Of a stretch of 64,000 nt of DNA, positions 1-64,000 are shown in pieces. The notes below the pieces were generated by a model that ran no database searches, was not told the origin of the DNA, and saw only the letters and a program-made list of their open reading frames with translations. This stretch comes from Natronolimnohabitans innermongolicus JCM 12255. GTDB lineage: Archaea > Halobacteriota > Halobacteria > Halobacteriales > Natrialbaceae. Made by a program: the position numbers and the translations under genes. Location of the stretch: contig NZ_AOHZ01000088.1 of assembly GCF_000337215.1 (NCBI RefSeq), forward strand, positions 607 through 64,606, written 5' to 3'. Positions within the stretch are counted from its first letter, which is position 1, and every line of letters starts with the position of its first letter.

Positions 1-1103
1 TCGCTGGTCCCCTCGTAGATCTCGTTGAGCTTCGCGTCGCGGTAGAACCGCTCGGCGGCGAAGTCCTTGGTGTAGCCGTAGCCGCCGTGGATCTGGATGC
101 CCTCGTTGGCGACCTCGCGGCTCACCTCGCTGGCGTAGAGCTTCGCCTGCGCGGCCTCCTTGACGAAGTTCTCGCCGCGGATCTTCCTGTCGGCGGCGTC
201 GTGCATGAGCAGTCGTGCGGCGCGCGTTTTCGTGTCCATGTCGGCCAGTTTGTGTTGAATCGCCTGGAAGTCCGAGATCGGCCGATCGAACTGCTCGCGG
301 TCCTGGCTGTACGTCGCCGCCTCGTCGAGGGCCGCCTGTGCGATCCCGATCGAGCGGGCGGCGATGGTGATCCGGCCGCCGTTTAACGTCTTCAGCGCCT
401 GCACGAAGCCGTCGCCTTCGTCACCGAGCAGTCGGTCCTCGGGGATCCAGAGGTCGTCGAACCGGAGTTCGGCGGTCGGACAGCCCTTGTCGCCGAGTTT
501 CTCCTCCGTTCCCTCGACGATGAAGCCGTCGTCCTCCTCGGGTTGGACGACGAACGAGGAGATTCCTTTGTTCCCCGCGTCGGGGTCGGTCTTGGCGAAC
601 AGCGTGACCGTGTCGGCGACCGAGCCGTTCGAGATCCACAGCTTCCCGCCGTTGATGCGGTAGCCGTCGCCGTCTGCTTCGGCGGTCGTCTCCATCGCCG
701 GCACGTCGCTGCCCGCGCCGGCCTCCGAGAGCGCGAACGCGCCGATGTCCGTTCCCTCGGCCAGCGGCGTCAGGAACTCTTCCTTCTGGGCGTCGTCGCC
801 GAACTCGTAGACCATGTTGCCCGCGAGCGAAGTGTGGGCGGCGACGATCGTGCCGAGCCCGCCGGAACCCCGCGAGATTTCTTCGAGCGCCGCCGGATAG
901 GCGTGGTAGTCCAAGCCGGCGCCGCCGTACTCCTCGGGGAAGGGCATCCCCATCAGGCCGAGGTCGGCGAGTTCGTCGACCAGCTCGCGGGGGAACTCGT
1001 CGTCGTGGTCGATCTCGTCGGCGATCGGCACCACTTCCTCGTCGACGAACTCCGTGACCATCTCGACTATCTGTCGCTGCTCGTCGGTAAAGCGGAAGTC
1101 CAT
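1..1103 (-). CDS. Acyl-CoA dehydrogenase (C-terminus cut by window edge)
   Basis: Flavoprotein that would oxidise an acyl-CoA to a 2-enoyl-CoA, passing electrons to ETF in the cytoplasm. The first 367 codons are visible; the last dozen or so are outside the window. It starts MDFRFTDEQRQIVEMV, the usual N-terminus of the family. The FAD/substrate signature FALSEAGAGSDVP lies near residues 123-135 and GGKLWISNG follows. The last visible residues are IYEGTS, where Glu364 is the catalytic-base position of SCAD/MCAD-type enzymes. The MaoC hydratase gene is divergent, 125 bases away, so the two encode successive beta-oxidation-type steps. Substrate cannot be told from sequence; a branched, short-chain or aromatic-derived CoA ester is possible. 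Confidence 0.93.
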   Translation of the reverse strand, partial: MDFRFTDEQRQIVEMVTEFVDEEVVPIADEIDHDDEFPRELVDELADLGLMGMPFPEEYGGAGLDYHAYPAALEEISRGSGGLGTIVAAHTSLAGNMVYEFGDDAQKEEFLTPLAEGTDIGAFALSEAGAGSDVPAMETTAEADGDGYRINGGKLWISNGSVADTVTLFAKTDPDAGNKGISSFVVQPEEDDGFIVEGTEEKLGDKGCPTAELRFDDLWIPEDRLLGDEGDGFVQALKTLNGGRITIAARSIGIAQAALDEAATYSQDREQFDRPISDFQAIQHKLADMDTKTRAARLLMHDAADRKIRGENFVKEAAQAKLYASEVSREVANEGIQIHGGYGYTKDFAAERFYRDAKLNEIYEGTS

Positions 1104-1194
1104 ACGGGACGTGTTATCCCGGTTCGCCTATAGCTGTTCCTCTTCTCGAAGACCGCCGCCCCGTCTCGCCTGGAGGCCACGCGGTGGGTTGAAG

Positions 1195-1204
1195 AAAGAT
1201 ATAT
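1195..1204 (+). promoter_or_regulatory. TATA box for the MaoC gene
   Basis: The AT-rich string AAAGATATAT is centred about 29 bases before the ATG at 1229. This is the spacing expected for a leaderless haloarchaeal transcript. Confidence 0.5.
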
Positions 1205-1228
1205 GGATGCGATCGATGACCATCAGGT

Positions 1229-1708
1229 ATGGTATACAGTTACGAGCCACACCACTTCGAGGAGTTCGAGGAGGGACAGACGTTTCGCAGTCCCGGGCGG
1301 ACGATCACCGAGACGGACGTGGTGATGCACGCCGCGACGACCAGCGACTGGAACGAACTGCACACGAACGAGGAGTTCGCCCGGGAACGGGACTTCGACG
1401 GTCGGATCGTCCACGGCCCGATGACCTTCGTTCAGGCGATCGGGATGGTCATGCGCATCGGGATCCTCGAGCGGACCGCCTACGCGTTCCTCGGGATGAA
1501 CTACATGGACCTGCCGAATCCGGTCCGTATCGGCGATACGGTCTCGGTCGATATCGAGGTCGCCGAGACGAAGGCACTGGAGAGTCGCGACGACGTGGGC
1601 CTGGTCGTCTTCGAGACGGAGATGACCACGCAAGAGGAGACGGTCGTCTTCCAGGGCGATCTGAAGTTCTTCGTACTCAAGACCGATCAGACGGAGTTCG
1701 GATCCTGA
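1229..1708 (+). CDS. MaoC-family (R)-specific enoyl-CoA hydratase
   Basis: A 159-residue single hot-dog protein of the MaoC dehydratase family, predicted to hydrate an enoyl-CoA in the cytoplasm. The hydratase-2 motif D-x-N-x-x-H is intact as DWNELH, giving Asp40 and His45 as the catalytic pair, followed by FDGRIVHGPM, the usual loop. The length is normal for a one-domain MaoC. The ATG is supported by a TATA box about 29 bases upstream. It is divergent from an acyl-CoA dehydrogenase gene, which fits consecutive steps of a beta-oxidation-like route. The family also contains mesaconyl-CoA and other hydratases, so the substrate is open. Confidence 0.9.
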   Translation: MVYSYEPHHFEEFEEGQTFRSPGRTITETDVVMHAATTSDWNELHTNEEFARERDFDGRIVHGPMTFVQAIGMVMRIGILERTAYAFLGMNYMDLPNPVRIGDTVSVDIEVAETKALESRDDVGLVVFETEMTTQEETVVFQGDLKFFVLKTDQTEFGS

Positions 1709-1759
1709 ACGCCGCCGCGGCGGGATCACGCCGCGGGAGTCGTCGGCGCGGTTCGCCGC

Positions 1760-2914
1760 TCAGCGGACGTCGACCTCCCGGACGAACGAGCGGACCTCCT
1801 CGACGAACAGGTCGGGAACCTCCATCGCGGCGAAGTGGCCGCCTTCGGGCAGTTCGTTCCAGCGCGCGATATCGTAGGTTTCCTCGGCCCAGCTTCGAGG
1901 CGTCTTGATGATCTCGGCCGGGTACCGGGCGTGGCCCGTGGGTACGTCGACGGACTCCGGGACCGTCCGCTCGACGTCCGTCTCGTAGTAGAGTCGCATC
2001 GAGGAGTTGATCGTCCCGGTGAGCCAGTAGACGCTGATATTGTCGAGCAGCCGGTCGCGGCCGAACGCCGCGTCGACGTCGTCGCCGTCGCTCCACTCGC
2101 GGAACTTCTCGACGATCCAGCCCGCGAGCCCCGCCGGAGAGTCGGTGAGGCCGTAGGCGAGGGTCTGCGGTCTGGTCGACTGGATCTCGTGGTAGCCGAA
2201 CCCCGTCTCGTAGAACTCGCTCGTCTCTCGGTAGGCGTCCATCTCGGCTTCGTCTACCATCCCTACCGGATCGTCCAGTCTCGACGGAACCGAGAACAGC
2301 ATGTTCGCGTGGATCGCGTCGACTCGGTCGGGGTAGTTCGCCCCGAGGACGGCGGCGATCAGGGCGCCCCAGTCGCCGCCCTGGACGACGTAGCCGTCGT
2401 ACTCGAGGCGATCCATCAGCCGATCGAACGCGGCCGCCATCTCCGCGACGTCGTAGCCGCGTTCGTCGGTCGGTCCGGAGAATCCGTACCCCGGCAGCGA
2501 CGGCGCGACCACGTGAAACGCGTCGGCCGGATCGCCGCCGTGGGCGGCCGGATCGCTGAGCGGGCCGAAGACCTCGAGGAACTCCGCGACCGAGCCGGGC
2601 CAGCCGTGGGGCATGAGCAGCGGCGTGGCGTCGGATTCGGGCGAGCGCACGTGATAGAAGTGAATTCGCTGGCCGTCGATCGTCGTCACGTACTGGTCGA
2701 ACTCGTTGAACCGGTCTTCGAAGCCGTTCCAGTCGTACTCGGTTCTCCAGTATTCACAGAGGTCCTGGAGGGAGACCCGATCCGTGCCGTACTCCCAGTC
2801 CGCGTCCGGCAACTGATCGGGCCATCGCGTCTCGGCGAGCCGATCGCGGAGGTCGTCGATTGCCGATCGATCGACGTCGACTTCGAACGGATCGATCGAG
2901 TCGGTCGCCGTCAT
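1760..2914 (-). CDS. Epoxide hydrolase (EHN-type alpha/beta hydrolase)
   Basis: A 384-residue alpha/beta hydrolase with the N-terminal EHN extension (about residues 8-115) typical of microsomal-type epoxide hydrolases. The oxyanion motif HGWPG is at 103-107. The nucleophile is Asp181 in QGGDWGA and the catalytic His is about residue 360 in EGGHFAAME. These residues indicate hydrolysis of an epoxide to a diol through a covalent ester. It converges with the MaoC gene and shares the region with CoA-ester enzymes and an aryl-CoA monooxygenase, so an epoxide or arene-oxide intermediate is conceivable. That link is inference; many haloarchaea carry such hydrolases in unrelated places. Confidence 0.9.
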   Translation of the reverse strand: MTATDSIDPFEVDVDRSAIDDLRDRLAETRWPDQLPDADWEYGTDRVSLQDLCEYWRTEYDWNGFEDRFNEFDQYVTTIDGQRIHFYHVRSPESDATPLLMPHGWPGSVAEFLEVFGPLSDPAAHGGDPADAFHVVAPSLPGYGFSGPTDERGYDVAEMAAAFDRLMDRLEYDGYVVQGGDWGALIAAVLGANYPDRVDAIHANMLFSVPSRLDDPVGMVDEAEMDAYRETSEFYETGFGYHEIQSTRPQTLAYGLTDSPAGLAGWIVEKFREWSDGDDVDAAFGRDRLLDNISVYWLTGTINSSMRLYYETDVERTVPESVDVPTGHARYPAEIIKTPRSWAEETYDIARWNELPEGGHFAAMEVPDLFVEEVRSFVREVDVR

Positions 2915-3124
2915 GGCGGACGCCCTCCACCCGTGCGATACGTCGTTTCACCGATCTCCGTCTCGCTGACCATACTCCGTACTTCGAGAGACGAACCCAA
3001 ATAACGACCGGGCGATTCGTCGCACATTCGCCCTCGAGTCGGCTCGAGTCGACCCTCAGCGCCCTCGAGTCCGCACCCCGATATTTCCGAAACAGATTTG
3101 GCACTTGATAACACTGGTTGTGCT

Positions 3125-4018
3125 ATGACTACGTTCGAGGTAACGGAGGGAGTGTACGGAATCGATATCGGCATGTTCGACTCGAGCGTCGCATCGGTCT
3201 ACCTGTTCGACGACGACGAGCCCACGCTCGTCGACGGCGGGATCGCCGCCGCGGCGGAGACGATCGTCGAGGGTATCGAGGACTGCGGCGTCGATCCGTC
3301 GTCCCTCTCGAACCTCGTCCTCTCTCACGTCCACGTCGATCACACCGGCGCCGCGAGCGCGCTCGTCGACGTCGCTCCCGACCTCGACGTCTACATTCAC
3401 GAGTCGACCGCGCCCCACCTCGTCGATCCCGCCGGACTCGTCGAGAGCAGCAAGCGGGCGATGGGCGAACACTTCGAGCTCATGGGCGAGCAGGGACCGG
3501 TTCCCGAGCAGAACGTCGTCGGCGTCCCGAACGAGGGGACGACGGTCGACATCGGTGCGAACAGCCTCGAACTGATCCACGCGCCCGGCCACTCCCCGGA
3601 TCACTTCGCGGTCTGGAACCCCGAACGGGAACTCCTGTTCGCCGCCGAGTGTCTCGGGATCTACTTCGGAGCGGCCGAGGAGTGGCTGCCGCCAGCCACG
3701 CTACCGAACTTCGACGTCGACGCGATCGGCGACGCCATCGACCGACTCGCGGAGTTCGACCCAGACCGGATCGTCTTTCCGCACTTCGGCGAGTGGCCGG
3801 GCGAACCGGACGACGCCTTCGAGACGGCGCGGACGGAACTGCACCGGTTCGACGAGCGGATCCTCGAGTACCACGACGAAACCGGGTCGGTGGACGCGAC
3901 GAAAGAGCTGGTCGGCGAGGAACTGCTCGATCTCTCGCCGCCGTACGATCCGGCCGTCGAATCGTTCTTCTCGAGTCTCCTCACCGATGGCTACCTCAAA
4001 CATCACGGCCGCGTCTGA
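3125..4018 (+). CDS. Metallo-beta-lactamase-fold hydrolase
   Basis: A 297-residue MBL-superfamily protein. The metal ligands are visible as HVHVDH (residues 68-73), a later HAPGHSPDH and a C-terminal FPHFGEW. The fold hydrolyses thioesters (glyoxalase II type), lactones or phosphoesters. In a neighbourhood rich in CoA enzymes a thioesterase-like role is attractive but unproven. I chose the ATG at 3125 (MTTFEVTEG) over an in-frame non-ATG start at 3098 because it matches the normal family N-terminus. The C-terminal 70 residues are helical and lack a further recognised domain. It converges with the crotonase downstream, with only 11 bases between stop codons. Confidence 0.88.
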   Translation: MTTFEVTEGVYGIDIGMFDSSVASVYLFDDDEPTLVDGGIAAAAETIVEGIEDCGVDPSSLSNLVLSHVHVDHTGAASALVDVAPDLDVYIHESTAPHLVDPAGLVESSKRAMGEHFELMGEQGPVPEQNVVGVPNEGTTVDIGANSLELIHAPGHSPDHFAVWNPERELLFAAECLGIYFGAAEEWLPPATLPNFDVDAIGDAIDRLAEFDPDRIVFPHFGEWPGEPDDAFETARTELHRFDERILEYHDETGSVDATKELVGEELLDLSPPYDPAVESFFSSLLTDGYLKHHGRV

Positions 4019-4029
4019 GCGCTCTGCGG

Positions 4030-4809
4030 TCAGTCGTCGAACTCGTCGACGATTCCCTCGCCGTGTCGTCCCTCGCCGTCCGCAAACCTGCTAGCGCCCT
4101 CCTGGGCGACCGCCATCGACTGCAGACCGTTCCACGCCTCTATCTCGAGGCCGCGCTCGAGCGGCATCCCGATTCCCTCGTAGATCGCCTCGAGGTCGGT
4201 TCGGATCGTCTGTTGTGGGTAGCCGGCGATACGATCCGCGAGTTCGATCGCTCGCTCGAGCGCGTTCCCGGGTTCCGCGACGCGGTTTACGAGCCCCCAC
4301 TCTTCGGCGGTTTCGCCGTCGATCGGTCGGCCGGTGAGCATGAGATCGAGCGCGCGACTGTAGCCGATCATGCGGGGGAGTCGTTGCGTCGCGCCGTCGA
4401 CGAACGGGACGCCGAACCGGCGGTTGAACGCGCCGAACGTCGCGTCGGCGGCCGCGACGCGGAGATCACACCAGAGCGCGACCTCGATGCCGCCGGCCAC
4501 GCAGTGGCCTTCGATAGCGGCGATCGTCGGTTTCCGAACGTCCGCGTGGGAGTAGCCCATGAGGCTGTACGGGCGCTCACCCATGTCGACTCCCTCTGCG
4601 ATCTCCTTCAGGTCCGCACCGGCACAGAAGTCCTCGCCCGTTCCGGAAACGATCCCGACCGCGAGATCGTCGTCCTCGTCGATCCGACGGAGCGCGTCGA
4701 CCATCTCCTGGCCCGTCTCGTAGTCGACGGCGTTCGTCCGTTCGGGTCGGTCGATCGTTACGTGTCCGATAGGTTCGCTCCGCTCGAACTGAATGTTATC
4801 ATACGACAT
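4030..4809 (-). CDS. Enoyl-CoA hydratase/isomerase-family protein (crotonase), one catalytic Glu missing
   Basis: A 259-residue crotonase-fold protein starting MSYDNIQFERSEP; the longer in-frame reading upstream runs through AT-rich non-coding DNA and was rejected. The CoA-binding oxyanion loop (GTGEDFCAGADLKEI) and EGHCVAGGIEVAL, with the first catalytic Glu of enoyl-CoA hydratase, are present. The second catalytic Glu (Glu164 of rat mitochondrial ECH, normally in a Pro-Glu pair) aligns with Asn in GAFNRRFGVP. A canonical hydratase is therefore doubtful; an isomerase, thioesterase or other crotonase chemistry fits as well. An IclR regulator lies upstream on the same strand, about 470 bases away. 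Confidence 0.88.
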   Translation of the reverse strand: MSYDNIQFERSEPIGHVTIDRPERTNAVDYETGQEMVDALRRIDEDDDLAVGIVSGTGEDFCAGADLKEIAEGVDMGERPYSLMGYSHADVRKPTIAAIEGHCVAGGIEVALWCDLRVAAADATFGAFNRRFGVPFVDGATQRLPRMIGYSRALDLMLTGRPIDGETAEEWGLVNRVAEPGNALERAIELADRIAGYPQQTIRTDLEAIYEGIGMPLERGLEIEAWNGLQSMAVAQEGASRFADGEGRHGEGIVDEFDD

Positions 4810-5282
4810 CGTATGGTGATAGCACGGCTGCGCTGTTGAATCTATTTCAGGGGACACTAACAGTCGTAGTTCTCTAGGAATGATATCGGATGGCCCTCGC
4901 AGCTCTGAACGGCTACCGTAGTGTGGATAATAAACAATACTAAATGATGTCATTGGGCGCTAATCATCCTCCTTCACGATACAATAGCTGCAATAGGCGT
5001 CTATTTCAGGATTGTGTGGAGAAAAGAGCTGAAAACTGATTCTGGAATTGATTCACTCTTGAGTATCATTCTCCAATATTCTATACAGTATTGTATTAAG
5101 TTGGGTTAAATATACTAGTCTAAATCCGATATTCTACTACTCGAAATACTAAAATGTGGGAGTAAATATAGTATGTTTCACTATTTCGCCTATTCGGTTG
5201 GCGACATGCTCTTCAGAGAGACCGATCACATTTACAGTTGTATTCTTGTAAAGAAACGACCGATCGTTGTCGATTCGGCTAC
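4810..5282. other. AT-rich gene-free stretch upstream of the crotonase
   Basis: About 470 bases between the crotonase start and the IclR stop codon. It is markedly AT-rich (runs such as TTAAATATACTAG near 5104-5116) with no convincing ORF. It probably holds the crotonase promoter near its left edge; I saw no clear operator or inverted repeat. Confidence 0.5.
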
Positions 5283-6041
5283 TTACAAATGCGACATATT
5301 GAGTTCGAACTCCTTTGCCGCACCGAGAAGATACTCCGGGAGTTCGTCTTCGAACTGTTCGCCCCGCATTCGATACGTCGGCCCGACGACGAGTAGCCCG
5401 CCGGCGATTCCGCCGTTGACGTCGTGAACCGGAACGGCGACCGCCCAGAGTCCTTCCGTGTGCTCGCCGTGGGCGTACGCGTACCCGCGTTCTCGAATCG
5501 TCTCGAGGTTTCGCTCGAGTTCCTCTCGGTCCGTGATCGTCTTCGGGGTTCGTTCCGGGAGTCCGTGTTCGTCGATGATCGCGGCGGTACGCTCTTCTGG
5601 AAGGTTTGCAAGAATCGCCTTTCCCGCGGCGGACTGATGGAGGTGGATTCGGCGCCCGATCCGAACGTCGTTGCCGACACCTTCGGAACCCCACTCGCTG
5701 TAGATATAGGTGCCGAGGCCGTGTTCTTCGACGAGAAAGCCGACGAATTCACCGGTTTCTTCCGCGATGTTCCGCACGAGCGATTTCACCTGCTTGTGGA
5801 TCGGATTACGGTGGCGAACGTGCCCGCCGAGATCCAAAAACCGGAAGCCGAGGGCGTACTCGTGGCCCTCCTTCGCCACGTAATCGTGTTTCTGCAGCGT
5901 TGCGAGGTGTCTGTGGACGGTGCTCTTCGAGACGTCGACGACGTCGGCGACGTCGGTGACCGTCGCGCCCCCTCGGTCGTACAGTACCTCGATAATCTCG
6001 AGGAGGGTTTCGTCCGATTTGATCGTGTCCGATTCGGCCAT
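5283..6041 (-). CDS. IclR-family transcriptional regulator
   Basis: A 252-residue regulator. It has an N-terminal winged helix-turn-helix (about residues 12-75; VTDVADVVDVSKSTVHRHL is the recognition region) and the IclR effector domain (about 80-250; HQSAAGKAILANLPEE and GGIAGGLLVVGPTYRM are characteristic). IclR proteins bind small aromatic or carboxylic acids and control nearby catabolic genes. It lies between the crotonase and the aryl-AMP ligase, all on the minus strand, so it is a good candidate for controlling the island. It is one of three IclR paralogues in this window. Confidence 0.93.
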   Translation of the reverse strand: MAESDTIKSDETLLEIIEVLYDRGGATVTDVADVVDVSKSTVHRHLATLQKHDYVAKEGHEYALGFRFLDLGGHVRHRNPIHKQVKSLVRNIAEETGEFVGFLVEEHGLGTYIYSEWGSEGVGNDVRIGRRIHLHQSAAGKAILANLPEERTAAIIDEHGLPERTPKTITDREELERNLETIRERGYAYAHGEHTEGLWAVAVPVHDVNGGIAGGLLVVGPTYRMRGEQFEDELPEYLLGAAKEFELNMSHL

Positions 6042-6488
6042 ACGCTACGTATCGGATCGGCTGTGATAATTGTTCCGTCTCATGGAACGGTGAACGGCGT
6101 CTATACTGATTCTCGCAGACACACGCACATCGTTGCATAGTGTGGAACGGACGTAGACAGGCACATATCATATATTCACGGACTATATATCTGGATATGT
6201 CTGGACGATTGATTTGGTGAATCGCTCCGCCATGTATATTCCAAAAGATTTTCCGAATCATTAACAGTCGTTCATGTCATGGTGTCTCCCGTCACGGTGT
6301 AGGGTAACGAGTTACAATATTCGGTGATGAACGGTAAAGCAACTTTCGACTGACTCGTTCTCTTCAGAGTTCACTGCGCCTGCTCGCCGTCGGACGCGTA
6401 AAAAAGCCTCCCGAAACCAACTCACACCGATTCTGAGCCGCGCTTCAGCCGTTGTCGTTACCTCCGAATTCGCTCGAGTCGGTTCCGT
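6042..6488. other. Gene-free stretch between ligase and IclR genes
   Basis: About 450 bases without a supported gene. The left part should carry the IclR promoter; the right part carries a T-run terminator for the ligase. No conserved small ORF was recognised. Confidence 0.45.
6400..6420 (-). terminator. Possible T-run terminator after the aryl-AMP ligase
   Basis: Read on the minus strand, the DNA downstream of the ligase stop gives a GGGAGGC stretch followed by six T residues (plus-strand A-run at 6400-6405). Archaeal termination commonly uses such oligo-T stretches. No strong stem was seen. Confidence 0.4.
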
Positions 6489-8183
6489 TCAGTACCCGTC
6501 CGGCAGTTTGCCTTCGCGCTTGAGTTCCTCCGTGATCCGTTCTTCGAGATTAACCTTCGCGATTTTCCCGACCTCCGTCCGCGGAAGTTCGTCGACGACG
6601 TCCAGTCGCTCCGGGCGCTTGAAGACGGCGATACCGCGGTCGCTGAGATACGATTGCAGGTCCTCGAGCGTCACCTCGTCTGCGTTCTCGCGCAACTCGA
6701 CGAATGCCGCGGGTCGTTCACCCAGCCGTTCGTCGGGCATGCCGATCACTGCGACGTTCTCGATGGCCTCGTGCTCGATGATCACGTCTTCTAAGTCCGG
6801 CGCGTAGATGTTCTCGCCGCCGCGGATGATCGTCTCCTTGATTCGGCCGTGGACGCGGTAGTTTCCGTCGTCGTCGACCGAGAGCACGTCCTCGGTGTAG
6901 AACCAGCCGTCGTCGTCGAAGTTCTCGGCGTTCTCCTCCGGCGTTCGGAAGTAGCCGGTGAAATAGCCCGGTCCGCGGACGGAGAGTTCGCCCTGTTCAC
7001 CCCGATCGACCGCCGTTTGGCGGTCGGTGCCGACGATCCTGACTTCGTCCGCGTCGGGAGCGATGGGCCGGCCGACGGTGTTCGCCTGCGTATCGACGTC
7101 GTCGTCGGGGCGCGTACAGATGAGCGGTCCTTCGGCCATCCCGAAGATGTTGCAAAAGCCGATATCGTACTCGTCGACCAGTTCGTAGACGACTCGCGGT
7201 GGTACTTTCTGTCCGCCGCTGATGAGGGTCTCGAGCGACGACAGATCGTACGATTCTCGATCGGGATGCTCGAGGATGTCGACGAGTTGCGTCGGAACCG
7301 GCAGCGAGTACGTCCCGCCGACGTCCTCGATGAGTTGCATCAATCGATCCGGCTTGAGCACCGGCTCGACCGCGACCGTCGCGCCCGCCCAGAACGCCGA
7401 GCCGACGACGCAACACAGCGAGGCGTTGTGACCGATCGGGACGCTCGGGAAGCCGATCCAGTCGTCTTCGACGCCGACCGCGTCGGCCATCTGCCCCCAC
7501 TGGAAGACGTAATCGTTGTGCGTTCGCGGGATTCCCTTCGGAAGCCCCGTCGTTCCGCCGGATAGCAACATGACGCCGGGATCGCTCGGGTTGACGTCGA
7601 CCGGCGACAGATCCTCGGGGTCGGACGCGGACCGAAGGGCGTCGAACGCCGTCCAGTGCTCGGGAAGTTGCTGGCCCGCTCCGGCGACGGCCACGAGCCG
7701 TTCTAGATCCTGATATTCGTCGGCGAAATCGTCGACGAACTCGACGAAATCGAACCCGAGATCGTACCGCGAGCCGGTCGTGAAGAACGCCTTCGCGTCG
7801 GTGAGCTCGATAACGTGGCGAGCCTCGCTCTCGCGGTGGCGGGGCAACAACATGACCGGAACGACGCCGAGCCGGGAACAGGCGAAAAACGCCTCGATGA
7901 ATTCCACCGTGTTGGGAAGCTGGAAGACGACCCTGTCGAGTCGCTCGAGGCTCGTTTCGCGCTGGAGGGACGCGGCGATTCGCTCGGAGTTTGCGGCGAG
8001 TTCCGCGTAACTCAACTCCCTGTCGGGACCGACGAGTGCGGTTCGGTCGGGGTGGCGTTCGGCTCGCTCATCGAGTACGGCGTGGAACGGTTGTTCCTTC
8101 CAGTATCCGTCTTCGATGTACGACTCCGCCCGATCGTCGGGAAACGGTACGTAGCCCTCAATCTCCGCTGACGGTAGTTGCAT
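6489..8183 (-). CDS. Aryl-AMP ligase, DhbE/EntE/salicylyl-AMP ligase type
   Basis: A 564-residue ANL-superfamily adenylating enzyme closest in pattern to 2,3-dihydroxybenzoate/salicylate-AMP ligases. The ATP-binding loop SGGTTGLPKG is at 208-217. GHN (251-253) matches the DhbE loop whose Asn contacts the ortho-hydroxy carboxylate. FGMAEG is at 347-352, the hinge is near 430-452 (GRIKETIIRGGE), and the catalytic Lys is Lys540 in TEVGKIAK. Product would be an aryl-AMP or aryl-CoA. It is divergent from a salicylyl-CoA hydroxylase-like gene, which supports salicylate or anthranilate as substrate (inference). A TATA-like CAATTAAATG lies about 28 bases upstream of the start. No siderophore genes are present, so a biosynthetic DhbE role is less likely. 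Confidence 0.9.
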   Translation of the reverse strand: MQLPSAEIEGYVPFPDDRAESYIEDGYWKEQPFHAVLDERAERHPDRTALVGPDRELSYAELAANSERIAASLQRETSLERLDRVVFQLPNTVEFIEAFFACSRLGVVPVMLLPRHRESEARHVIELTDAKAFFTTGSRYDLGFDFVEFVDDFADEYQDLERLVAVAGAGQQLPEHWTAFDALRSASDPEDLSPVDVNPSDPGVMLLSGGTTGLPKGIPRTHNDYVFQWGQMADAVGVEDDWIGFPSVPIGHNASLCCVVGSAFWAGATVAVEPVLKPDRLMQLIEDVGGTYSLPVPTQLVDILEHPDRESYDLSSLETLISGGQKVPPRVVYELVDEYDIGFCNIFGMAEGPLICTRPDDDVDTQANTVGRPIAPDADEVRIVGTDRQTAVDRGEQGELSVRGPGYFTGYFRTPEENAENFDDDGWFYTEDVLSVDDDGNYRVHGRIKETIIRGGENIYAPDLEDVIIEHEAIENVAVIGMPDERLGERPAAFVELRENADEVTLEDLQSYLSDRGIAVFKRPERLDVVDELPRTEVGKIAKVNLEERITEELKREGKLPDGY

Positions 8184-8361
8184 TCACTCACTAGTATTCG
8201 GGTATCGGCATTTAATTGCTGTGTTGCCGGGAAGACACGTCCGCTTCCCGAACGAATTGTGGCTCCCTCTCCTCTCGACGTCTTCGCCGCGTCCACGGTG
8301 CGTTCGCGTCCGTTCCCGTGAACCGCTTTCCGATCGACGCTCGCTGGCGTCGTGCTACACG

Positions 8362-8370
8362 AAATAATTA
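8362..8370 (+). promoter_or_regulatory. TATA box for the hydroxylase transcript
   Basis: AAATAATTA is centred about 34 bases before the ATG at 8400. With usual archaeal spacing the transcript would begin just before 8400, placing a 22-codon ORF at its 5' end. Confidence 0.45.
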
Positions 8371-8399
8371 AGAAGCATCACGGGCCATATGTAGACGTT

Positions 8400-8468
8400 A
8401 TGTGCCCAACGGCGACCACGAGCCAGTGCGACCAGTGTGTACCACGTTCCGACGAGGTGACTGCCTGA
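8400..8468 (+). CDS. 22-residue Cys-containing leader ORF overlapping the hydroxylase start
   Basis: A short ORF, MCPTATTSQCDQCVPR then SDEVTA, starts just downstream of a TATA box. It ends in TGA sharing its A with the ATG of the next gene (TGATG). Three cysteines are present, two as C-x-x-C. A GAGGTGA Shine-Dalgarno-like string inside its last codons lies just before the downstream ATG. The arrangement suggests translational coupling or a regulatory leader peptide; a zinc- or thiol-binding micro-protein is also possible. I do not recognise a family. Coding status rests on position only. Confidence 0.4.
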   Translation: MCPTATTSQCDQCVPRSDEVTA

Positions 8469-10609
8469 TGGACGTCTCGGTAATCGGCGGCGGACCCGGT
8501 GGACTCTACGCGAGCATTCTCCTCCAGAAGGCGAATCCCGACTGGGAGATCACCGTCCACGAACGCAATCCGCAGGGCGTGACGTACGGCTGGGGGATCG
8601 TCCTGCCGAATCGGACGCTCTCTAACCTGCGGGCGGCTGACGCCCCCTCCTACGAAGCCATCGACGAGCGGTCGACCCAGTGGGAACCGTTCGACCTCTA
8701 CTACGGGGGAGAGCGCTACCGCTCGTCAGGGCACTCGTTCGCGAGCATGCTGCGGACGGATCTCCTGGAACTCCTCCAGGAACGCTGTCGCGACCTCGGC
8801 GTGGCGCTCGAGTTCGAAAGCGAGATCGACGACCCGCAGTCGCTCGCCGCGGCGTCGGATCTGGTGATCGGCGCCGACGGAATCCACAGCGAGACGCGGT
8901 CCGAATTCGCCGACGAGTTCGGCGCCGAGACCGTCGACGGCGAGGCCCGCTTTTCCTGGTTCGGAACGGAAGCCGACTTCGATGCGCTGAGCCACATCTT
9001 CGTCGAGAACGAGGACGGGATCTGGTGTGCGCACACGTATCCGGGCGAGGTGAGTACGTTCATCGTCGACTGCGACGCGGAGACGTGGGCGAACGCCGAC
9101 CTCGATCAGCGCTCCGAAGAGGAGTATCTGGCGTACCTCGAGGACGTCTTCGCGGAGCACCTCGACGGACACGAACTGCTGTCACAGGTCGACCGCTGGC
9201 AGACGTTCACGACGGTCAGAAACGAGCGCTGGTCGCACGACAACCTCGTTCTGATCGGCGACGCGGCGCACACGGCTCACTACTCGATCGGCTCCGGGAC
9301 GACGCTGGCGATGGAGGACGCGATCGCGCTCGCCGACGCGATCGGCGAGTCGGACGCCGACGTCGGAACGGCGCTCGAGAGCTACGAGCAACAGCGGCGA
9401 CCGATCGCGGAGTCCCTCCAGCGGTCGGGCGAACGGAGCCGGCTTCACTTCGAGGACATCCGCCGGTTCTACGGCTTCGACGGGATCCAGTTCGTGCTCC
9501 ACCACCTCACCCGTTCGGGCCGGCTCACCTACGACAGCATGTCCCGGCGCGATCCGGACCTCGTCGAGGAGTTCGAACGCTGGTTCGCCGCGAGCTCTCC
9601 CGGCGGCGCGGCGACTCCCGAACAGGCCGATCCCGTTTCGCCGGCAACCCAGCCGCTGGAACTGCGCGACCTCACGCTCTCGAACCGGGCCGTTCGGGTC
9701 GCCGGGCAGACGTTCGACGCTCGAGACGGCCGACCGACGGACGCACAGCTGGCCGCCGTTCGCGAACGGAGCAACGACGGTGCCGGATTGACGATGACCG
9801 AACCGCTCGCCGTGTCCGAAGACGGCCGGATCACGCCCGGGAGTCCCGGACTGTACAGCGACGATCACGTCAGCGCCTGGCAGGAGACGATCGCGTCGGC
9901 GGACACCCCTGTTGGATCGACGCTCGTCCACACCGGGACGAACGGCGCCCGCCAGACGCAGCCGTTCGGCCTCGAGGGACCGATTCCCCGAAACGAGTCG
10001 TGGGCGTCTCGAGTGACCGACCAGTACTCGAACCCGCCGCGTACGTACGCGCCGGATCGGTTGCAAGGCGAGGATCTCGAGCGAATCGAGCGGACGTTCG
10101 CCGACGCCGCGCGGCGAGCGGACGACGCTGGCTTCGACTACCTCCAACTGCAACTCGGCAACGGCTACCTGCTCGGCTCGTTCCTCTCGCCGCTCACCAA
10201 CGACCGAACCGACGCGTACGGCGGCGACCTCGAGAGTCGAGTGCAGTTCCCGCTCGAGGTCGTCGACGCGGTTCGCGACGCCTGGCCGGACTCGAAGCCG
10301 CTGGGTGCGGTCGTCCAGGCGACCGACTGGGCCGCGGACGGCCTCACGCTCGAGGATTCGTTCGCCGTCGGTCGCGCACTCTCCGACCGCGGCGTCGACG
10401 TTCTCGCGCCGGTTGCCGGCGGCGTCTCGGACGACCAGCACCGCGGCGACGTCCACGGGCTGGCCAACTTCAGCGACGAACTTCGGAACGAAGTCGGGCT
10501 TCCTACGATGGCGACGGTTCAAGCGACGACGTCGGACGAGGTCAATACGCTCGTCGGAACCAGCCGCGCCGATCTCTGTACGTACTACGGATCGGTCAAC
10601 GAGCTATAG
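8468..10609 (+). CDS. Salicylyl-CoA 5-hydroxylase/2-aminobenzoyl-CoA monooxygenase-like protein fused to an OYE-type domain
   Basis: A 713-residue fusion. Residues 1-375 are an FAD monooxygenase: GGGPGG at 7-12, the DG motif GADG at 135-138 and the GD motif GDAAHTAHYSIGSG at 264-277. This resembles salicylyl-CoA 5-hydroxylase (SdgC) and the N-half of bacterial 2-aminobenzoyl-CoA monooxygenase/reductase. Residues about 395-713 are an Old Yellow Enzyme-like barrel (GYLLGSFLSPLTNDRTDAYG at 566-585). The OYE half is odd: the usual catalytic H-x-x-H/N pair reads Gln562 and Asn565, and the protein stops soon after RADLC, short of the family's normal end. The ATG at 8468 is chosen for GAGGTGA just upstream and the Rossmann start; an in-frame GTG exists at 8402. 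Expected role: ring hydroxylation of an aryl-CoA. Confidence 0.9.
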   Translation: MDVSVIGGGPGGLYASILLQKANPDWEITVHERNPQGVTYGWGIVLPNRTLSNLRAADAPSYEAIDERSTQWEPFDLYYGGERYRSSGHSFASMLRTDLLELLQERCRDLGVALEFESEIDDPQSLAAASDLVIGADGIHSETRSEFADEFGAETVDGEARFSWFGTEADFDALSHIFVENEDGIWCAHTYPGEVSTFIVDCDAETWANADLDQRSEEEYLAYLEDVFAEHLDGHELLSQVDRWQTFTTVRNERWSHDNLVLIGDAAHTAHYSIGSGTTLAMEDAIALADAIGESDADVGTALESYEQQRRPIAESLQRSGERSRLHFEDIRRFYGFDGIQFVLHHLTRSGRLTYDSMSRRDPDLVEEFERWFAASSPGGAATPEQADPVSPATQPLELRDLTLSNRAVRVAGQTFDARDGRPTDAQLAAVRERSNDGAGLTMTEPLAVSEDGRITPGSPGLYSDDHVSAWQETIASADTPVGSTLVHTGTNGARQTQPFGLEGPIPRNESWASRVTDQYSNPPRTYAPDRLQGEDLERIERTFADAARRADDAGFDYLQLQLGNGYLLGSFLSPLTNDRTDAYGGDLESRVQFPLEVVDAVRDAWPDSKPLGAVVQATDWAADGLTLEDSFAVGRALSDRGVDVLAPVAGGVSDDQHRGDVHGLANFSDELRNEVGLPTMATVQATTSDEVNTLVGTSRADLCTYYGSVNEL

Positions 10610-10699
10610 TCGTTACAAGATCGTTACAGGCGAGAAAATCTGCGTCGCTCACGTATCGGCTGCACAATCGTTTTGTCGATCGGCCTCGAACGTCGGTGT

Positions 10700-11110
10700 A
10701 TGCATCGTATTGTCCAGGCGATCGACGACGAAGTCGATCGGTCACTCGATCAGGCACAGACGATCATCGACCTCGCGGCGGATTCGGAGTCGGTTACCGT
10801 CGTCATCACGCACGGCTTCGAGTTCAAAGGACCGGACGACGAACTCACCGATCTCGAGTCGGTTCGACGGGTGACGGACCGCTTCGACGAACACGGTATC
10901 GCGTACGAACTGCGCGGCGAACAGGCGGAACCGGCAGCGTTCGTCCTCGAGACCGCTGACGAGATCGACGCCGACCTGATCTGCGTCGGCGGTCGGACGC
11001 GAAGCCCCGTCGGAAAGGTGCTCTTCGGAAGCGTCTCCCAGCAGATCATCCTCGAAGCCGATCTGCCAGTCCTCATCGCCGAGCGATCGACGGCCGGCGT
11101 GGACGAGTAG
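10700..11110 (+). CDS. Universal stress protein (UspA family)
   Basis: A 136-residue single-domain Usp starting MHRIVQAIDDEVDRS. The ATP-binding-type signature G-x-x-G-x(9)-GS appears near the C-terminus as GGRTRSPVGKVLFGSVSQQI, ending in LPVLIAER. It probably acts as a small cytoplasmic nucleotide-binding stress protein; in haloarchaea such genes often sit beside transporters. It follows the hydroxylase by about 90 bases and precedes the symporter pair on the same strand. The start is chosen at the family's normal N-terminus rather than the in-frame start 27 bases upstream. Confidence 0.88.
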   Translation: MHRIVQAIDDEVDRSLDQAQTIIDLAADSESVTVVITHGFEFKGPDDELTDLESVRRVTDRFDEHGIAYELRGEQAEPAAFVLETADEIDADLICVGGRTRSPVGKVLFGSVSQQIILEADLPVLIAERSTAGVDE

Positions 11111-11190
11111 GGTCGGGCCTTCGTTTCGCTCGATGAGTTACGTGCCAGTAGCCGTCCGTGTTCCTTCGGTTTCGATGTACAAATCAGTCA

Positions 11191-11200
11191 CTTATTTATA
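11191..11200 (+). promoter_or_regulatory. TATA box for the DUF3311-symporter operon
   Basis: CTTATTTATA is centred about 32 bases before the ATG at 11228, a good archaeal promoter element for this two-gene operon. Confidence 0.5.
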
Positions 11201-11227
11201 GGGGGACTAGGAATGGTATGGTAGAAC

Positions 11228-11485
11228 ATGCTCAAGGGCAGCTTTTGGTATCCAAACAGCTGGAAGCACGCGGCGCTGTTCGCGGCGGTGTGTGCGATGG
11301 TCGTGTTACACCAGAGCGAACTGGTCGGGCTCTACGATTCGACGACGATACTCTTCGGGTGGCTCCCGGCACAGATCGCCTACGACATGGCGTTCAACGT
11401 AGTCGGGTTCGGTATCCTGATCGTGATGTACTACCTCGCTCCGACGGCGCCGGAACGATACGAATCCGAGGGTGAGTCACAATGA
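11228..11485 (+). CDS. DUF3311-type small membrane partner of an SSS symporter
   Basis: An 85-residue protein with two hydrophobic segments (about residues 15-33 and 43-70) and an acidic tail. It is immediately followed by, and overlaps by ATGA, a sodium:solute symporter. DUF3311 proteins of this size and layout are regular neighbours of SSS-family permeases and are presumed accessory subunits. Tight overlap implies translational coupling. Function beyond that pairing is unknown. Confidence 0.82.
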   Translation: MLKGSFWYPNSWKHAALFAAVCAMVVLHQSELVGLYDSTTILFGWLPAQIAYDMAFNVVGFGILIVMYYLAPTAPERYESEGESQ

Positions 11486-12963
11486 TCTCGACAACGAACG
11501 CGCTCATCCTCGGAATCACGGCCGTCTACCTGTTGCTCGTCGTCGCCGTCGGCGCCGCGGCGTCCCGAATCACGGGCGATTCCAGAGAGGACTTCCTCAT
11601 GGCGAGCCGGTCGTTCGGGACGGTCGTCCTCCTCTTCGCCCTGTTCGCGACGAACATGACGTCCGTCGTCATGATCGGCGCCCCGGGCCTCGCGTACTCG
11701 ACCGGGGTCAGCGCGTACGGCTTCTTCGTGTCGCTGTTCGCGTTCCTCTTCCCGGTCTTCCTGATGACGTTCGGATACCGGATCTGGATCGTCGGCAAGG
11801 AGTTCGGCCACATTACCCCGGGGCAGATCTTCAATCACCGGTGGGAGTCTGACAACCTCGGGCTTCTCGTGATGGCTATCTTCACCATCTGGACGATTCC
11901 GTACATCCTCGTCGGCGTACAGGGTGGCGGAATCGTGTTCGAATCCCTCACCGACGGGTTGATTCCCTACTGGCTCGGCGCGTTGATCACGATCATCGTC
12001 GTCGGGATGTACGTCTACCCCGGCGGTATGCGCGGGACCGGATGGACGAACACCTTCCAGGGAATGGTGTTCATGGCCGTCCTGTTCGCGTTCTTCCTCT
12101 ACGTCCCGTTCCGAATCGGCGGGTTCGGCGCGGCGACCGACGCCGTCGCACAGATCGATGGCGGCGTCTTCCTCAATCGCGAAGGGCTGCCGCCGTACGA
12201 GACGCGGATGTACTTCTCACAGGGGATCATCGTTGCCCTGGGGGCGTTCATGTTCCCGCACCTGATCCTCCGGTACATGACGGCTCGATCGTTCACGACG
12301 CTCAAGCAGACGTCGGTCGTCTACCCAGTCGCCGTCCTGCTGGTCTGGGTCCCCACCGTGTTACTCGGCTTCTGGGGCATCGCACAGATCCCGAACCTCG
12401 AGAACCCGGACTTCATCCTCCCGGAACTCGTCTTCGAATTCTTCCCGACCTGGGCGATCGGCCTCGCCCTCGCGGGTATCCTGGCAGCGATGATGTCGAG
12501 TATCGACGGTCAGGTCCTCACGCTGAGTACGTTCTTCGGCGAAGACGTGCTCCGGAAGTTCTGGGACGACGTTACCGACGCGAAAGTCGTCTGGTACACT
12601 CGAATCTTCCTCATCGTTATCTTCGTCCTCGCGTACATCGGCGCGCTTCTCACCTCTGATACCGTCGTCGACACGGCGACGTTCGCGTTCGCCGGGTACG
12701 GACTGTTGTTCGTCCCGATGGCCGCGGCCTTCTACTGGCGGAGTTCGACGAAAGCCAGCATCTACGCTGGCGTGATATACGGTTTCGTCGGAATCTGGGC
12801 GTTCGAATACGGTCCCCTGCCGCCGGAAGTCGCCGGGTTCCATCCGTTCGTTCCGATACTGGTCACACAGATTCTACTGATGGCCGTCGTCGCACTGGTG
12901 ACCCAGCCACCGTCGGAAGACCGGATCGACGAGTACGAGGAGTGCTTCGAGGACGTCTGGTAA
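11482..12963 (+). CDS. Sodium:solute symporter (SSS family)
   Basis: A 493-residue integral membrane protein with about 13 predicted helices. It starts MISTTNALILGITAVYLLLV and has SSS features such as GGMRGTGWTNTFQG in the central loop and LALAGILAAMMSSIDGQVLT near the middle of the second half. It should import an organic anion with sodium at the cytoplasmic membrane. Coupled upstream to the DUF3311 gene by a 4-base overlap. Its place after the aryl-CoA hydroxylase makes an aromatic or related carboxylate a plausible substrate, but the sequence does not show this. Solute could equally be a short-chain carboxylate. Confidence 0.92.
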   Translation: MISTTNALILGITAVYLLLVVAVGAAASRITGDSREDFLMASRSFGTVVLLFALFATNMTSVVMIGAPGLAYSTGVSAYGFFVSLFAFLFPVFLMTFGYRIWIVGKEFGHITPGQIFNHRWESDNLGLLVMAIFTIWTIPYILVGVQGGGIVFESLTDGLIPYWLGALITIIVVGMYVYPGGMRGTGWTNTFQGMVFMAVLFAFFLYVPFRIGGFGAATDAVAQIDGGVFLNREGLPPYETRMYFSQGIIVALGAFMFPHLILRYMTARSFTTLKQTSVVYPVAVLLVWVPTVLLGFWGIAQIPNLENPDFILPELVFEFFPTWAIGLALAGILAAMMSSIDGQVLTLSTFFGEDVLRKFWDDVTDAKVVWYTRIFLIVIFVLAYIGALLTSDTVVDTATFAFAGYGLLFVPMAAAFYWRSSTKASIYAGVIYGFVGIWAFEYGPLPPEVAGFHPFVPILVTQILLMAVVALVTQPPSEDRIDEYEECFEDVW

Positions 12964-13607
12964 CGTCTTTTCTCTCTCGTCGCTTGTAGCGACGTTGTAA
13001 GAGTTGTCTCGAGTCACAACCGATAGTCACCATTACACCTCACTGCGCAGCTGATCACCAGACGAGGTTCTGCTCAGTGTGTGAATTATTTAGTGGCTAC
13101 TGCTTCGAGTAACGGATTCCGTACGCCCACTCCACGGAGTCGAGACACTTATCCTATCTCAATCATATGCAACTGGATGTCGGATGTGTACAGATATAGG
13201 AATATTACACCTCCACACTGATTCTACCGATAGAATAGAGTGCGTACACCATCGATACAGCTAGCATAAGCGGAGAACAGTAGATGTTGAACTGTAATGC
13301 CCAATCCCGCAAGCCATTGTGACTTATTCCACGATTATACAAGATATCATTCCTAAACACGAGTGTTGTCTGCACATGCTGTATTTTTCTATCCACATTC
13401 TGCCTGCACTACTTTGGTTAGAACGCACAATACTCACACATACAATATCAGGAACAATATTCTAAATGATATAGATAATACGATCAACTGACCCTCCAAA
13501 ATTGTACCACAGCAACGGTCAACAGTTGCGATACCATTATGGGTCATCCGGCCGAAATAACCAAAACGCACCCCCTGTAGTGGTGTCTGCGTATACCCAG
13601 AGTCACA
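12964..13607. other. AT-rich gene-poor stretch with a degenerate 84-bp-family repeat
   Basis: About 640 bases. A small inverted repeat CGTCGC-TTGTA-GCGACG follows the symporter stop. Bases about 13010-13110 resemble a decayed copy of the 84-bp inverted-repeat element (CAGTGTGTGAATTATTTAGTGGCTACTG matches its right half in parts). A 63-codon minus-strand ORF at 13205-13396 is AT-rich and unrecognised; I do not call it a gene. Confidence 0.45.
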
Positions 13608-13883
13608 ATGACGGACATCCCCAGTCAGCTCCAGACGTTCGACATCGAAGCGACGGACGACGTAGTAAAACGACACCTGCGATCGGCGTACATCGAACAC
13701 CCGACCAGGGGCCCCTACGTCAAATCTCGAGCGCTGTACGACGCCGTCGAGGCGGATATCGACGACCGATTCTCCCTGGAACTCTTCGGTCGGTTCTGTG
13801 AGAGCCGACCCTATCTGGAAAAGTGGTCGCGGGGATACGGTGGCTCGTATCGGTATCGGATTCTCGTGCAGGAACTTCGGTGA
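13608..13883 (+). CDS. Hypothetical protein, 91 residues
   Basis: Short soluble protein starting MTDIPSQLQTFDIEATDDVV. It has charged helices and a Tyr/Arg-rich C-terminus (WSRGYGGSYRYRIL). No family is recognised. Codon use and GC content are like the neighbouring genes and unlike the AT-rich DNA upstream, which argues that it is real. It lies about 100 bases ahead of an IclR gene on the same strand but outside its promoter. No transmembrane segment or Cys motif is visible. Confidence 0.55.
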   Translation: MTDIPSQLQTFDIEATDDVVKRHLRSAYIEHPTRGPYVKSRALYDAVEADIDDRFSLELFGRFCESRPYLEKWSRGYGGSYRYRILVQELR

Positions 13884-13953
13884 GATGGATCCGTGCGGTG
13901 TGATCGATTCTGTCGCTTTCACCGGTCGTATTTAAGCGTCCGGCTGGAACACA

Positions 13954-13963
13954 CTTTTATATA
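13954..13963 (+). promoter_or_regulatory. TATA box for the second IclR gene
   Basis: CTTTTATATA is centred about 26 bases before the ATG at 13984, fitting a leaderless or near-leaderless transcript. Confidence 0.55.
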
Positions 13964-13983
13964 GTCCAGCAGTAGTACGAGAT

Positions 13984-14784
13984 ATGAGCTCCCAACGCGC
14001 AAAAACCACGGAACGCTCGCTCCACTTGATCGAGACGATCCAGCGGCTGGGTGGTGCTTCGTTGGACGAACTGACCGCCGAAGTCGCCTTCTCCCGGAGC
14101 ACGATTCACATTCACCTCCGAACGCTTCTCGAGCACGGGTATCTCGCGAAAGAGGGCGAGGTCTATCATATTGGACTGCGCTTTCTCAATCACGGCGAGT
14201 ACGCTCGTTCGCGGAAAACGGCGTACACGCTGGCGAAACAGACGGTGATGGACCTCGCCGATCGGACGGACGAGGAAGTCGAGTTCGTCGTGGAAAACGA
14301 CAACCGCGGTATTCTCGTCCACGAGTCGTTTCACCCCGATAGTCAGTTTCCCTCCAAGGAACGCCACATCTCCTCCGCGCCGAGCACGGCCGGGATCTAC
14401 TACTATCTCCACAGCGTCGCGACGGGGAAAGCGATCCTCGCCGAGTACTCGGACGACCGGATCGAGCGCGTGTTAGACGAATGGGGACTCCCCAGGCAGA
14501 CGGACCAGACGATCACGGACGAGGACGCGCTCTTTCAGGAACTCGAGCAGGTTCGAGACCGCGGCATCGCGTTCGCCGACGAGGAGTACGTCGACGGCCT
14601 CAGGGAAGTCGGGCGACGGGTCGAGGCGCCCGACGGAAGCGTTCTCGGTGCGATCGCGATCATCGGCCCAAAGTACCGATTCACGGACGACCGCTACACG
14701 ACCGAGTTACCGACCCTCCTCGACGAGGCGGTCAGCGAACTCGAGGAGGATATTCGAGAGTCGTACCTGGAGCAGTATCGGTGA
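13984..14784 (+). CDS. IclR-family transcriptional regulator
   Basis: A 266-residue IclR protein with an N-terminal winged HTH (about 10-75; ELTAEVAFSRSTIHIHLRTL) and an effector domain (about 85-262; LHSVATGKAILAEYSDD). Compared with the paralogue at 5283-6041 it has a short insertion before HSVATGKA (residues about 120-140, Ser/Tyr-rich), which may alter the ligand pocket or dimer face. The start is supported by a TATA box 26 bases upstream. It could regulate the symporter or the catabolic genes to its left; the target is inference. Confidence 0.92.
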   Translation: MSSQRAKTTERSLHLIETIQRLGGASLDELTAEVAFSRSTIHIHLRTLLEHGYLAKEGEVYHIGLRFLNHGEYARSRKTAYTLAKQTVMDLADRTDEEVEFVVENDNRGILVHESFHPDSQFPSKERHISSAPSTAGIYYYLHSVATGKAILAEYSDDRIERVLDEWGLPRQTDQTITDEDALFQELEQVRDRGIAFADEEYVDGLREVGRRVEAPDGSVLGAIAIIGPKYRFTDDRYTTELPTLLDEAVSELEEDIRESYLEQYR

Positions 14785-15104
14785 GGGGACGCTACCGGCC
14801 CGGTTGACCGCTGTTCGATCGGTCTATTTATAATAGTCATACTATATCGAACTATAAAATATAGAATTTCGTCGTCACTCGGAGCGTTCTCGCCCCATGG
14901 ATTTACAAACATATGATGGTAAATTTCTGCTGGGGGCGGAGTGATCGATGCCGCTTTTCGACGTGAGCCGCCACCGCTCAACAGTTCGAAACTGAGATGA
15001 AGATGCTACCATCCTAACCTGCTGTATTTTTATAAGCTGTCGTTCGAAGCTAGGCAGCTGGTCGAATCAAGCAATTTATTTCGCCTGACTGTATAGCTAC
15101 TCCC
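14785..15104. other. Gene-free AT-rich stretch
   Basis: About 320 bases after the IclR gene. No supported ORF. The right end holds an AT-rich promoter-like string (CAATTTATT near 15071-15079) about 30 bases before the small membrane protein gene. Confidence 0.45.
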
Positions 15105-15239
15105 ATGGAGATCAATGATTTCCTCAACGGAGACCAGCTTACAGGCCGACAGGCTGCGACGATTTTTTTCCTCTGGCTAGCCATCGTTCTGGCAGCGGGT
15201 ATCATCCTCCTGCTATTTACGAGCGCCACGATCTCGTAA
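15105..15239 (+). CDS. 44-residue single-span membrane protein
   Basis: ATG-to-TAA ORF of 45 codons. It starts MEINDFLNGDQLTGRQ, followed by one strongly hydrophobic segment (about residues 19-38, FFLWLAIVLAAGIILLLF) and a four-residue tail. An AT-rich TATA-like string about 30 bases upstream supports a leaderless transcript. The charged N-terminus and clean hydrophobic span are what a real small membrane protein would show. It is isolated in gene-poor DNA next to thiM/thiE. No family is recognised. Confidence 0.55.
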   Translation: MEINDFLNGDQLTGRQAATIFFLWLAIVLAAGIILLLFTSATIS

Positions 15240-16023
15240 TGGGCTCGAGTTTGGTCCTCCCGGCCTCTCGAGCAGTGTGGCGGTAGAGCGATTGGACTGT
15301 CGGAACAGGGAGACAGTTTTGAGGGGTAGACAGACCGTGGCGCCGCCGAAGACTCCGCTTCACTGCTCGGTTTCATGTGATCAGCCGTTCGATTCGACTG
15401 GTCCAGTTGCTTGGTGCTTACTCGGTTACGAACGCACTCCGTGCGCGATCCAACACGGATGGTATCGTCTCAGTAACAATAGCAGACATCTGCCAGTCGC
15501 TTCGCTGCCTTCGCTGGAGTTGACGAACCATCGGGTAGTGCGCCAACCTATATATTGCACATAAGTAGCAATAGTCTATCGAGAATTCGGTTCTGCTATT
15601 ATAACATTTTGGTGCGGAGAACTGTTTGGGCGGTAATCTCCTAATAGCATCTAACCGAATATATTCGGCTATGTATCGAAATCGACTGTGGACTGTACTC
15701 AACTCACCGCGATACTCGCTACCGCATTGGCCGAGAGACAGCTAATTACACGTTCTATCCAATATACTATCAATAAGTGTATTTACTAGCTGCTAATACA
15801 GATAGCCGATTATATTGCACTATCTACGCACTATCGTGGCGCCACAGTTCCGTATCAATCAACGAAGAAACAATAAAATGGGCCTAGCGAATTGGACAAA
15901 CATCGTGACAATTGAATCGAGTTATACACTGTTCGCACAGCCGTCTGTGATCAGGTATGCCGTAATTCAGGGGCCACTCCCGACTCGCGTCAGATTGATG
16001 CGACGAGAGACGAAGCCGACCGC
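15240..16023. other. AT-rich gene-poor stretch containing one degenerate 84-bp-family repeat
   Basis: Nearly 800 bases with no convincing gene. A 94-codon minus-strand ORF at 15418-15702 has no recognised family. About 15900-15982 matches the 84-bp inverted-repeat element seen elsewhere (see separate entry). Confidence 0.45.
15900..15982. repeat. Degenerate copy (D) of the 84-bp inverted-repeat element
   Basis: Shares the core TGAATCGAGTTATACACTG, GCACAGCC, GATCAGG and TTCAG in the same order and spacing as the copy at 57328-57411. The terminal inverted repeats are eroded. Confidence 0.55.
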
Positions 16024-16857
16024 TCAGTGAAGACGTTCGAGTCGGTCCATCGTCTCGAGTCCCGTCGCGACGTCTGGGGTCAGACCGGCGATGCTGTCGA
16101 GAAAGTTCACCCGATAACTGGCTGGACCGTTGTACTCGAGGTCGGTCGCGCGTTCGCCCGCGAGCCCGTAGGCGAGGGTCCCGTGTACGGCAGCGGCGAG
16201 ATCGTCCTCGAGGCTGCCGGCGAAGGCCGCGAGGGTCGAACCGAGCATGCAGCCGGTGCCGATGATGGTCGTAAGCATCTCGTGTCCGGCGCTGACGCGA
16301 TAGACGCGGTCGGGGCCGGCCACGATATCCTCGGCTCCCGAGGCGACGACCGCGGCGCCGGTCGTCTCCGCGAGCGCCAGTGCCGACTCCGCGATTTCCT
16401 CGTACTCGCCGATTGACTCGACGCCTTTCACGTCGGCATCTGCACCCGCGAGATGGGTGACCTCCCCGTAGTTCCCCTTGATAGCGGCGAACTCGACCTT
16501 CTCGAGTAAACTCGCGTGAACCTCCTCCCGGGTCGGTGTCGTTCCCGCGCCGACGGGGTCGAGGACGACCGGAACGCCGAGTTCGTTGGCCCGCTTGCCC
16601 GCAGCGTGTAGCGCTTCGACGTTCGAGTCCGTCATTCGGCCGGTGTTGAGCAGTACGGCGTCCGCGAGTTCGGCCATCTCGGGCGCCTCGCCGGGCGCGT
16701 CCGCCATCACCGGTATCGCGCCCCAGCCGAGGGTCACGTTCGCCAGATCGTTTTTCGTCACTTCGTTCGTTAACTGCTGTACTAGCGGTTCGCGGTCGCG
16801 GACCGCGGCGAGCGAGTCCGACAGCGCCTCGCCCGTCGCATCGACGTCGTCACTCAT
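16024..16857 (-). CDS. thiM: Hydroxyethylthiazole kinase ThiM
   Basis: A 277-residue kinase that phosphorylates 4-methyl-5-(2-hydroxyethyl)thiazole with ATP, salvaging the thiazole half of thiamine. Family motifs are intact: TNEVTKNDLANVTLGWGAIP near residues 30-49, DPVGAGTTPTRE near 109-120, and the anion-hole GTGCMLG near 205-211 containing the catalytic Cys. Start MSDDVDATGE was chosen over an upstream in-frame start. It overlaps the 3' end of thiE by 8 bases, so the two are one operon transcribed thiE-thiM. The product feeds ThiE directly. The window also holds two TPP-dependent E1 complexes, natural consumers of thiamine diphosphate. Confidence 0.95.
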   Translation of the reverse strand: MSDDVDATGEALSDSLAAVRDREPLVQQLTNEVTKNDLANVTLGWGAIPVMADAPGEAPEMAELADAVLLNTGRMTDSNVEALHAAGKRANELGVPVVLDPVGAGTTPTREEVHASLLEKVEFAAIKGNYGEVTHLAGADADVKGVESIGEYEEIAESALALAETTGAAVVASGAEDIVAGPDRVYRVSAGHEMLTTIIGTGCMLGSTLAAFAGSLEDDLAAAVHGTLAYGLAGERATDLEYNGPASYRVNFLDSIAGLTPDVATGLETMDRLERLH

Positions 16858-17515
16858 CGTTTCCCACCTCCGCGGAGACGGCCGCACCGAGTTCTCTCGT
16901 CGCAGCGGCCGGCTCTTCAGCCCCGGTTATTTCGCTGATTACGGCGACGCCGCTCGCACCCGCCTCGCGGACCGGCGCCGCGTTCGCAGCGGTGACGCCG
17001 CCGATTCCGACGACTGGAATCGAGACGGCGTCGGCGATCTCGGAGACGATCTCGAGTCCGGTGCCGTCTTTTTCTTCGGGGACGTCCGTTTTCGAGTCGG
17101 TCCCGTAGATTGCCCCAACGCCGAGATAGTCCGCACCGGCGGCTTCGGCCTCGGTCGCCTCTTCGATCGTTCCGGTTGAGCAGCCGATTATGGCCTCGGA
17201 GCCGAGCAATTCGCGGGCGACGTCGACGGGGAGGTCCGATTGTCCGAGGTGGACGCCATCGGCGTCGATCGCCTGTGCGATGTCGACCCTGTCGTTGACG
17301 AGCAGGGGAACGTCCGCCGCCGCGGTGAGTTCGCGGAGTTCGCGTCCGAGTTCGTAGCGCCGACGGGTGTCCGTGTCTTTCTCTCGGAGCTGGACGACGT
17401 CGACTCCACCGTCGATCGCAGCCTCGACTACTTCAGCGGTTGTGCTCTCTCCGGAGAGCGATTCTTGCGTTACCAGATACGTTCGCCAGTTCGCTGGATT
17501 CACACCGAATACCAT
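16850..17515 (-). CDS. thiE: Thiamine-phosphate synthase ThiE
   Basis: A 221-residue TIM-barrel enzyme joining HMP-diphosphate and thiazole phosphate to give thiamine phosphate. Signature segments are QLREKD (near residue 42), DGVHLGQSDLP (near 89), GCSTGT (near 111), GADYLGVGAIYGTDSKTD (near 126-143) and GIGGVTAANA near 172. Full length for the family. It is the first gene of a two-gene operon with thiM. No TPP riboswitch could be recognised in the 100 bases upstream, although I did not fold the sequence. Confidence 0.95.
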   Translation of the reverse strand: MVFGVNPANWRTYLVTQESLSGESTTAEVVEAAIDGGVDVVQLREKDTDTRRRYELGRELRELTAAADVPLLVNDRVDIAQAIDADGVHLGQSDLPVDVARELLGSEAIIGCSTGTIEEATEAEAAGADYLGVGAIYGTDSKTDVPEEKDGTGLEIVSEIADAVSIPVVGIGGVTAANAAPVREAGASGVAVISEITGAEEPAAATRELGAAVSAEVGNDE

Positions 17516-17640
17516 CGGGTGGTTCGACTAAGCTACTTTGATCCTCTCGCGCTAAAGTGCGAGCGTTGTCAACATATACTCTCTACTAGCGACACGCTAC
17601 CATCTATTAGTACCCACGATGAAGCGTATATGCTTGTTGA

Positions 17641-18377
17641 TTAATCAGTTCTATATGCGCTATAGAATTGTAGGTATAGTTCAAAATCAGTTCGGACACT
17701 GGCTCGCCTGTCCATCCACGAATTATGAAAGCGGTCGACGCACATCTTGAGCGTGTGAAACCAGTATTCGATCAGATCTCGGTCAGCGCAGTCGAGTTGT
17801 CCGCTCAACCCAAACTGTGCAAATGAAGCCAGGTGGAAGTAGCTACCGACGAAAAACATCATGCTGGTGGGGCGATATTCTAGCCGATTAATTTACGAAT
17901 ACAGCAGTTAAAACGGTGACTCGGAGTCCGAAAACTTCGACCTCAAGAATCGATCGTGAGCCCAATTGTATTGTTCTATATGTGCAACATAATGTTCCTG
18001 TCAATTCTGACAGGAACCTCACTGATGGTGGTCTGTGACGGCTTTACTATCCCCAGAATGCTTGGCGTTCTGATGTCGAGACGAATCAAAGATTCGCCGG
18101 CCATTGGAGCGAAAAATCCTCCAAGAGGCCCCACGAGAGCGTTAATCTCGAGGATATCGGTGGATCTGGCACGCTCCCAGGCGGCTGGTGTGTTCAGTGC
18201 CGAATTTTGATGAATGCGTTCTATGCCAATTAAACAACGAATCGCTTGTGTTTCTCGGAGCGAACAACCAGTCGTGTAGAACTGGACAGCGACGCCCTGA
18301 CTAGCATCGCCGTCCGCTCGCATCCTCAATTCATCAAATTCCGCCGTATCTCTCTCGCTGAGTAGGCCTGCGAGCAT
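17641..18377 (-). pseudogene. Decayed IS6-family transposase
   Basis: Two minus-strand reading blocks correspond in order to the intact transposase at 32292-32999. Block 1 (to 17976) has LLSERDTAEFDELRMR and YTTGCSLRETQAI, matching the N-terminal LLSE and HATGCSLRETTTI. Block 2 (17641-17862) has DRDLIEYWFHTLKMCVDRFH, matching DRNLIEKWFHTFKIRVDRFH. The middle part with the first two catalytic Asp residues is scrambled. No clear terminal repeats remain. It is an old, inactive insertion next to thiE. Confidence 0.8.
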
Positions 18378-18631
18378 CGTACCAAGCTAACTCTACGGCT
18401 TGATCGTTTCTCAAACTGCACTGACTGGACGATACTATCAATCAACATATGGCAATTGTGTAACCAAAACTGGCAATTACACGAGTATGCCTGTAATACC
18501 ACTGCTACCTGATGACTACAAATTCTTGTGAACATACGGATGAATTTCCTAATCAAACATGGCTGTCCCCGAGGAGGAAAATAAAACCGAGACTGTCCTA
18601 GTGTGGGAAAAGACTAAGAGAGACCATACCA

Positions 18632-18645
18632 CATGTGAGCACATG
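18632..18645. promoter_or_regulatory. Palindrome CATGTG-AG-CACATG at the IclR start codon
   Basis: Perfect 6-bp arms around a 2-bp spacer, overlapping the ATG at 18643. It contains GTGAGCAC, also found beside the TATA box of the E1-alpha gene (23919) and, as GTGAGTACC, near the TRAP start. It could be an autoregulatory operator. Confidence 0.4.
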
Positions 18646-19416
18646 CCAACAGAAGAAACGAACCGGTCTGACCGATTGATCCAGGCGACATCAACCAGTG
18701 TAGCGGTCATTGACGCACTCATCGAAATCGGTGGGGAAGGCGGAGTAACGGAAATCAGCGACGCCGCCGAACTGTCCACGAGTAGCGTTCACAAGCACCT
18801 CAATACGCTTCGAGAGTCCGATTTCATCGTCAAAAATGGGAAAACGTACTCGCTCAGCCTACGTTTTCTAGATATTGGCGGGTTTATTCGCAATAACCAT
18901 CCGGGATCTAGGGAGATAAAGCTCCACATTCAGGAAATGGCACAACAGACAAACCATAACGTGTTTTTCACAGTCGAGGAAAACGGCCGTGCAGTAGTAC
19001 TTTATCGGGAGGTTGGCCGAAACGGTGTGCCGATGCGCTCGAGAATCGGGACGCGTTTCTATATGAACCAGGCTGCGGGGGGGATAGCCATCCTGGCCGA
19101 ATACCCAGACAGTCGTGTCGAAGCGATAATCGAACGACACGGTCTCCCACCCGCGACCGAAAAAACGATGACTGACCGCGATGTTTTAATGGAAGAACTC
19201 GATCGAGTTCGCGAGCGAGGGTACGCGATGACCGTCGGCGAAACTACCGAAGGCGTTCAATCAATTGCGGTTCCAGTTACCCTTCCAGAAGAAGAGATCA
19301 TTGGTGCCTGTGCGGTCTCGGGTCCGATCCACCGAATGGGTGATCCTGACGAGGAACTCCTCCAGTATCTGCGAACCATGACGAACGAACTAGAACTAAA
19401 TATTACGTACTCGTAG
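18643..19416 (+). CDS. IclR-family transcriptional regulator
   Basis: A 257-residue IclR protein. The winged HTH is about residues 15-80 (ISDAAELSTSSVHKHLNTL) and the effector domain about 85-255 (NQAAGGIAILAEYPDS in place of the common A-x-GKA-ILA). Start MPTEETNRSD gives the normal length; an in-frame ATG at 18559 would add 28 residues of unusual composition. The chosen ATG lies inside a perfect palindrome, suggesting autoregulation. GC content is lower than in its neighbours, as in the adjacent AT-rich DNA. It probably controls the SDR and the 2-oxoacid dehydrogenase operon nearby (inference from position and shared motif). Confidence 0.9.
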   Translation: MPTEETNRSDRLIQATSTSVAVIDALIEIGGEGGVTEISDAAELSTSSVHKHLNTLRESDFIVKNGKTYSLSLRFLDIGGFIRNNHPGSREIKLHIQEMAQQTNHNVFFTVEENGRAVVLYREVGRNGVPMRSRIGTRFYMNQAAGGIAILAEYPDSRVEAIIERHGLPPATEKTMTDRDVLMEELDRVRERGYAMTVGETTEGVQSIAVPVTLPEEEIIGACAVSGPIHRMGDPDEELLQYLRTMTNELELNITYS

Positions 19417-19560
19417 TACGTGCAATTACTCGACGTACCCGCAAATTCACTCGGGTCGGTCGCCTCACAGGGTTGACTCAAAACAGTATCGGCCGAGTCC
19501 AAGACCGGTCGGCTCGGCTTTCGCAACAAGATATAACTTGGATGGCACCTCATTGAGACT

Positions 19561-20370
19561 ATGTCCCATACTGAGGAAGCGAAAACGGCACTCGTGACTG
19601 GCGGTGCTCGAGGACTCGGCCGAAGCTACGCGTTGCGCCTCGCAGAACAAGGAATGAACGTTGCCATTAGCGATATCGACCTTCGGGCTCACGAAGAGTA
19701 CGAGCGGGAGCGAGAGCAAGTAGAGGGTGAGAGCGTCGTCTCAGAGATACGTGAACGAGGGGTAGACGCGATTGGTATCGAAGCCGACGTGACGGACCCC
19801 GACGAAGTGCAGGCGATGGTCGACACGGCAGTTGACGAGTTCGGAGCGATCGATGTCGTGATCGCAAACGCTGGCGGCGGCGTTGGTCCGAACGACGCCA
19901 CCCTCGCGAGCGAACTGCAACTCGATCATCTTCACGAGACTATCGAACGGAATTTGTACGGGACGATCTACACCTGCCTTGCGGTCGCACCGTACATGAA
20001 AGAACGGGAAAGCGGAACGATCGTCACCGTTGCATCAGGAGCCGGACGACAGGCGCGGAGGGACGGATCGTATGCGCACTACGGAGCCGCGAAGGCAGGG
20101 ATTATCATGTATACGAAATACCTCGCACAGGACGTCGGAGAGCACGGTATCACGGCGAATGTGATAGCCCCTGGTTACATCGGAACCGGTCGGTTGATGG
20201 AAGCATTCGAGAAGCGAGGGATCGAAGACGTCGAGAGCGATACCGCACTACGACGGATCGGAACGCCCGACGATTGCGCTGACGTGGTCGAATTTCTGGC
20301 TGGAGAGGCCTCGGATTACGTCACGGGGGCTGTGATTCCGATCGATGGTGGGCAGGTGAGAGGACTCTGA
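19561..20370 (+). CDS. Short-chain dehydrogenase/reductase
   Basis: A 269-residue classical SDR oxidoreductase using NAD(P). It has the Rossmann motif TGGARGLGRS (T-G-x(3)-G-x-G) near residue 13, NAGGG near 96, catalytic Ser in TVASGAGR and the Y-x-x-x-K pair in HYGAAKAG near 173. The C-terminal IPIDGGQ loop is typical. Substrate is unknown: a hydroxyacyl-CoA, sugar or polyol is equally possible. A TATA-like AGATATAAC about 28 bases upstream supports the start. It converges with the E2 gene. Confidence 0.92.
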   Translation: MSHTEEAKTALVTGGARGLGRSYALRLAEQGMNVAISDIDLRAHEEYEREREQVEGESVVSEIRERGVDAIGIEADVTDPDEVQAMVDTAVDEFGAIDVVIANAGGGVGPNDATLASELQLDHLHETIERNLYGTIYTCLAVAPYMKERESGTIVTVASGAGRQARRDGSYAHYGAAKAGIIMYTKYLAQDVGEHGITANVIAPGYIGTGRLMEAFEKRGIEDVESDTALRRIGTPDDCADVVEFLAGEASDYVTGAVIPIDGGQVRGL

Positions 20371-20405
20371 AGAAGAACCCAAAATGCAGTAGTCTCTTCG
20401 GATCG

Positions 20406-21905
20406 CTATGAGAGAAGCGAGTGAGGGTCCTCAAGTCGGTGTTTCACCGCTTGAAGGAACTGGACGGCGGTTGATCCTTCGACAACCCGGTGATCGTACG
20501 TGAGACAGAGGTGCATGATCTTGCGCGGGACGACCTCGTCGTCGACGATGCCCGGCTCCTCGTTCACCGTACAGACGCCGAGTATGCCTGTCTGCGGCGG
20601 ATTTATCTGTGGCGTGTTGATATACGCGCCGAACGTGCCCGCGTTCGAGACCGTAAACGTCGCGTTCTGTTGTTGATCCATCTCGAGGTCGTGGTTTCGG
20701 GCCTGTTCGGCGAGTTGTGTGACGCGTTCGCCGAGTTCCACGGCGGATCGCTCGTCCGCACCGTATATCGTCGGGACGAGCAGTCCGTGTTCGGTATCGA
20801 CCGCGACCCCGAGGTTAACATCCTCGAACTGGCGGACGAGCGGGTCGTCTCCTGACCCGTCGCCTTCGACGATCTCCGCGTTCAAGATCCGGTACTCCGG
20901 TAGTGCTTCAGCGACCGCCCGTAGCACGAACGCAGTGATCGACGGGGAAACGTCGTGATATTTTTGCCACGGCTCTTTCAGTGACTCGGTCAACGAGGTC
21001 AATTGAGTAACGTCGACGCGTGCGACTGTCGTTGTACTGCCGTAGTCCCTCGACACCGTCTGCATCCGATCGTACATCACTTTCCGGCCGCCCGTGACGG
21101 AAACGGTCTCGTGGACCGTTGGCGACGGATCGTTGGACTCGTTCGTCGGTTCTGCGTTGCGGTCATCGGTTGGCGAACTATCCTCGGCCTTCCGCTCGAG
21201 GTACCGGTCGATGTCGGCCATTCGAACCCGATCCGTCTCGAGTTCTTCGCCGACAGCTGCGATTTCGACGCCGTTGTCCGCAGCGATCCGTCTGGCCGCC
21301 GGGGAGCCGCGGATTTCCGTTCCGCCGTTAGCGATCGACGAATCGTTCACGTACTTTCCGACGTGTTCAGACTGGACCTGTTGGACACCCAGTGCGCTGC
21401 CGACGGCAGTAACGTCGACGTCGTGGACCTGCGCCGCCTTCCGAGCGTTCGGAGTCGCGTTTATCGATCCGTCCGCCGTCGTCGCGGTATCGGGTGATTC
21501 AGTCGCCGACTCGATTCCTCCCGATTCGTCGGCTTGAGGTGACTCGAGTTTGATTGGTTCGTCCCGTCCGTCGAGTTCGGCGCGCTGGCCGAGTTCCGCC
21601 TGCGTCTTCTCCGTCGGAGTTTTGGCAGCGGAGTCAGAATCGGGTGCGGCCGAAATCTCGCTCGCTTCGTCTGCAGTACCAACGTATCCGAGCGTGGTCC
21701 CAATCGGAACAGTCTCGCCTTCACCGATCAGCTTTCGAAGCAGTCGACCGTCTTGATCGGCAGGGAGTTCGTGGACCGTCTTTTCGCTCTCGATTATCAC
21801 GACCGTATCACCGGCTGAAACGGAATCCCCTTCGTTCACGCACCACTCGTCGACCAGTCCTTCTTCCATCGCCTGCCCGAGTTTAGGGAGCTTGATCTCT
21901 TGCAT
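20406..21905 (-). CDS. 2-oxoacid dehydrogenase E2 (lipoamide acyltransferase), two PSBDs, His-x-x-x-Glu-Gly active-site variant
   Basis: A 499-residue E2 core component. The lipoyl domain (1-78) has Lys42 in ESEKTVHEL. Two peripheral-subunit-binding domains follow near 145-185 (ATPNARKAAQVHDVDVTAV) and 195-240 (GSPAARRIAADNGVEIAAV); one is usual. The CATRASE domain is about 265-499, but the catalytic H-x-x-x-D-G motif reads DHRVVEG, Asp to Glu. The start MQEIKLPKLG is the family N-terminus; the longer upstream reading overlaps E1-beta in another frame. It is last in an E1a-E1b-E2 operon, 5 bases after E1-beta. Acyl transfer to CoA from an acetoin, pyruvate or branched-chain oxoacid is expected. 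E3 is not in this operon. Confidence 0.93.
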   Translation of the reverse strand: MQEIKLPKLGQAMEEGLVDEWCVNEGDSVSAGDTVVIIESEKTVHELPADQDGRLLRKLIGEGETVPIGTTLGYVGTADEASEISAAPDSDSAAKTPTEKTQAELGQRAELDGRDEPIKLESPQADESGGIESATESPDTATTADGSINATPNARKAAQVHDVDVTAVGSALGVQQVQSEHVGKYVNDSSIANGGTEIRGSPAARRIAADNGVEIAAVGEELETDRVRMADIDRYLERKAEDSSPTDDRNAEPTNESNDPSPTVHETVSVTGGRKVMYDRMQTVSRDYGSTTTVARVDVTQLTSLTESLKEPWQKYHDVSPSITAFVLRAVAEALPEYRILNAEIVEGDGSGDDPLVRQFEDVNLGVAVDTEHGLLVPTIYGADERSAVELGERVTQLAEQARNHDLEMDQQQNATFTVSNAGTFGAYINTPQINPPQTGILGVCTVNEEPGIVDDEVVPRKIMHLCLTYDHRVVEGSTAVQFLQAVKHRLEDPHSLLS

Positions 21906-21910
21906 GCTGA

Positions 21911-22918
21911 TTACGTCTCGATCGCGTCGATAACGGCGGTTTCGATGTCTTCGGCTGTCGGAACGTACGCTTCTTCGAGGCTCTCTGCGAAAGGGATAGG
22001 TGTGAACGGTGCACCGACGCGCTTGACGGGCGCGTCGAGGTAGAAGAACGCGTCGTCGATGACTTGCGCTGCGACCTCGGATCCGAATCCACCGAACGTC
22101 GGGGCCTCCTGTGCCGTGACGAGGATGTTCGTCTTCTCGACTGATTCCAGGATAGGGTCCGTATCGAGTGGCGTAACGGTTCGCGGATCGACGACCTCGC
22201 ATTCGACACCGCGGTCGCTGAGCCGTTCTGCGGCTTCGAGTGCCTCGTATACCATTCCACCGATGGCGACGACGGTCGCGTCGTCACCGCGACGCTTGAT
22301 GTCGGTCTCGCAGAGCGGTATCGTGTACTCTTCTTCCGGAACGGGACCGCTTTCGCCATATCGCATCTTATTTTCGAGGAACAGTACCGGGTCGTCGTCG
22401 CGAATGGCGGACTTGAGTAATCCCTTGTAATCCTTCGGTGTCGACGGCATGACGATTTTCAGACCAGGGACGTTCATGAACCAGGCCTCGGGGCTCTGAC
22501 CGTGGTGGAGGCCGTGTCCGTCACCCGTTCCGTACATCGAGCGAACGACCATCGGTACGCTCGTCTCGTCGCCGTAGTTGAAGTACATCTTGGCGGCGTA
22601 GTTTATCAAGTGGTCGCCCGCTATCGGGAGGAAGTCGGCGTACATGATCTCGACAATCGGACGGGCTCCGGCCAGCGCCGCACCGACTGCCGACCCGCCG
22701 AGCGTCGTCTCGGCTAGCGGCGTATCGAAGACACGGTCGTCCCCGAACTCCTCATACAACCCTTCTGATATTTTGTAGAGTCCGCCGTACTCCGCGACGT
22801 CCTCGCCGTAAAGGATGACGCTGTCGTCGCGCTCGAGTTCCTCGTAAAGTGCCTGATTGAGGCTCTCTCGAATCGTTTGTTCCGTCTGTTCGGCCTGAAC
22901 ATCGACCTGTTGGCTCAT
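21911..22918 (-). CDS. 2-oxoacid dehydrogenase E1 beta subunit
   Basis: A 335-residue transketolase-like beta subunit that, with E1-alpha, forms the thiamine-diphosphate decarboxylase. Recognisable segments are LYGEDVAEYGG near residue 37, RPIVEIMYADF near 85, GQSPEAWFMNVPGL near 138 and VDPRTVTPLDTDPI in the C-terminal half. The start codon overlaps the E1-alpha stop (4 bases), so the subunits are translationally coupled. Substrate class (pyruvate, acetoin or branched-chain) cannot be fixed by eye; the nearby SDR, ADH and crotonase suggest a catabolic rather than central-carbon role. Confidence 0.94.
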   Translation of the reverse strand: MSQQVDVQAEQTEQTIRESLNQALYEELERDDSVILYGEDVAEYGGLYKISEGLYEEFGDDRVFDTPLAETTLGGSAVGAALAGARPIVEIMYADFLPIAGDHLINYAAKMYFNYGDETSVPMVVRSMYGTGDGHGLHHGQSPEAWFMNVPGLKIVMPSTPKDYKGLLKSAIRDDDPVLFLENKMRYGESGPVPEEEYTIPLCETDIKRRGDDATVVAIGGMVYEALEAAERLSDRGVECEVVDPRTVTPLDTDPILESVEKTNILVTAQEAPTFGGFGSEVAAQVIDDAFFYLDAPVKRVGAPFTPIPFAESLEEAYVPTAEDIETAVIDAIET

Positions 22919-23898
22919 CGAACCACCCCTTTCCAGTGGTCGATCTCGGTGTCCTTATACACGTGGTACATCGTCTCCTCGTCGGGTAATTCGTCGGTCT
23001 CGGCCGCCTCGAACGCTTCGTCGATTCGCGTTTGCAAACGCCGATCGATTTCCTCGATCTCATCTTCGGTAACGAAATCCTCCTCGAGGAGCCGCGATCT
23101 GTACAACTCGATCGGATCCCTGTCGCGCCACTCCTCAAGCGTTGCTTCGTCCCGGTGTTCGGGCATGGTCTCTGCGTGTGGTCGGTATCGGTACGTCTTG
23201 GCCTCGAGCAGCGTCGGTCCATCGCCGTCTCTGGCCCGTTGCGCTGCGGTAGCGGTTGCGTCGACAACTTCTTCGACATCTTGCCCGTCAATGACTTTCG
23301 TCGGTAGACCGTGGTTGGCGAGGTCGGCCAGGTCGTCGACTGCGACGAGTTTCTCGATCGGGGAGGCCTCCGTCCAGTGGTTGTTTTCGATCACGAAGAT
23401 GACTGGAAGCTCTTGGACGGTCGCGAAGTTCAGGGCGGAGTGGAACTCGCTGCGTTGGCTCGCACCGTCGCCGAAGAAGGCGACCGTCACTCGATCATTG
23501 TCGAGTACCTTGTTGCCGAGCGCGGCGCCGGCAGCCGGATTAAGGTGCGCTCCGATCATGCCGGTCGTACCGAGGATTCCGTACTCCGACGAGCCCATGT
23601 GATGCTCTGTCGTCCGACCGTTCGACGGGCCGGAGCGAGTACCGTACATTCCAGCGACGATTTCGTCGAGCGGGGCTCGAAGTAGCATCACCGCTCGTGT
23701 TCGCAGCGACGGAACCAGAATGTCGTCGTCTTCGAGCGGGTAACACGCTCCGACACCGACTGCTTCCTGACCGATACTTGAGTGAGGTAACTCTCGAATG
23801 CCGCGGTCCTGGTAGACTTCGAGGACCTTCTCTTCGAATCGCCGGGTCAATAAGAGGTCCTCGAGCAGTTCCCTATGGTTTATACTAGCATTCCCCAT
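22915..23898 (-). CDS. 2-oxoacid dehydrogenase E1 alpha subunit
   Basis: A 327-residue alpha subunit. The thiamine-diphosphate/Mg motif GDG-x(n)-N spans GDGASQRSEFHSALNFATVQ to VIENNHW, near residues 142-172. The N-terminus has the substrate-channel region SSIGQEAVGVG. The TATA-like AAAAATATAGG lies about 30 bases upstream, flanked by two GTGAG-containing repeats (see operator entry). First gene of E1a-E1b-E2. The length and lack of a C-terminal extension match acetoin-dehydrogenase and archaeal PDH-like enzymes. Confidence 0.94.
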   Translation of the reverse strand: MGNASINHRELLEDLLLTRRFEEKVLEVYQDRGIRELPHSSIGQEAVGVGACYPLEDDDILVPSLRTRAVMLLRAPLDEIVAGMYGTRSGPSNGRTTEHHMGSSEYGILGTTGMIGAHLNPAAGAALGNKVLDNDRVTVAFFGDGASQRSEFHSALNFATVQELPVIFVIENNHWTEASPIEKLVAVDDLADLANHGLPTKVIDGQDVEEVVDATATAAQRARDGDGPTLLEAKTYRYRPHAETMPEHRDEATLEEWRDRDPIELYRSRLLEEDFVTEDEIEEIDRRLQTRIDEAFEAAETDELPDEETMYHVYKDTEIDHWKGVVR

Positions 23899-23910
23899 GA
23901 CATAGCTATC

Positions 23911-23955
23911 TCCCGTGTGTGAGCACCTATATTTTTCCCCGTGTGAGAACGTTCT
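23911..23955. promoter_or_regulatory. Promoter/operator of the E1a-E1b-E2 operon
   Basis: The AT-rich TATA region at 23928-23936 is bracketed by two direct repeats, CCCGTGTGTGAGCAC (23912-23926) and CCCGTGTGAGAAC (23938-23950). An AGAACGTTCT palindrome (23946-23955) is next to the second. Repeats on both sides of the TATA box suggest regulator binding; IclR control is inference. Confidence 0.45.
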
Positions 23956-24122
23956 TCCCTGTCAAAATGGTCGCCGCGCAAATCCGATCCGACAATCGAC
24001 TTTTTGGACCGAATCCGATCGAACACCTTCATCGGAAAATCCGGGCGTGTTGAGCAGTTGGGAGCTACCCTCGAGTGGGGCGCCACGGAATTGATAAGCT
24101 ATCGTATAATACGTACCACCAC

Positions 24123-24803
24123 ATGTGGCCAGAGGCCATCGAAACTGCACTGGAGCGCTACGAGAACCGATACGGAACTCTCCGGGAAGCGTGGAAGGAC
24201 GCGGGATACTGGCCGGAAACCACGTTCCCCGAACGAGCCTTCGAAACGATTGCGGAGAACCCTGAAAAGCGAGTGATCGGCCCCCGCCGAACGGAGACGT
24301 TCGAGGACCTCGGCACAGGCGAGATTCACGTGTCCGGGCCGAACGCGATGGTCGGCTACCTCGACGGGAACCACGACGATGACGCGTTCGACGGAACGTG
24401 GTTCGCGACCGGTGACATCGGCCGGCTGGACGGCGACGGCTACCTCACGATCACGGGCCGAAAGAAGGACGTTATCGTGAGAGGTGGCGAGAATATCCCC
24501 GTCAAAGAGGTCGAAGACGTCCTTTACGAACACCCATCGGTCGACGATATCGCGATCGTCGCGATGCCGGACGAGGAGATGCAGGAAAAGGGTTGCGCGT
24601 ACGTACGGGTCGATAACGGCCGATCGTTCTCCTTCGGGGAGATGATCAACCACCTCGACGAGTACGAGATGGCGAAACAGAAGTACCCGGAACGACTCGA
24701 GATCGTCGACGAGTTCCCGCGGACTGGAAGCGGCAAGATACAGAAGGCCGAACTCCGGGAACGCATCGCCGAGACGCTAGGAATGAAGCCGGTGCGGCGG
24801 TAG
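24123..24803 (+). pseudogene. Acyl-CoA synthetase with large in-frame internal deletion
   Basis: An open 226-codon frame. It begins like an AMP-dependent synthetase N-terminus (residues 1-60, including PERAFETIAENPEKRV) and jumps directly at about residues 63-65 to the C-terminal region (GTGEIHVSGPNAMVGYLDG). From there it is complete: TGDIGRLDGDGY, GRKKDVIVRGGENI hinge, and catalytic Lys in RTGSGKIQKAEL. The ATP-binding loop and most of the N-terminal domain, about 300 residues, are missing, so it cannot be a normal ligase. It may be a dead remnant or produce a free C-terminal domain. A promoter-like CGTATAATAC lies upstream. Confidence 0.8.
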
Positions 24804-24863
24804 CTGCGTATCGAACCAAATCCGCGGGGTTACGATTATACGTCCGTTCGGAGTGAATGACCT

Positions 24864-26033
24864 ATGGACGAACCCAGCGTAACCGAATCCGAGGCCGCGG
24901 AGTTGCTCGCCGAACTGATCTCGTTCGACTCACTGAATCCACCCGGTCGAGAGGCGGCGTGTGCGGAGTTCATCGTCGAGTGGCTCACCGATGCCGGTAT
25001 CGACGCTGAACTCGTCCTCGAACCGTATCCCGATCGACCGCAGGTCGTCGCGACGATCGGTGACGGAGACGGTGATTGCGACCACCTCGTGCTCAACGGC
25101 CACATCGACGTCGTGCCAGCGGGCGATCGCGACCGATGGTCCGTCGACCCTTTCGAAGGCGTCGTCGACGACGGTCGCGTGTATGGGCGCGGAGCCAGCG
25201 ACATGAAATCCGGTCTCGCTGCCGCGATGCTCGCCGCGCGCGAAGCAGCGAACGACCGACTCGAAGGAACGCTTACCCTGACGTTCGCGATCGGCGAAGA
25301 GACCGCTGAACCCGGCACGAAGACGCTGGTTTCGGATCTCGACGCTGATCACGGCATCGTCCTCGAACCAACCGAACTGGAGGTCCAGACCGTTGGGAAG
25401 GGACTTGCGTGGTACGCTGCGCAGATCGCGGGCGAAGCGGGTCACGCGAGTCGACCGCACACCGGAAACAACGCGGTTGACGCGCTGTTAGAATTCGGTG
25501 AGTGCCTCGAGGATTATCGGAGCGAGATCGCTGACCGGACGCACCCGCTGATCGGTGCATCGCTCTGTACGCCCACGATGGTTGATGGCGGGACGAAGGA
25601 GAATGTGCTTGCGGAACTGGTCGAACTTCGGTTCGACCGCCGCTTCCTCCCGAGCGAATCGCTCGCCGATATCGACCAGGAGATGAACGATCTATTCGAA
25701 CCGATTCGCGACCAAGGGTTCGACGTGACAGTTGAACGCACCCGAACGTACGAGGCTGCTGAAATCCCCACGGATGCGCCGATCGCGGAGACGGTTCGTT
25801 CTCACGCCGCAATGGTAGCGGGCGCGCCGACGGAACCGGCCGGAAAGGAGGCGGCAACGGACCAGCGAAACCTCGTCAACGACGCTGGTATTCCGACGAT
25901 TATCTGGGGGCCAGGCACGCCCACGCAGGCGCACACAGTCGATGAATGGGCCAGGATCGATCTACTCGTTGACGCGGTTGACGTACTGTGTCGAACGATC
26001 ACGGAACGCTGCTCCCGGACTGAGAATTCGTAA
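24864..26033 (+). CDS. M20-family metallo-amidohydrolase (ArgE/DapE type)
   Basis: A 389-residue zinc hydrolase. Metal and catalytic residues are visible: His80 and Asp82 (NGHIDVVPAG), Asp113 (GRGASDMKSG), Glu145-Glu146 (GEETAEPG), Glu168 (LEPTEL) and a C-terminal His in PTQAHTVDEW. A dimerisation insertion with AGHASRPHTGNNAVD is in the middle. The enzyme would cleave an N-acyl group from an amino acid or a related amide in the cytoplasm. It lies between the deleted ligase and the TRAP transporter and may process an imported N-acyl or amide substrate; this is context only. Confidence 0.92.
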   Translation: MDEPSVTESEAAELLAELISFDSLNPPGREAACAEFIVEWLTDAGIDAELVLEPYPDRPQVVATIGDGDGDCDHLVLNGHIDVVPAGDRDRWSVDPFEGVVDDGRVYGRGASDMKSGLAAAMLAAREAANDRLEGTLTLTFAIGEETAEPGTKTLVSDLDADHGIVLEPTELEVQTVGKGLAWYAAQIAGEAGHASRPHTGNNAVDALLEFGECLEDYRSEIADRTHPLIGASLCTPTMVDGGTKENVLAELVELRFDRRFLPSESLADIDQEMNDLFEPIRDQGFDVTVERTRTYEAAEIPTDAPIAETVRSHAAMVAGAPTEPAGKEAATDQRNLVNDAGIPTIIWGPGTPTQAHTVDEWARIDLLVDAVDVLCRTITERCSRTENS

Positions 26034-26153
26034 TTCCCGGGAGATTCAACGAATCGTTGTTCAAATTGACCCGTGCGACGATAGAACCCGAGACGACAGC
26101 GACGCCGCGAACGGAATCAATGGGCGGTCGGTTGAGTTCGGGAACCGTCCCGC

Positions 26154-28193
26154 TCACTCGGTGGGATCGGTGAGGGGAAGGCTGATCTCCTTACTGCCGA
26201 TGACGATCAGCGACGCGATGAGGAACGCCGAAATCCCTTGGAGTGCGACGCTTACGACTGCACCGTACAGTGCACCGAACGCCAACACGAGGAAGACGCT
26301 GCGAAAGAGGTAGTTGAGTCGCCGCGATCCGTCGTAGCCGATGGTCGTGATGACGAGCGCAACCGTACCGACGAGGACCATCGGGAACGCGATTAGCGTA
26401 TCGGGGAACGACCAGTATATCAGCGACTCGTTAACGATGAACGAGTACGGGATGAGAAAACCCGGTGCACCGATTCGAAGCGCTTGGACGCAGGTTTTGT
26501 TGAAGTCGGCGTTCCCAATGCGGGACCCGACGGCAACCGCGATGGCTACGGGCGGCGTAATCGCCGACAGCATCGCGAAGTAGAACACGAACATGTGGGC
26601 TGTAATATCTTGAATTCCCAGATCGATTATCCCTGGGGCAACGAGAATAACGACTAAAATATACGCTGCGGGCGTCGGCATACCGAGTCCGAACAGAATA
26701 CTGGCGATCATCGCAAATACGAGGACGAGCACCAACGCCCCTGCTCCCATCGAAACGAGCGCCGTACTCACCTTCTGTGCGAGACCTGTGTTCACCAGCA
26801 TTTCGATGATTATCCCCATCGCCGCGAGAACACCGACTAGCGGGGCCATCTCTATGGCGCCATCCCTGAGCCCCTTTAGCGTATTATAGATCTCGGTCCG
26901 AACGCCTGCGACGCTCCGATCGGAGATCGCCGTCGTCGCGAGTGCAACGATCCACATCGTGATTATCGTGTACAATCCAGCTGAGAGAGGGGTGAGACGC
27001 ATTACGACGAGGCCGTAAATGAGAACGGCCAGCGCCGGGAGGAACTTGAGGCCGTTCACCAGAACCGATTTGTCGAACGGAGTCGTGTCGGTCTCCGTCC
27101 ATCCGTGTTTCGTGACGACTAGGTGGAGTGCGACTCCTACGCTGAAATAGAACAGGAGCGCGGGTATCGTCCCGGCCTGGATGATCTGAACGTACTGAAC
27201 GCCCAAGATATCCGCCATCAGGAACGCGGCGACGCCCATGATCGGGGGTAACATTTGTCCCCCGCTCGAAGCGACGCTTTCCATCGCCGCAGCGAAGTCA
27301 GGGCGGATACCCTGCTCTTTCAGCATCGGGATCGTGAAGCTCCCGGTCGTCGCCGTATTTGCAGCCGCGCTCCCGGTGATCGATCCCATAATCATGCTCG
27401 CGATGAGCGCAATCTGAACGACACCGGTTCGCAGCGTTGTTCCGAGTTCTCGTCCCACCTCGAGAACCCAGTCCATTAGTCCGTAGGCCTTCGCGATTCC
27501 AGCAAACATGATGAAGATCGCGACCCAGGTCGTGCCGATCCCGACGACGGTATCGTGATAAATACCTGACAGGGAGACCGCACCTTCCCGGATGATCTGT
27601 TCCCAGGTGAATCCTGTGTGATTCAATAGCCCTGGCATATACGGCGCGAACCAGTGGTGAGCGTAGAGAATTGAAACAATAGTAACGACCGCGATTAGGT
27701 TCCCGAACGCTCGTCTCGTTGCATCGATGACGAGCAGCATCAGGATGCCGCCGACGATGTAATCGTTCGTCTCGTATCCGAGAACCGGCGCATCCTCGAA
27801 CAGTCGAGTGAAGTTCAGTTCGATGTATAGTGATCCCAACACTGCGAGTGTCGCACCGAGAACCAGCAACACTGCGTCGATAGCGCGCCACCGCTCGAGA
27901 ACGACGTCCGGAACCGCATCTACCGTGACGGTTGATTGATCCCCGTCACTCATTGCGCTCTTCTGAGAGGAATCTTCGTAGAGGTTTTGGAGTTGAACCA
28001 GGTAAAAGAGGCAGATGCCAATCCCGAGAAAGATGTTCGAGTACCGAAGCCGAATAAGCATTCTCGAGTGCGCGTAGTAAATCGTATACAGGGTCAGCGT
28101 GATTCCGAGGATCCATATCAACCCTCGAAGGAAGTTCAACGGTGTAACGTCATCTCTGCTAACCGAGAGTGAGGAATTGTCTAACACGCCCAT
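26154..28193 (-). CDS. TRAP transporter, fused small and large permease subunits (TAXI type)
   Basis: A 679-residue membrane protein with about 16 hydrophobic segments. The N-terminal 4TM (DctQ-like) part and 12TM DctM-like part are fused, as usual for TAXI-TRAP systems. Recognisable stretches are MGSITGSAAANTATTGSF, PIMGVAAFLMADILGV and GLGMPTPAAYILVVIL. Together with the periplasmic-binding lipoprotein encoded divergently at 28438 it should import an organic anion with sodium. I chose the ATG at 28193 (MGVLDNSSLS); longer reading upstream is AT-rich and spurious. A TATA-like GGTATAAAT lies about 25 bases upstream, beside GTGAGTACC. Confidence 0.93.
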   Translation of the reverse strand: MGVLDNSSLSVSRDDVTPLNFLRGLIWILGITLTLYTIYYAHSRMLIRLRYSNIFLGIGICLFYLVQLQNLYEDSSQKSAMSDGDQSTVTVDAVPDVVLERWRAIDAVLLVLGATLAVLGSLYIELNFTRLFEDAPVLGYETNDYIVGGILMLLVIDATRRAFGNLIAVVTIVSILYAHHWFAPYMPGLLNHTGFTWEQIIREGAVSLSGIYHDTVVGIGTTWVAIFIMFAGIAKAYGLMDWVLEVGRELGTTLRTGVVQIALIASMIMGSITGSAAANTATTGSFTIPMLKEQGIRPDFAAAMESVASSGGQMLPPIMGVAAFLMADILGVQYVQIIQAGTIPALLFYFSVGVALHLVVTKHGWTETDTTPFDKSVLVNGLKFLPALAVLIYGLVVMRLTPLSAGLYTIITMWIVALATTAISDRSVAGVRTEIYNTLKGLRDGAIEMAPLVGVLAAMGIIIEMLVNTGLAQKVSTALVSMGAGALVLVLVFAMIASILFGLGMPTPAAYILVVILVAPGIIDLGIQDITAHMFVFYFAMLSAITPPVAIAVAVGSRIGNADFNKTCVQALRIGAPGFLIPYSFIVNESLIYWSFPDTLIAFPMVLVGTVALVITTIGYDGSRRLNYLFRSVFLVLAFGALYGAVVSVALQGISAFLIASLIVIGSKEISLPLTDPTE

Positions 28194-28207
28194 GAAACTG
28201 TAATTCA

Positions 28208-28216
28208 GGTACTCAC
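28208..28216 (-). promoter_or_regulatory. GTGAGTACC motif near the TRAP promoter
   Basis: On the minus strand this 9-mer lies between the TATA-like string and the TRAP start codon. It differs at one base from GTGAGCACC near the E1-alpha TATA box. Confidence 0.3.
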
Positions 28217-28403
28217 ATTTATACCTTACCGAGAAATGGCCGTCTCCAAGTAATATTGCTCTGTTAACTAACAATCTTGTATACGGAAATATATAAATTA
28301 TGATAGGTATATTTAGCATGTTGTGGCTCCCAGAGATAAACATATTTTTCTTTAATTTGGTAATTTGTAATTACGGCAACATCGGAGATCGTAAGCGTTA
28401 GTG

Positions 28404-28412
28404 TTTAATATA
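28404..28412 (+). promoter_or_regulatory. TATA box for the TAXI binding-protein gene
   Basis: TTTAATATA is centred about 30 bases before the ATG at 28438 in otherwise AT-rich DNA. Confidence 0.5.
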
Positions 28413-28437
28413 GGTTTCAAGATAGTCCACATGGACC

Positions 28438-29481
28438 ATGAAAGACTGTGGCAAACACGGACATGCTAACCGCAGGTCATTCCTTACGGCGGTCGGTGCA
28501 GCTGGGTTAGCCGGCGTAGCAGGGTGCATCGGGGGAGGCAACGGTACTGGAGGCGCCGAGGACGGAACACTCCGAATGCACACCTCTACCGAGGGCACGT
28601 CCGCCTACGCGATGAGTCAAGGGATGGCTGCTGTGATAAATGAGCACTCGGATGAGATCGAGATGGAAGGGCTCACGAGCCGGGGCTCCGAAGAGAACGT
28701 CGGCTTGATCAATCAGGGCGAATCCGAGATGGGATACATAGACGATACCCTCGAGCGAGCTATTCGGGCCGAAGAAGAGCCGTTCGACGACCTGGACTAC
28801 GAACCGGCGCAGGTGTTCTTTTTCTACGACATCAGTACGTTCTGGGTCACGGCCGACGAGTCGTACGAAACGGTGCAGGACATCGATTCCGACACGGTTA
28901 TTTCACCGAACGTCGCCGGCAGTACGAACAGAACGACGCTCCAATTAGCCTTGGAAGAAATCGGAATAACCGAAGACGATTACACGCTCGACGACGTCAA
29001 TCAAGCTGACCAGGGCAGTGCCTTCAACGAGGGTCGTCTCGACGTCGGCATCCTCCAACTTGTGGGACCAAATCTGGCGGGCTGGGGGCAGGAAATCGTC
29101 AGTACCGTCGATGCGCAACTGCTCGATTACCCGGACGAAGACGCCGAGACGCTCGAGGAAAGCGAGATCGTGACCGACTGGTTCGACAGGGAAGATATCT
29201 CCGAAGACCTCGTGAACACGCCCGACGAAAACCTCGGAATCGTCGCACCGTACATCCATATTACTCGGGCAGACCTAGACTACGATATGGTCTACGAGTT
29301 CCTGAGTACGTTGCACGAACACCGCGAGGAACTAGGACAGTATCACGACCTACTGGATCTCTTCGAGGACGACGACTACTGGGTCGACACCGTATTTCCC
29401 GAGATGCCGTTCCACGAGGCTGCGGCGGACTTCTACGAGGAGATCGGTGTCTGGAACGACGACTGGGAAGTTCACAACTAA
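28438..29481 (+). CDS. TAXI-family TRAP solute-binding lipoprotein (Tat-exported)
   Basis: A 347-residue extracytoplasmic binding protein. The N-terminus has a Tat motif (NRRSFLTAVG, Arg12-Arg13), a short hydrophobic core and a lipobox LAGVAGC with Cys30 as lipid anchor, the usual haloarchaeal route for secreted lipoproteins. The mature part is very acidic and shows TAXI features: repeated GSEENVGLINQGESEMGYI and NVAGSTNRTTLQLALEEIG. It should deliver a carboxylate or amino-acid-like solute to the TRAP permease encoded divergently. The gap between the two starts is about 245 bases of AT-rich promoter DNA. Confidence 0.93.
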   Translation: MKDCGKHGHANRRSFLTAVGAAGLAGVAGCIGGGNGTGGAEDGTLRMHTSTEGTSAYAMSQGMAAVINEHSDEIEMEGLTSRGSEENVGLINQGESEMGYIDDTLERAIRAEEEPFDDLDYEPAQVFFFYDISTFWVTADESYETVQDIDSDTVISPNVAGSTNRTTLQLALEEIGITEDDYTLDDVNQADQGSAFNEGRLDVGILQLVGPNLAGWGQEIVSTVDAQLLDYPDEDAETLEESEIVTDWFDREDISEDLVNTPDENLGIVAPYIHITRADLDYDMVYEFLSTLHEHREELGQYHDLLDLFEDDDYWVDTVFPEMPFHEAAADFYEEIGVWNDDWEVHN

Positions 29482-29562
29482 TTCGAGCGCGAATCTTTTC
29501 GCGACGTTTCCGATCGACCGAGCGGCGTACCGAAGCCTATCGGAACTGAGCTCGTGAACGGA

Positions 29563-30615
29563 TCACACCGTCTGGAGTTCGTCGATATCGAGCAGCGGCT
29601 TGACTGTCTCTGCCCGGACGAACGATTCGAACGCGTCGTTAGGACGCCGCGGATCGGCGGGATCGACGATTGAATCGATCGGAAGAGCGTCGGGTGAGCG
29701 AAGCAGTTCTAACGCTCGAAAAAAATCCTCAGTGACACTGCCGTGGGAAGTCCTGAGATCGATCTCCGAGCGAACGAGTTCGGCCATATTGATTGTGACC
29801 GGCGTAGAAGGAATTCCGATGACGACGATGGTGCCGCCATCCCGAGTCGCTTCGATGGCCGTTCCCACGCCGCTCTCGACGCCGGTCGCATCAACCGCGA
29901 CGTCGAAGCCGTTTCGTGTCGCGTATCGTCCGCACAGCGCCTCCGGACTCGGTTCACCGGTATCGGAATTGATCGTGACTGTCTCGATATCGAGATCAGA
30001 TAACGTTTCGAGCCGAACCGCGTCGTCCGGTAACCCCGTAACAACGACGTCTGCACCAGCCGCTCGTGCAACCAGAGAGCTGAAAACACCCATTGGACCC
30101 GGACCTTGCACGAGGACGGAATCTCCCGGCGACACGCCGCCTTTCGTCACGACCGCTCTGTGCGTGACAGCCAATGGTTCCGTTATTGCGGCGTGCTCGA
30201 TCGGGACGTCATCCGGCACGGACACGACTTGATCGGGCTTCGCGACAACGTACGGTGCAAACCCCCCCGCAGCGACGGCGGGCACCCGGTCCGGACAATT
30301 ATTCGGTTCGCCAGTACGACATTGATAACACGCGCCACATGGGGAACCGGGCTGGAGTGCGATACGATCGTCCGGTTCGACTGACTTGACGTCAGTGCCG
30401 ACCGACTCTACGGTCCCCGCACACTCGTGTCCGAGAATCGCCGGCGTGTCGATGTACTCGTACTCCGGTTTCCCTAGGTAGGCGCCGACGTCACTCCCGC
30501 AGACGCCAGCAGCCCGAACTCGGATCAGTACTTCGTTTTGAGAATAATGCGGCTTCTCAACGTCTTCGATCGCTACCGCTCCCGCTTTGCTACCGTGTTT
30601 GACAATAGCTTTCAT
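29563..30615 (-). CDS. Zinc-dependent alcohol/polyol dehydrogenase (MDR family)
   Basis: A 350-residue medium-chain dehydrogenase. Catalytic zinc ligands are Cys39 (GVCGSD) and His63-Glu64 (GHE). The structural zinc Cys residues are 93, 96, 99 and 107. A Rossmann domain is in the middle (VLVQGPGPMGVFS, replacing the common G-x-G-x-x-G with G-P-G-P-M-G). The pattern is like threonine or sorbitol dehydrogenases. It converges with the TAXI gene and may oxidise the TRAP-imported solute. A TATA-like CCTTAATATA lies about 30 bases upstream of the ATG. Confidence 0.9.
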   Translation of the reverse strand: MKAIVKHGSKAGAVAIEDVEKPHYSQNEVLIRVRAAGVCGSDVGAYLGKPEYEYIDTPAILGHECAGTVESVGTDVKSVEPDDRIALQPGSPCGACYQCRTGEPNNCPDRVPAVAAGGFAPYVVAKPDQVVSVPDDVPIEHAAITEPLAVTHRAVVTKGGVSPGDSVLVQGPGPMGVFSSLVARAAGADVVVTGLPDDAVRLETLSDLDIETVTINSDTGEPSPEALCGRYATRNGFDVAVDATGVESGVGTAIEATRDGGTIVVIGIPSTPVTINMAELVRSEIDLRTSHGSVTEDFFRALELLRSPDALPIDSIVDPADPRRPNDAFESFVRAETVKPLLDIDELQTV

Positions 30616-30849
30616 GTCCTGAATAGCGGTAGTCAGCTATATTAAGGTTTAGACCTGTTTTGAACTCGACATCGGACCCAGTGTTCGAAGGCACGATTAA
30701 ACAGTGACGATCATCAGCATCCGGTATATCATTTGAGACATTCTACTTAAACGAGCATGAGAACAATTATTTTCATTTTGTGGGGCGCGAGCGGACACCG
30801 CGTCAACTGATGGAGCTGTATATTCGGCTGTATATGTCCAAACTATCGC

Positions 30850-31354
30850 TTTCAAATACTATTTAATAATTGGAGAAGATCTGTGTTAATCGGTCGCAGA
30901 AGGCCGTTCGCAATTGGGTTCACAAATGTGATTTATAACCCGCAGACGGTGCGTCACCGAATCACGTTGCTCGACGAAACGGTGATTCGGATCGACGAGC
31001 AACAGTATTGGCCGTACGCTACTGTCGATCCAAAACCGAACGAATTGCTGTATCTCGGCTGTTTTTGACAACTATATCCACCCTACAGAGTCTTCTTACG
31101 AGAACTAATCGAGAAACACGCCGTCGAGGTAACTGTGTTTCTCGTCGATGGTGCAACTCATTTCCAGACAGCACTCCGACGAAGCGAACTCCAATTTCGA
31201 TACGAGAACACAGAAGTTGGACGCCGTTGAATGTATCTCTTGCGTGGTAAGCCTGAATACTTCTATGTTTACAGTCTGGTTCAATCACGGTGATCTAGGA
31301 GCGGCTGAACCGCGGCTCCAGACCTTCATCGTCTGGCACAATGTGACTAACTAA
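30850..31354 (+). pseudogene. Decayed IS6-family transposase (second subtype)
   Basis: Conceptual translation across at least three frames follows the haloarchaeal IS6-type transposase order. First LEKICVNRSQKAVRNWVHKC, then an in-frame stop, then a shift into LDETVIRIDEQQYWPYATVD, then TVFLVDGATHFQTALRRSEL, and a tail LQTFIVWHNVTN before TAA. The first catalytic Asp (LDET) and second (LVDG) survive, but stops and shifts make it dead. It differs in subtype from the intact element at 32263. No terminal repeats recognised. Confidence 0.75.
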
Positions 31355-31410
31355 ACACGAGGCTGCAACAGGCCCGATGATATATATGAATGGCGCGAAA
31401 TTAGTGCTCT

Positions 31411-32205
31411 ATGGGAACGTATGACAATCTCGAGTACACCGTAGACGAGGGTGTGGCCCGAATCGCACTGGATCGTCCGGACGCGCTCAACGCGTTGAAC
31501 CCACCGTTACTGAGCGAACTCGAGGCCGCGATCGACCGCGCCGCGGCCACCGAGAACGTCCGGGTCATCGTTCTGCGCGGCAACGGCCGTGCCTTCTCTT
31601 CAGGCTACGACATTAGTCAGGCTGAGGGCGAGCGGTCGACCGATGACCGTATCCTCGATCAGCGGACTCACCTCGAAGCAATCTTCTCGGCGCGGCTTCC
31701 GGTCATCGCGGCGGTCGACGGCCCCGCGGTCGCCGGCGGGTGCAACCTCGCGATCTGCTGTGATCTTACCTTTGCGACGGAGCGGTCCGAGTTCGGGTAT
31801 CCAGACATGCACTTCGGCGAACCTCCGCCGAAGTTCGTTCTGCCGTTCGTGACGGATTCACTGAAGGACGCCCGGGAACTGCTCTACTCGGGGAAGACTG
31901 TGGACGCGGCTATTGCCAGCGAGATGGGGCTGGTCAATCGGGTCGTCCCCGAAGACGAACTGGAGGCGACCGTCGATGCGGAAGTCGACGCCATCAAGAA
32001 GACTCCGAGTACGGCCGTGGCCATCGCGAAGGACCTGCTCAACGGTGTACAGGAAACCCAGGGATTCAGGCGGTACGGCCGTATCGACGAGTACGTCGGC
32101 GCCCTCACCATGGAGTCCTCAGCGGCGGAGCAATTTCGAGAGATTCGGGACGAGGAGGGACTGCAAGCTGCCCTCGACTGGATGCACGAATCGGACAAAC
32201 CCTGA
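31411..32205 (+). CDS. Enoyl-CoA hydratase/isomerase-family protein with atypical active site
   Basis: A 264-residue crotonase-fold protein. The oxyanion loops are present (NGRAFSSGYDIS and GPAVAGGCNLAICCDL), so CoA-thioester binding is expected. The two Glu residues of classical enoyl-CoA hydratase are replaced by Asn (GGCNLA) and Asp (FGYPDMHFG), so it may act as an isomerase, decarboxylase, dehalogenase-like enzyme or thioesterase. A good TATA-like GATATATATG lies about 28 bases upstream of the ATG. It sits between two IS6 sequences, with the intact element starting 58 bases after its stop. Confidence 0.88.
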   Translation: MGTYDNLEYTVDEGVARIALDRPDALNALNPPLLSELEAAIDRAAATENVRVIVLRGNGRAFSSGYDISQAEGERSTDDRILDQRTHLEAIFSARLPVIAAVDGPAVAGGCNLAICCDLTFATERSEFGYPDMHFGEPPPKFVLPFVTDSLKDARELLYSGKTVDAAIASEMGLVNRVVPEDELEATVDAEVDAIKKTPSTAVAIAKDLLNGVQETQGFRRYGRIDEYVGALTMESSAAEQFREIRDEEGLQAALDWMHESDKP

Positions 32206-32262
32206 CTGACGAGTGCCGATCAGTACCTTCACATGTGTCTTAGAGGATGGGCAGGCACAAAG

Positions 32263-33008
32263 GGCACTGTCTAGTTGAGTCAGTTTGAGAAGTGAGCAGG
32301 TCGTTGAGTGAATTTGGAATGAAGCTCGCAGACCTGCTCAGCGAGAGCTACGACGCGGATTTAGAAGAAACTTGGGAGAACGAACGGACGGCAACGCCCG
32401 TCAGGGCGTTTGCCGTCCGCCTCCACGCCACCGGTTGTTCGCTTCGGGAGACAACAACGATTCTTGCCGAATTAGGCGTTGAACGCTCTCATGGAGCGGT
32501 TTGGAACTGGGTACATCGGCTGGCTGACAGCGTCCCTGACCCGCCGAGGGCGAAGCCCTCGCGGGTCGCAGTTGACGAGACCGCTGTCAAAATAAACGGC
32601 GAATGGTCTTGGCTGTACGCTGCAATAGACCTCGATACAAAGTTGATTCTCGACGCCCAGCTGTTCGGCCGCCACGGCACCGATCCGGCGGCTGCGTTCC
32701 TGCATGGACTCCGCGAGAAACACGATCTCTCCGAGGCGGTGTTTCTCGTTGATCAGTTTGGCTACCGGACTGCCCTTGCTCGATTAGGACTGAACGGTCG
32801 GGTTGACTATACCGACCGAAACCTCATCGAAAAGTGGTTTCATACCTTCAAAATACGGGTCGACCGTTTCCATACCTCGTGGGTGGGCAGTCGGCGGAGC
32901 GCTCGCAAATGGATTGAACAGTTCGTGCATTACTACAACCATCAGAGACCGCATCAATCGCTCGGTGGACGAACACCAGCTGAGGAGGTGCTAAACTAGA
33001 CAGTGCCG
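32263..33008 (+). mobile_element. IS6-family insertion sequence, apparently intact
   Basis: A 746-bp element bounded by perfect 14-bp terminal inverted repeats GGCACTGTCTAGTT / AACTAGACAGTGCC, enclosing one transposase gene. Flanking octamers (GCACAAAG and GGTTACCC) are different, so no target duplication is visible. That suggests replicative cointegrate resolution, recombination between copies, or later change. It is the only copy of its family here without obvious damage. Confidence 0.88.
32292..32999 (+). CDS. IS6-family transposase
   Basis: A 235-residue DDE transposase of haloarchaeal IS6 type. An N-terminal HTH region (CSLRETTTILAELGVERSHG, 49-68) is followed by the catalytic triad Asp95 (AVDET), Asp154 (FLVDQ) and Glu180 (DRNLIEKWFHTF). 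The C-terminus HHQSLGG-like region reads HQRPHQSLGGRTPAEE. It starts at GTG 32292; an ATG at 32319 is an alternative. It fills the element between the terminal repeats. Four damaged relatives occur within 28 kb. Confidence 0.9.
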   Translation: MSRSLSEFGMKLADLLSESYDADLEETWENERTATPVRAFAVRLHATGCSLRETTTILAELGVERSHGAVWNWVHRLADSVPDPPRAKPSRVAVDETAVKINGEWSWLYAAIDLDTKLILDAQLFGRHGTDPAAAFLHGLREKHDLSEAVFLVDQFGYRTALARLGLNGRVDYTDRNLIEKWFHTFKIRVDRFHTSWVGSRRSARKWIEQFVHYYNHQRPHQSLGGRTPAEEVLN

Positions 33009-33019
33009 GTTACCCTATT

Positions 33020-33727
33020 GTGTCATCCCGTGTTCTCGTCCCCGTCGAACTGCCGGATCCAGTACCGGTCCCCGATTCCGTTGTGAATCTGTTGACCGAT
33101 TCGGACGTACACGTATTGGGGGTATGCACGGTTCCTGATCAGACCGCTCCAGCGCAGGCCCGTCATGAGACGGCACCCGAGAACGAAGATGTCGTCGGCG
33201 AGATTGTCGATCGGCTTCGGACTGCCGGAGCTACGACCACATCGAAACTCGTCTACACGCACAATCGGCGTGAAGAAATTGATCGAATTGCGAAAGCCGA
33301 AGCAAGTGACGTTATTCTCGTTCCGCATCATGCCGAGCGGATGGAGTGGATTCTCGTCCAGCTTCGTGGCGACGTTAACGTCGAACAGATCACTGGCGTC
33401 GTGGGCGGATTTCCTAATGACACGCTCGGGCACGTGCAGTTGTTACACGCCGCTGATTCGGAATTGGACCAGCCCATAGGTGAGGCGCTACTCGCCATGG
33501 CCCGGGAGCAGTTGCGCGAGAGCGGCATTGACGAGCAGGTGATCGACGCGGAACTCGTCGAGTCCGATGACGCGGTCGGAACCATTATCGAACGGGCGAA
33601 AAATTACGATGCGATCGTCATGGGAGGGAACAAACCGTCCCTTATGGACTACATCTTTGGCGACGTTCCGCATCGCATCAGTCAGGCTTCCGGGTGTCCC
33701 GTCTTTGTCGTTCCACCCAAGTCGTAG
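33020..33727 (+). CDS. Tandem universal-stress-type protein
   Basis: A 235-residue protein made of two Usp-like halves. The first (1-115) starts VSSRVLVPVELPDPVPVPDS and lacks the ATP-binding glycines. The second (about 120-235) ends GGNKPSLMDYIFGDVPHRIS then CPVFVVP, the usual Usp C-terminal signature. Proteins of this pattern are common haloarchaeal companions of membrane transporters. The GTG start lies only 12 bases after the IS6 right end, so the insertion must have removed or replaced the native promoter region. It precedes chrA on the same strand by about 100 bases. Confidence 0.82.
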   Translation: MSSRVLVPVELPDPVPVPDSVVNLLTDSDVHVLGVCTVPDQTAPAQARHETAPENEDVVGEIVDRLRTAGATTTSKLVYTHNRREEIDRIAKAEASDVILVPHHAERMEWILVQLRGDVNVEQITGVVGGFPNDTLGHVQLLHAADSELDQPIGEALLAMAREQLRESGIDEQVIDAELVESDDAVGTIIERAKNYDAIVMGGNKPSLMDYIFGDVPHRISQASGCPVFVVPPKS

Positions 33728-33832
33728 ATTGATGACAACGCATGCACTGATATGCCATATCGTGGCTGATGAAGACTATCCCGTCCGGGTGACCCGCGCA
33801 GTACCGCATTGACGAGACGGAAGCCGATAATC

Positions 33833-35233
33833 ATGGCCGACGAAACGATCGACGCGGCGAAAACGGAGTACGCCGGCCAGTCCACGCCCGGCAAGCTAGT
33901 GGAGATCGCTCGCTACTTCCTGTTCATCGGCATCGTCGGCTTCGGCGGACCGATGGTCCACATCGCAATGATGGAGGACGACCTCGTCGGCGAGGACAGC
34001 AAGGAGTGGACCGACCAGTCGATCTTCATGGAGGGCCTTGCCATCTGCAACATGCTGCCGGGCCCGGCATCAACCCAGCTCGGCATCTTCATGGGCTGGA
34101 TATACGCCGGGGTAAAAGGTGCGCTCGTCGCGGGCTTTTTCTTCATGCTGCCGACGTTCATCATTGTCCTCTTCTTCTCGTGGCTCTACTTCGCCTATCA
34201 ACAGGTGCCAGCAGTCGAGGCGCTGTTCTACGGGATCAACCCCGTCGTGATCGGGCTCATCGTCGGAGCCTGTTACTCGCTGACCCACAGCGCCTTCGCG
34301 GAAGGGCGAACCGACGCGAAAGTCGAGATCGGTGACGACACCTGGAATATCGACTACCTACTCGTCGTATTGCTCCTCGTCACGACGATCGCGATGGCCG
34401 TCCTCGGCACGAACCCAGTACTGCTGTTCATCGTAGCCGGCCTCATTGGCGTCACCGCATATCGCTCCGAGTGGATCCGGACGAACGCGCGGCGGTTGAC
34501 GCCGTGGACCATCGCAGGCACGATCGCCGCGGCAGTTTACGTGCTTCGTGACCGCGTTCTCGGTCTGCTCGGTCCCGCCGTAGTGCAAGCAGTCCAGGCG
34601 AGTCCGCTCTGGGGCGTGCTGGTAGCGTTGTGGGCGAACCCGTGGATCCAGCTCTTTCTGTTCATGATCTATACGGGATCGTTTATCTACGGTGGTGGCT
34701 TGGTGCTGATCCCGTTCATCGAACTGTACGTGGTCCGCGAGTTCGGTTGGATGACAGGTAGGGAGTTCGTCGATGGAATCGCCATCGGCCAGTTGTCGCC
34801 CGGGCCAGTCGTGATGACGACGGCCTTCGTCGGCTACAAGCTCATGCTTGACATCTCGGGTGGCATCATCGCCATCGCCGTACTCGGGGCACTCGTAGCC
34901 ACGATCGGGGCGTTCAGCCCGTCGTTCGCCTTCATCATCGGGTTCTTCCCATACTTCGCGAAGATCCGCGAGAACGAGGTCGTACAGTCCGCGCTGATCG
35001 CCGTCAACGCCGCCGTCATCGGCGCAATTCTCGGTGCGACGGTCCTGCTCGCACAGGAATCGTTCGTCGTCGAGCAGCCGAGCATCCCCGTCGCTATCAG
35101 CGACATTACTTTCGACGTTTTTACGATTCTCCTCGCTGTCGCCACCTACTGGTTGTTCGTCCGGGGAATCCACGCGGCGTATCTCATCATCGGCGGAGGC
35201 GCCGTTGGCATCGGAGCGTTCTTTCTTGTATAG
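33833..35233 (+). CDS. chrA: Chromate transporter ChrA (long-chain CHR family)
   Basis: A 466-residue membrane protein with two homologous CHR halves. The first has FIGIVGFGGPMVHIAMMEDD and CNMLPGPASTQLGIF; the second has YTGSFIYGGGLVLIPFI and IAIGQLSPGPVVMTTAFVG. Family members export chromate, or exchange it for sulfate, across the cytoplasmic membrane. The Pro-Gly-Pro-A/V loops essential in known members are present in both halves. Start MADETIDAAK is preferred to an in-frame start 24 bases upstream. Whether chromate or another oxyanion is the physiological substrate is not decided by sequence. Confidence 0.92.
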   Translation: MADETIDAAKTEYAGQSTPGKLVEIARYFLFIGIVGFGGPMVHIAMMEDDLVGEDSKEWTDQSIFMEGLAICNMLPGPASTQLGIFMGWIYAGVKGALVAGFFFMLPTFIIVLFFSWLYFAYQQVPAVEALFYGINPVVIGLIVGACYSLTHSAFAEGRTDAKVEIGDDTWNIDYLLVVLLLVTTIAMAVLGTNPVLLFIVAGLIGVTAYRSEWIRTNARRLTPWTIAGTIAAAVYVLRDRVLGLLGPAVVQAVQASPLWGVLVALWANPWIQLFLFMIYTGSFIYGGGLVLIPFIELYVVREFGWMTGREFVDGIAIGQLSPGPVVMTTAFVGYKLMLDISGGIIAIAVLGALVATIGAFSPSFAFIIGFFPYFAKIRENEVVQSALIAVNAAVIGAILGATVLLAQESFVVEQPSIPVAISDITFDVFTILLAVATYWLFVRGIHAAYLIIGGGAVGIGAFFLV

Positions 35234-35269
35234 CTACGATTTCAACTCCACTCAACGAAGTGAAACAGT

Positions 35270-35805
35270 TCCACGTATTCACGGCAGCATTGAATTCCTC
35301 GGCGTCATTCTTGTGAAACTCGCCACGACAGCAGAACGCGAAGCGTTCTGCGGATGACGCAGCCGTCAAGGGTCGCGATTGATAAAATTACTGTCAGGAA
35401 TAATGGCCCACTATCTTGGATATTCAACGCAATACCCCTCGAGACAAAACTCGTTCTCGATGTAGCGCTCTTGGACGGTGAGGCACCGATCCAGCTGCTG
35501 TGTTTCTGTACAGTCTCACCGGGAAACACGATCTCTCCGGCGCTGAGTTTCTCGTCGATGGTGCTTGATATCTGGCCACCCTCTCCCGATAAGGATTCAA
35601 TGGTTACCTCGACTACGTTGATCAAACCCACATCTAAAAGTGGTTTTACACCTCGAAATGAGGGTCGAACGCTTCCATACCTCGTGGGCAGGTAGTCGGG
35701 CGAGTCGCAGAGAGCGACTTGAACAGTTTGGACACTACTATCACACACAGCGACCACACCAGTCACTCAGCGGACAGACGCCAGCGGCGGTGCGAAACTG
35801 ACAGT
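35270..35805 (+). pseudogene. Decayed IS6-family transposase
   Basis: Fragments align in order to the intact transposase at 32292. PSRVAIDKITV matches PSRVAVDETAV, then LETKLVLDVALLDG matches LDTKLILDAQLFG. After a scrambled middle, a segment encodes FHTSW-like and HTQRPHQSLSGQTPAA-like residues. The end AACTGACAGTGCC resembles the right terminal repeat with one base lost. Catalytic residues are altered and the frame is broken, so it is inactive. It lies just downstream of chrA. Confidence 0.78.
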
Positions 35806-36240
35806 GCCCCAGTAGTCTACGGATCGTTTCAATAGAGTTTACACACAACTGTCTGTAGTAGTAACTATGGTGATGAGAGTCACCTCGAGGTGTCACAACC
35901 TTGAGGATCGCTACAAGACACTCAGCGCGCTGCAGCCACAACACATCAACCCTGAACTCCTAATTCTGAAGGGGCTGTCAAACTGCGGTAGACCTTACGA
36001 GAGTGAGATAATTACTGTTTTTCTGGTAGTTAATTTCTCCTCGGACTTCACTCGATAGATGGAGTCGCTCTCCCAATGAGCGCAACGCATATTGATGCGG
36101 GAGTGCTATCTGTACTCACATCCGAGACGAGACGACTACTGCGGCAGTCAATGGGTCTACCGGATGGTCCACAGAAACCAATGACAGTCACTAATGGCAG
36201 GTTGGAGTCGACTCTCGATCGTCGGTTACCTGCGAGTTCG
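35806..36240. other. Gene-poor stretch before trkA
   Basis: About 430 bases. The left part (35808-35870) has scattered resemblance to the 84-bp inverted-repeat family but is too eroded to call. A 63-codon plus-strand ORF at 35867 is unrecognised. The right part may be an N-terminal extension of the TrkA protein (in-frame ATG at 36076). Confidence 0.4.
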
Positions 36241-37575
36241 ATGCGGATACTGGTCGTCGGGGCTGGTGAGGTCGGGCAAACGATCGCGACGACGCTCGCG
36301 GAACTTCACGAGGTGGTCGTTGTCGATTGTGACGAGCGGCTCGTCGAGGAGCTCACGTACGCGTACGATGTGCTCGCCGTCCACGGAGACGGCCGAGATA
36401 TCAAGACGCTACGTGAGGCTGAAATCGAACGAGCAGATCTCGTGGTCGCGTGTACTGACGATGACGATGTCAATACCGTTATCTGTGCGACCGCGACGAC
36501 GATCGCTGACACCTTCACGATCGCCCGAGTGAGACATCGAACGCTCTCCGAAACCTGGAATGATCACCCGGACGCTTTCGGTGTCGATTTCATGGTTTGT
36601 ACGAACTCGTTGACGTCCGAAGCAGCGTTTCGAATCGCTGGACTCCCGGCTGCAGAAGAGGTTGATACGTTTGTGAACGGTCTCGTTCGAATGGCTGCGT
36701 TCGAAATCGACGACAGGAGTCCACTCGGTAATCAGACCGTGCGCGAGATCGATCTGGACGAATCCATAACGATCGCAGCGATCTTCCGCGATGACGAGTT
36801 AATCCTTCCGACGGGAGAAACAGTAATACGCTCCACCGATCGGATCGTGGTCATCGGGAGTGCTAGCGGCGTTACGAGCGTCGCGGATCGCGTTTCATTG
36901 TCATCACGAAGTGCAAGCGACGAAGTCGTTATCGCCGGTGCGAGTGAGATTGGCCTCCAAATCGCCCAGCTATTCGAAGAACACGGCTACCACCCGTGGA
37001 TAATTGAACAGGACCCCGACCGCGCCCGAAATGCGGCCGAAGCACTTCCGAAGACGACAGTACTCGAGGAAGACCCCGCAGACGTCGGATTTCTGGAGCG
37101 CGAACACATCAGTGACGCGGATATCGTTATCGCTGCATTGCCGCAGGACGAACGGAACTTACTCGTATCACTAGTTGCCCGCCAGTTCGGCGTCGGTGAA
37201 ACCGTCGCTATCGTCGAGCACAGCGAGTACACCGAGTTGTTCGAGACCGCCGGCGTCGACGTAACCGTTAATCCGCGCGAAGAAACCGCCGAAGAGATAA
37301 TTCGATTCACCCGCCTGATCCCGACTGAAAAGATCGTCCTGCTCGACCACGATCGCGCAGAAGTGATCGAAATCGTCGTTACTGAAGAGAGTATTCTCGC
37401 GGATCGTGAAATCAGCGATTCGACGGCGAATCTTCCGGAGGGAGTTATCATCGGCGCGATCGCTCGAGCTGGTGAACTCGTGACGCCTCGAGGAACGACC
37501 GTACTCAGACCGGGTGACCACGTCGTTCTGTTCGTGGATGCGGACGTACTCGACGAAATTACCGACGTGATCTGA
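36241..37575 (+). CDS. trkA: Potassium uptake regulatory protein TrkA
   Basis: A 444-residue cytoplasmic gating subunit for Trk/Ktr potassium channels. It is a tandem of RCK modules: RCK_N 1 starts MRILVVGAGEVGQTIA with the G-x-G-x-x-G NAD site, followed by RCK_C 1. RCK_N 2 starts VVIAGASEIGLQIAQL near residue 225, followed by RCK_C 2 ending LRPGDHVVLFVDA. The start at 36241 matches the family N-terminus; an in-frame ATG at 36076 would add 55 residues of no known domain. No TrkH/KtrB partner is in the window. The small protein and HTH regulator downstream may belong to the same unit. Confidence 0.92.
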   Translation: MRILVVGAGEVGQTIATTLAELHEVVVVDCDERLVEELTYAYDVLAVHGDGRDIKTLREAEIERADLVVACTDDDDVNTVICATATTIADTFTIARVRHRTLSETWNDHPDAFGVDFMVCTNSLTSEAAFRIAGLPAAEEVDTFVNGLVRMAAFEIDDRSPLGNQTVREIDLDESITIAAIFRDDELILPTGETVIRSTDRIVVIGSASGVTSVADRVSLSSRSASDEVVIAGASEIGLQIAQLFEEHGYHPWIIEQDPDRARNAAEALPKTTVLEEDPADVGFLEREHISDADIVIAALPQDERNLLVSLVARQFGVGETVAIVEHSEYTELFETAGVDVTVNPREETAEEIIRFTRLIPTEKIVLLDHDRAEVIEIVVTEESILADREISDSTANLPEGVIIGAIARAGELVTPRGTTVLRPGDHVVLFVDADVLDEITDVI

Positions 37576-37621
37576 CGCGAAAGCAGCACGACTTATAGGC
37601 TGCAATCGCCAGTACACAGAT

Positions 37622-37903
37622 ATGGCAGACCTCAACCCGATCGCGAAGCGAATACACCAGATCAGTCCCGACCCCGTCGAGCTGACGCTCAGCGAGGGAA
37701 CGACGGCCGTATTTCATATCACCGGGGCGGAGTTCTTTCAGCAGGAATTTCAGGCGGAGGGGAGTCGTGAGGACGATGATGCGGACTACCGATTCGTTAC
37801 GAGTTCGGATAACGAATCGATCCTGGTCGGACGAAAGGGCGTGGGCGAATCGGAGTGGTCGATGATCGGGACGGTGGTTGAAGTTAACCGAGCCGGATCC
37901 TAG
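37622..37903 (+). CDS. Conserved-looking hypothetical protein, 93 residues
   Basis: Small acidic protein starting MADLNPIAKRIHQISPDPVE. The predicted structure is mainly beta (VELTLSEGTTAVFHITGAEFF; ESILVGRKGVGESEWSMIGTVVEV). No recognised domain, membrane segment or Cys motif. A TATA-like CTTATAGG about 28 bases before the ATG supports a leaderless transcript and the start. It follows trkA by 46 bases and converges with an HTH regulator, so a role near potassium transport is possible but unproven. Confidence 0.65.
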   Translation: MADLNPIAKRIHQISPDPVELTLSEGTTAVFHITGAEFFQQEFQAEGSREDDDADYRFVTSSDNESILVGRKGVGESEWSMIGTVVEVNRAGS

Positions 37904-38073
37904 CCGTCTGTGCAGTAGGTATACCGCACTGTCTCTGACGTGACAGACATCCCGTTTCACGGTTCGAAAACGAAAGCGGCTGCAAGATGTTCTGTAGTTC
38001 GGGGGTGTACTGTTGCTCGAAGAGAGAACTGTGGTCGGGGGACACGGGCGGAGAGCGCCGACGAGGCGCGCGA

Positions 38074-38607
38074 TCAGTGTTCGGATTCTTCGGCCGGAGC
38101 GACCATGTCGTCGATTCGGAGGATGAGGATGTTGTTCGTGTCGTCCTTGCCGTCGACGCGGCCATCGATGACGAGTTTCGAGAGGGGAGTCGGGCCGACG
38201 GTGACCGGGTCGTCTTCGTCGATGTCGCCGATGGTTCCTTGCAGATGGATCTCCGCGCGGCAGAGTTCGGGGTGGTGAACGCTCGAGAGGTCGATTCCTT
38301 CGACGATGACGTCTTTGACGAGGGTTCCCTCGTGCTCGAGGCCGACGGAGACTGGATCGTCTAACTGCTGGATATCGAGCGCTTCGTAGGCTGCGGCGGT
38401 CGGTTTATAGCCGCCTTTTGGACCGGGAACACCCTCTACCAGTTGGAGGGCTTTGAGGCTCTGCATCTGATTGCGGATCGTTCCCGGGTTTCGGTCAACC
38501 TGCTCGGCGATGTCTTCGCCCTTGATGGTTCCCTCGGACACCTTGTGGAGGTTCGTTAGTGTGCGGAGAATCCGTTTCTGGCTCGGAGTGAGCTCGATAG
38601 ACGACAT
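38074..38607 (-). CDS. Winged-helix transcriptional regulator, Rrf2-like, with C-terminal sensor domain
   Basis: A 177-residue protein. Residues 1-75 are a winged HTH (GEDIAEQVDRNPGTIRNQMQ as recognition segment; GPKGGYKPTAAAYEAL is the wing typical of Rrf2-like proteins). Residues 80-165 form a beta-rich domain (GIDLSSVHHPELCRAEIHLQ) ending in NNILILRIDDM, of a type common in archaeal regulators. One Cys is present, so an Fe-S cluster is unlikely. TATA-like GCTTAAGAC about 28 bases upstream supports the ATG. Target genes are unknown. Confidence 0.8.
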   Translation of the reverse strand: MSSIELTPSQKRILRTLTNLHKVSEGTIKGEDIAEQVDRNPGTIRNQMQSLKALQLVEGVPGPKGGYKPTAAAYEALDIQQLDDPVSVGLEHEGTLVKDVIVEGIDLSSVHHPELCRAEIHLQGTIGDIDEDDPVTVGPTPLSKLVIDGRVDGKDDTNNILILRIDDMVAPAEESEH

Positions 38608-39247
38608 AGTAAACTGTTCGTAGCGATCCGTCTTAAGCCCGGCGAGTCACCGCCTCGGGGCCAAGTCCGAAGCTTGTCAGTGAAGTCGAGCGCTTTTTGA
38701 CTGACAGCCATCACAGCGGAGATGAGACGCCACTCGGATACTCGTTGGACAGCAATCCTGCGGTCGGTTGCGGATCCCCATCAGGCGGGAACCAGTCGCC
38801 CTCCGAAGAACTCCTCGGTAAGGGTGTCTGGTGAGCTCGATAGGGGGCCGGAGGATTGTACTACTCATACTGCCGGACAGCACGAGTTGACGATCGGTCG
38901 CGCGACGGCGCTCGTCACCGTCGGAGCCGACCGCGACGGCGCGACCGACTGCTCACTGACTGCTGTCCGGCAGTATCACGAGAGCGAAGTGACAGAACCG
39001 CGAACGCGTCGTGTGTGCCGCCGCGGAGTAGATAGCGAGTACGGCACCGTCCTCGTCGCACTTGGGGAACGAACTGGGTTTTACACCCTCGATCCAACAT
39101 CAGTGTACTTTTATAAGCTGTCTCGAGCAGTCGCTTCTCAATTTACAAGCATACATTTATAATTCCTCGGCCGTCGATGTGGTTCTCTTTGGCTTCGTAA
39201 TCAACGTGGCGGAAATACCGAGTATGACCTCGCTTGCGAACCCAAAC
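38608..39247. other. Gene-free stretch containing a 110-bp inverted-repeat element
   Basis: About 640 bases without a supported gene. The only structure I can see is the 110-bp element at 38867-38976. Confidence 0.45.
38867..38976 (+). repeat. 110-bp inverted-repeat element (MITE-like), copy 1
   Basis: Begins ATACTGCCGGACAGCA and ends with its exact reverse complement, a perfect 16-bp terminal repeat. The interior is GC-rich and non-coding. A second copy, same length and inverted, is at 58784-58893 with only a few mismatches. No target duplication is evident. It is probably a non-autonomous transposon; the parent element is not in the window. Confidence 0.75.
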
Positions 39248-39331
39248 TATAGTAGCCACTGAACGTCGCTGCATACTCGATTGCACGACAGCTGTGCGAT
39301 CAGTGTGTAAATCGTTTCAGGTATTACTATA
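39248..39331 (+). repeat. 84-bp inverted-repeat element (MITE-like), copy B
   Basis: Starts TATAGTAGCCACTGAA and ends TTTCAGGTATTACTATA, a slightly mismatched inverted repeat. The length equals copy A at 45712-45795. Internal GCGATCAGTGTGTA matches the GCGATCAGGTGTGCA of copy A. Both ends carry TA, which could be a TA target duplication. Confidence 0.7.
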
Positions 39332-39489
39332 ATACAGTGATATTGGATTTTTATACCGGAAATAGAGACCACCGAATTCGATGAGTAGCTGCTTCAACAA
39401 TCACCGCATTGATTGCGACCACTCACCACGATTGCAGCCCCCGGGGAATAGATCTCCATGACCTGTCTCGACGGTCGGTGAATCGAAGA

Positions 39490-39800
39490 TTTGCCTCGAC
39501 AGCAGAACACGAAGCGCTCTGCGGATGACGAAGCGTCTTGACCCACTATTAATAAATTTCCTGCCATGGTTATCGATGGCCGGTTTTGGTTATTTTATAC
39601 AATATAAATAACCCAGCGTATTCCCAATACCACAGTGCTCAAACGAAGACACCGCTCCAGTCGCTTTCCTATCTGCCAGCCGGGGAAAAACAGTTTTGGG
39701 GACCGGTATTTCCCCTGAGATACAGATATCCAACCTCTCTCCCGTGACTGTGGGTAGTCAGTCAGTTCTACTACGTTGATCAAAAGCATTTCAAATCTCA
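39490..39800 (+). pseudogene. Decayed IS6-family transposase fragment
   Basis: DNA similarity to the fragment at 35318-35640 in the same order. CGACAGCAGAACACGAAGCG matches CGACAGCAGAACGCGAAGCG, later ACCGCTCCAGTCGCTTTCCT aligns with ACCGATCCAGCTGCTGTGTT, and both reach CTACGTTGATCAAA. Only the central part of the gene remains and no frame is open. It is older than, or less constrained than, the copy beside chrA. Confidence 0.6.
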
Positions 39801-40015
39801 AGTATTTAGGTTAAATTCTCCTATGGATTGTAGATTCATATCAAGAAACATCGGGTCAGTAGTGTGTAGTTTAAGAAATACTAAACGCAAAACAATTATA
39901 TTGATAACTAAGCAGACAGGGATCAGCAGGAGGGGAAACTAGACGATACCGTTAGGTTGTTTACACCACTTCAACGATAATCCTTATGCGCGCCGAGTTG
40001 GTTCGCTGAGACAGA
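39801..40015. other. Promoter region of the NSS transporter
   Basis: AT-rich gene-free DNA; CCTTATGC about 35 bases before the ATG is the best TATA candidate. Nothing else is recognised. Confidence 0.35.
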
Positions 40016-41443
40016 ATGGCACGTGAGAGTTGGGGGAGTCGCGCCGGATTCATCCTGGCCGCGGTCGGAAGCGCGATCGGACTGGGGAACATCTGGCGGT
40101 TCCCGTGGATGACCGCGGAGAACGGCGGAAGCGCCTTTCTATTGTTGTATCTGCTCATCGTCCTCGTCGTCGGGGTCCCTGGATTGCTAGCCGCGTTCGT
40201 GATCGGTCGACGGTCGAATCGGAACCCGGTCGGGGCGTTCAAATCGCTCGCCGGATCGCGCGCCTGGACGGTGCTCGGCGCGCTCTGTGTCGTCACCTCG
40301 ATCATGCTGATGTCGTTCTACAGCGTCGTCGGCGGGTGGATCCTCCGATACTTCCTCGAGAGCGCGACGGGCGCCTACTTCGCGAGCCCGGAGGCTCACT
40401 TCGACGCGATCAGCTACGGTGCCGCAGCGTTCGGCTATCAACTCGCCGTCCTCGCGGTCACGTCCCTGATCGTCGCCGCGGGGATCAGGCGCGGCATCGA
40501 GGCGACGACGAAGGTGATGATGCCCGGCATCGTCGTGTTGCTCGTCGGACTCGCGGTCTGGGCGGCCCAACAACCCGGCGCCGCGCAGGGGTACGAGTTC
40601 TACCTCGGATTCGACGGCACCTACCTCGCGGAGAACTTCCTGTCGGTGCTGGGATCGGCCGCCGGTCAGGCGCTGTTCACGCTCTCGATCGGCGGCGGCA
40701 CGATGATTACCTACGCCTCCTACGTCGACGACGATCGCTCGCTGCCCCTCGACGCCTCGACCATCGCCGTGTTCAATCTCGGCGTCGGCGTCCTGGCCGG
40801 ACTCGTGTTGTTCCCGTTGCTGTTCTCGTTCGCGGCGGGACCGACCGATGGCGGGCCCGGCGCCCTGTTCGTCGGGATCGCCGGCGCGTTCGCGGGCCTG
40901 CCCGGCGGGCGGCTCCTCGGCGCAGTGTTCTTCCTCGTAGTTCTTCTCGCGGCCCTGACGAGCCTGATCAGCATGCTCGAGATCCCGGTCTCGTTTCTGG
41001 TCGACGAGTTCGACCTCGAGCGGTCCACGGCGACTCGAGGGCTATTCGTGCTGGTCGCACTCACCGGCGGCGTGAACGCGTTCAGCCCCGCGGTGTTTAC
41101 GCTGTTCGCCGACCACCTCGTCGACCTGTTCCTCGTGCTCGGCCTGACCGGGTTCATGGTCTATACGGCCTGGGTGCTCGGTCCGGCTGCGGTCGAGGAG
41201 TACCTCGAAGGCGCGGGTCCGCTCTCGCGTCCGCTGGTGCTCCCGTGGCGGTACGCGATCGGGACCGTCTTCCCGGCGTTCCTGCTCTTTACGTTCTACG
41301 CCGACGTCACGGCCCTGATCGGGCTCTCGACGGGAACCGAGCTGCTGTTGGCCGCGACGGTACTGACAGTGGTGCCGCTCGTGATAGCGGCCCGTCGTTC
41401 CGTCTCCGAGCCGCGGTCTCGCTCGAGCGAGAGCACGGACTGA
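40016..41443 (+). CDS. Sodium-dependent transporter, NSS (neurotransmitter:sodium symporter) family
   Basis: A 475-residue LeuT-fold protein with about 12 helices. The N-terminal TM1 signature is clear: GSAIGLGNIWRFPWMTAENG near residues 19-38, containing the sodium and substrate-binding unwound segment. TM6 region reads FTLSIGGGTMITYASY near residue 222. Bacterial and archaeal members import amino acids with sodium. Start and length are normal. It is followed after about 195 bases by an MFS gene on the same strand. Substrate is not predictable from the visible residues. Confidence 0.94.
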   Translation: MARESWGSRAGFILAAVGSAIGLGNIWRFPWMTAENGGSAFLLLYLLIVLVVGVPGLLAAFVIGRRSNRNPVGAFKSLAGSRAWTVLGALCVVTSIMLMSFYSVVGGWILRYFLESATGAYFASPEAHFDAISYGAAAFGYQLAVLAVTSLIVAAGIRRGIEATTKVMMPGIVVLLVGLAVWAAQQPGAAQGYEFYLGFDGTYLAENFLSVLGSAAGQALFTLSIGGGTMITYASYVDDDRSLPLDASTIAVFNLGVGVLAGLVLFPLLFSFAAGPTDGGPGALFVGIAGAFAGLPGGRLLGAVFFLVVLLAALTSLISMLEIPVSFLVDEFDLERSTATRGLFVLVALTGGVNAFSPAVFTLFADHLVDLFLVLGLTGFMVYTAWVLGPAAVEEYLEGAGPLSRPLVLPWRYAIGTVFPAFLLFTFYADVTALIGLSTGTELLLAATVLTVVPLVIAARRSVSEPRSRSSESTD

Positions 41444-41637
41444 CGAGCAGTCGGCCGCGTCGGCGACGGCCCTCTTTCGATTCGGAACCGTTCTGTGGTG
41501 GTTGCAGCTGCGTACTCGAGTTCGGCGTCGACGGTGATCTGAGCAGCCGCTATCTGACACAGCGACTGGCTCCCGTCCAGTTCCGGAAGCGAAAAGCAAT
41601 TTCGGCCGCGTCGTGACACCCCGAACGCGAGTACTCA

Positions 41638-42831
41638 ATGGGGACTCTGGATGCGGTGCGTCGAGAACTGGCCGGTCTGTGGGCCGACGGCAAAGGAAAA
41701 TCGCTGCTCGCCATCGCGCTAGGCTGGGGACTGCTAAACGGGACGCGAATGATCTATCCCGTCTTGCTGCCTTACTTCAGCGACGAGTTCGGACTCACGT
41801 TGACGACCGCCGGGTTTCTCGTGACCGTTATCTGGCTCGCCTATGCGATCGGGCAGGTGCCTGGCGGAATCCTCGCGGACCGGTACGGCGAGCGGACGAT
41901 ACTGACGGTGAGCGTCTCGTTCGCCCTTTTCGGACTGGTGCTCGTGCTCCTCGCGCCGTCGGCGCTCGTCCTGTTCGGCGCGACCGCGCTGGTCGGACTC
42001 GGGCTGTCTCAGTATCCGATCGCCCGAATTACGGCGCTATCGGATCTCTATCCGGATCGTATCGGCCGTGCGTTGGGCGTGACGATGGCCGCCGGCGACA
42101 TCGGACAGACGGTGCTCCCGCCCGTCGCAAGCGTCCTCGCGGTCGCAGTTGGCTGGCGGCTCGGCCTCGGGTACGTTCTCCCGTTTCTCTGTCTGACCGT
42201 GGCGATCATCTGGTGGACGCTGCCGAACCCCGAACCGGACGATACCGAGGGCACCGACACGAGCATCCGGGCGGTCGCCGACGAACTTCGTTCGCCGACC
42301 GTCGTGATCATGGGCGTCATGCTGTTCCTGTTCATCTTCGTCTGGCAGACGTTTTCGGCGTTCTACCCGACGTATCTCGTCGAGGAGAAAGAGCTCTCGC
42401 CGACGGCCGCGGGCGCCCTATTTGGGTTGTTCTTTGCCGTCGGCGTCGTCGTGAAGCCGCTCGCTGGTGCGGCCTACGATAGAATCGGCATTCGCGGCTC
42501 GCTGCCGCTGGTTTTGGGCGGTTCGATCCTCGGCCTCGCATCGCTCCCGTTCGTCGACGGCGTCGGAGCGCTCCTCGCGGTCACCGTCCTCATCAGTACG
42601 ATGCTCGGCTCCGGCGCGATCACCCAATCGTATCTGGCCGAAATCACCCCTGACGACGTCCAGGGCACCGGACTAGGGCTCGTTCGCTCGAGTACTGCGA
42701 TGCTCGGCGCGACGGGACCGGTGGTGTTCGGCGCGGTCGCCGAACGCGGGTACTTCGACGAGGGGTACGTCGTGTTAGCCGCAATCGTCGGTGTTGTCAC
42801 CGCGCTAACGCTGTTGCTCCCGACGGATTGA
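41638..42831 (+). CDS. MFS transporter
   Basis: A 397-residue, about 12-helix major facilitator. The motif-A-like loop between TM2 and TM3 is GGILADRYGERTIL, and an equivalent after TM8 is AGAAYDRIGIRGSL. Two six-helix halves are separated by an acidic loop (PNPEPDDTEGTDT). The pattern is like the anion:cation symporter or NarK-type exporters but not diagnostic. It would move a small solute across the cytoplasmic membrane using ion gradients. No ligand-specific residues are recognised. Confidence 0.92.
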   Translation: MGTLDAVRRELAGLWADGKGKSLLAIALGWGLLNGTRMIYPVLLPYFSDEFGLTLTTAGFLVTVIWLAYAIGQVPGGILADRYGERTILTVSVSFALFGLVLVLLAPSALVLFGATALVGLGLSQYPIARITALSDLYPDRIGRALGVTMAAGDIGQTVLPPVASVLAVAVGWRLGLGYVLPFLCLTVAIIWWTLPNPEPDDTEGTDTSIRAVADELRSPTVVIMGVMLFLFIFVWQTFSAFYPTYLVEEKELSPTAAGALFGLFFAVGVVVKPLAGAAYDRIGIRGSLPLVLGGSILGLASLPFVDGVGALLAVTVLISTMLGSGAITQSYLAEITPDDVQGTGLGLVRSSTAMLGATGPVVFGAVAERGYFDEGYVVLAAIVGVVTALTLLLPTD

Positions 42832-42959
42832 CCGGCGTCTGCATCGAACGTACTGCGGACGATGGGGTCGGTTCCGTCCGTCGCGTCGAACGCAGGCGAG
42901 TCGATCCCGTGATCTGCGCCCCGCAGGCATATATGACAGGTCGATGTAGCTCGTCGAGT

Positions 42960-43715
42960 ATGACCACAGGTACGTCCGGGACGGAGTTTCATCGAGAAAC
43001 GGAGCCCGACGCAGCGGAACCGACACTCATCGAGGGCCTGCCAGGTCACGGGCTGGTCGCCTCGATCGCCGTCGATCAGATCACCGACCAACTGGACCTC
43101 GAGCAGTACGGATCGATCCGATCCGATTCCTTTCCGCCGGTGACGTCGTTTGCAAACGGTCGCGTTCAGGATACCGTCCGCGTCTACGGCGGGACGGATC
43201 CCGACGTCCTGACGTTGCAGAGTGACATTCCAATACCGGAAGACGCGTTCGGGGAACTGAGTCGGTGCGTGTTAGAGGAACTGGTCGACGACTTCGGCCG
43301 AGCGATCTTTCTCGCCGGCGCGCCGGCCCAGTCGGAAGAACAGCAAGGCGACGTCGTCGGCGTTGCAACGACCGAGGAGTTGAAGACGGAACTCGAGGAC
43401 GCCGGAGTCGACCTGATGGAAGACTCCGGAGCGGTCGGCGGTGTGACGGGCGCGCTCGTGAACGCGTGCTATCAGGCGGACGTTCCCGCCGTCTTGTTGC
43501 TCGTGCGGGCGGATCCGCGCCTTCCGGATCCGGCCGCGGCCCAGTCGGTGATCGAAACGGCGCTCGAACCGCTCGTCGAGTTCGAAATCGATGCCGACCC
43601 GCTCCAGAAGCAAGCGGAGAACATCCAACAACAGAAACAACAGGTCGCACAGCAGTTACAGCAAGCCCGCGGTCAGCAAGACGAACCGATGCAGGCGAAA
43701 GGGATGTTTCGGTAG
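42960..43715 (+). CDS. PAC2-family protein (proteasome-assembly-chaperone-like)
   Basis: A 251-residue protein of the archaeal PAC2/ATP-grasp-like family. GLPGHGLVASIAVDQI near residues 23-38 is the hallmark, and the domain runs to about 210. The C-terminal 35 residues are a Gln-rich coiled coil (QAENIQQQKQQVAQQLQQ). Homologues of the eukaryotic proteasome assembly chaperones share the fold; archaeal function is not settled. ATG 42960 is supported by a TATA-like CATATAT about 30 bases upstream. Upstream in-frame reading was rejected. Confidence 0.9.
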   Translation: MTTGTSGTEFHRETEPDAAEPTLIEGLPGHGLVASIAVDQITDQLDLEQYGSIRSDSFPPVTSFANGRVQDTVRVYGGTDPDVLTLQSDIPIPEDAFGELSRCVLEELVDDFGRAIFLAGAPAQSEEQQGDVVGVATTEELKTELEDAGVDLMEDSGAVGGVTGALVNACYQADVPAVLLLVRADPRLPDPAAAQSVIETALEPLVEFEIDADPLQKQAENIQQQKQQVAQQLQQARGQQDEPMQAKGMFR

Positions 43716-43831
43716 CGCTCCGTCGATACCGCAACCTCCCACGACGGATTCGCCCCGTACATCACACGCGTTGTGATCGGATCTGCTCGAGAAGGCTGAG
43801 ATATCGACGCTGGATGGGAGGGCGATCGCTG

Positions 43832-44605
43832 TCAGTTCGTCTCCGAGTCGGGCGTATCGTCGTCGCCGGCGTCGCGCGAGACCGGCGTTTCGCTCGCGTC
43901 GATGGTGCGCAACAGCCACTCGCTGGCGGCGTCTAGCTGTGCGTCGTCCGCCGCCGTAATCTTCAATCGATTGTGCCTCGCTTCGCGATCGGGATAGCAA
44001 CCGACCGTGACCTCGAACCGCTCCATCGCCTCCTCGAGCGTCCGAACGATATTCGCCTCTGGTTCGACGGTGTAGAGGTGGGTGGAACGGAGTTCCCCGG
44101 TAAACTCGTCGGCGACGGTCGCGAACATCGCCTTCAGTTCGTCGGGAATGCCCGGCAAGACGTAGACGTTCTCGAGAACGCAGCCGGGCGAGAGACCCGC
44201 GTCGTTCAGTAACGGACGACTCCGCTCCGGGAGTGCGGCCTCGGCCTCGACGTCGACGTCGAACTCCCGATCCGGAAGTCGCGTTTCGATTTCGGCCACC
44301 CGCTGTTCGACCGCCGATCGAGTCAGTTCCGACGCGGTCAGTTCGCGGTCGAACGCGTCTGCGACGGCTTCCATCGTCACGTCGTCGGGGGTCCCGCCGA
44401 TTCCACCGGTGACGATAACGCCGTCGAACGTCTCGCTGTATTCGCTAACGTGGGTGGCGATGCGGTCACGATCGTCAGGGAGGGTGACGACTTGCGCAAC
44501 CGAAACGCCGCGGTCGGTAAGCTGCGTCGCCAGCCAATTCGCGTTCGTGTTCACGACGTCGCCGGAAAGCAACTCGTCACCGATCGTTATCAGCGCGACC
44601 TTCAT
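43832..44605 (-). CDS. CinA/MoaB-type molybdopterin-binding-fold protein
   Basis: A 257-residue protein with the MoCF-binding fold of CinA N-terminal domains. It starts MKVALITIGDELLSGDVVNT, then VIVTGGIGGTPDDVTMEAVA near residue 64-83, the CinA-type loop. The C-terminal nicotinamide-deamidase domain of long CinA is absent. Archaeal short CinA homologues of this size are common; the biochemical role (nucleotide pyrophosphatase or cofactor-related) is uncertain. The acidic tail is typical for haloarchaea. Convergent with the PAC2 gene. Confidence 0.9.
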   Translation of the reverse strand: MKVALITIGDELLSGDVVNTNANWLATQLTDRGVSVAQVVTLPDDRDRIATHVSEYSETFDGVIVTGGIGGTPDDVTMEAVADAFDRELTASELTRSAVEQRVAEIETRLPDREFDVDVEAEAALPERSRPLLNDAGLSPGCVLENVYVLPGIPDELKAMFATVADEFTGELRSTHLYTVEPEANIVRTLEEAMERFEVTVGCYPDREARHNRLKITAADDAQLDAASEWLLRTIDASETPVSRDAGDDDTPDSETN

Positions 44606-44799
44606 CGAGTGTTCGTCACCGTCCCGACCAATAGAAGTTACTCCCCGTCTCTCGACCGACCGTGTGAACGCCGACCGACTCCTGGATAGACAGTCGAACG
44701 GGGAAGGGACAGGTCCTGTCAGAACGGCATCGCGAGTCTCGCCCGTGCAGCGAGTGCGGCGCGGAGAATTTGCTGAACGGCCAGACATGAGCGGGTCGT
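44606..44799. other. Short gene-free stretch
   Basis: About 190 bases upstream of the CinA-like gene, probably its promoter; no other element recognised. Confidence 0.3.
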
Positions 44800-45360
44800 A
44801 TTTCGGTTGTCGCATCCGCATCGTGCGAGCGGGTGCGTGGGACACGATTTGGCGGCTGACGGTCGGGCGTGGCCGAAGCAGTTCGAAAACGAAGAGGTGT
44901 AGCCTTTTATCACACAGCAAACTCGTTCAGGGCCGTTCCGATTCCCACATTATTCGGAGTGAAGCCGAGCCCCGATCGGCGGCGCACAGTCTGGAGGTAT
45001 CGTACCCCATCACCGAGAGACACGGCAACCTCGAGGTCGGGTTTCCCGGCGAATTCTCGTACGGCGGCCGTTCTGTCGTTCGGTCATAGCCGTCGAACGA
45101 CGCAGCATATGGGGAACTACTCGGCACAGGGTCGACGACAGTGTACAGCAAGCAGCGGTGTCCGTCGAGGTGACTCACCGTCTCGTCACGTGCGAGTGGG
45201 TCGGTTCTTCGGTAACTGTCGGCTGTCGATTCCAGTTGCGAACTCGACCATGGACTGTCTCCCGACGAGAATCAGGACGATACTACGCTAATTCCCGAAC
45301 TATCGCTGAAAGCGAGAGATCGGTTGCGTTTCACTACGATACGAACCAGCGGTGATCCTG
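44800..45360 (-). pseudogene. Deeply decayed IS6-family transposase
   Basis: Minus-strand translation, switching frames, recovers the order of a haloarchaeal IS6 transposase. LSLSAIVRELA, then VRNW, then DETVSHLDGHRCLLYTVVDP (compare DETVIRIDEQQYWPYATVDP at 31 kb), then KPDLEVAVSLGDGVRYLQTV with RRRSGLGF, and finally KGYTSSFSNCFGHARPSAAK. Several stops and frameshifts separate the blocks, and the second catalytic Asp region reads LGDG. It is the oldest-looking IS6 relic here and explains a region that otherwise seems empty. Confidence 0.65.
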
Positions 45361-45432
45361 TGTGTGATTGAAAGCGGCTGTTCTGAACGCGTCTTCCCTG
45401 CTACGAACCGCCCAGTTCTTCAGTACCTTCTC

Positions 45433-45618
45433 CTATTGTACCTCTTATATCTATTTCACCTATTGTAACTATTCCTTCCGTTCAGGCCCTGACGTAGCCT
45501 GCACACATCCCATAAACCTATTGTTGCTATTGTTTCTATTGCACCTATTCCACCGTTCCAGTCCTGCCGCAGCCTGTACACGTTCTGACACCTATTGTAG
45601 CTATTGCTCCTATTGTTT
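45433..45618 (+). repeat. Three clusters of 9-bp tandem repeats, consensus CTATTGNNN
   Basis: Cluster 1 has five units (45433-45477), cluster 2 four (45518-45553) and cluster 3 three (45592-45618). Each unit is nine bases and most read CTATTG plus three variable bases. The 38-40 bp spacers between clusters are related to each other (both contain GYAGCCTGYACAC). It is therefore a higher-order repeat of about 74-85 bp. No coding sense is apparent: several frames hit stops. Iteron-like binding sites or a VNTR are possible. Confidence 0.8.
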
Positions 45619-45711
45619 CGTTGTCTAGCGGATCTGTCCGAGCTCGCTATCAGGGTCCCCGAGATTCGTTGTCGGCCAGCAGTGTTCCGACGTACCAATC
45701 TCGGTCGTGGC

Positions 45712-45795
45712 TATAGTAGCCACTGAAACGAGTGACGCACTGATCGCAACGACGTACTGCGATCAGGTGTGCAGTGACTTTCAGTGGCTACTATA
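45712..45795 (+). repeat. 84-bp inverted-repeat element (MITE-like), copy A
   Basis: Best preserved copy: TATAGTAGCCACTGAAA at the left and its exact reverse complement TTTCAGTGGCTACTATA at the right, 17-bp perfect terminal repeats. The interior is non-coding. The TA at each end may be a target duplication as made by IS630/mariner-type transposases, and an IS630-type ORF is at 58010. Confidence 0.8.
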
Positions 45796-45977
45796 ATTCT
45801 CACCTCCCTCGAGAAGGCGCGAGGTATCGACCCAGATGAACCGAAGAGCGATCCGGAACAGTCGAGAAGTAGGGTGCAGCGTCGTGCATACTGGGAACGG
45901 AACTCACTGACGTCTCCTCGAGAAGTTGCCCGACTGGCGGCTATTGACTGGATGGTCAGTAAGTTTCATAACGGATG

Positions 45978-45993
45978 CTGACTAACTAGTCAG
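45978..45993. promoter_or_regulatory. 16-bp palindrome CTGACTA-AC-TAGTCAG
   Basis: Perfect 7-bp arms with a 2-bp spacer, followed directly by a further TCAG. The GACT/AGTC half-sites resemble those of the palindrome at 48245-48260. It looks like a dimeric repressor (TetR/AcrR-type) operator, but no such gene is next to it. Confidence 0.35.
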
Positions 45994-46203
45994 TCAGAGC
46001 GAGATACTGCCAGTGAATAACATTCGTACGAATGTAATTATACTGATCGCCGCACCGCGTAATCGGCGAGCCGTCGATGAGGCGGTGATATCACTAACGA
46101 AAGCCAAAGCGTTCATACTATCCGATCACCGCCTCTCTAGAGGAGTTCAGACGAACTACCGAGACCAAACGAGTGTTAAAATAGTGACAAAGTGATAGTA
46201 CGT

Positions 46204-46341
46204 ATGGTAGGACAGCGGCGACAGATACGCACGGACCGACCGGTCGACCCGCGTCAGGAAACCGTCGCAGAGCGGACCAGAATCGAGGACGATTCGCCTG
46301 GCCGATTTACCGACGCAGAACGTCTAGACGGGTGTTTCTAA
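46204..46341 (+). CDS. Possible 45-residue protein
   Basis: ATG-to-TAA ORF starting MVGQRRQIRTDRPVDPRQ, highly charged and hydrophilic, with GC-rich codon use unlike the AT-rich DNA before it. TTAAAATAG about 30 bases upstream could be a TATA box. It has no recognised family; it could be noise. Confidence 0.25.
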   Translation: MVGQRRQIRTDRPVDPRQETVAERTRIEDDSPGRFTDAERLDGCF

Positions 46342-46416
46342 CGGTGGACGTCGAATTCACGATGTCGGATCAGTCGATCGACGGCGCGGCGATTTTCACA
46401 CCACCGTGTTGCGACG

Positions 46417-47943
46417 ATGCGTCGAGAGGGCAGCATCCGCCAATTGGCAGGAGCCGACGGTCCGAGACGAGCGTTCGAACGACGGCGGGTGTACCCCGTG
46501 AGTAGGATTCCGAACCCCCTACAGCTGGTAATTCTATACATCGGACTCGGTCTAGCACGGCTGGGGGTAATCGACCGCGAGCGCGCCGTGCAGACGACTG
46601 TGCTGGCCTGGCCCCGAATCGTCACCGGAATCGCGCGCATGTCGAAAAGCGCCGTCGACGTCGCGATGGTCGGCGTCGCCGTCGGGACGTCGGCCGTCGC
46701 CGGCGTCGGTTTTGCGGGCCCGTTCTGGGGGCTCGCCTTCGCGATCGGCGGCGGCGTCGCCGGCGGTACAATCGCGCTGGTCTCCCAGCGCTATGGCGCC
46801 GAAGCTTACGACGAACTCGGCCTCGCCGTCCGCTCGAGTACGGTACTCGTGATCGTGGCCAGCGCTCCGGTCGTAGCCGTCTTCTGGCTGTTCCCGACCG
46901 AACTCATCTCGGTGCTGAGCAGCAACGAGAGCGCGATCGAGTACGGCGCGCGGTACCTCCAGATCGTCGCGCTCGGCATCCCCTTCGCCGGGCTAAACCT
47001 CGTCGGCAGTCGCATCCTCGTCGGCGCGGACGACTCGTATACGGCGATGCAGGTTCGGGCCGGCGGCGCCGTCGCCAATATCGGGTTGAACGCCGTCTTC
47101 ATCTTCGGCCTCGGGTGGGGCGTCGCCGGTGCGGCCCTGGGAACCGTTCTCTCGAACGTCGCCGTTACCGCGGCGTTCGCCGCGGGTCTCTGTGCCGGGC
47201 GGTTCCCGGGAATCGGGGCGTTTCCGGTCCGCGTGGATCCGACGGGGGCGTACTTCGACGGCGAGACCCTCCGCGATCTCGTCACGATCGGGCTTCCCGT
47301 CGGCGGGCGCAACCTCGTCTGGACCGTCGCCGAGTTCCCGATGCTGGGCATTCTCGACCTGTTCGGGGAGAACACGGTCGCCGCGTTCGTCATCGCCCGC
47401 CGCATCTGGGGGTTGATGAACGCGCCCGGCTGGGGCTTCGGGCTCGCGTCCTCGAGTCTGGTCGGCCAGGCGCTGGGCAAGAACGACGAGGCGACGGCGA
47501 AGGCGTACGGACGGGACATCATCCGTTTTGCCGTCGCCACGTACGTCGTTTCGGCGATTCTCATCGCCGTCTTCGCCGAACACATCGTCGTGCTGTTCGC
47601 GGAGGATCCGACGAGCGCGGAGATTCCGATCGCGGTCGATCTGGTGTACGCGGCCTGCGTCGCGGTCGTCTTTCAGGGCGTCGCCGGCGCCGCGGCGGGA
47701 CCCCTCGACGCGAGCGGCGACACGCGCGTCCCGTTCGCGAGCCAGTTCCTCGGCATGTTCTGCGGTTCGATTCCGCTCGCGTACCTCGGCGCGACGACCG
47801 GGCTCGGCTACTGGGGGCTGTACCTGGCGTTCCTGGCCGAGACCACCATTCCGGCCGCGATCAACTACTGGCGGTTCCGCACCGACAAGTGGAAGGCGAT
47901 CAGTCAGTCCTACCGCCCCGAAGCGGCGGCCGCCGACGACTGA
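46417..47943 (+). CDS. MATE-family multidrug/metabolite exporter
   Basis: A 508-residue, 12-helix MATE transporter. Two homologous halves begin near residues 60 (WPRIVTGIARMSKSAVDVAM) and 290 (LVTIGLPVGGRNLVWTV). The central loop holds the conserved acidic/aromatic pattern of archaeal MATE proteins. It exports cationic or amphipathic compounds using Na+ or H+. The ATG at 46417 gives a basic 27-residue lead; a GTG at 46498 is a plausible alternative start. Palindromes resembling TetR operators lie on both sides (45978 and 48245), though not directly at its promoter. Confidence 0.9.
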   Translation: MRREGSIRQLAGADGPRRAFERRRVYPVSRIPNPLQLVILYIGLGLARLGVIDRERAVQTTVLAWPRIVTGIARMSKSAVDVAMVGVAVGTSAVAGVGFAGPFWGLAFAIGGGVAGGTIALVSQRYGAEAYDELGLAVRSSTVLVIVASAPVVAVFWLFPTELISVLSSNESAIEYGARYLQIVALGIPFAGLNLVGSRILVGADDSYTAMQVRAGGAVANIGLNAVFIFGLGWGVAGAALGTVLSNVAVTAAFAAGLCAGRFPGIGAFPVRVDPTGAYFDGETLRDLVTIGLPVGGRNLVWTVAEFPMLGILDLFGENTVAAFVIARRIWGLMNAPGWGFGLASSSLVGQALGKNDEATAKAYGRDIIRFAVATYVVSAILIAVFAEHIVVLFAEDPTSAEIPIAVDLVYAACVAVVFQGVAGAAAGPLDASGDTRVPFASQFLGMFCGSIPLAYLGATTGLGYWGLYLAFLAETTIPAAINYWRFRTDKWKAISQSYRPEAAAADD

Positions 47944-48244
47944 TCGCGCGACCGCGGCCGCGACCGTTATCGGCCTTCAGTGTCGAAATTCGAGCCGAGA
48001 GGTCAGGGGAGAACGGTTCGCTCGAGCCCCTTCGACAAGCGGTCGACAAAACGGATCAGTTCAATCGGGTATAGCGCTGGATCGCAGCTCGATTCTTCGG
48101 TTACTCATAGAGGAGAGCAGCCCGCTGGAAGTCGGGCCAGCCCTCTGGTAGGTGGAAGGGTGCTGTGGTGGGTGGTCACGACGAGGGGACTGGGTCAGCA
48201 TGGGTTTGGGTGGCGCGATAGGTGAATCGCTGGGACCCCTCACC

Positions 48245-48260
48245 GACTGACCATTCAGTC
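48245..48260. promoter_or_regulatory. Palindrome GACTGA-CCAT-TCAGTC
   Basis: Six-base arms with a 4-bp spacer in a GACTGACCATTCAGTC setting, the type of site bound by TetR/AcrR-family repressors. TTGTAAACGTTTTG follows 8 bases later. No gene with a matching start is adjacent. Confidence 0.35.
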
Positions 48261-48513
48261 AGGGTCGTTGTAAACGTTTTGTTTCACGACGCAACCGGGC
48301 TCCGTGAACGAACGGCGGCTGGCTGCAGACGGACGGTTCCGATAGAAGTTCCATATAAACGAGTATAGTGTTCCAGGGATAAGTTCGTATAGCTATAGGA
48401 TTCGATTGTCGGACTGGGAAGACGTCGGTCATCGTTTCGAAGCGGACCCTCCGAAGAGACGCCAGTCGAGTTGATCGATCTCTAGCGAACGGTATCTGAG
48501 GGGCAGGGGCGTA

Positions 48514-48702
48514 CTACGTGGTTCGACTCGCACGGCACCTTTGCGTTGAGACGAACGACAGCGACGGCGCGGCGTGAGTTTGATAGTCTAGTTCCGTCTC
48601 CTCGAGCGCCCGCTGGCAGTTCGAAAGCAAACGCTCGAGGTCGGCCGATCCGTCGAGAGAAAACGCATGGTAGCGCCGTCCGGACGCACGGAAGTTGACC
48701 TT
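48514..48702 (-). pseudogene. Coding-like fragment without start codon
   Basis: After a stop codon an open frame reads VNFRASGRRYHAFSLDGS, then ADLERLLSNCQRALEETELD, ending at TAG 48514. The acidic composition and codon choice look haloarchaeal, but there is no ATG/GTG/TTG in a sensible place and no family is recognised. Possibly the remains of a small gene. Confidence 0.2.
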
Positions 48703-48777
48703 TCAGAGGCACCACGGACGAGTTTGAGAAGCTATCTGTTTTGTGAGTGGTTTCAGCTTCCCTCAGATTCGTGATGG

Positions 48778-49854
48778 TCAAAGCGGCCGGTCGCCGTCGA
48801 TACGCGCGAGCGTCTGTTCGGCCAGGAGCGGAACGCCCGTTTCCATCTTCGGGTACAGGGGATCGGCCGAGTTGCCCTCGAGATACCGACGGAAGAACAT
48901 CTCGCCGAGTCCGGCCATCTTGTACGCCGCCAGCACCTGGTAGAAGCGTCGATTCTCGAATTCGACGCCAGTCTGGCGTTCGTATCGGTCGACGAGTTCG
49001 TCTCGAGTCGGATACCCCTCTCGAGCCATGAACGTCGCCATCAGGTCCGGCATCGGGGGCTCCGGATCCGACGGGTCGTGCCAGAAGAGCAGCATCCAGC
49101 CCAGGTCGGTGAGGGGATCGCCGAGCGTCGAGAGCTCCCAGTCGAAGATCGCGCCCAGTTGCGGCGGGGTGCCCGGTTCGAACAGGACGTTGTCGAGTTT
49201 GTAGTCGCCGTGGACCAGCGCGTGGGCGTGGTCCGTCGGAACGTTCGCCCGAAGCCACTCGCCGATCGTCTCGAGTTCGGGCACCTCGCGCTCGTCCTCG
49301 GTGACGTCGAACGCCCACTCGAGTTGCTGTCGCCACCGGTCGACCTGTCGTTCGGTGAACCCGTCCGGGCGGCCGAAATCGCCCAGCCCGACCGCTTCGT
49401 AGTCGACCGCGTGAACGCTTGCGAGCGAATCGACCAGTTCGGCGGCGATCGTCGACCGGTGCTCGGGCGTCGCGAACCGATCGGGTTCCGTCTCTCGGAT
49501 GACGTCGCCCGCCTCTCGAACCATGACGTAAAACTCGCTGCCGATCACCGACTCGTCGTCACACGCGAGAACGGTCTCGGGAACCGGAACTGCCGTTTCC
49601 TGCAGGGCGTCGATCGTTCGGTACTCTCGCAACACGTCGTGTGCCGTGTCCGCGGTTTCGCCGGCCGGCGGCCGACGGACGACGAACTCGCGGTCGTCCC
49701 ACTCGACGAACAGCGTCTCGTTCGAGTGCCCCTCGTCGTGTCGCGCGATCGAAACCGAGTCGGCCTCGCCGAGGGCGTCCTCGAGATACCGTCGAAGCGC
49801 CGTTTCGTCGACGAGCTTTCGCAGGTATCGGTCGTCATTCGACACGTCGATCAC
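48778..49854 (-). CDS. Phosphotransferase-family protein (APH/ACAD10-like kinase)
   Basis: A 358-residue aminoglycoside-phosphotransferase-fold protein of the group related to the N-terminal kinase domain of ACAD10/ACAD11. The nucleotide-binding lobe is residues 25-115 with VVRRPP. The catalytic loop HGDYKLDN is at 215-222 (Asp217 as base) and the metal-binding DWE at 238-240. The ACAD10-like LGDPLTDLGW motif follows. Mammalian relatives phosphorylate 4-hydroxyacyl-CoAs, so a hydroxyacyl substrate is possible; antibiotic resistance is less likely. It is divergent from lpdA by about 150 bases. Confidence 0.88.
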   Translation of the reverse strand: MIDVSNDDRYLRKLVDETALRRYLEDALGEADSVSIARHDEGHSNETLFVEWDDREFVVRRPPAGETADTAHDVLREYRTIDALQETAVPVPETVLACDDESVIGSEFYVMVREAGDVIRETEPDRFATPEHRSTIAAELVDSLASVHAVDYEAVGLGDFGRPDGFTERQVDRWRQQLEWAFDVTEDEREVPELETIGEWLRANVPTDHAHALVHGDYKLDNVLFEPGTPPQLGAIFDWELSTLGDPLTDLGWMLLFWHDPSDPEPPMPDLMATFMAREGYPTRDELVDRYERQTGVEFENRRFYQVLAAYKMAGLGEMFFRRYLEGNSADPLYPKMETGVPLLAEQTLARIDGDRPL

Positions 49855-50006
49855 CGGTTCCAGTTGGAGTCCGCAGCGTCATGACCACCGGACGTACGAG
49901 AGAGCCCGATAAGTAGGTTGGGGCGCCCGCTCGTCGGCCGGCGGCTGTCAACCGCGGCGAAACCGGCCACCAAATTACTATAAGGACGCCGAGTGACTCT
50001 CATCGC

Positions 50007-51410
50007 ATGGCAGCGACCGACGTTCTCGTAGTCGGCGGTGGACCGGGCGGGTACTCCGCTGCGATTCGGGCCGCACAACGCGATCGCGACGTCACGCTCG
50101 TCGAGCGAGACGGCATCGGCGGAACGTGTCTCAATCACGGCTGTATCCCGTCGAAAGCGCTGGTGACCGCGTCGACCCTCGTCACCGATCTCGAGGCGGC
50201 GTCTCGAATGGGGATCTACACGGAGCCGTTCGTCGACGTCGGCGAACTGATCGACTGGAAAGACGAGGTGGTCGGCCAGCTCACGGACGGCGTGGCCACC
50301 CTCTGTGAGGCCAACGGCGTCTCCGTGAGGGAGGGAACGGCGCGGTTCGTCGGCGACCACACCGTCGAAATCGTCGCGGACGACGGCGCCGTCGACGAAC
50401 TCGAATTCGAGTCCGCGATCGTCGCCACCGGCAGTCGTCCGATGACCATCCCGGGGTTCTCTTTCGGAGACGAACCGATTCTGAGCTCCCGGCAGGCGCT
50501 GGCGCTCGAGTCGGAACCCCGGTCGCTCGCCGTCGTCGGCGCGGGCTACATCGGGATGGAGCTCTCGACGGTGTTCGCGAAGCTCGGAACGGACGTGACC
50601 GTCGTCGAGATGGAAGACGATATCCTGCCGACGTACGACGCGGATCTCTCCCGCCCGGTCAAACGACGGGCCGAGTCCGTCGGCGTCGACTTCCGGTTCG
50701 GAGAGGTGGCAGTCGACTGGTCGCGAAACGGCGACGGGACCGTGACGCTGCGGACGGAGGAGTCGAGCGGCGACGTCCGCGAGACCGACGTCGAACGAAT
50801 ACTCGTCGCGATCGGACGGGAGCCCGTCACCGAGAGCCTCGAGCTCGATGCGATCGGACTCGAGCCGACCGAGGACGGCTTCCTCGAGACTGACGACGAG
50901 ATGCGGACGGCCCGCGACCACGTCTTCGCGGTGGGTGACGTCGCCGGCGAGCCGATGCTCGCGCACGAGGCCGTCGCGGAGGGGCTCGTCGCCGCCGAAG
51001 TCGCTGCGGGCGGCGACGCCGAATTGGATCGATCCGCGATTCCGACCGCGGTGTTCGTCGACCCGGAGATCGCCACCGTGGGGATGACAGCGGAGGAAGC
51101 GCGCGCTGCGGGGCACTCGCCGACCGTCGGCGAGTTTCCGTTCACTGCCAGCGGTCGGGCGCTGACGCTCACCGAAACTGACGGGTTCGTCCGGGTCGTC
51201 GCCAACGAGGACGACGGGCGGGTCCTCGGCGCGCAAATCGTTGGTCCGGAGGCCTCCGAACTGATCGGCGAGCTCGGCGTCGCCGTCGAGGCCGGGCTGA
51301 CCCTCGAGGACGTCGCCGGCACCGTCCACATGCACCCGACGCTTTCGGAGGCGATCATGGAAGCGAGCGAGAACGCGCTCGGACAGGCGATCCACACGTT
51401 GAATCGCTAA
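50007..51410 (+). CDS. lpdA: Dihydrolipoyl dehydrogenase (E3)
   Basis: A 467-residue flavoprotein that reoxidises the lipoyl groups of 2-oxoacid dehydrogenase complexes with NAD+. FAD motif GGGPGG at 10-15; redox-active disulfide GGTCLNHGCIPSK with Cys41 and Cys46; NAD motif VVGAGYIGMELST near 175; FAD motif 2 VFAVGDVAGEPMLAHEA near 310; catalytic His-Glu in HMHPTLSEAI near the C-terminus. A TATA-like ATTACTATAAGG about 28 bases upstream supports the ATG. It is the only E3 in the window and could serve both E1-E2 systems. Confidence 0.96.
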   Translation: MAATDVLVVGGGPGGYSAAIRAAQRDRDVTLVERDGIGGTCLNHGCIPSKALVTASTLVTDLEAASRMGIYTEPFVDVGELIDWKDEVVGQLTDGVATLCEANGVSVREGTARFVGDHTVEIVADDGAVDELEFESAIVATGSRPMTIPGFSFGDEPILSSRQALALESEPRSLAVVGAGYIGMELSTVFAKLGTDVTVVEMEDDILPTYDADLSRPVKRRAESVGVDFRFGEVAVDWSRNGDGTVTLRTEESSGDVRETDVERILVAIGREPVTESLELDAIGLEPTEDGFLETDDEMRTARDHVFAVGDVAGEPMLAHEAVAEGLVAAEVAAGGDAELDRSAIPTAVFVDPEIATVGMTAEEARAAGHSPTVGEFPFTASGRALTLTETDGFVRVVANEDDGRVLGAQIVGPEASELIGELGVAVEAGLTLEDVAGTVHMHPTLSEAIMEASENALGQAIHTLNR

Positions 51411-51468
51411 TCTGTCGCGAAACGTGTTCGAACCGTCGTCGCGTGACTGCGGAATCGGGCGCTGTCGA

Positions 51469-52545
51469 TCACGGCTCGACGAGCACCTTGATCTGCTCGC
51501 TTTCCGGATCGCGAAGGTCCTCGAACGCCGATTCGACGTCGGCTAGCGGAACGGTATCCGTGATCATCGGCTCGGGTTCGATACGACCGTCGGCCACGAA
51601 CTCGAGCGCCGTCTGGAATTCGGACCGCGAGGCCAGCGGGCCGCCCCGGAACCCGAACGAGCCGACGAGTTCCCGCTCGGCCTGCATGATGTCGTTGGGG
51701 TGAAGCGCCACCTCCTCGTCGAAGACGCTGAGAACGACGACTGTTTCGCCGTAGGCCGTGCTCCGCAGCGCGTCGGTCAGCGTCGTTTCGGTTCCGGCGC
51801 ACTCGAACGAGACTTCAACCCGATCGACCTCGTTTCGAAGCCGTTCGACGACGTCGACGTCGGCGGGATCGAACACAACGTCTGCACCGAGCGCCTCGGC
51901 CGCCTCGCGACGGGCCGCCCGCGGTTCGCTGACGTACACCTCGCGAGCACCCGCCGCCACGGCCCCGGCGACGACACCCAACCCGATCGGCCCGGCGCCG
52001 AACACCGCGACGCGGTCGCCGGTCTCCAGCCCCGACCGACGAACGCCGCGAAGCGACACGCCGAGCGGTTCGGCGAGGGCCGCGTGGCGAAGCGACACGT
52101 CCTCCGGGACGGGCACGACCATCGATTCCGGCACGACGATTCGATCCGCGAAGCCGCGACTCGAGACGGCGCCGCCGTCGCCCCGCTCGCAGAGGTGGTA
52201 CTTCCCGACCGCACAGTACCGACAGTCGCGGCAGGTACTCACCATGTTCAGCGTGACTCGATCGCCGACCTCGACGTCGACGACGTCGTCGCCGGTCTCG
52301 GAGACCGTGCCGGCGACCTCGTGTCCCATCGGCTTCGGGAGGTGTTCGTCCCACGCCGACTCCGGGATCGAGTGGTCGGTGTCTTCCGCCCGGATCGGTA
52401 CCGGCCCGATTTCGTACTCGTGTAAGTCCGAACCGCAGATTCCGGTGTACTCGACGTCGACCGCGACGGCCCCCGCCGAAACGGGGCGCGGGTCGACGGC
52501 GTCGACGCGAAGGTCCTCGGGACCGTGAAGGTAGACAGCATCCAT
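51469..52545 (-). CDS. 2,3-butanediol dehydrogenase-like zinc alcohol dehydrogenase
   Basis: A 358-residue MDR oxidoreductase. Catalytic zinc ligands are Cys37 (GICGSDLHEYEIGP) and His75-Glu76 (MGHE); structural zinc Cys residues are 105, 108, 111 and 119. The stretch GICGSDLHEYEIGPVPI, followed by an insertion before GHE, is characteristic of (R,R)-butanediol/acetoin dehydrogenases. It would interconvert butanediol and acetoin with NAD(H). It lies between lpdA and an E1a-E1b-E2 set, which makes acetoin catabolism the best reading. Start MDAVYLHGPE was preferred to an in-frame ATG 21 bases upstream. Confidence 0.85.
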   Translation of the reverse strand: MDAVYLHGPEDLRVDAVDPRPVSAGAVAVDVEYTGICGSDLHEYEIGPVPIRAEDTDHSIPESAWDEHLPKPMGHEVAGTVSETGDDVVDVEVGDRVTLNMVSTCRDCRYCAVGKYHLCERGDGGAVSSRGFADRIVVPESMVVPVPEDVSLRHAALAEPLGVSLRGVRRSGLETGDRVAVFGAGPIGLGVVAGAVAAGAREVYVSEPRAARREAAEALGADVVFDPADVDVVERLRNEVDRVEVSFECAGTETTLTDALRSTAYGETVVVLSVFDEEVALHPNDIMQAERELVGSFGFRGGPLASRSEFQTALEFVADGRIEPEPMITDTVPLADVESAFEDLRDPESEQIKVLVEP

Positions 52546-52655
52546 GCGTTTGGCTATCATACACAAGAAGGTAAATGTATGCGTCTACGGCCCGCTCGCG
52601 GCGAGTGCGGCGGGACCGATCTCGAGTTCGGAGGGATATTCGGTCCCTGAGCGCC

Positions 52656-54131
52656 TCACACCGCGTCGAACGCGCGACCCGGGTACTCGAGGTACTCGGC
52701 GAGTCGATCGAGGAATCGCCCCGAGTCGGCGCCGTCAAGGACGCGGTGATCGATGGTGAGGCTGAACGTAATCGCACGTTCGAACGCGACCTCGCCGTCG
52801 CGCTCGACGGGAACCTGTTTTCGGCGGCCGACTGCGAGGATCGCGACCTCGGGCGGGTTGATGATCGAGTAGGAGACGTCCATGTCGAAGACGCCGACGT
52901 TGGTGACGGTGAACGTCCCGCCCTGGAGATCCGACGGCGCGTGGTCGTTCTCGAGGACGGACTCGACGAGTCGTCGGCGCTCGTCGGCCAGCGCCTCGAG
53001 ATCGCGGTTGGGGACATCGTCGATCACCGGGACCGTGAGCCCCCGATCGCTGTCGACCGCGTAGCCGACGTTGACCTCGTCGATGAACCGATGTTCGCCG
53101 TCTTCGAAGTGCGCGTTGAACGCGGGGAGATCCTCGAGCGTCCGGCCGACGAAGTGGAGGATGAGGTCGTTCAGGGAGACGTCGACGCCTTTCTCCTCGA
53201 GTCGGTCGCGGACTTCTTCGAGGCGTTCGATCCCGATCTCGCGGGTTCCCATGACGTGGGGTTTCTCGCGGGCGCTCTCGCTCAGACGCTCGGCGATCAT
53301 TCGCCGAGTGCCGGTGAGTTCGTGGGCCTCCGTGACGGTGAGTCCGTCGTCGGTCGTCGCGTCGCTCGAGGCGGCGGGTTCGGTGCGCTCGACGCCCTCG
53401 CTGCTCGCGAACTCGACGACGTCGTCTTCGACGATCGCGCCCTGCGGCCCCGTTCCCTCGACCCGCGAGAGGTCGACCCCGTCCTCCTCGGCGCGGCGTT
53501 TCGCTCGCGGCGTCGCTTTGACGTCCGCCGCGTCCGCCGCGTCGGACGCGTCGGCAGCCGCGATTTCGTCCTCGCCTTCCGTCCGGGACTCGTCCACGTC
53601 GCGCTCGAGGTAGCCTTCGACGTCGGTTTCGGTGACGGCGCCCTTCGGTCCGGTGCCTTCGATACCCGCGAGCTCGATCCCCGCCTCGGTAGCGCGGCGT
53701 TTCGCCCGCGGCGTCGCCTTCACGTCCGCGGTCGCCACACCACCGTCGTCCGCGGTCGCCCCACCGCCGTTTGCTTTCGTGCCGGACGCGGACTCGGTGT
53801 CCGCCGCGCCGGCGGAGTCGCCACCGCTCTCGGTCGGCGCTTCGGGACCCCCACCCGCCTCGAGTTCCGAGAGCGAGGGCGCCGACTCGCCTTCCTCTCC
53901 GATCACCGCGATCGGTTTCCCCACTTCGATGGCGATTTCCTCGCCCGTCTCGACGTACTGGCCGAGCAAAACGCCGCTCGCCGGCGCTTCGATCTCCGCG
54001 CTGGCCTTGTCCGACTCGAGGACGGCGACGACCTCACCCGCGTCGACGCGGTCGCCCTCGGCCACCTCCCAGGAGACGAGATCGCCGTAGTCGCTGAGTC
54101 CGAGTTTCGGAATCCGCACTACCTCTACCAT
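52656..54131 (-). CDS. 2-oxoacid dehydrogenase E2 (lipoamide acyltransferase) with duplicated PSBD
   Basis: A 491-residue E2. The lipoyl domain (1-78) has Lys42 in ESDKASAEIE. An Ala/Gly/Glu linker leads to two peripheral-subunit-binding domains, both starting VKATPRAKRRA (about residues 133-175 and 195-240), an internal duplication. The catalytic domain (265-491) has intact DHRVLDGADS. It starts at the ATG at 54131 because ATTTTAAATAG lies about 29 bases upstream; an ATG at 54143 is in frame. The private promoter and 156-base gap after E1-beta suggest partly independent transcription. Probable acetoin or pyruvate dehydrogenase core. Confidence 0.93.
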   Translation of the reverse strand: MVEVVRIPKLGLSDYGDLVSWEVAEGDRVDAGEVVAVLESDKASAEIEAPASGVLLGQYVETGEEIAIEVGKPIAVIGEEGESAPSLSELEAGGGPEAPTESGGDSAGAADTESASGTKANGGGATADDGGVATADVKATPRAKRRATEAGIELAGIEGTGPKGAVTETDVEGYLERDVDESRTEGEDEIAAADASDAADAADVKATPRAKRRAEEDGVDLSRVEGTGPQGAIVEDDVVEFASSEGVERTEPAASSDATTDDGLTVTEAHELTGTRRMIAERLSESAREKPHVMGTREIGIERLEEVRDRLEEKGVDVSLNDLILHFVGRTLEDLPAFNAHFEDGEHRFIDEVNVGYAVDSDRGLTVPVIDDVPNRDLEALADERRRLVESVLENDHAPSDLQGGTFTVTNVGVFDMDVSYSIINPPEVAILAVGRRKQVPVERDGEVAFERAITFSLTIDHRVLDGADSGRFLDRLAEYLEYPGRAFDAV

Positions 54132-54154
54132 ATTCGGTACCATGGTTCATGCAT

Positions 54155-54165
54155 CTATTTAAAAT
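54155..54165 (-). promoter_or_regulatory. TATA box for the E2 gene
   Basis: Minus-strand ATTTTAAATAG, centred about 29 bases before the E2 ATG at 54131. It implies an internal promoter between E1-beta and E2. Confidence 0.55.
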
Positions 54166-54299
54166 CTCACTAACCCCGGTTCGCTTTCCGTCGGCGGCGA
54201 ACCAGGGGCACACTTTCTCGTCCTCTCGTGCTCGAATCCCCAGGATCTCAGGATCGCGCCGCCGGCGCAGCGGACCGCGACGCGGGGGCGGCGAGCGCC

Positions 54300-55265
54300 C
54301 TAGAAGAGCGACTCGATCCCGGCCGCGATGCGATCGGCGGAGGGGAGGACCTCCTGCTCGAGGGGCGGACTGAGGGGAATCGGGACGTCCTTCACGCCGA
54401 TGGTCTTCGGCGGCGCGTCGAAACTGAAGAACTCGTTCTCGACGATCTCGTTTGCGATGTAACCTTGCGTCCCGTACCGCTCGACGGTCTCGTCGACGAC
54501 GACCAGCCGGCCGGTCTTCCGGACGCTCTCGGCGATGGTCTCGGTGTCGAGCGGGGCGAACGTTCGGGGATTGACGATCTCGACGTCGGCGTCCACCTCC
54601 GCGGCGGCCTCCTTCGCCCGGTGGAACATGAGCTGGGTCGCGACGACGGTGACGTCCTCGCCGTCTTCCTCGACCACGGCCTCACCGAGCGGGAGCGTGT
54701 ACTCCTCGTCGGGCACCTCGCCTTTCGTTTCGCTCAGCATCTTGTGCGGGAGGAAGAAGACCGGATTATCGTCCCTGATGGCGCTCTTGAACAGCCCCTT
54801 CGCGTCGTACGGCGTCGTGGCGGTGACGACGACCCACCCGGGGACGTTTCCGAGCCAGGAGTGGACGGACTGGGAGTGCTGTGCGCCCGCGCCGATGCCG
54901 GCGCCGGACGGGGCGAAGATCGTCAGCGGCGCTTCGAGCCGACCGCCGCTGACGTAGGGCTGTTTCGGTATCTGGTTGAAGACCTCGTCGCCGGCCGTCG
55001 CGGCGAAATCGGCGAACTGAAGCTCCGCGACGGGACGGATTCCGCCGACGGCGGCGCCGAGGGCCATCCCCGCGATGCCGATCTCCGAGAGCGGCGTATT
55101 CCGCACCCGGTCGCGACCGTGTTTCTCGTACAGCCCCTCCGTCTCGCCGAAGTTGCCGCCGAACTCCTCGACGTCCTCGCCGAACAGGATGACGTCGTCG
55201 TCCCGCGACAGTTCCTCGTCGAGCGCTTCCGCGATCGCCTCCACGTACGTAATCTCTCTCGTCAT
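54300..55265 (-). CDS. 2-oxoacid dehydrogenase E1 beta subunit
   Basis: A 321-residue beta subunit starting MTREITYVEAIAEALDEELS. Family segments include LFGEDVEEFGGNFGETEGL near residue 31, RPVAELQFADF near 76, GAQHSQSVHSWLGNVPGW near 130 and NPRTFAPLDTETI near 225. The GAGIGAGAQHSQS loop is typical of acetoin/pyruvate E1-beta subunits. Two bases separate its start from the E1-alpha stop, so coupling is likely. It is second in the minus-strand set E1a-E1b-E2. Confidence 0.95.
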   Translation of the reverse strand: MTREITYVEAIAEALDEELSRDDDVILFGEDVEEFGGNFGETEGLYEKHGRDRVRNTPLSEIGIAGMALGAAVGGIRPVAELQFADFAATAGDEVFNQIPKQPYVSGGRLEAPLTIFAPSGAGIGAGAQHSQSVHSWLGNVPGWVVVTATTPYDAKGLFKSAIRDDNPVFFLPHKMLSETKGEVPDEEYTLPLGEAVVEEDGEDVTVVATQLMFHRAKEAAAEVDADVEIVNPRTFAPLDTETIAESVRKTGRLVVVDETVERYGTQGYIANEIVENEFFSFDAPPKTIGVKDVPIPLSPPLEQEVLPSADRIAAGIESLF

Positions 55266-55267
55266 CG

Positions 55268-56278
55268 TTACTCACCCTGCCCGTAGAGGGGCGTTCTGTA
55301 GACGTGTTCGTAGGCCGCTTCCGGTTCCGGCTCGGGGCTCTCCCGGGCGAACTCGACGGCTTCGCTCACCTCGTCCTGAATGTTGGCGACCATGTCCTCG
55401 ATCTCCCCCTCCGTGAGCACGTCGTTCTCGAGTAGCCGCTCGCGGTAGTTCTCGATCGGATCTTTCTCCTCTTTGAGCCGTTCGTACTCCGCCTCGTCGC
55501 GATAGGTCTCCTTGTCGCCCTCGAAGTGGGGGACGAGCCTGACGACGCGGCTCTCGATGACCGACGGCCCCTCGCCGTTGCGAGCGCGTTCGATCGCGTC
55601 GGAGACCGCCCGATACACCTCCTCGACGTCGCTTCCGTCGACGCTCTCGGTCGCCATGTTGTGGGGGTCTCCGTAATCCGAAAGGCTGTCCGGCGAGAGC
55701 GACTCGGCCGGCGTGGAGATGGCCCACTGATTGTTCTCGATCACGAAGACCACCGGCAGATCCCAGTACGCGGCAAAGACCAGCGCCGTGTGGAACGAGC
55801 CGCGACTCGTGCCGCCGTCGCCGATAGTCGTCACGGCGACGTTGTCGGTCCCCTTCACCTTCTCGGCCAGCGCAAGCCCGACTGCGGGGTTCTGACCGGA
55901 GCCGATGGTCGCGGCGTGTCCGTACAGCTTCCGGTCGACGTCGGCCACGTGCATCTGGCCGCCGTGGCCCCTGTTGGATCCGTCGACGCGCCCGTACAGT
56001 TCCGCCATGATCTCCGGGAGCGGGACGCCCTTGGCGATGTACTGCCCGATGAGTCGCGCGCCACCGACGGCCAACCAGTCTTCGTCCCGCATCGCCGCTC
56101 CCATTCCGACGTGGGATCCCTCGTGCCCGCCGCTGAGGTGGACGAATCCCGGGATCTCCCCGTCGCCGAAGCGCTCCTTCGTCTCCTCCTCGAAGATATC
56201 GATCCGAAGCATCTCCTCGAGGAACCGTCTCGCGGTGTCGTCGTCGACGTTAACGTCCTGTGTCATGCGTTCCCACAT
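55268..56278 (-). CDS. 2-oxoacid dehydrogenase E1 alpha subunit
   Basis: A 336-residue alpha subunit. TPP/Mg motif: GDGGTSRGSFHTALVFAAYW through VIENNQW near residues 158-190. HLSGGHEGSHVGMG lies at the N-terminal substrate-access region, and RGHGGQMHV near 105 is typical of acetoin dehydrogenase E1-alpha (TPP-dependent) and related PDHs. Start: TTTATGCT about 28 bases before the ATG at 56278 favours MWERMTQDV; MTQDVN at 56266 is the alternative. With E1-beta, E2, lpdA and the butanediol dehydrogenase it makes a complete complex in one neighbourhood. Confidence 0.95.
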   Translation of the reverse strand: MWERMTQDVNVDDDTARRFLEEMLRIDIFEEETKERFGDGEIPGFVHLSGGHEGSHVGMGAAMRDEDWLAVGGARLIGQYIAKGVPLPEIMAELYGRVDGSNRGHGGQMHVADVDRKLYGHAATIGSGQNPAVGLALAEKVKGTDNVAVTTIGDGGTSRGSFHTALVFAAYWDLPVVFVIENNQWAISTPAESLSPDSLSDYGDPHNMATESVDGSDVEEVYRAVSDAIERARNGEGPSVIESRVVRLVPHFEGDKETYRDEAEYERLKEEKDPIENYRERLLENDVLTEGEIEDMVANIQDEVSEAVEFARESPEPEPEAAYEHVYRTPLYGQGE

Positions 56279-56436
56279 CAATGTGTGATGCAGTATCCAG
56301 CATAAAGCTACCCCAACTGATGGGTCGGCTGACCGTATGATCGCAGACTATCGGCGGTGGATCGCCGCCGATCCGCCGCCGAGCGGATCCGACCACGTGA
56401 GTACCTACTTATGGAACGTCCACGTTACCAACCAAC

Positions 56437-57186
56437 ATGCGTGGATTGCACGGAAAAACCGCAGTCGTCACCGGCGGTGCCTCTGGAATCGGTCGCGCGA
56501 CGGCGCACCGACTGGCCGAGGAAGGCGTCGACGTCGTCGTCACCGACGTCGATTCGGAGGGCGGCGAAACGATCGTCGAACGGATCACCGAAGCGGAGTC
56601 GACCGACGGAACGGCCGAGTTCCGCCGCCTCGACGTCAGCGATTACGAACGGTTCGAGGAGTGTTTGCTCACCGTCGCCGCGGAGCACGACGGACTGGAT
56701 ATCCTGTTCAACAACGCCGGCATCGGCGAAGGACGGTCCTTTCGCGAGACGACTCGCGAACACCGGAACCGATTGATCGACGTAAACCTCAACGGCGTCT
56801 GGAACGGCTGTCACGCTGCGTTGCCGATCTTCGAGGAAAACGGCGGCGGCGTCGTCGTCAACACGTCGTCGATGGCGGGATGGAAGCCGGCACCGATCAC
56901 GAGCTACGCGTTCACGAAGGCGGCGGTGCTTCACTTCACGCGGTCCGTCGCGGGCGAACTCGCACAGTACGACGTTCGGATCAACGCGGTCTGCCCAGGG
57001 CTGATCGAGACCGCGATGACAGACGAGTGGTACTCCGAAGCGCAACGGGAAGCGATGGGCCAACAGACGGCGTTCGGACGGTGGGGCGATCCCGACGAGG
57101 TCGCGTCCTGCGTCGCCTTCCTCGCCAGCGACGACGCGTCGTACGTGACCGGGCGAGCGCTGAAAGTCGACGCCGGCTACGTCTGA
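56437..57186 (+). CDS. Short-chain dehydrogenase/reductase
   Basis: A 249-residue classical SDR. NAD(P) motif TGGASGIGRATA near residue 11, NNAGIGEG near 90, catalytic Ser in NTSSMAGW and the Tyr-x-x-x-Lys pair in YAFTKAAV near 153. The terminal LKVDAGYV is typical. The TATA-like CTACTTATGG lies about 28 bases upstream. Next to the acetoin-like cluster it could be an acetoin/diacetyl reductase, but 3-hydroxyacyl or other alcohol substrates are equally consistent. Confidence 0.92.
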   Translation: MRGLHGKTAVVTGGASGIGRATAHRLAEEGVDVVVTDVDSEGGETIVERITEAESTDGTAEFRRLDVSDYERFEECLLTVAAEHDGLDILFNNAGIGEGRSFRETTREHRNRLIDVNLNGVWNGCHAALPIFEENGGGVVVNTSSMAGWKPAPITSYAFTKAAVLHFTRSVAGELAQYDVRINAVCPGLIETAMTDEWYSEAQREAMGQQTAFGRWGDPDEVASCVAFLASDDASYVTGRALKVDAGYV

Positions 57187-58009
57187 GCGGCCGTTTCGAC
57201 GACGGCTCGAGTCGTCGGACCTGACGGTCTGAGTAGTCTTGCGCATCGTCGATCCGGCAGCGGCTCGGACCGACCGACGGCAGCCCGCCCGCTGGAACGG
57301 TGTGAAAACGAGGGCCGTCGACCGCGCCGAGAGTGACAACTGAACCGAGTTACACGCTGATCGCACAGCCATCGAACGATCAGATGCGCAGTGACATTCA
57401 GTGACGACGATAGTTGTACGAATCACGAGCGGCGTTTGGTTATCCGTTCAGGTGCGCCGACGAGGGGCCGGTGAATAACGACCTTAGTCCGTTATTATCC
57501 GAGTTGGCAGTTGGCTTCTTGTCGGCAAGGTCGAACGAACCTCGGGTGCACGCGAGAGCCACGGGTTCGTGAACGCGGAGTTCACATCACTTCGACCGAC
57601 GACGCTCGCCGAAGAAGCGGCCTTCGCGGCGCAGTTCAGCCGAGTTGGATCGGCAACGACCCTACCGTTAGAAGTAATTACTCGTTTTGATGCAGCGATC
57701 AGATTTCTGATCGGCTCGATTGCCGAGCGGGGTCATCAAACGATCGAGAAAGTGGCTTTCGGGCGCCGTAGCTAGTGTCTACAGCAGCTTGGAAGAAGGA
57801 AACAGCGTCTCGAACGGCACGTCGGAAAAGACGATTCGACGTGCAGTTGAATATGGAAATTGCCTATTAGCGATAATTATCTATAATAGGTAGTCCATAC
57901 AGCCAGATCACACCAGTCGAATACGAATATCGCGGCAGACGAACGCGTGCCACACGAACTCCACTCAGCACGCAACTCGAGTTTCGGATTGCTCGAGCGA
58001 TCGATACCG
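57187..58009. other. Gene-poor stretch with an 84-bp-family repeat
   Basis: About 820 bases. Copy C of the 84-bp element is at 57328-57411. A 68-codon plus-strand frame at 57569-57775 with GTG start is GC-rich but unrecognised. Otherwise nothing supported. The right end is the truncated IS630 sequence. Confidence 0.4.
57328..57411 (+). repeat. 84-bp inverted-repeat element (MITE-like), copy C, degenerate ends
   Basis: Core ACTGAACCGAGTTACACGCTG, CGATCAGATGCGCAGTGACA and TTCAGTGACGACGATAG match copy A in order and spacing, giving the same 84-bp frame. The outer bases of the left repeat are lost. Confidence 0.65.
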
Positions 58010-58534
58010 CTACCGCGGCGTCCACCCTCCGGCACTTCCCTCGCGATCGTCTCGGAGCGAGTCACGCTCGTCACCGGTCGAATCGGCAGCTTTCCGGCGT
58101 GGTTTTCGATAGCACAATCCCGCTTCTCTGAGCAACCGCCGACAGCTCGGGAGCGAGTACTCGACGTCGTAGGTCTCGTTTAGATACTGTTGGACAAGCG
58201 CTGCCGTCCACGCCGGTGCGTCGAACCCAACCCGCTCGGGAGGTTCGTGAAGTACCTCTTCGAACTCTCGTTGTTGATTTTCCGAGAGCTTTCGTTTCCT
58301 CCCGGATCGGTGAGCATCCGTCACGGCCTGCTCGAGCGGCTCGTCGGTGTCGAGTCGCTCGAGCCAGTTGTAGATCGTCCGTCGTTGAACGCCGTACCAC
58401 TCGGCCAGTTCCGTCTGCGTGATACCGTTTTTGTACGCGATAGCGGCTAACAGCCGCTGTGTCGGCTTCGATCCGTCTACGCTATCGAGTGCATCTTGCA
58501 ATTCCTCGACAGCGATCTCCTCGAGATGGTCCAC
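58010..58534 (-). pseudogene. IS630-family transposase, N-terminal part only
   Basis: A 174-residue open frame. It carries the double HTH region of haloarchaeal IS630-type transposases: LLAAIAYKNGITQTELAEWY then GVQRRTIYNWLERL, and a second AWTAALVQQYLNETYDVEYS. The sequence agrees with the family to about KPRRKAADS and then ends in unrelated residues (GGWTPR); the DDE catalytic domain is missing. It is inactive, but its DNA-binding part could still be translated. Confidence 0.75.
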
Positions 58535-58783
58535 AACGCGTAGCCACGCATTTCGAGTAAAAAGTTGTAACGGGACGGCACCGAGCTACGTTCAATGCCA
58601 AACCCGCGGACGGCCTCTGTGACGGGTCTAACGCTCGTACAGCGGCGCTACGTAGAAGATCAGCTATCAAAAGGAGCAGTCGCGTTCGCCGTAATCGAGT
58701 TTGGTCAGGGGTACCAAAGGTAGACCCGTCAGGCGTTAGGCTCCCCGATCGAACGGCGACTGCCGTTCACCCGCGAAGGCGTC

Positions 58784-58893
58784 ATACTGTCGGACAGCAG
58801 TCAGTGAGCAGTCGGTCGCGAATTCGCGGTCGGCTCCGACGGCGACGACCGCAGTCGCGCGACCGATCGTCAACTCGTGCTATCCGGCAGTAT
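58784..58893 (-). repeat. 110-bp inverted-repeat element (MITE-like), copy 2
   Basis: The reverse complement of 58784-58893 matches copy 1 (38867-38976) over its whole length with a few substitutions. The terminal repeats agree at 14 of 16 positions. Its last base is also the last base of the stop codon of the DUF7344-like gene, so the element sits exactly at that gene's 3' end. Confidence 0.75.
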
Positions 58894-59240
58894 CAGTCGG
58901 TCAAGAGGCGAAGGTACGGCTCGATGACGTCCCGGTCGACGGTCAACGAAACCAGTTCCGTCGTCTCGTCGTAGGAAACGAGGCCGGCGGTGGACAGGTG
59001 GGGAAGATGCGTGTGGTAGAGATCGACGAGGATGCGCTGATACCGATCGTGCGACGGCTCGTCTTCCGTGATCGCGATATACTCGGCCAGGTCGCCGATA
59101 TGGATCGCGGCCGGCTTCTGCGAGAGATACCGGAGCGTCCGTTGTCGCCGTCGTGCCGCGAGGGCAGCGAACAGCGTCGTCGGGGTCACGTCCGAGTGGT
59201 CACTCTCTCCTGTCTGTGGGTTTCGAGTTTGCGGCTTCAT
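58893..59240 (-). CDS. DUF7344-like winged-helix protein
   Basis: A 115-residue haloarchaeal protein with a winged-helix fold. LFAALAARRRQRTLRYL near residues 23-39, then a helix pair and ILVDLYHTHLPHLSTAGLVS near 70-89, followed by a beta wing. This pattern is frequent in haloarchaeal small putative regulators. It is preceded by a short hydrophilic N-terminus. The 3' end is formed at the junction with the 110-bp element. Regulatory target unknown. Confidence 0.8.
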   Translation of the reverse strand: MKPQTRNPQTGESDHSDVTPTTLFAALAARRRQRTLRYLSQKPAAIHIGDLAEYIAITEDEPSHDRYQRILVDLYHTHLPHLSTAGLVSYDETTELVSLTVDRDVIEPYLRLLTD

Positions 59241-59393
59241 GCTGTCTCCGTACCATACCTACGCTCGGCGCACAACCTGGTCTCTCGTCACGACTTCAGC
59301 AGAGTACGACTACAGATGTGTGACCATCCATCATAACCTTTGTTGTGCGCGAATGTGCTCAAAAATCAAACAGTGACGGGTTTCGACTGGTTA

Positions 59394-59594
59394 TTACTCG
59401 AGAAATTCGGGGGTATAGCCCGTCTCTCCGGTCGGATCCTCTCGTTTGATCGTCACCGTCCAGGTCGGTGTCCCGGAGACGGGAACGGTGACTTGCCACG
59501 CGCCTTCAACGACGACACCGTGGCCGAATGCCGCTGCAATCAACTCACTGAGATCTTTTTCGAAGAGATCCGTTTCGTCAGTAGCGTGCTTCAT
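59394..59594 (-). CDS. Hypothetical small protein, 66 residues
   Basis: Acidic soluble protein starting MKHATDETDLFEKDLSELIA. An amphipathic helix is followed by a beta-rich part with HGVVVEGAWQVTVPVSG and WTVTIKREDP. This arrangement resembles other small haloarchaeal proteins of unknown role. No Cys or membrane segment. Situated about 150 bases beyond the histidine kinase stop, on the same strand. Confidence 0.55.
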   Translation of the reverse strand: MKHATDETDLFEKDLSELIAAAFGHGVVVEGAWQVTVPVSGTPTWTVTIKREDPTGETGYTPEFLE

Positions 59595-59746
59595 AGGGAG
59601 ATACTCAGTATCTTCACGCGTGGATTGGAGATAACGTTGTCCCCATCTATCACGAAAAGGGTTTTAATTGCACCAGTCTCCTGTAGAGTTCTAATTTCAG
59701 GAAATGGTTCTTTACCCACAGGTTAGTTAACTTAGTGACCGGACGG

Positions 59747-61858
59747 TCATTCCGGGATTCGCTGCGGTTGAGCGGGAGAGCCGCAACGTTCGGTGCTGAT
59801 TTCGAACCGCGCGCCGCCGTCGGTCCCTTCGCTAACGTCGATCTGCCAGCCGTGGGCTTCGATCACATCGTGGACGATCGCGAGACCGAAACCGGTACCA
59901 TCTCGGCTCGTCGTGTGGCCGCGCTCGAACACGAACTCGCGCTGTTCGTCGGGGATACCGACGCCGTCATCTTCGACGACGAACCCACAGTCGGGGTCGT
60001 CATCGAGATGACTGACCCGGATAGTTATGGAGGAGTCACCGCAGTCGGGGGACACAGCACAGCGCTCATCGCCGGCAGCATCAGCCGCCTGCGTCCCGTT
60101 TCGGTCGTCGCTCGGACCGTGCTCGAGGCTGTTGTGAAAGAGATTCTCGAAGACGTGGAGCAACTGGGCGCGATCACCGACGACGGTCCACCCGTCATCG
60201 AGGGTACACTCGAGCGTCGCGTCCGCACGCTGGGTCATGTCCCACGCGTCGGCGACCACTGACTCGAGCGCGATCGGCGACGGATCCGTCAACGTCGTGC
60301 CCGTTTGCGCCATCGTGAGCAGGTTCGTGATCATCCGTTCCATCCGATTGTGAGCGTCGCGAACCGCCTGGAAGTCCTCGGGACCCGAGGACGTTTCGGC
60401 GAATCGCAGGTACGTTTGCGCGATGCTCAACGGCGTCCGAAGGTCGTGGCTGATCACGCCCGCGAACTCCTCCAGTCGCTGGTTCGTTCGCTCGAGTTCG
60501 CGTTCTCGGTCGTTTCGTGCGGTAACGTCGCGGGAGTTGATCACGACGCCGTCGACGATATCGTTATCGAGCAAATCGACGGCGACGCCCTCGAGAGCGA
60601 CCAGGGATCCGTCGGCGTGGCGGACCCGGTACTCGAATCTCGTTTCCGAGTTCGGACCGTCACACAGGGCGTGGAATTCGTCGATCGCCTCGGCGCGGTC
60701 CTCGGCGTCGATTAACTCGAAGAGCGACTCACCGATGCGGCCATCGGGACGATACCCGAGAACGCTGGTGATCGACGGGCTGGTATACGTAATAGTACCG
60801 TCCTGGTCGACGACCGTGATAACGTCCGAGACGTTCTCGATGAGCGCCTGAAAGCGTTTTTCGGCTCTCCGCTGATCGGTCACGTCCCGCAGCATCAGGA
60901 CGACTCCGTCGGCCCGTTCGTCGCTGATGTCAGAGACTCTCGCATCGACGATCGCGCCGTTTCTATCGAACGTGAGTTCGTTCTCCGTCCCGACAAAAAG
61001 CGAGGAGCACTCCGGAAGAACGTCGCCGATCGGCGTGCCGAGCGCGTTCTCGGCGTTCAGAAACGACTGTGCAGCTGCGTTCAAGTCGACGATTCGCCGT
61101 TCGTCGTCGACGACGACGTATCCGTCGCGCATCCCGTCGATGACCGTATCACGAGCGATCGGGACGAGATCGAGCCAGCGGTATCGGTACAGGGCGATCA
61201 CGATCAGCAGACCGGTCAGACCGAACCCCCACACGGAGTAGTTGATCTCGGTTATCTGGTTGTGTGCGAGGACGTTGGCGAGGCCCGGAATCAGCGGGGC
61301 TAACACGACCAGCCGCGCCTGTTTGTGATAAACCCCGCTCCCTCGTGCGTCGAGGTACTCGAAGAAGAACAGGTAAATACCGCCCGCCGAGAGGCCCCAG
61401 TTGTAGAGGACGTAGAGCCAGTAGACCGAATTCTGGTACGCTTCGACCGGGAGCAGAACCTCCGTAAACGACGTTGGGTCGTGCATCAGTCCGTGGGCTG
61501 GGTTCGTCCAGGTCAGGACGACCCACCCAGCAGTGATGAAATAGAGCGTCCCGAGTCGGCGCGGAGAGAGCCAGTCGCGTCGTCCAGCGTACGAGAGCGC
61601 GAAGTGAAACAGCCCGGTCGACATGATTACGGCGCCCGAATCGACGGTTTTCGCGAGGACGAACCCGATCGTCGGATCCGACTCGAGAAGCAGGAATCCC
61701 TGCGGAATCGTCCACAGCGCGATGCCGCCGAAGAAGGCGCTCAACGGGACGATATCGGTCTTCGACCGGCTACGAAGGACGACCACCGCGAGAGCGAAGT
61801 TCAGGAGTCCGATGAGTACGAGGGTCAGCGCGTGTACCGTCGTGAACTCCTGAGTCAC
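59747..61858 (-). CDS. Sensor histidine kinase with N-terminal 7TM region and two PAS domains
   Basis: A 703-residue membrane kinase. Residues 1-220 hold seven hydrophobic segments (the HisK_N-like 7TM module). A PAS domain spans about 225-330 and a second about 340-455 (FQALIENVSDVITVVDQDG). The HisKA domain has His471 in VISHDLRTPLS. The ATPase domain has Asn576 (ENLFHNSLEHG), DDGVGIP near 630 and GTGFGLA near 654-660. It should autophosphorylate in response to a ligand or redox/light-related cue. The N-box and G-boxes are intact. No receiver gene is next to it. Confidence 0.94.
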   Translation of the reverse strand: MTQEFTTVHALTLVLIGLLNFALAVVVLRSRSKTDIVPLSAFFGGIALWTIPQGFLLLESDPTIGFVLAKTVDSGAVIMSTGLFHFALSYAGRRDWLSPRRLGTLYFITAGWVVLTWTNPAHGLMHDPTSFTEVLLPVEAYQNSVYWLYVLYNWGLSAGGIYLFFFEYLDARGSGVYHKQARLVVLAPLIPGLANVLAHNQITEINYSVWGFGLTGLLIVIALYRYRWLDLVPIARDTVIDGMRDGYVVVDDERRIVDLNAAAQSFLNAENALGTPIGDVLPECSSLFVGTENELTFDRNGAIVDARVSDISDERADGVVLMLRDVTDQRRAEKRFQALIENVSDVITVVDQDGTITYTSPSITSVLGYRPDGRIGESLFELIDAEDRAEAIDEFHALCDGPNSETRFEYRVRHADGSLVALEGVAVDLLDNDIVDGVVINSRDVTARNDRERELERTNQRLEEFAGVISHDLRTPLSIAQTYLRFAETSSGPEDFQAVRDAHNRMERMITNLLTMAQTGTTLTDPSPIALESVVADAWDMTQRADATLECTLDDGWTVVGDRAQLLHVFENLFHNSLEHGPSDDRNGTQAADAAGDERCAVSPDCGDSSITIRVSHLDDDPDCGFVVEDDGVGIPDEQREFVFERGHTTSRDGTGFGLAIVHDVIEAHGWQIDVSEGTDGGARFEISTERCGSPAQPQRIPE

Positions 61859-61948
61859 GTCTCTGTGAATGGAGAGTACAGAGAAATATATTGTGCGCGT
61901 TATCGGACAGGTTTCGAGATCCCGTCGTGAACGGTCCCGAAACTCGAC

Positions 61949-64000
61949 TTAGCGACGGCGCAGCGTGAGTACCACGACGCTGAGCGCGATGACGAGAAGC
62001 GAGAGTCCAACACCGAAGCCGGGAACCAGATCGGCATCGTCGGTCTCGTCGCCATCGTCGCGGTCGTCGGTACCATCCTCTTGGTCGTCGGTATCGCCGG
62101 GCGCCGTCTCGTCATCGGCAGCGTCGGCGACCTCGAAGGTCGTCTCGTCGGTCGCCGTGTTTTCGGCCCTGTCAGAGACCGTTACGGTCGCAGTGTAGGT
62201 CTCGCCCGCCTCGACCTCGAGTGCGTGCGTCGCCTCGGTAGCGGTGATCTGCGTTCCGTCGGCCGCCGTGACGTCTTCCCCGTTGATTGCCAGCGTCACC
62301 GAGCCGACGTCGACCCCCGAGAGTTCGTCACCGTACTCGAACCGAACGTCGACGTCGTCCGTCTCCGCTTCGAGAGTGCCACCATCGGTCGGCGTCACGC
62401 GCTCGATCGTCGGTTCGTCGTCGTCGATCACCAGCGCACCGTACGTCGAGAACCGATCGACCGAAGCGACGACGAACGGGTCGCCGCCCACCTGTTCGAT
62501 CGTCGAGTCGACCGGGTTCCACTGCGACGCGGGCTCGTCGTAGTGGTACATGCCGACGTCCGTCGCGTCGGTTCCGACGGGGAGTTCGTCGTCGTCGATC
62601 GCCATCGATATCGTCGCCTGCTCGATCGTCCCCTGCTCGAGGTGGTAATCGATGTAGTCGTCGAACCCGGCCGTCAGGAAGCCGACGCCGATCTCACCGC
62701 CGCCGGTGTTCGCGTCGACGGAATTCTCCGAGAGCGCGACGAACAGGTCCTGTTCTTTGATCGCGTCTTCGGCCTCCTCGAGGAGATCGAACTCGATCGT
62801 CGTTCCCGACTCGTCGAGTACGATGTAGCCATCGCCGAGCGTGAACTCGGTGTTGACGACGACGGAGGCAGTGTCCGTTGCCGCGTTTCCGGCCCGATCG
62901 ATTCCGGTCACCTCGACCGAGTAGTTTCCGGTCTCTTCGAACTCGAGCAGACCGGTAAAGCGGCTGTCGTTGTCCGCGGCGGTGTACATCGTCACAGTCG
63001 CGTCGGCCGTCGAACCGTCCGCGGCGTCGGTGAACGTCGCCTCGACGTGGGGCATCGCCGAGAGCGGCTCGTCGCTGTCGACGACGATCGTCGCATCGTT
63101 CTCGTCGACGGTCTCGAGGCTGACGGACATCGAGGGCTCCTCGCGGTCGATCACGAGCGGCCTGTCGGCCTCGTCGGTGCCAGCGCTTCCCATTTTGTCG
63201 ACGGCGACGACCGACACCGTGTAGCGGCCGTCGTCGGGGAGGTCGGCGAACGGGATGTCGGCGCTCCAGGAGTCGCCGCCGTCGTGTGTCGCTGCGACGG
63301 GTACCGCGTACGTCGTCTCGAGCGAGTCGACGAGCACGGTCACCGTCTCCAGGGCGATGTCGGCGTCGATCTCGAGTTCGACGCTCGCCTCGTCGCTCGC
63401 GTGAACCCGTTCGGTCTCGCTTTCGGGGTCGTACTGGTCGGAGTAGCCGACGACGTCGACGATCGACGCCTCGACTGTCGACTCGGTGACGGTGACGGTA
63501 CCCGCATGTCGGTCGCCGAGCTCGAGGTCGTACGTTCCCGGCTCGTCCGGCTGGAACGTGACGTTGAGCGCACCCAGGTGGTAAAAGCCCGGCTCGAGCG
63601 CTGTTTCCACGGTGTCGACCGTGTGCGTCTCGCCCGTCTCCTGGCTGGTGGCGGTGAGCGAAATCTCCTGTGGTCCCTCGACGGTGCCGGCCTGGTAGAT
63701 GCTGCCGGTGACGTACGCTTCCTGTCCCGCGACCAGTTCGATCTCGGAGACGCCGGCAGCGATCACCCGGATGTCAGACTCGGCGGACGCGACCTCGAGC
63801 GTCCCGGCGTCTCGATCGCCGAGCTCGAGGTCGTACGTGCCCGGTTCGTCGGGCGTGAACGAGACGTTGAGCGCCCCCAGGTGGTAAAAGCCCGGCTCGA
63901 GCGTCACGTCCTGGCCGCCGAGCACCTCGGTCTCGTTGGTCTCGGTGTTCGTGGCGGTGAGTTCGATCTCCTCAGGCCCGTCGATCGTGCCGGCCTGGTA
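61949..64000 (-). CDS. Large repeat-containing surface protein with PGF-CTERM anchor (N-terminus outside window)
   Basis: The visible 683 codons are the C-terminal part; the reading frame is open to the window end. Two near-identical repeats of about 90 residues carry LEPGFYHLGALNV, PDEPGTYDLELGDR and Y-Q-A-G-T motifs. Ig-like/bacterial-surface segments follow, then a PGF-pre-PGF-like region (DGYIVLDESGTTIEFDLLEE, VDRFSTYGALV). The tail is a Thr/Asp-rich linker, LVPGFGVG, a hydrophobic helix and terminal RRR. The PGF motif plus TM plus Arg cluster is the archaeosortase A sorting signal, so the protein is exported and lipid-anchored at the cell surface. Confidence 0.9.
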   Translation of the reverse strand, partial: YQAGTIDGPEEIELTATNTETNETEVLGGQDVTLEPGFYHLGALNVSFTPDEPGTYDLELGDRDAGTLEVASAESDIRVIAAGVSEIELVAGQEAYVTGSIYQAGTVEGPQEISLTATSQETGETHTVDTVETALEPGFYHLGALNVTFQPDEPGTYDLELGDRHAGTVTVTESTVEASIVDVVGYSDQYDPESETERVHASDEASVELEIDADIALETVTVLVDSLETTYAVPVAATHDGGDSWSADIPFADLPDDGRYTVSVVAVDKMGSAGTDEADRPLVIDREEPSMSVSLETVDENDATIVVDSDEPLSAMPHVEATFTDAADGSTADATVTMYTAADNDSRFTGLLEFEETGNYSVEVTGIDRAGNAATDTASVVVNTEFTLGDGYIVLDESGTTIEFDLLEEAEDAIKEQDLFVALSENSVDANTGGGEIGVGFLTAGFDDYIDYHLEQGTIEQATISMAIDDDELPVGTDATDVGMYHYDEPASQWNPVDSTIEQVGGDPFVVASVDRFSTYGALVIDDDEPTIERVTPTDGGTLEAETDDVDVRFEYGDELSGVDVGSVTLAINGEDVTAADGTQITATEATHALEVEAGETYTATVTVSDRAENTATDETTFEVADAADDETAPGDTDDQEDGTDDRDDGDETDDADLVPGFGVGLSLLVIALSVVVLTLRRR

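Follow-up and report, generated by a model that had tools for sequence, protein, structure and literature searches.

A haloarchaeal aryl-CoA monooxygenase fusion with a degenerate Old Yellow Enzyme half is probably a hydroxylase only

The closest described systems are the SdgC-type salicylyl-CoA 5-hydroxylase (NF006101 / PRK08255) and the 2-aminobenzoyl-CoA monooxygenase/reductase (ACMR) of Azoarcus evansii and relatives, both single polypeptides that combine a FAD monooxygenase with an Old Yellow Enzyme (OYE) barrel. Streptomyces sp. WA46 degrades salicylate via salicylyl-CoA, gentisyl-CoA and gentisate (PMC4600096). CehH-type salicylyl-CoA hydroxylases (e.g. L085:4983-6125) have a homologous FAD half and belong to the gentisate pathway, but they comprise 380 residues with no barrel and by annotation work without an OYE half; such single-domain relatives occur in complete gentisate operons, suggesting that a FAD half can be enough by itself. 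Here we analysed a stretch of 64,000 nucleotides (the window) from Natronolimnohabitans innermongolicus JCM 12255 (NZ_AOHZ01000088.1, positions 607 to 64,606), which encodes a two-domain enzyme of this kind whose barrel has lost its flavin site. Among the papers returned by our literature search, mostly as titles and abstracts, none dealt with an ACMR/SdgC homologue from haloarchaea, with the degeneracy of its barrel or with a link to F420.

The open reading frame at 8468-10609 on the plus strand encodes 713 residues with zero internal stops. The first-pass annotation had read it as a fusion of a FAD monooxygenase of the SdgC/ACMR type with an OYE barrel, and profile searches confirmed this: Pfam assigned FAD_binding_3 to residues 2-317 and Oxidored_FMN to residues 395-631, the latter match stopping at position 240 of the 342 in the profile, and the top NCBIfam model was NF006101 (bifunctional salicylyl-CoA 5-hydroxylase/oxidoreductase), with 675 bits against a cut-off of 1078. 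The FAD half (residues 1-372; 8468-9583, plus strand) has intact GGGPGG, DG and GD fingerprints, and Gly7-Gly9, Asp137-Gly138 and Gly264-Asp265 were unchanged across 40 aligned sequences. When the predicted structure was searched with Foldseek, the second half matched OYEs and the first half matched VioD with FAD as its nearest solved fold (8gqr, 3c4a; ~30% identity, TM-score 0.87 normalised by VioD). VioD has no barrel, and it acts on an intermediate of an indole pathway rather than on a CoA thioester.

The OYE half (residues 394-713; 9647-10606, plus strand) lacks both the FMN site and the terminal helix. Its catalytic His pair, His172/His175 in the OYE of Thermus scotoductus (3hf3), aligns to the two ends of Gln562-Leu-Gly-Asn565 (10151-10162, plus strand), as first annotated, and no His preserved elsewhere in the barrel was seen in the alignment. 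Because Asn is ordinary at the second His position of classical OYEs such as yeast OYE1, Asn565 alone is weak evidence of degeneracy and was set aside. The stronger losses lie in the FMN site, where Gln100, Lys107, Arg225 and Gly295 of 3hf3 correspond to Thr485, Asn492, Val615 and Val684, with Ser22 and Tyr27 further substituted by Val411 and Phe416; Tyr567 is the sole surviving catalytic residue. The chain does end just past RADLC, its C-terminus reading RADLCTYYGSVNEL before the stop, and this early end (ADLCTYYGSVNEL plus the stop codon; 10571-10609, plus strand) is found where OYEs have the Gly-Arg phosphate loop and their last helix. The chain thus stops before the Gly-Arg pair, which in OYEs such as YqjM holds the FMN phosphate, and the whole segment is absent. 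The reductase half is degenerate as proposed, but the extent had been understated, since four further flavin-site residues (Gln, Lys, Arg and Gly) are missing along with the C-terminal segment. No resemblance to the missing C-terminus was found in any of the three forward frames downstream of the stop, so a recent frameshift does not explain the early end; together with the shared end point of all orthologues, this excludes both a frameshift and an assembly error near the 3' end.

Despite these losses, the barrel is predicted to fold. An AlphaFold model of the whole protein, built on a 24-sequence alignment, reached a mean pLDDT of 86.8 and a pTM of 0.85, with confidence below 50 solely near residues 381-385, 501-529 and 653-660, and it contained eight barrel strands with the terminal helix absent. 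The modelled barrel shares the eight-stranded fold of OYEs such as Thermus scotoductus CrS (3hf3) and YqjM (1z41), with TM-scores of 0.76-0.80 normalised by the OYE for several of them, but the last helix is missing and hardly any FMN contact remains.

Full-length orthologues with 46-94% identity were found in 20 of 392 Halobacteria genomes, a conservation of the two-domain protein far beyond chance. The first-pass annotation had treated the loss as that of one archaeal enzyme; the loss of the flavin site held up, but it proved to be a property of the whole haloarchaeal clade. None of the 20 carriers keeps Arg225, Gly295 or the Gly-Arg pair, and all end about 5-16 residues past the last barrel strand, whereas two-domain bacterial relatives extend some 40-95 residues beyond that end point. 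Gln100, Arg225, Gly295 and the final Arg are kept in all 18 aligned bacterial two-domain relatives, and both His in 15 of them. The remaining three (L040, L088, L045) have Gln at the first His position with the FMN site otherwise largely intact; those of Cupriavidus and Caballeronia lie in gentisate-type loci, and that of Novosphingobium in an unannotated record. A gentisate context alone therefore does not erase the FMN site, since the Cupriavidus and Caballeronia fusions keep most of it, the first His excepted. Two further intact fusions, from Arthrobacter pAL1 and Rhodococcus BG43 (L039, L041), lie beside RidA, cupin and FAA-hydrolase genes, a mixture of anthranilate-type and gentisate-type contexts.

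In a tree of the FAD halves, the haloarchaeal proteins formed one group (support 100/99) beside the bacterial two-domain proteins, and the single-domain CehH-type enzymes fell further out, outside the two-domain group. With the root of the tree not inferred, the simplest history would be one acquisition of a bacterial two-domain enzyme followed by loss of the flavin site. Within the haloarchaea, trees of both halves separated a branch S, comprising the window genome and eight others (support 100/100 in each), from a branch A of ten genomes and four further plasmid records. A bifunctional fusion seems to have lost one activity clade-wide and yet kept the domain, and the label 'bifunctional hydroxylase/oxidoreductase' would mislead for haloarchaeal members.

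Selection on the two halves bears on what the retained barrel does. In branch S pairs, dN/dS ranged from 0.11 to 0.28 in the OYE half and from 0.03 to 0.14 in the FAD half, and median protein distances of the OYE half relative to the FAD half were 2.0-fold in branch S, 1.6-fold in branch A and 0.83-fold in bacteria. The pattern is one of relaxed yet ongoing, weakly purifying constraint, as expected for a structural remnant, and it is still compatible with a new function. The spread of orthologues and dN/dS well below 1 rule out a chance fusion or a private pseudogene. The faster evolution of the OYE half in branch S than in any other group, and the erased motif in four of its members (L017-L020), are what would be expected if the half were a decaying pseudodomain with no role and on its way to being lost; we regard this as improbable in view of a frame intact over about 320 codons in all orthologues, the low dN/dS and the confident predicted fold of most of the barrel. 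We consider it quite improbable that the half is still catalytic in an altered way, through unusual flavin binding or a new reaction of Tyr567 with Gln562. Its dN/dS far below 1, its retained Tyr567 in a barrel predicted to fold, and the Gln found at the same position in bacterial gentisate-type fusions with an otherwise kept site would fit such an activity, but neither the Gly-Arg loop nor any of Gln100, Lys107, Arg225 and Gly295 is left, and L017-L020 lack the Tyr and the entire motif, which makes a conserved new active site less likely. Of the fates first suggested for the half (structural, re-purposed or lost), a structural one fits best, because the reading frame has been maintained, the barrel should fold according to the model, and purifying selection acts on it. 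Re-purposing is less favoured. We propose that the half is retained because the fold or the dimer of the fusion depends on it.

The genes around the enzyme suggest a substrate. A divergent AMP-forming aryl-CoA ligase (6489-8183, minus strand; Pfam AMP-binding) has orthologues in all nine branch S genomes and in none of the 11 other carriers. An IclR-type regulator of the PcaR/PcaU-like kind (5283-6041, minus strand; Pfam and NCBIfam) is 54% identical to one at the Natrinema salinisoli locus, and an IclR gene is present in 9/9 branch S loci, as is a sodium:solute symporter (11482-12963, plus strand; Pfam), which probably takes up the aromatic acid. The universal stress protein gene just downstream of the enzyme gene (10700-11110, plus strand; Pfam) occurs otherwise only at the loci of the two Halostagnicola-like relatives. 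A 242-residue open reading frame elsewhere in the window (24075-24803) is matched by the C-terminal domain, but by no other part, of AMP-forming ligases and is possibly a truncated ligase gene.

Gentisate dioxygenase is encoded in all nine branch S genomes, in none of the ten of branch A and in 62 of 392 genomes overall (P 4e-8, ignoring relatedness). With that overall count, the gene is not near-universal in haloarchaea. In the window genome it adjoins an FAA hydrolase gene, both on another contig than the enzyme gene. Matches to hotdog thioesterases, present in the window genome too, were weak (E about 1e-5 to 1e-6), and in four branch S genomes they lie at most 2 kb from the dioxygenase gene. 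The locus thus shares with the SdgC type an adjoining aryl-CoA ligase and a gentisate dioxygenase in the genome, here on another contig, and differs in the sub-threshold model score and in the missing FMN site and C-terminal segment. Compared with ACMR, the two-domain architecture is shared, but the reductase half appears to lack a flavin site, and no beta-oxidation-type gene set like that of anthranilate loci stands beside the gene; around it, the RidA, acyl-CoA dehydrogenase and SDR set was not found at useful identity.

Taken together, domain anatomy, flavin-site loss and gene context make it quite probable that the window gene encodes a flavin hydroxylase of an aryl-CoA thioester, most likely forming gentisyl-CoA from salicylyl-CoA, and that its OYE half is a non-catalytic scaffold. 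In the proposed pathway, an aromatic acid, probably imported by the symporter, would be activated by the divergent ligase, and the FAD half, with NAD(P)H and O2, would hydroxylate the thioester. A thioesterase would then release gentisate for degradation by gentisate dioxygenase and an FAA-hydrolase-family enzyme, so that genes scattered over different contigs would serve one pathway. The OYE half would neither hold FMN in the usual way nor reduce the ring. Hydroxylation and reduction are separable, and a branch S enzyme that feeds gentisate needs hydroxylation only; most likely, the window enzyme only hydroxylates, without ring reduction. Counting against this reading are the largely kept FMN site of the Cupriavidus and Caballeronia fusions, the location of the gentisate genes on a different contig, the low-scoring thioesterase matches, and a dioxygenase that fits 5-aminosalicylate dioxygenase equally well.

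The same hydroxylase-only mechanism could act on another substrate, converting 4-hydroxybenzoyl-CoA to gentisyl-CoA with side-chain migration, or anthraniloyl-CoA to 5-hydroxyanthraniloyl-CoA before ring cleavage. A study cited in PMC4005966 documents for Haloarcula sp. D1 that 4-hydroxybenzoate breakdown leads to gentisate through an NIH shift, and the gentisate dioxygenase and 5-aminosalicylate dioxygenase models score the ring-cleaving enzyme of the window genome about equally well. However, the best family model for the monooxygenase is a salicylyl-CoA 5-hydroxylase, and the anthranilate-type companions RidA and kynureninase were not found in the nine branch S loci, which makes another substrate rather unlikely and favours salicylyl-CoA over both alternatives as judged from sequence. 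It is very improbable that the window enzyme serves a reductive, ACMR-like pathway in which another protein reduces the ring in trans. The luciferase-like gene beside the monooxygenase gene in the sister clade, and a stand-alone OYE-family protein of about 450 residues encoded in the window genome, would suit such a pathway; but no orthologue of the luciferase-like gene was found in the window genome or any other branch S genome at E<=1e-60, the stand-alone OYE is unlinked to the locus, and all of branch S has gentisate dioxygenase.

Branch A differs from branch S in its neighbours. A luciferase-like (LLM) oxidoreductase gene lies directly upstream of the monooxygenase gene in all ten branch A genomes and in the four plasmid records (loci including L034-L038 and L046), and in three annotated loci the two genes overlap by 4 bp. 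Among the 392 genomes, orthologues at E<=1e-60 were found in exactly those ten (hypergeometric P 9e-15, ignoring relatedness). The LLM gene is not a general companion of the enzyme family, as no match was found in the 20 bacterial loci examined. Many branch A loci also hold RidA, acyl-CoA dehydrogenase, MaoC, SDR, enoyl-CoA hydratase or kynureninase genes, resembling the bacterial anthranilate-type loci around intact fusions. These loci therefore look like reductive ACMR loci, yet their OYE halves have no flavin site. The remaining carrier, a genome that is 82% complete (L031 / G390:C17:212128-214248), showed neither the luciferase-like gene nor gentisate dioxygenase.

Given this arrangement, the LLM protein is the best candidate for an in-trans substitute for the lost ring reductase of branch A, and it could alternatively be a monooxygenase for another step. 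Its best family model was F420_Rv2161c (TIGR03619), at 127-131 bits against a cut-off of 166.9, and its predicted fold, of good quality in only one of the five models (pLDDT 78.8), matched F420-dependent and FMN-dependent enzymes about equally; F420 dependence is a lead suggested by these matches. A wider reading, which we hold tentatively and at somewhat less than even confidence, is that haloarchaea switched off the fused OYE reductase, the anthranilate branch handing ring reduction to the upstream luciferase-like enzyme, probably with F420H2, and using the dead barrel as a scaffold or docking surface, and the gentisate branch dropping ring reduction. The outcomes in the sister branches would then differ, the step being unneeded in the gentisate branch and possibly done by a neighbouring gene of another family in the anthranilate branch, and the aerobic degradation of aromatic-CoA compounds might include an F420-linked step. 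Culturable archaea thus offer a direct way to test what the reductase half does in ACMR and SdgC enzymes.

Two minor observations concern branch A. In Natronosalvus halobius (L037), genes for a CofH-like radical SAM protein and an F420-NADP reductase (6248-7612 and 15177-15845) lie on the same stretch as the LLM gene, a hint of F420 chemistry. In part of the branch (L021, L022, L025, L030 and L038), a shared WYPxxVDVNSL-like C-terminal tail replaces the Gly-Arg loop and may have a new role, for example in docking.
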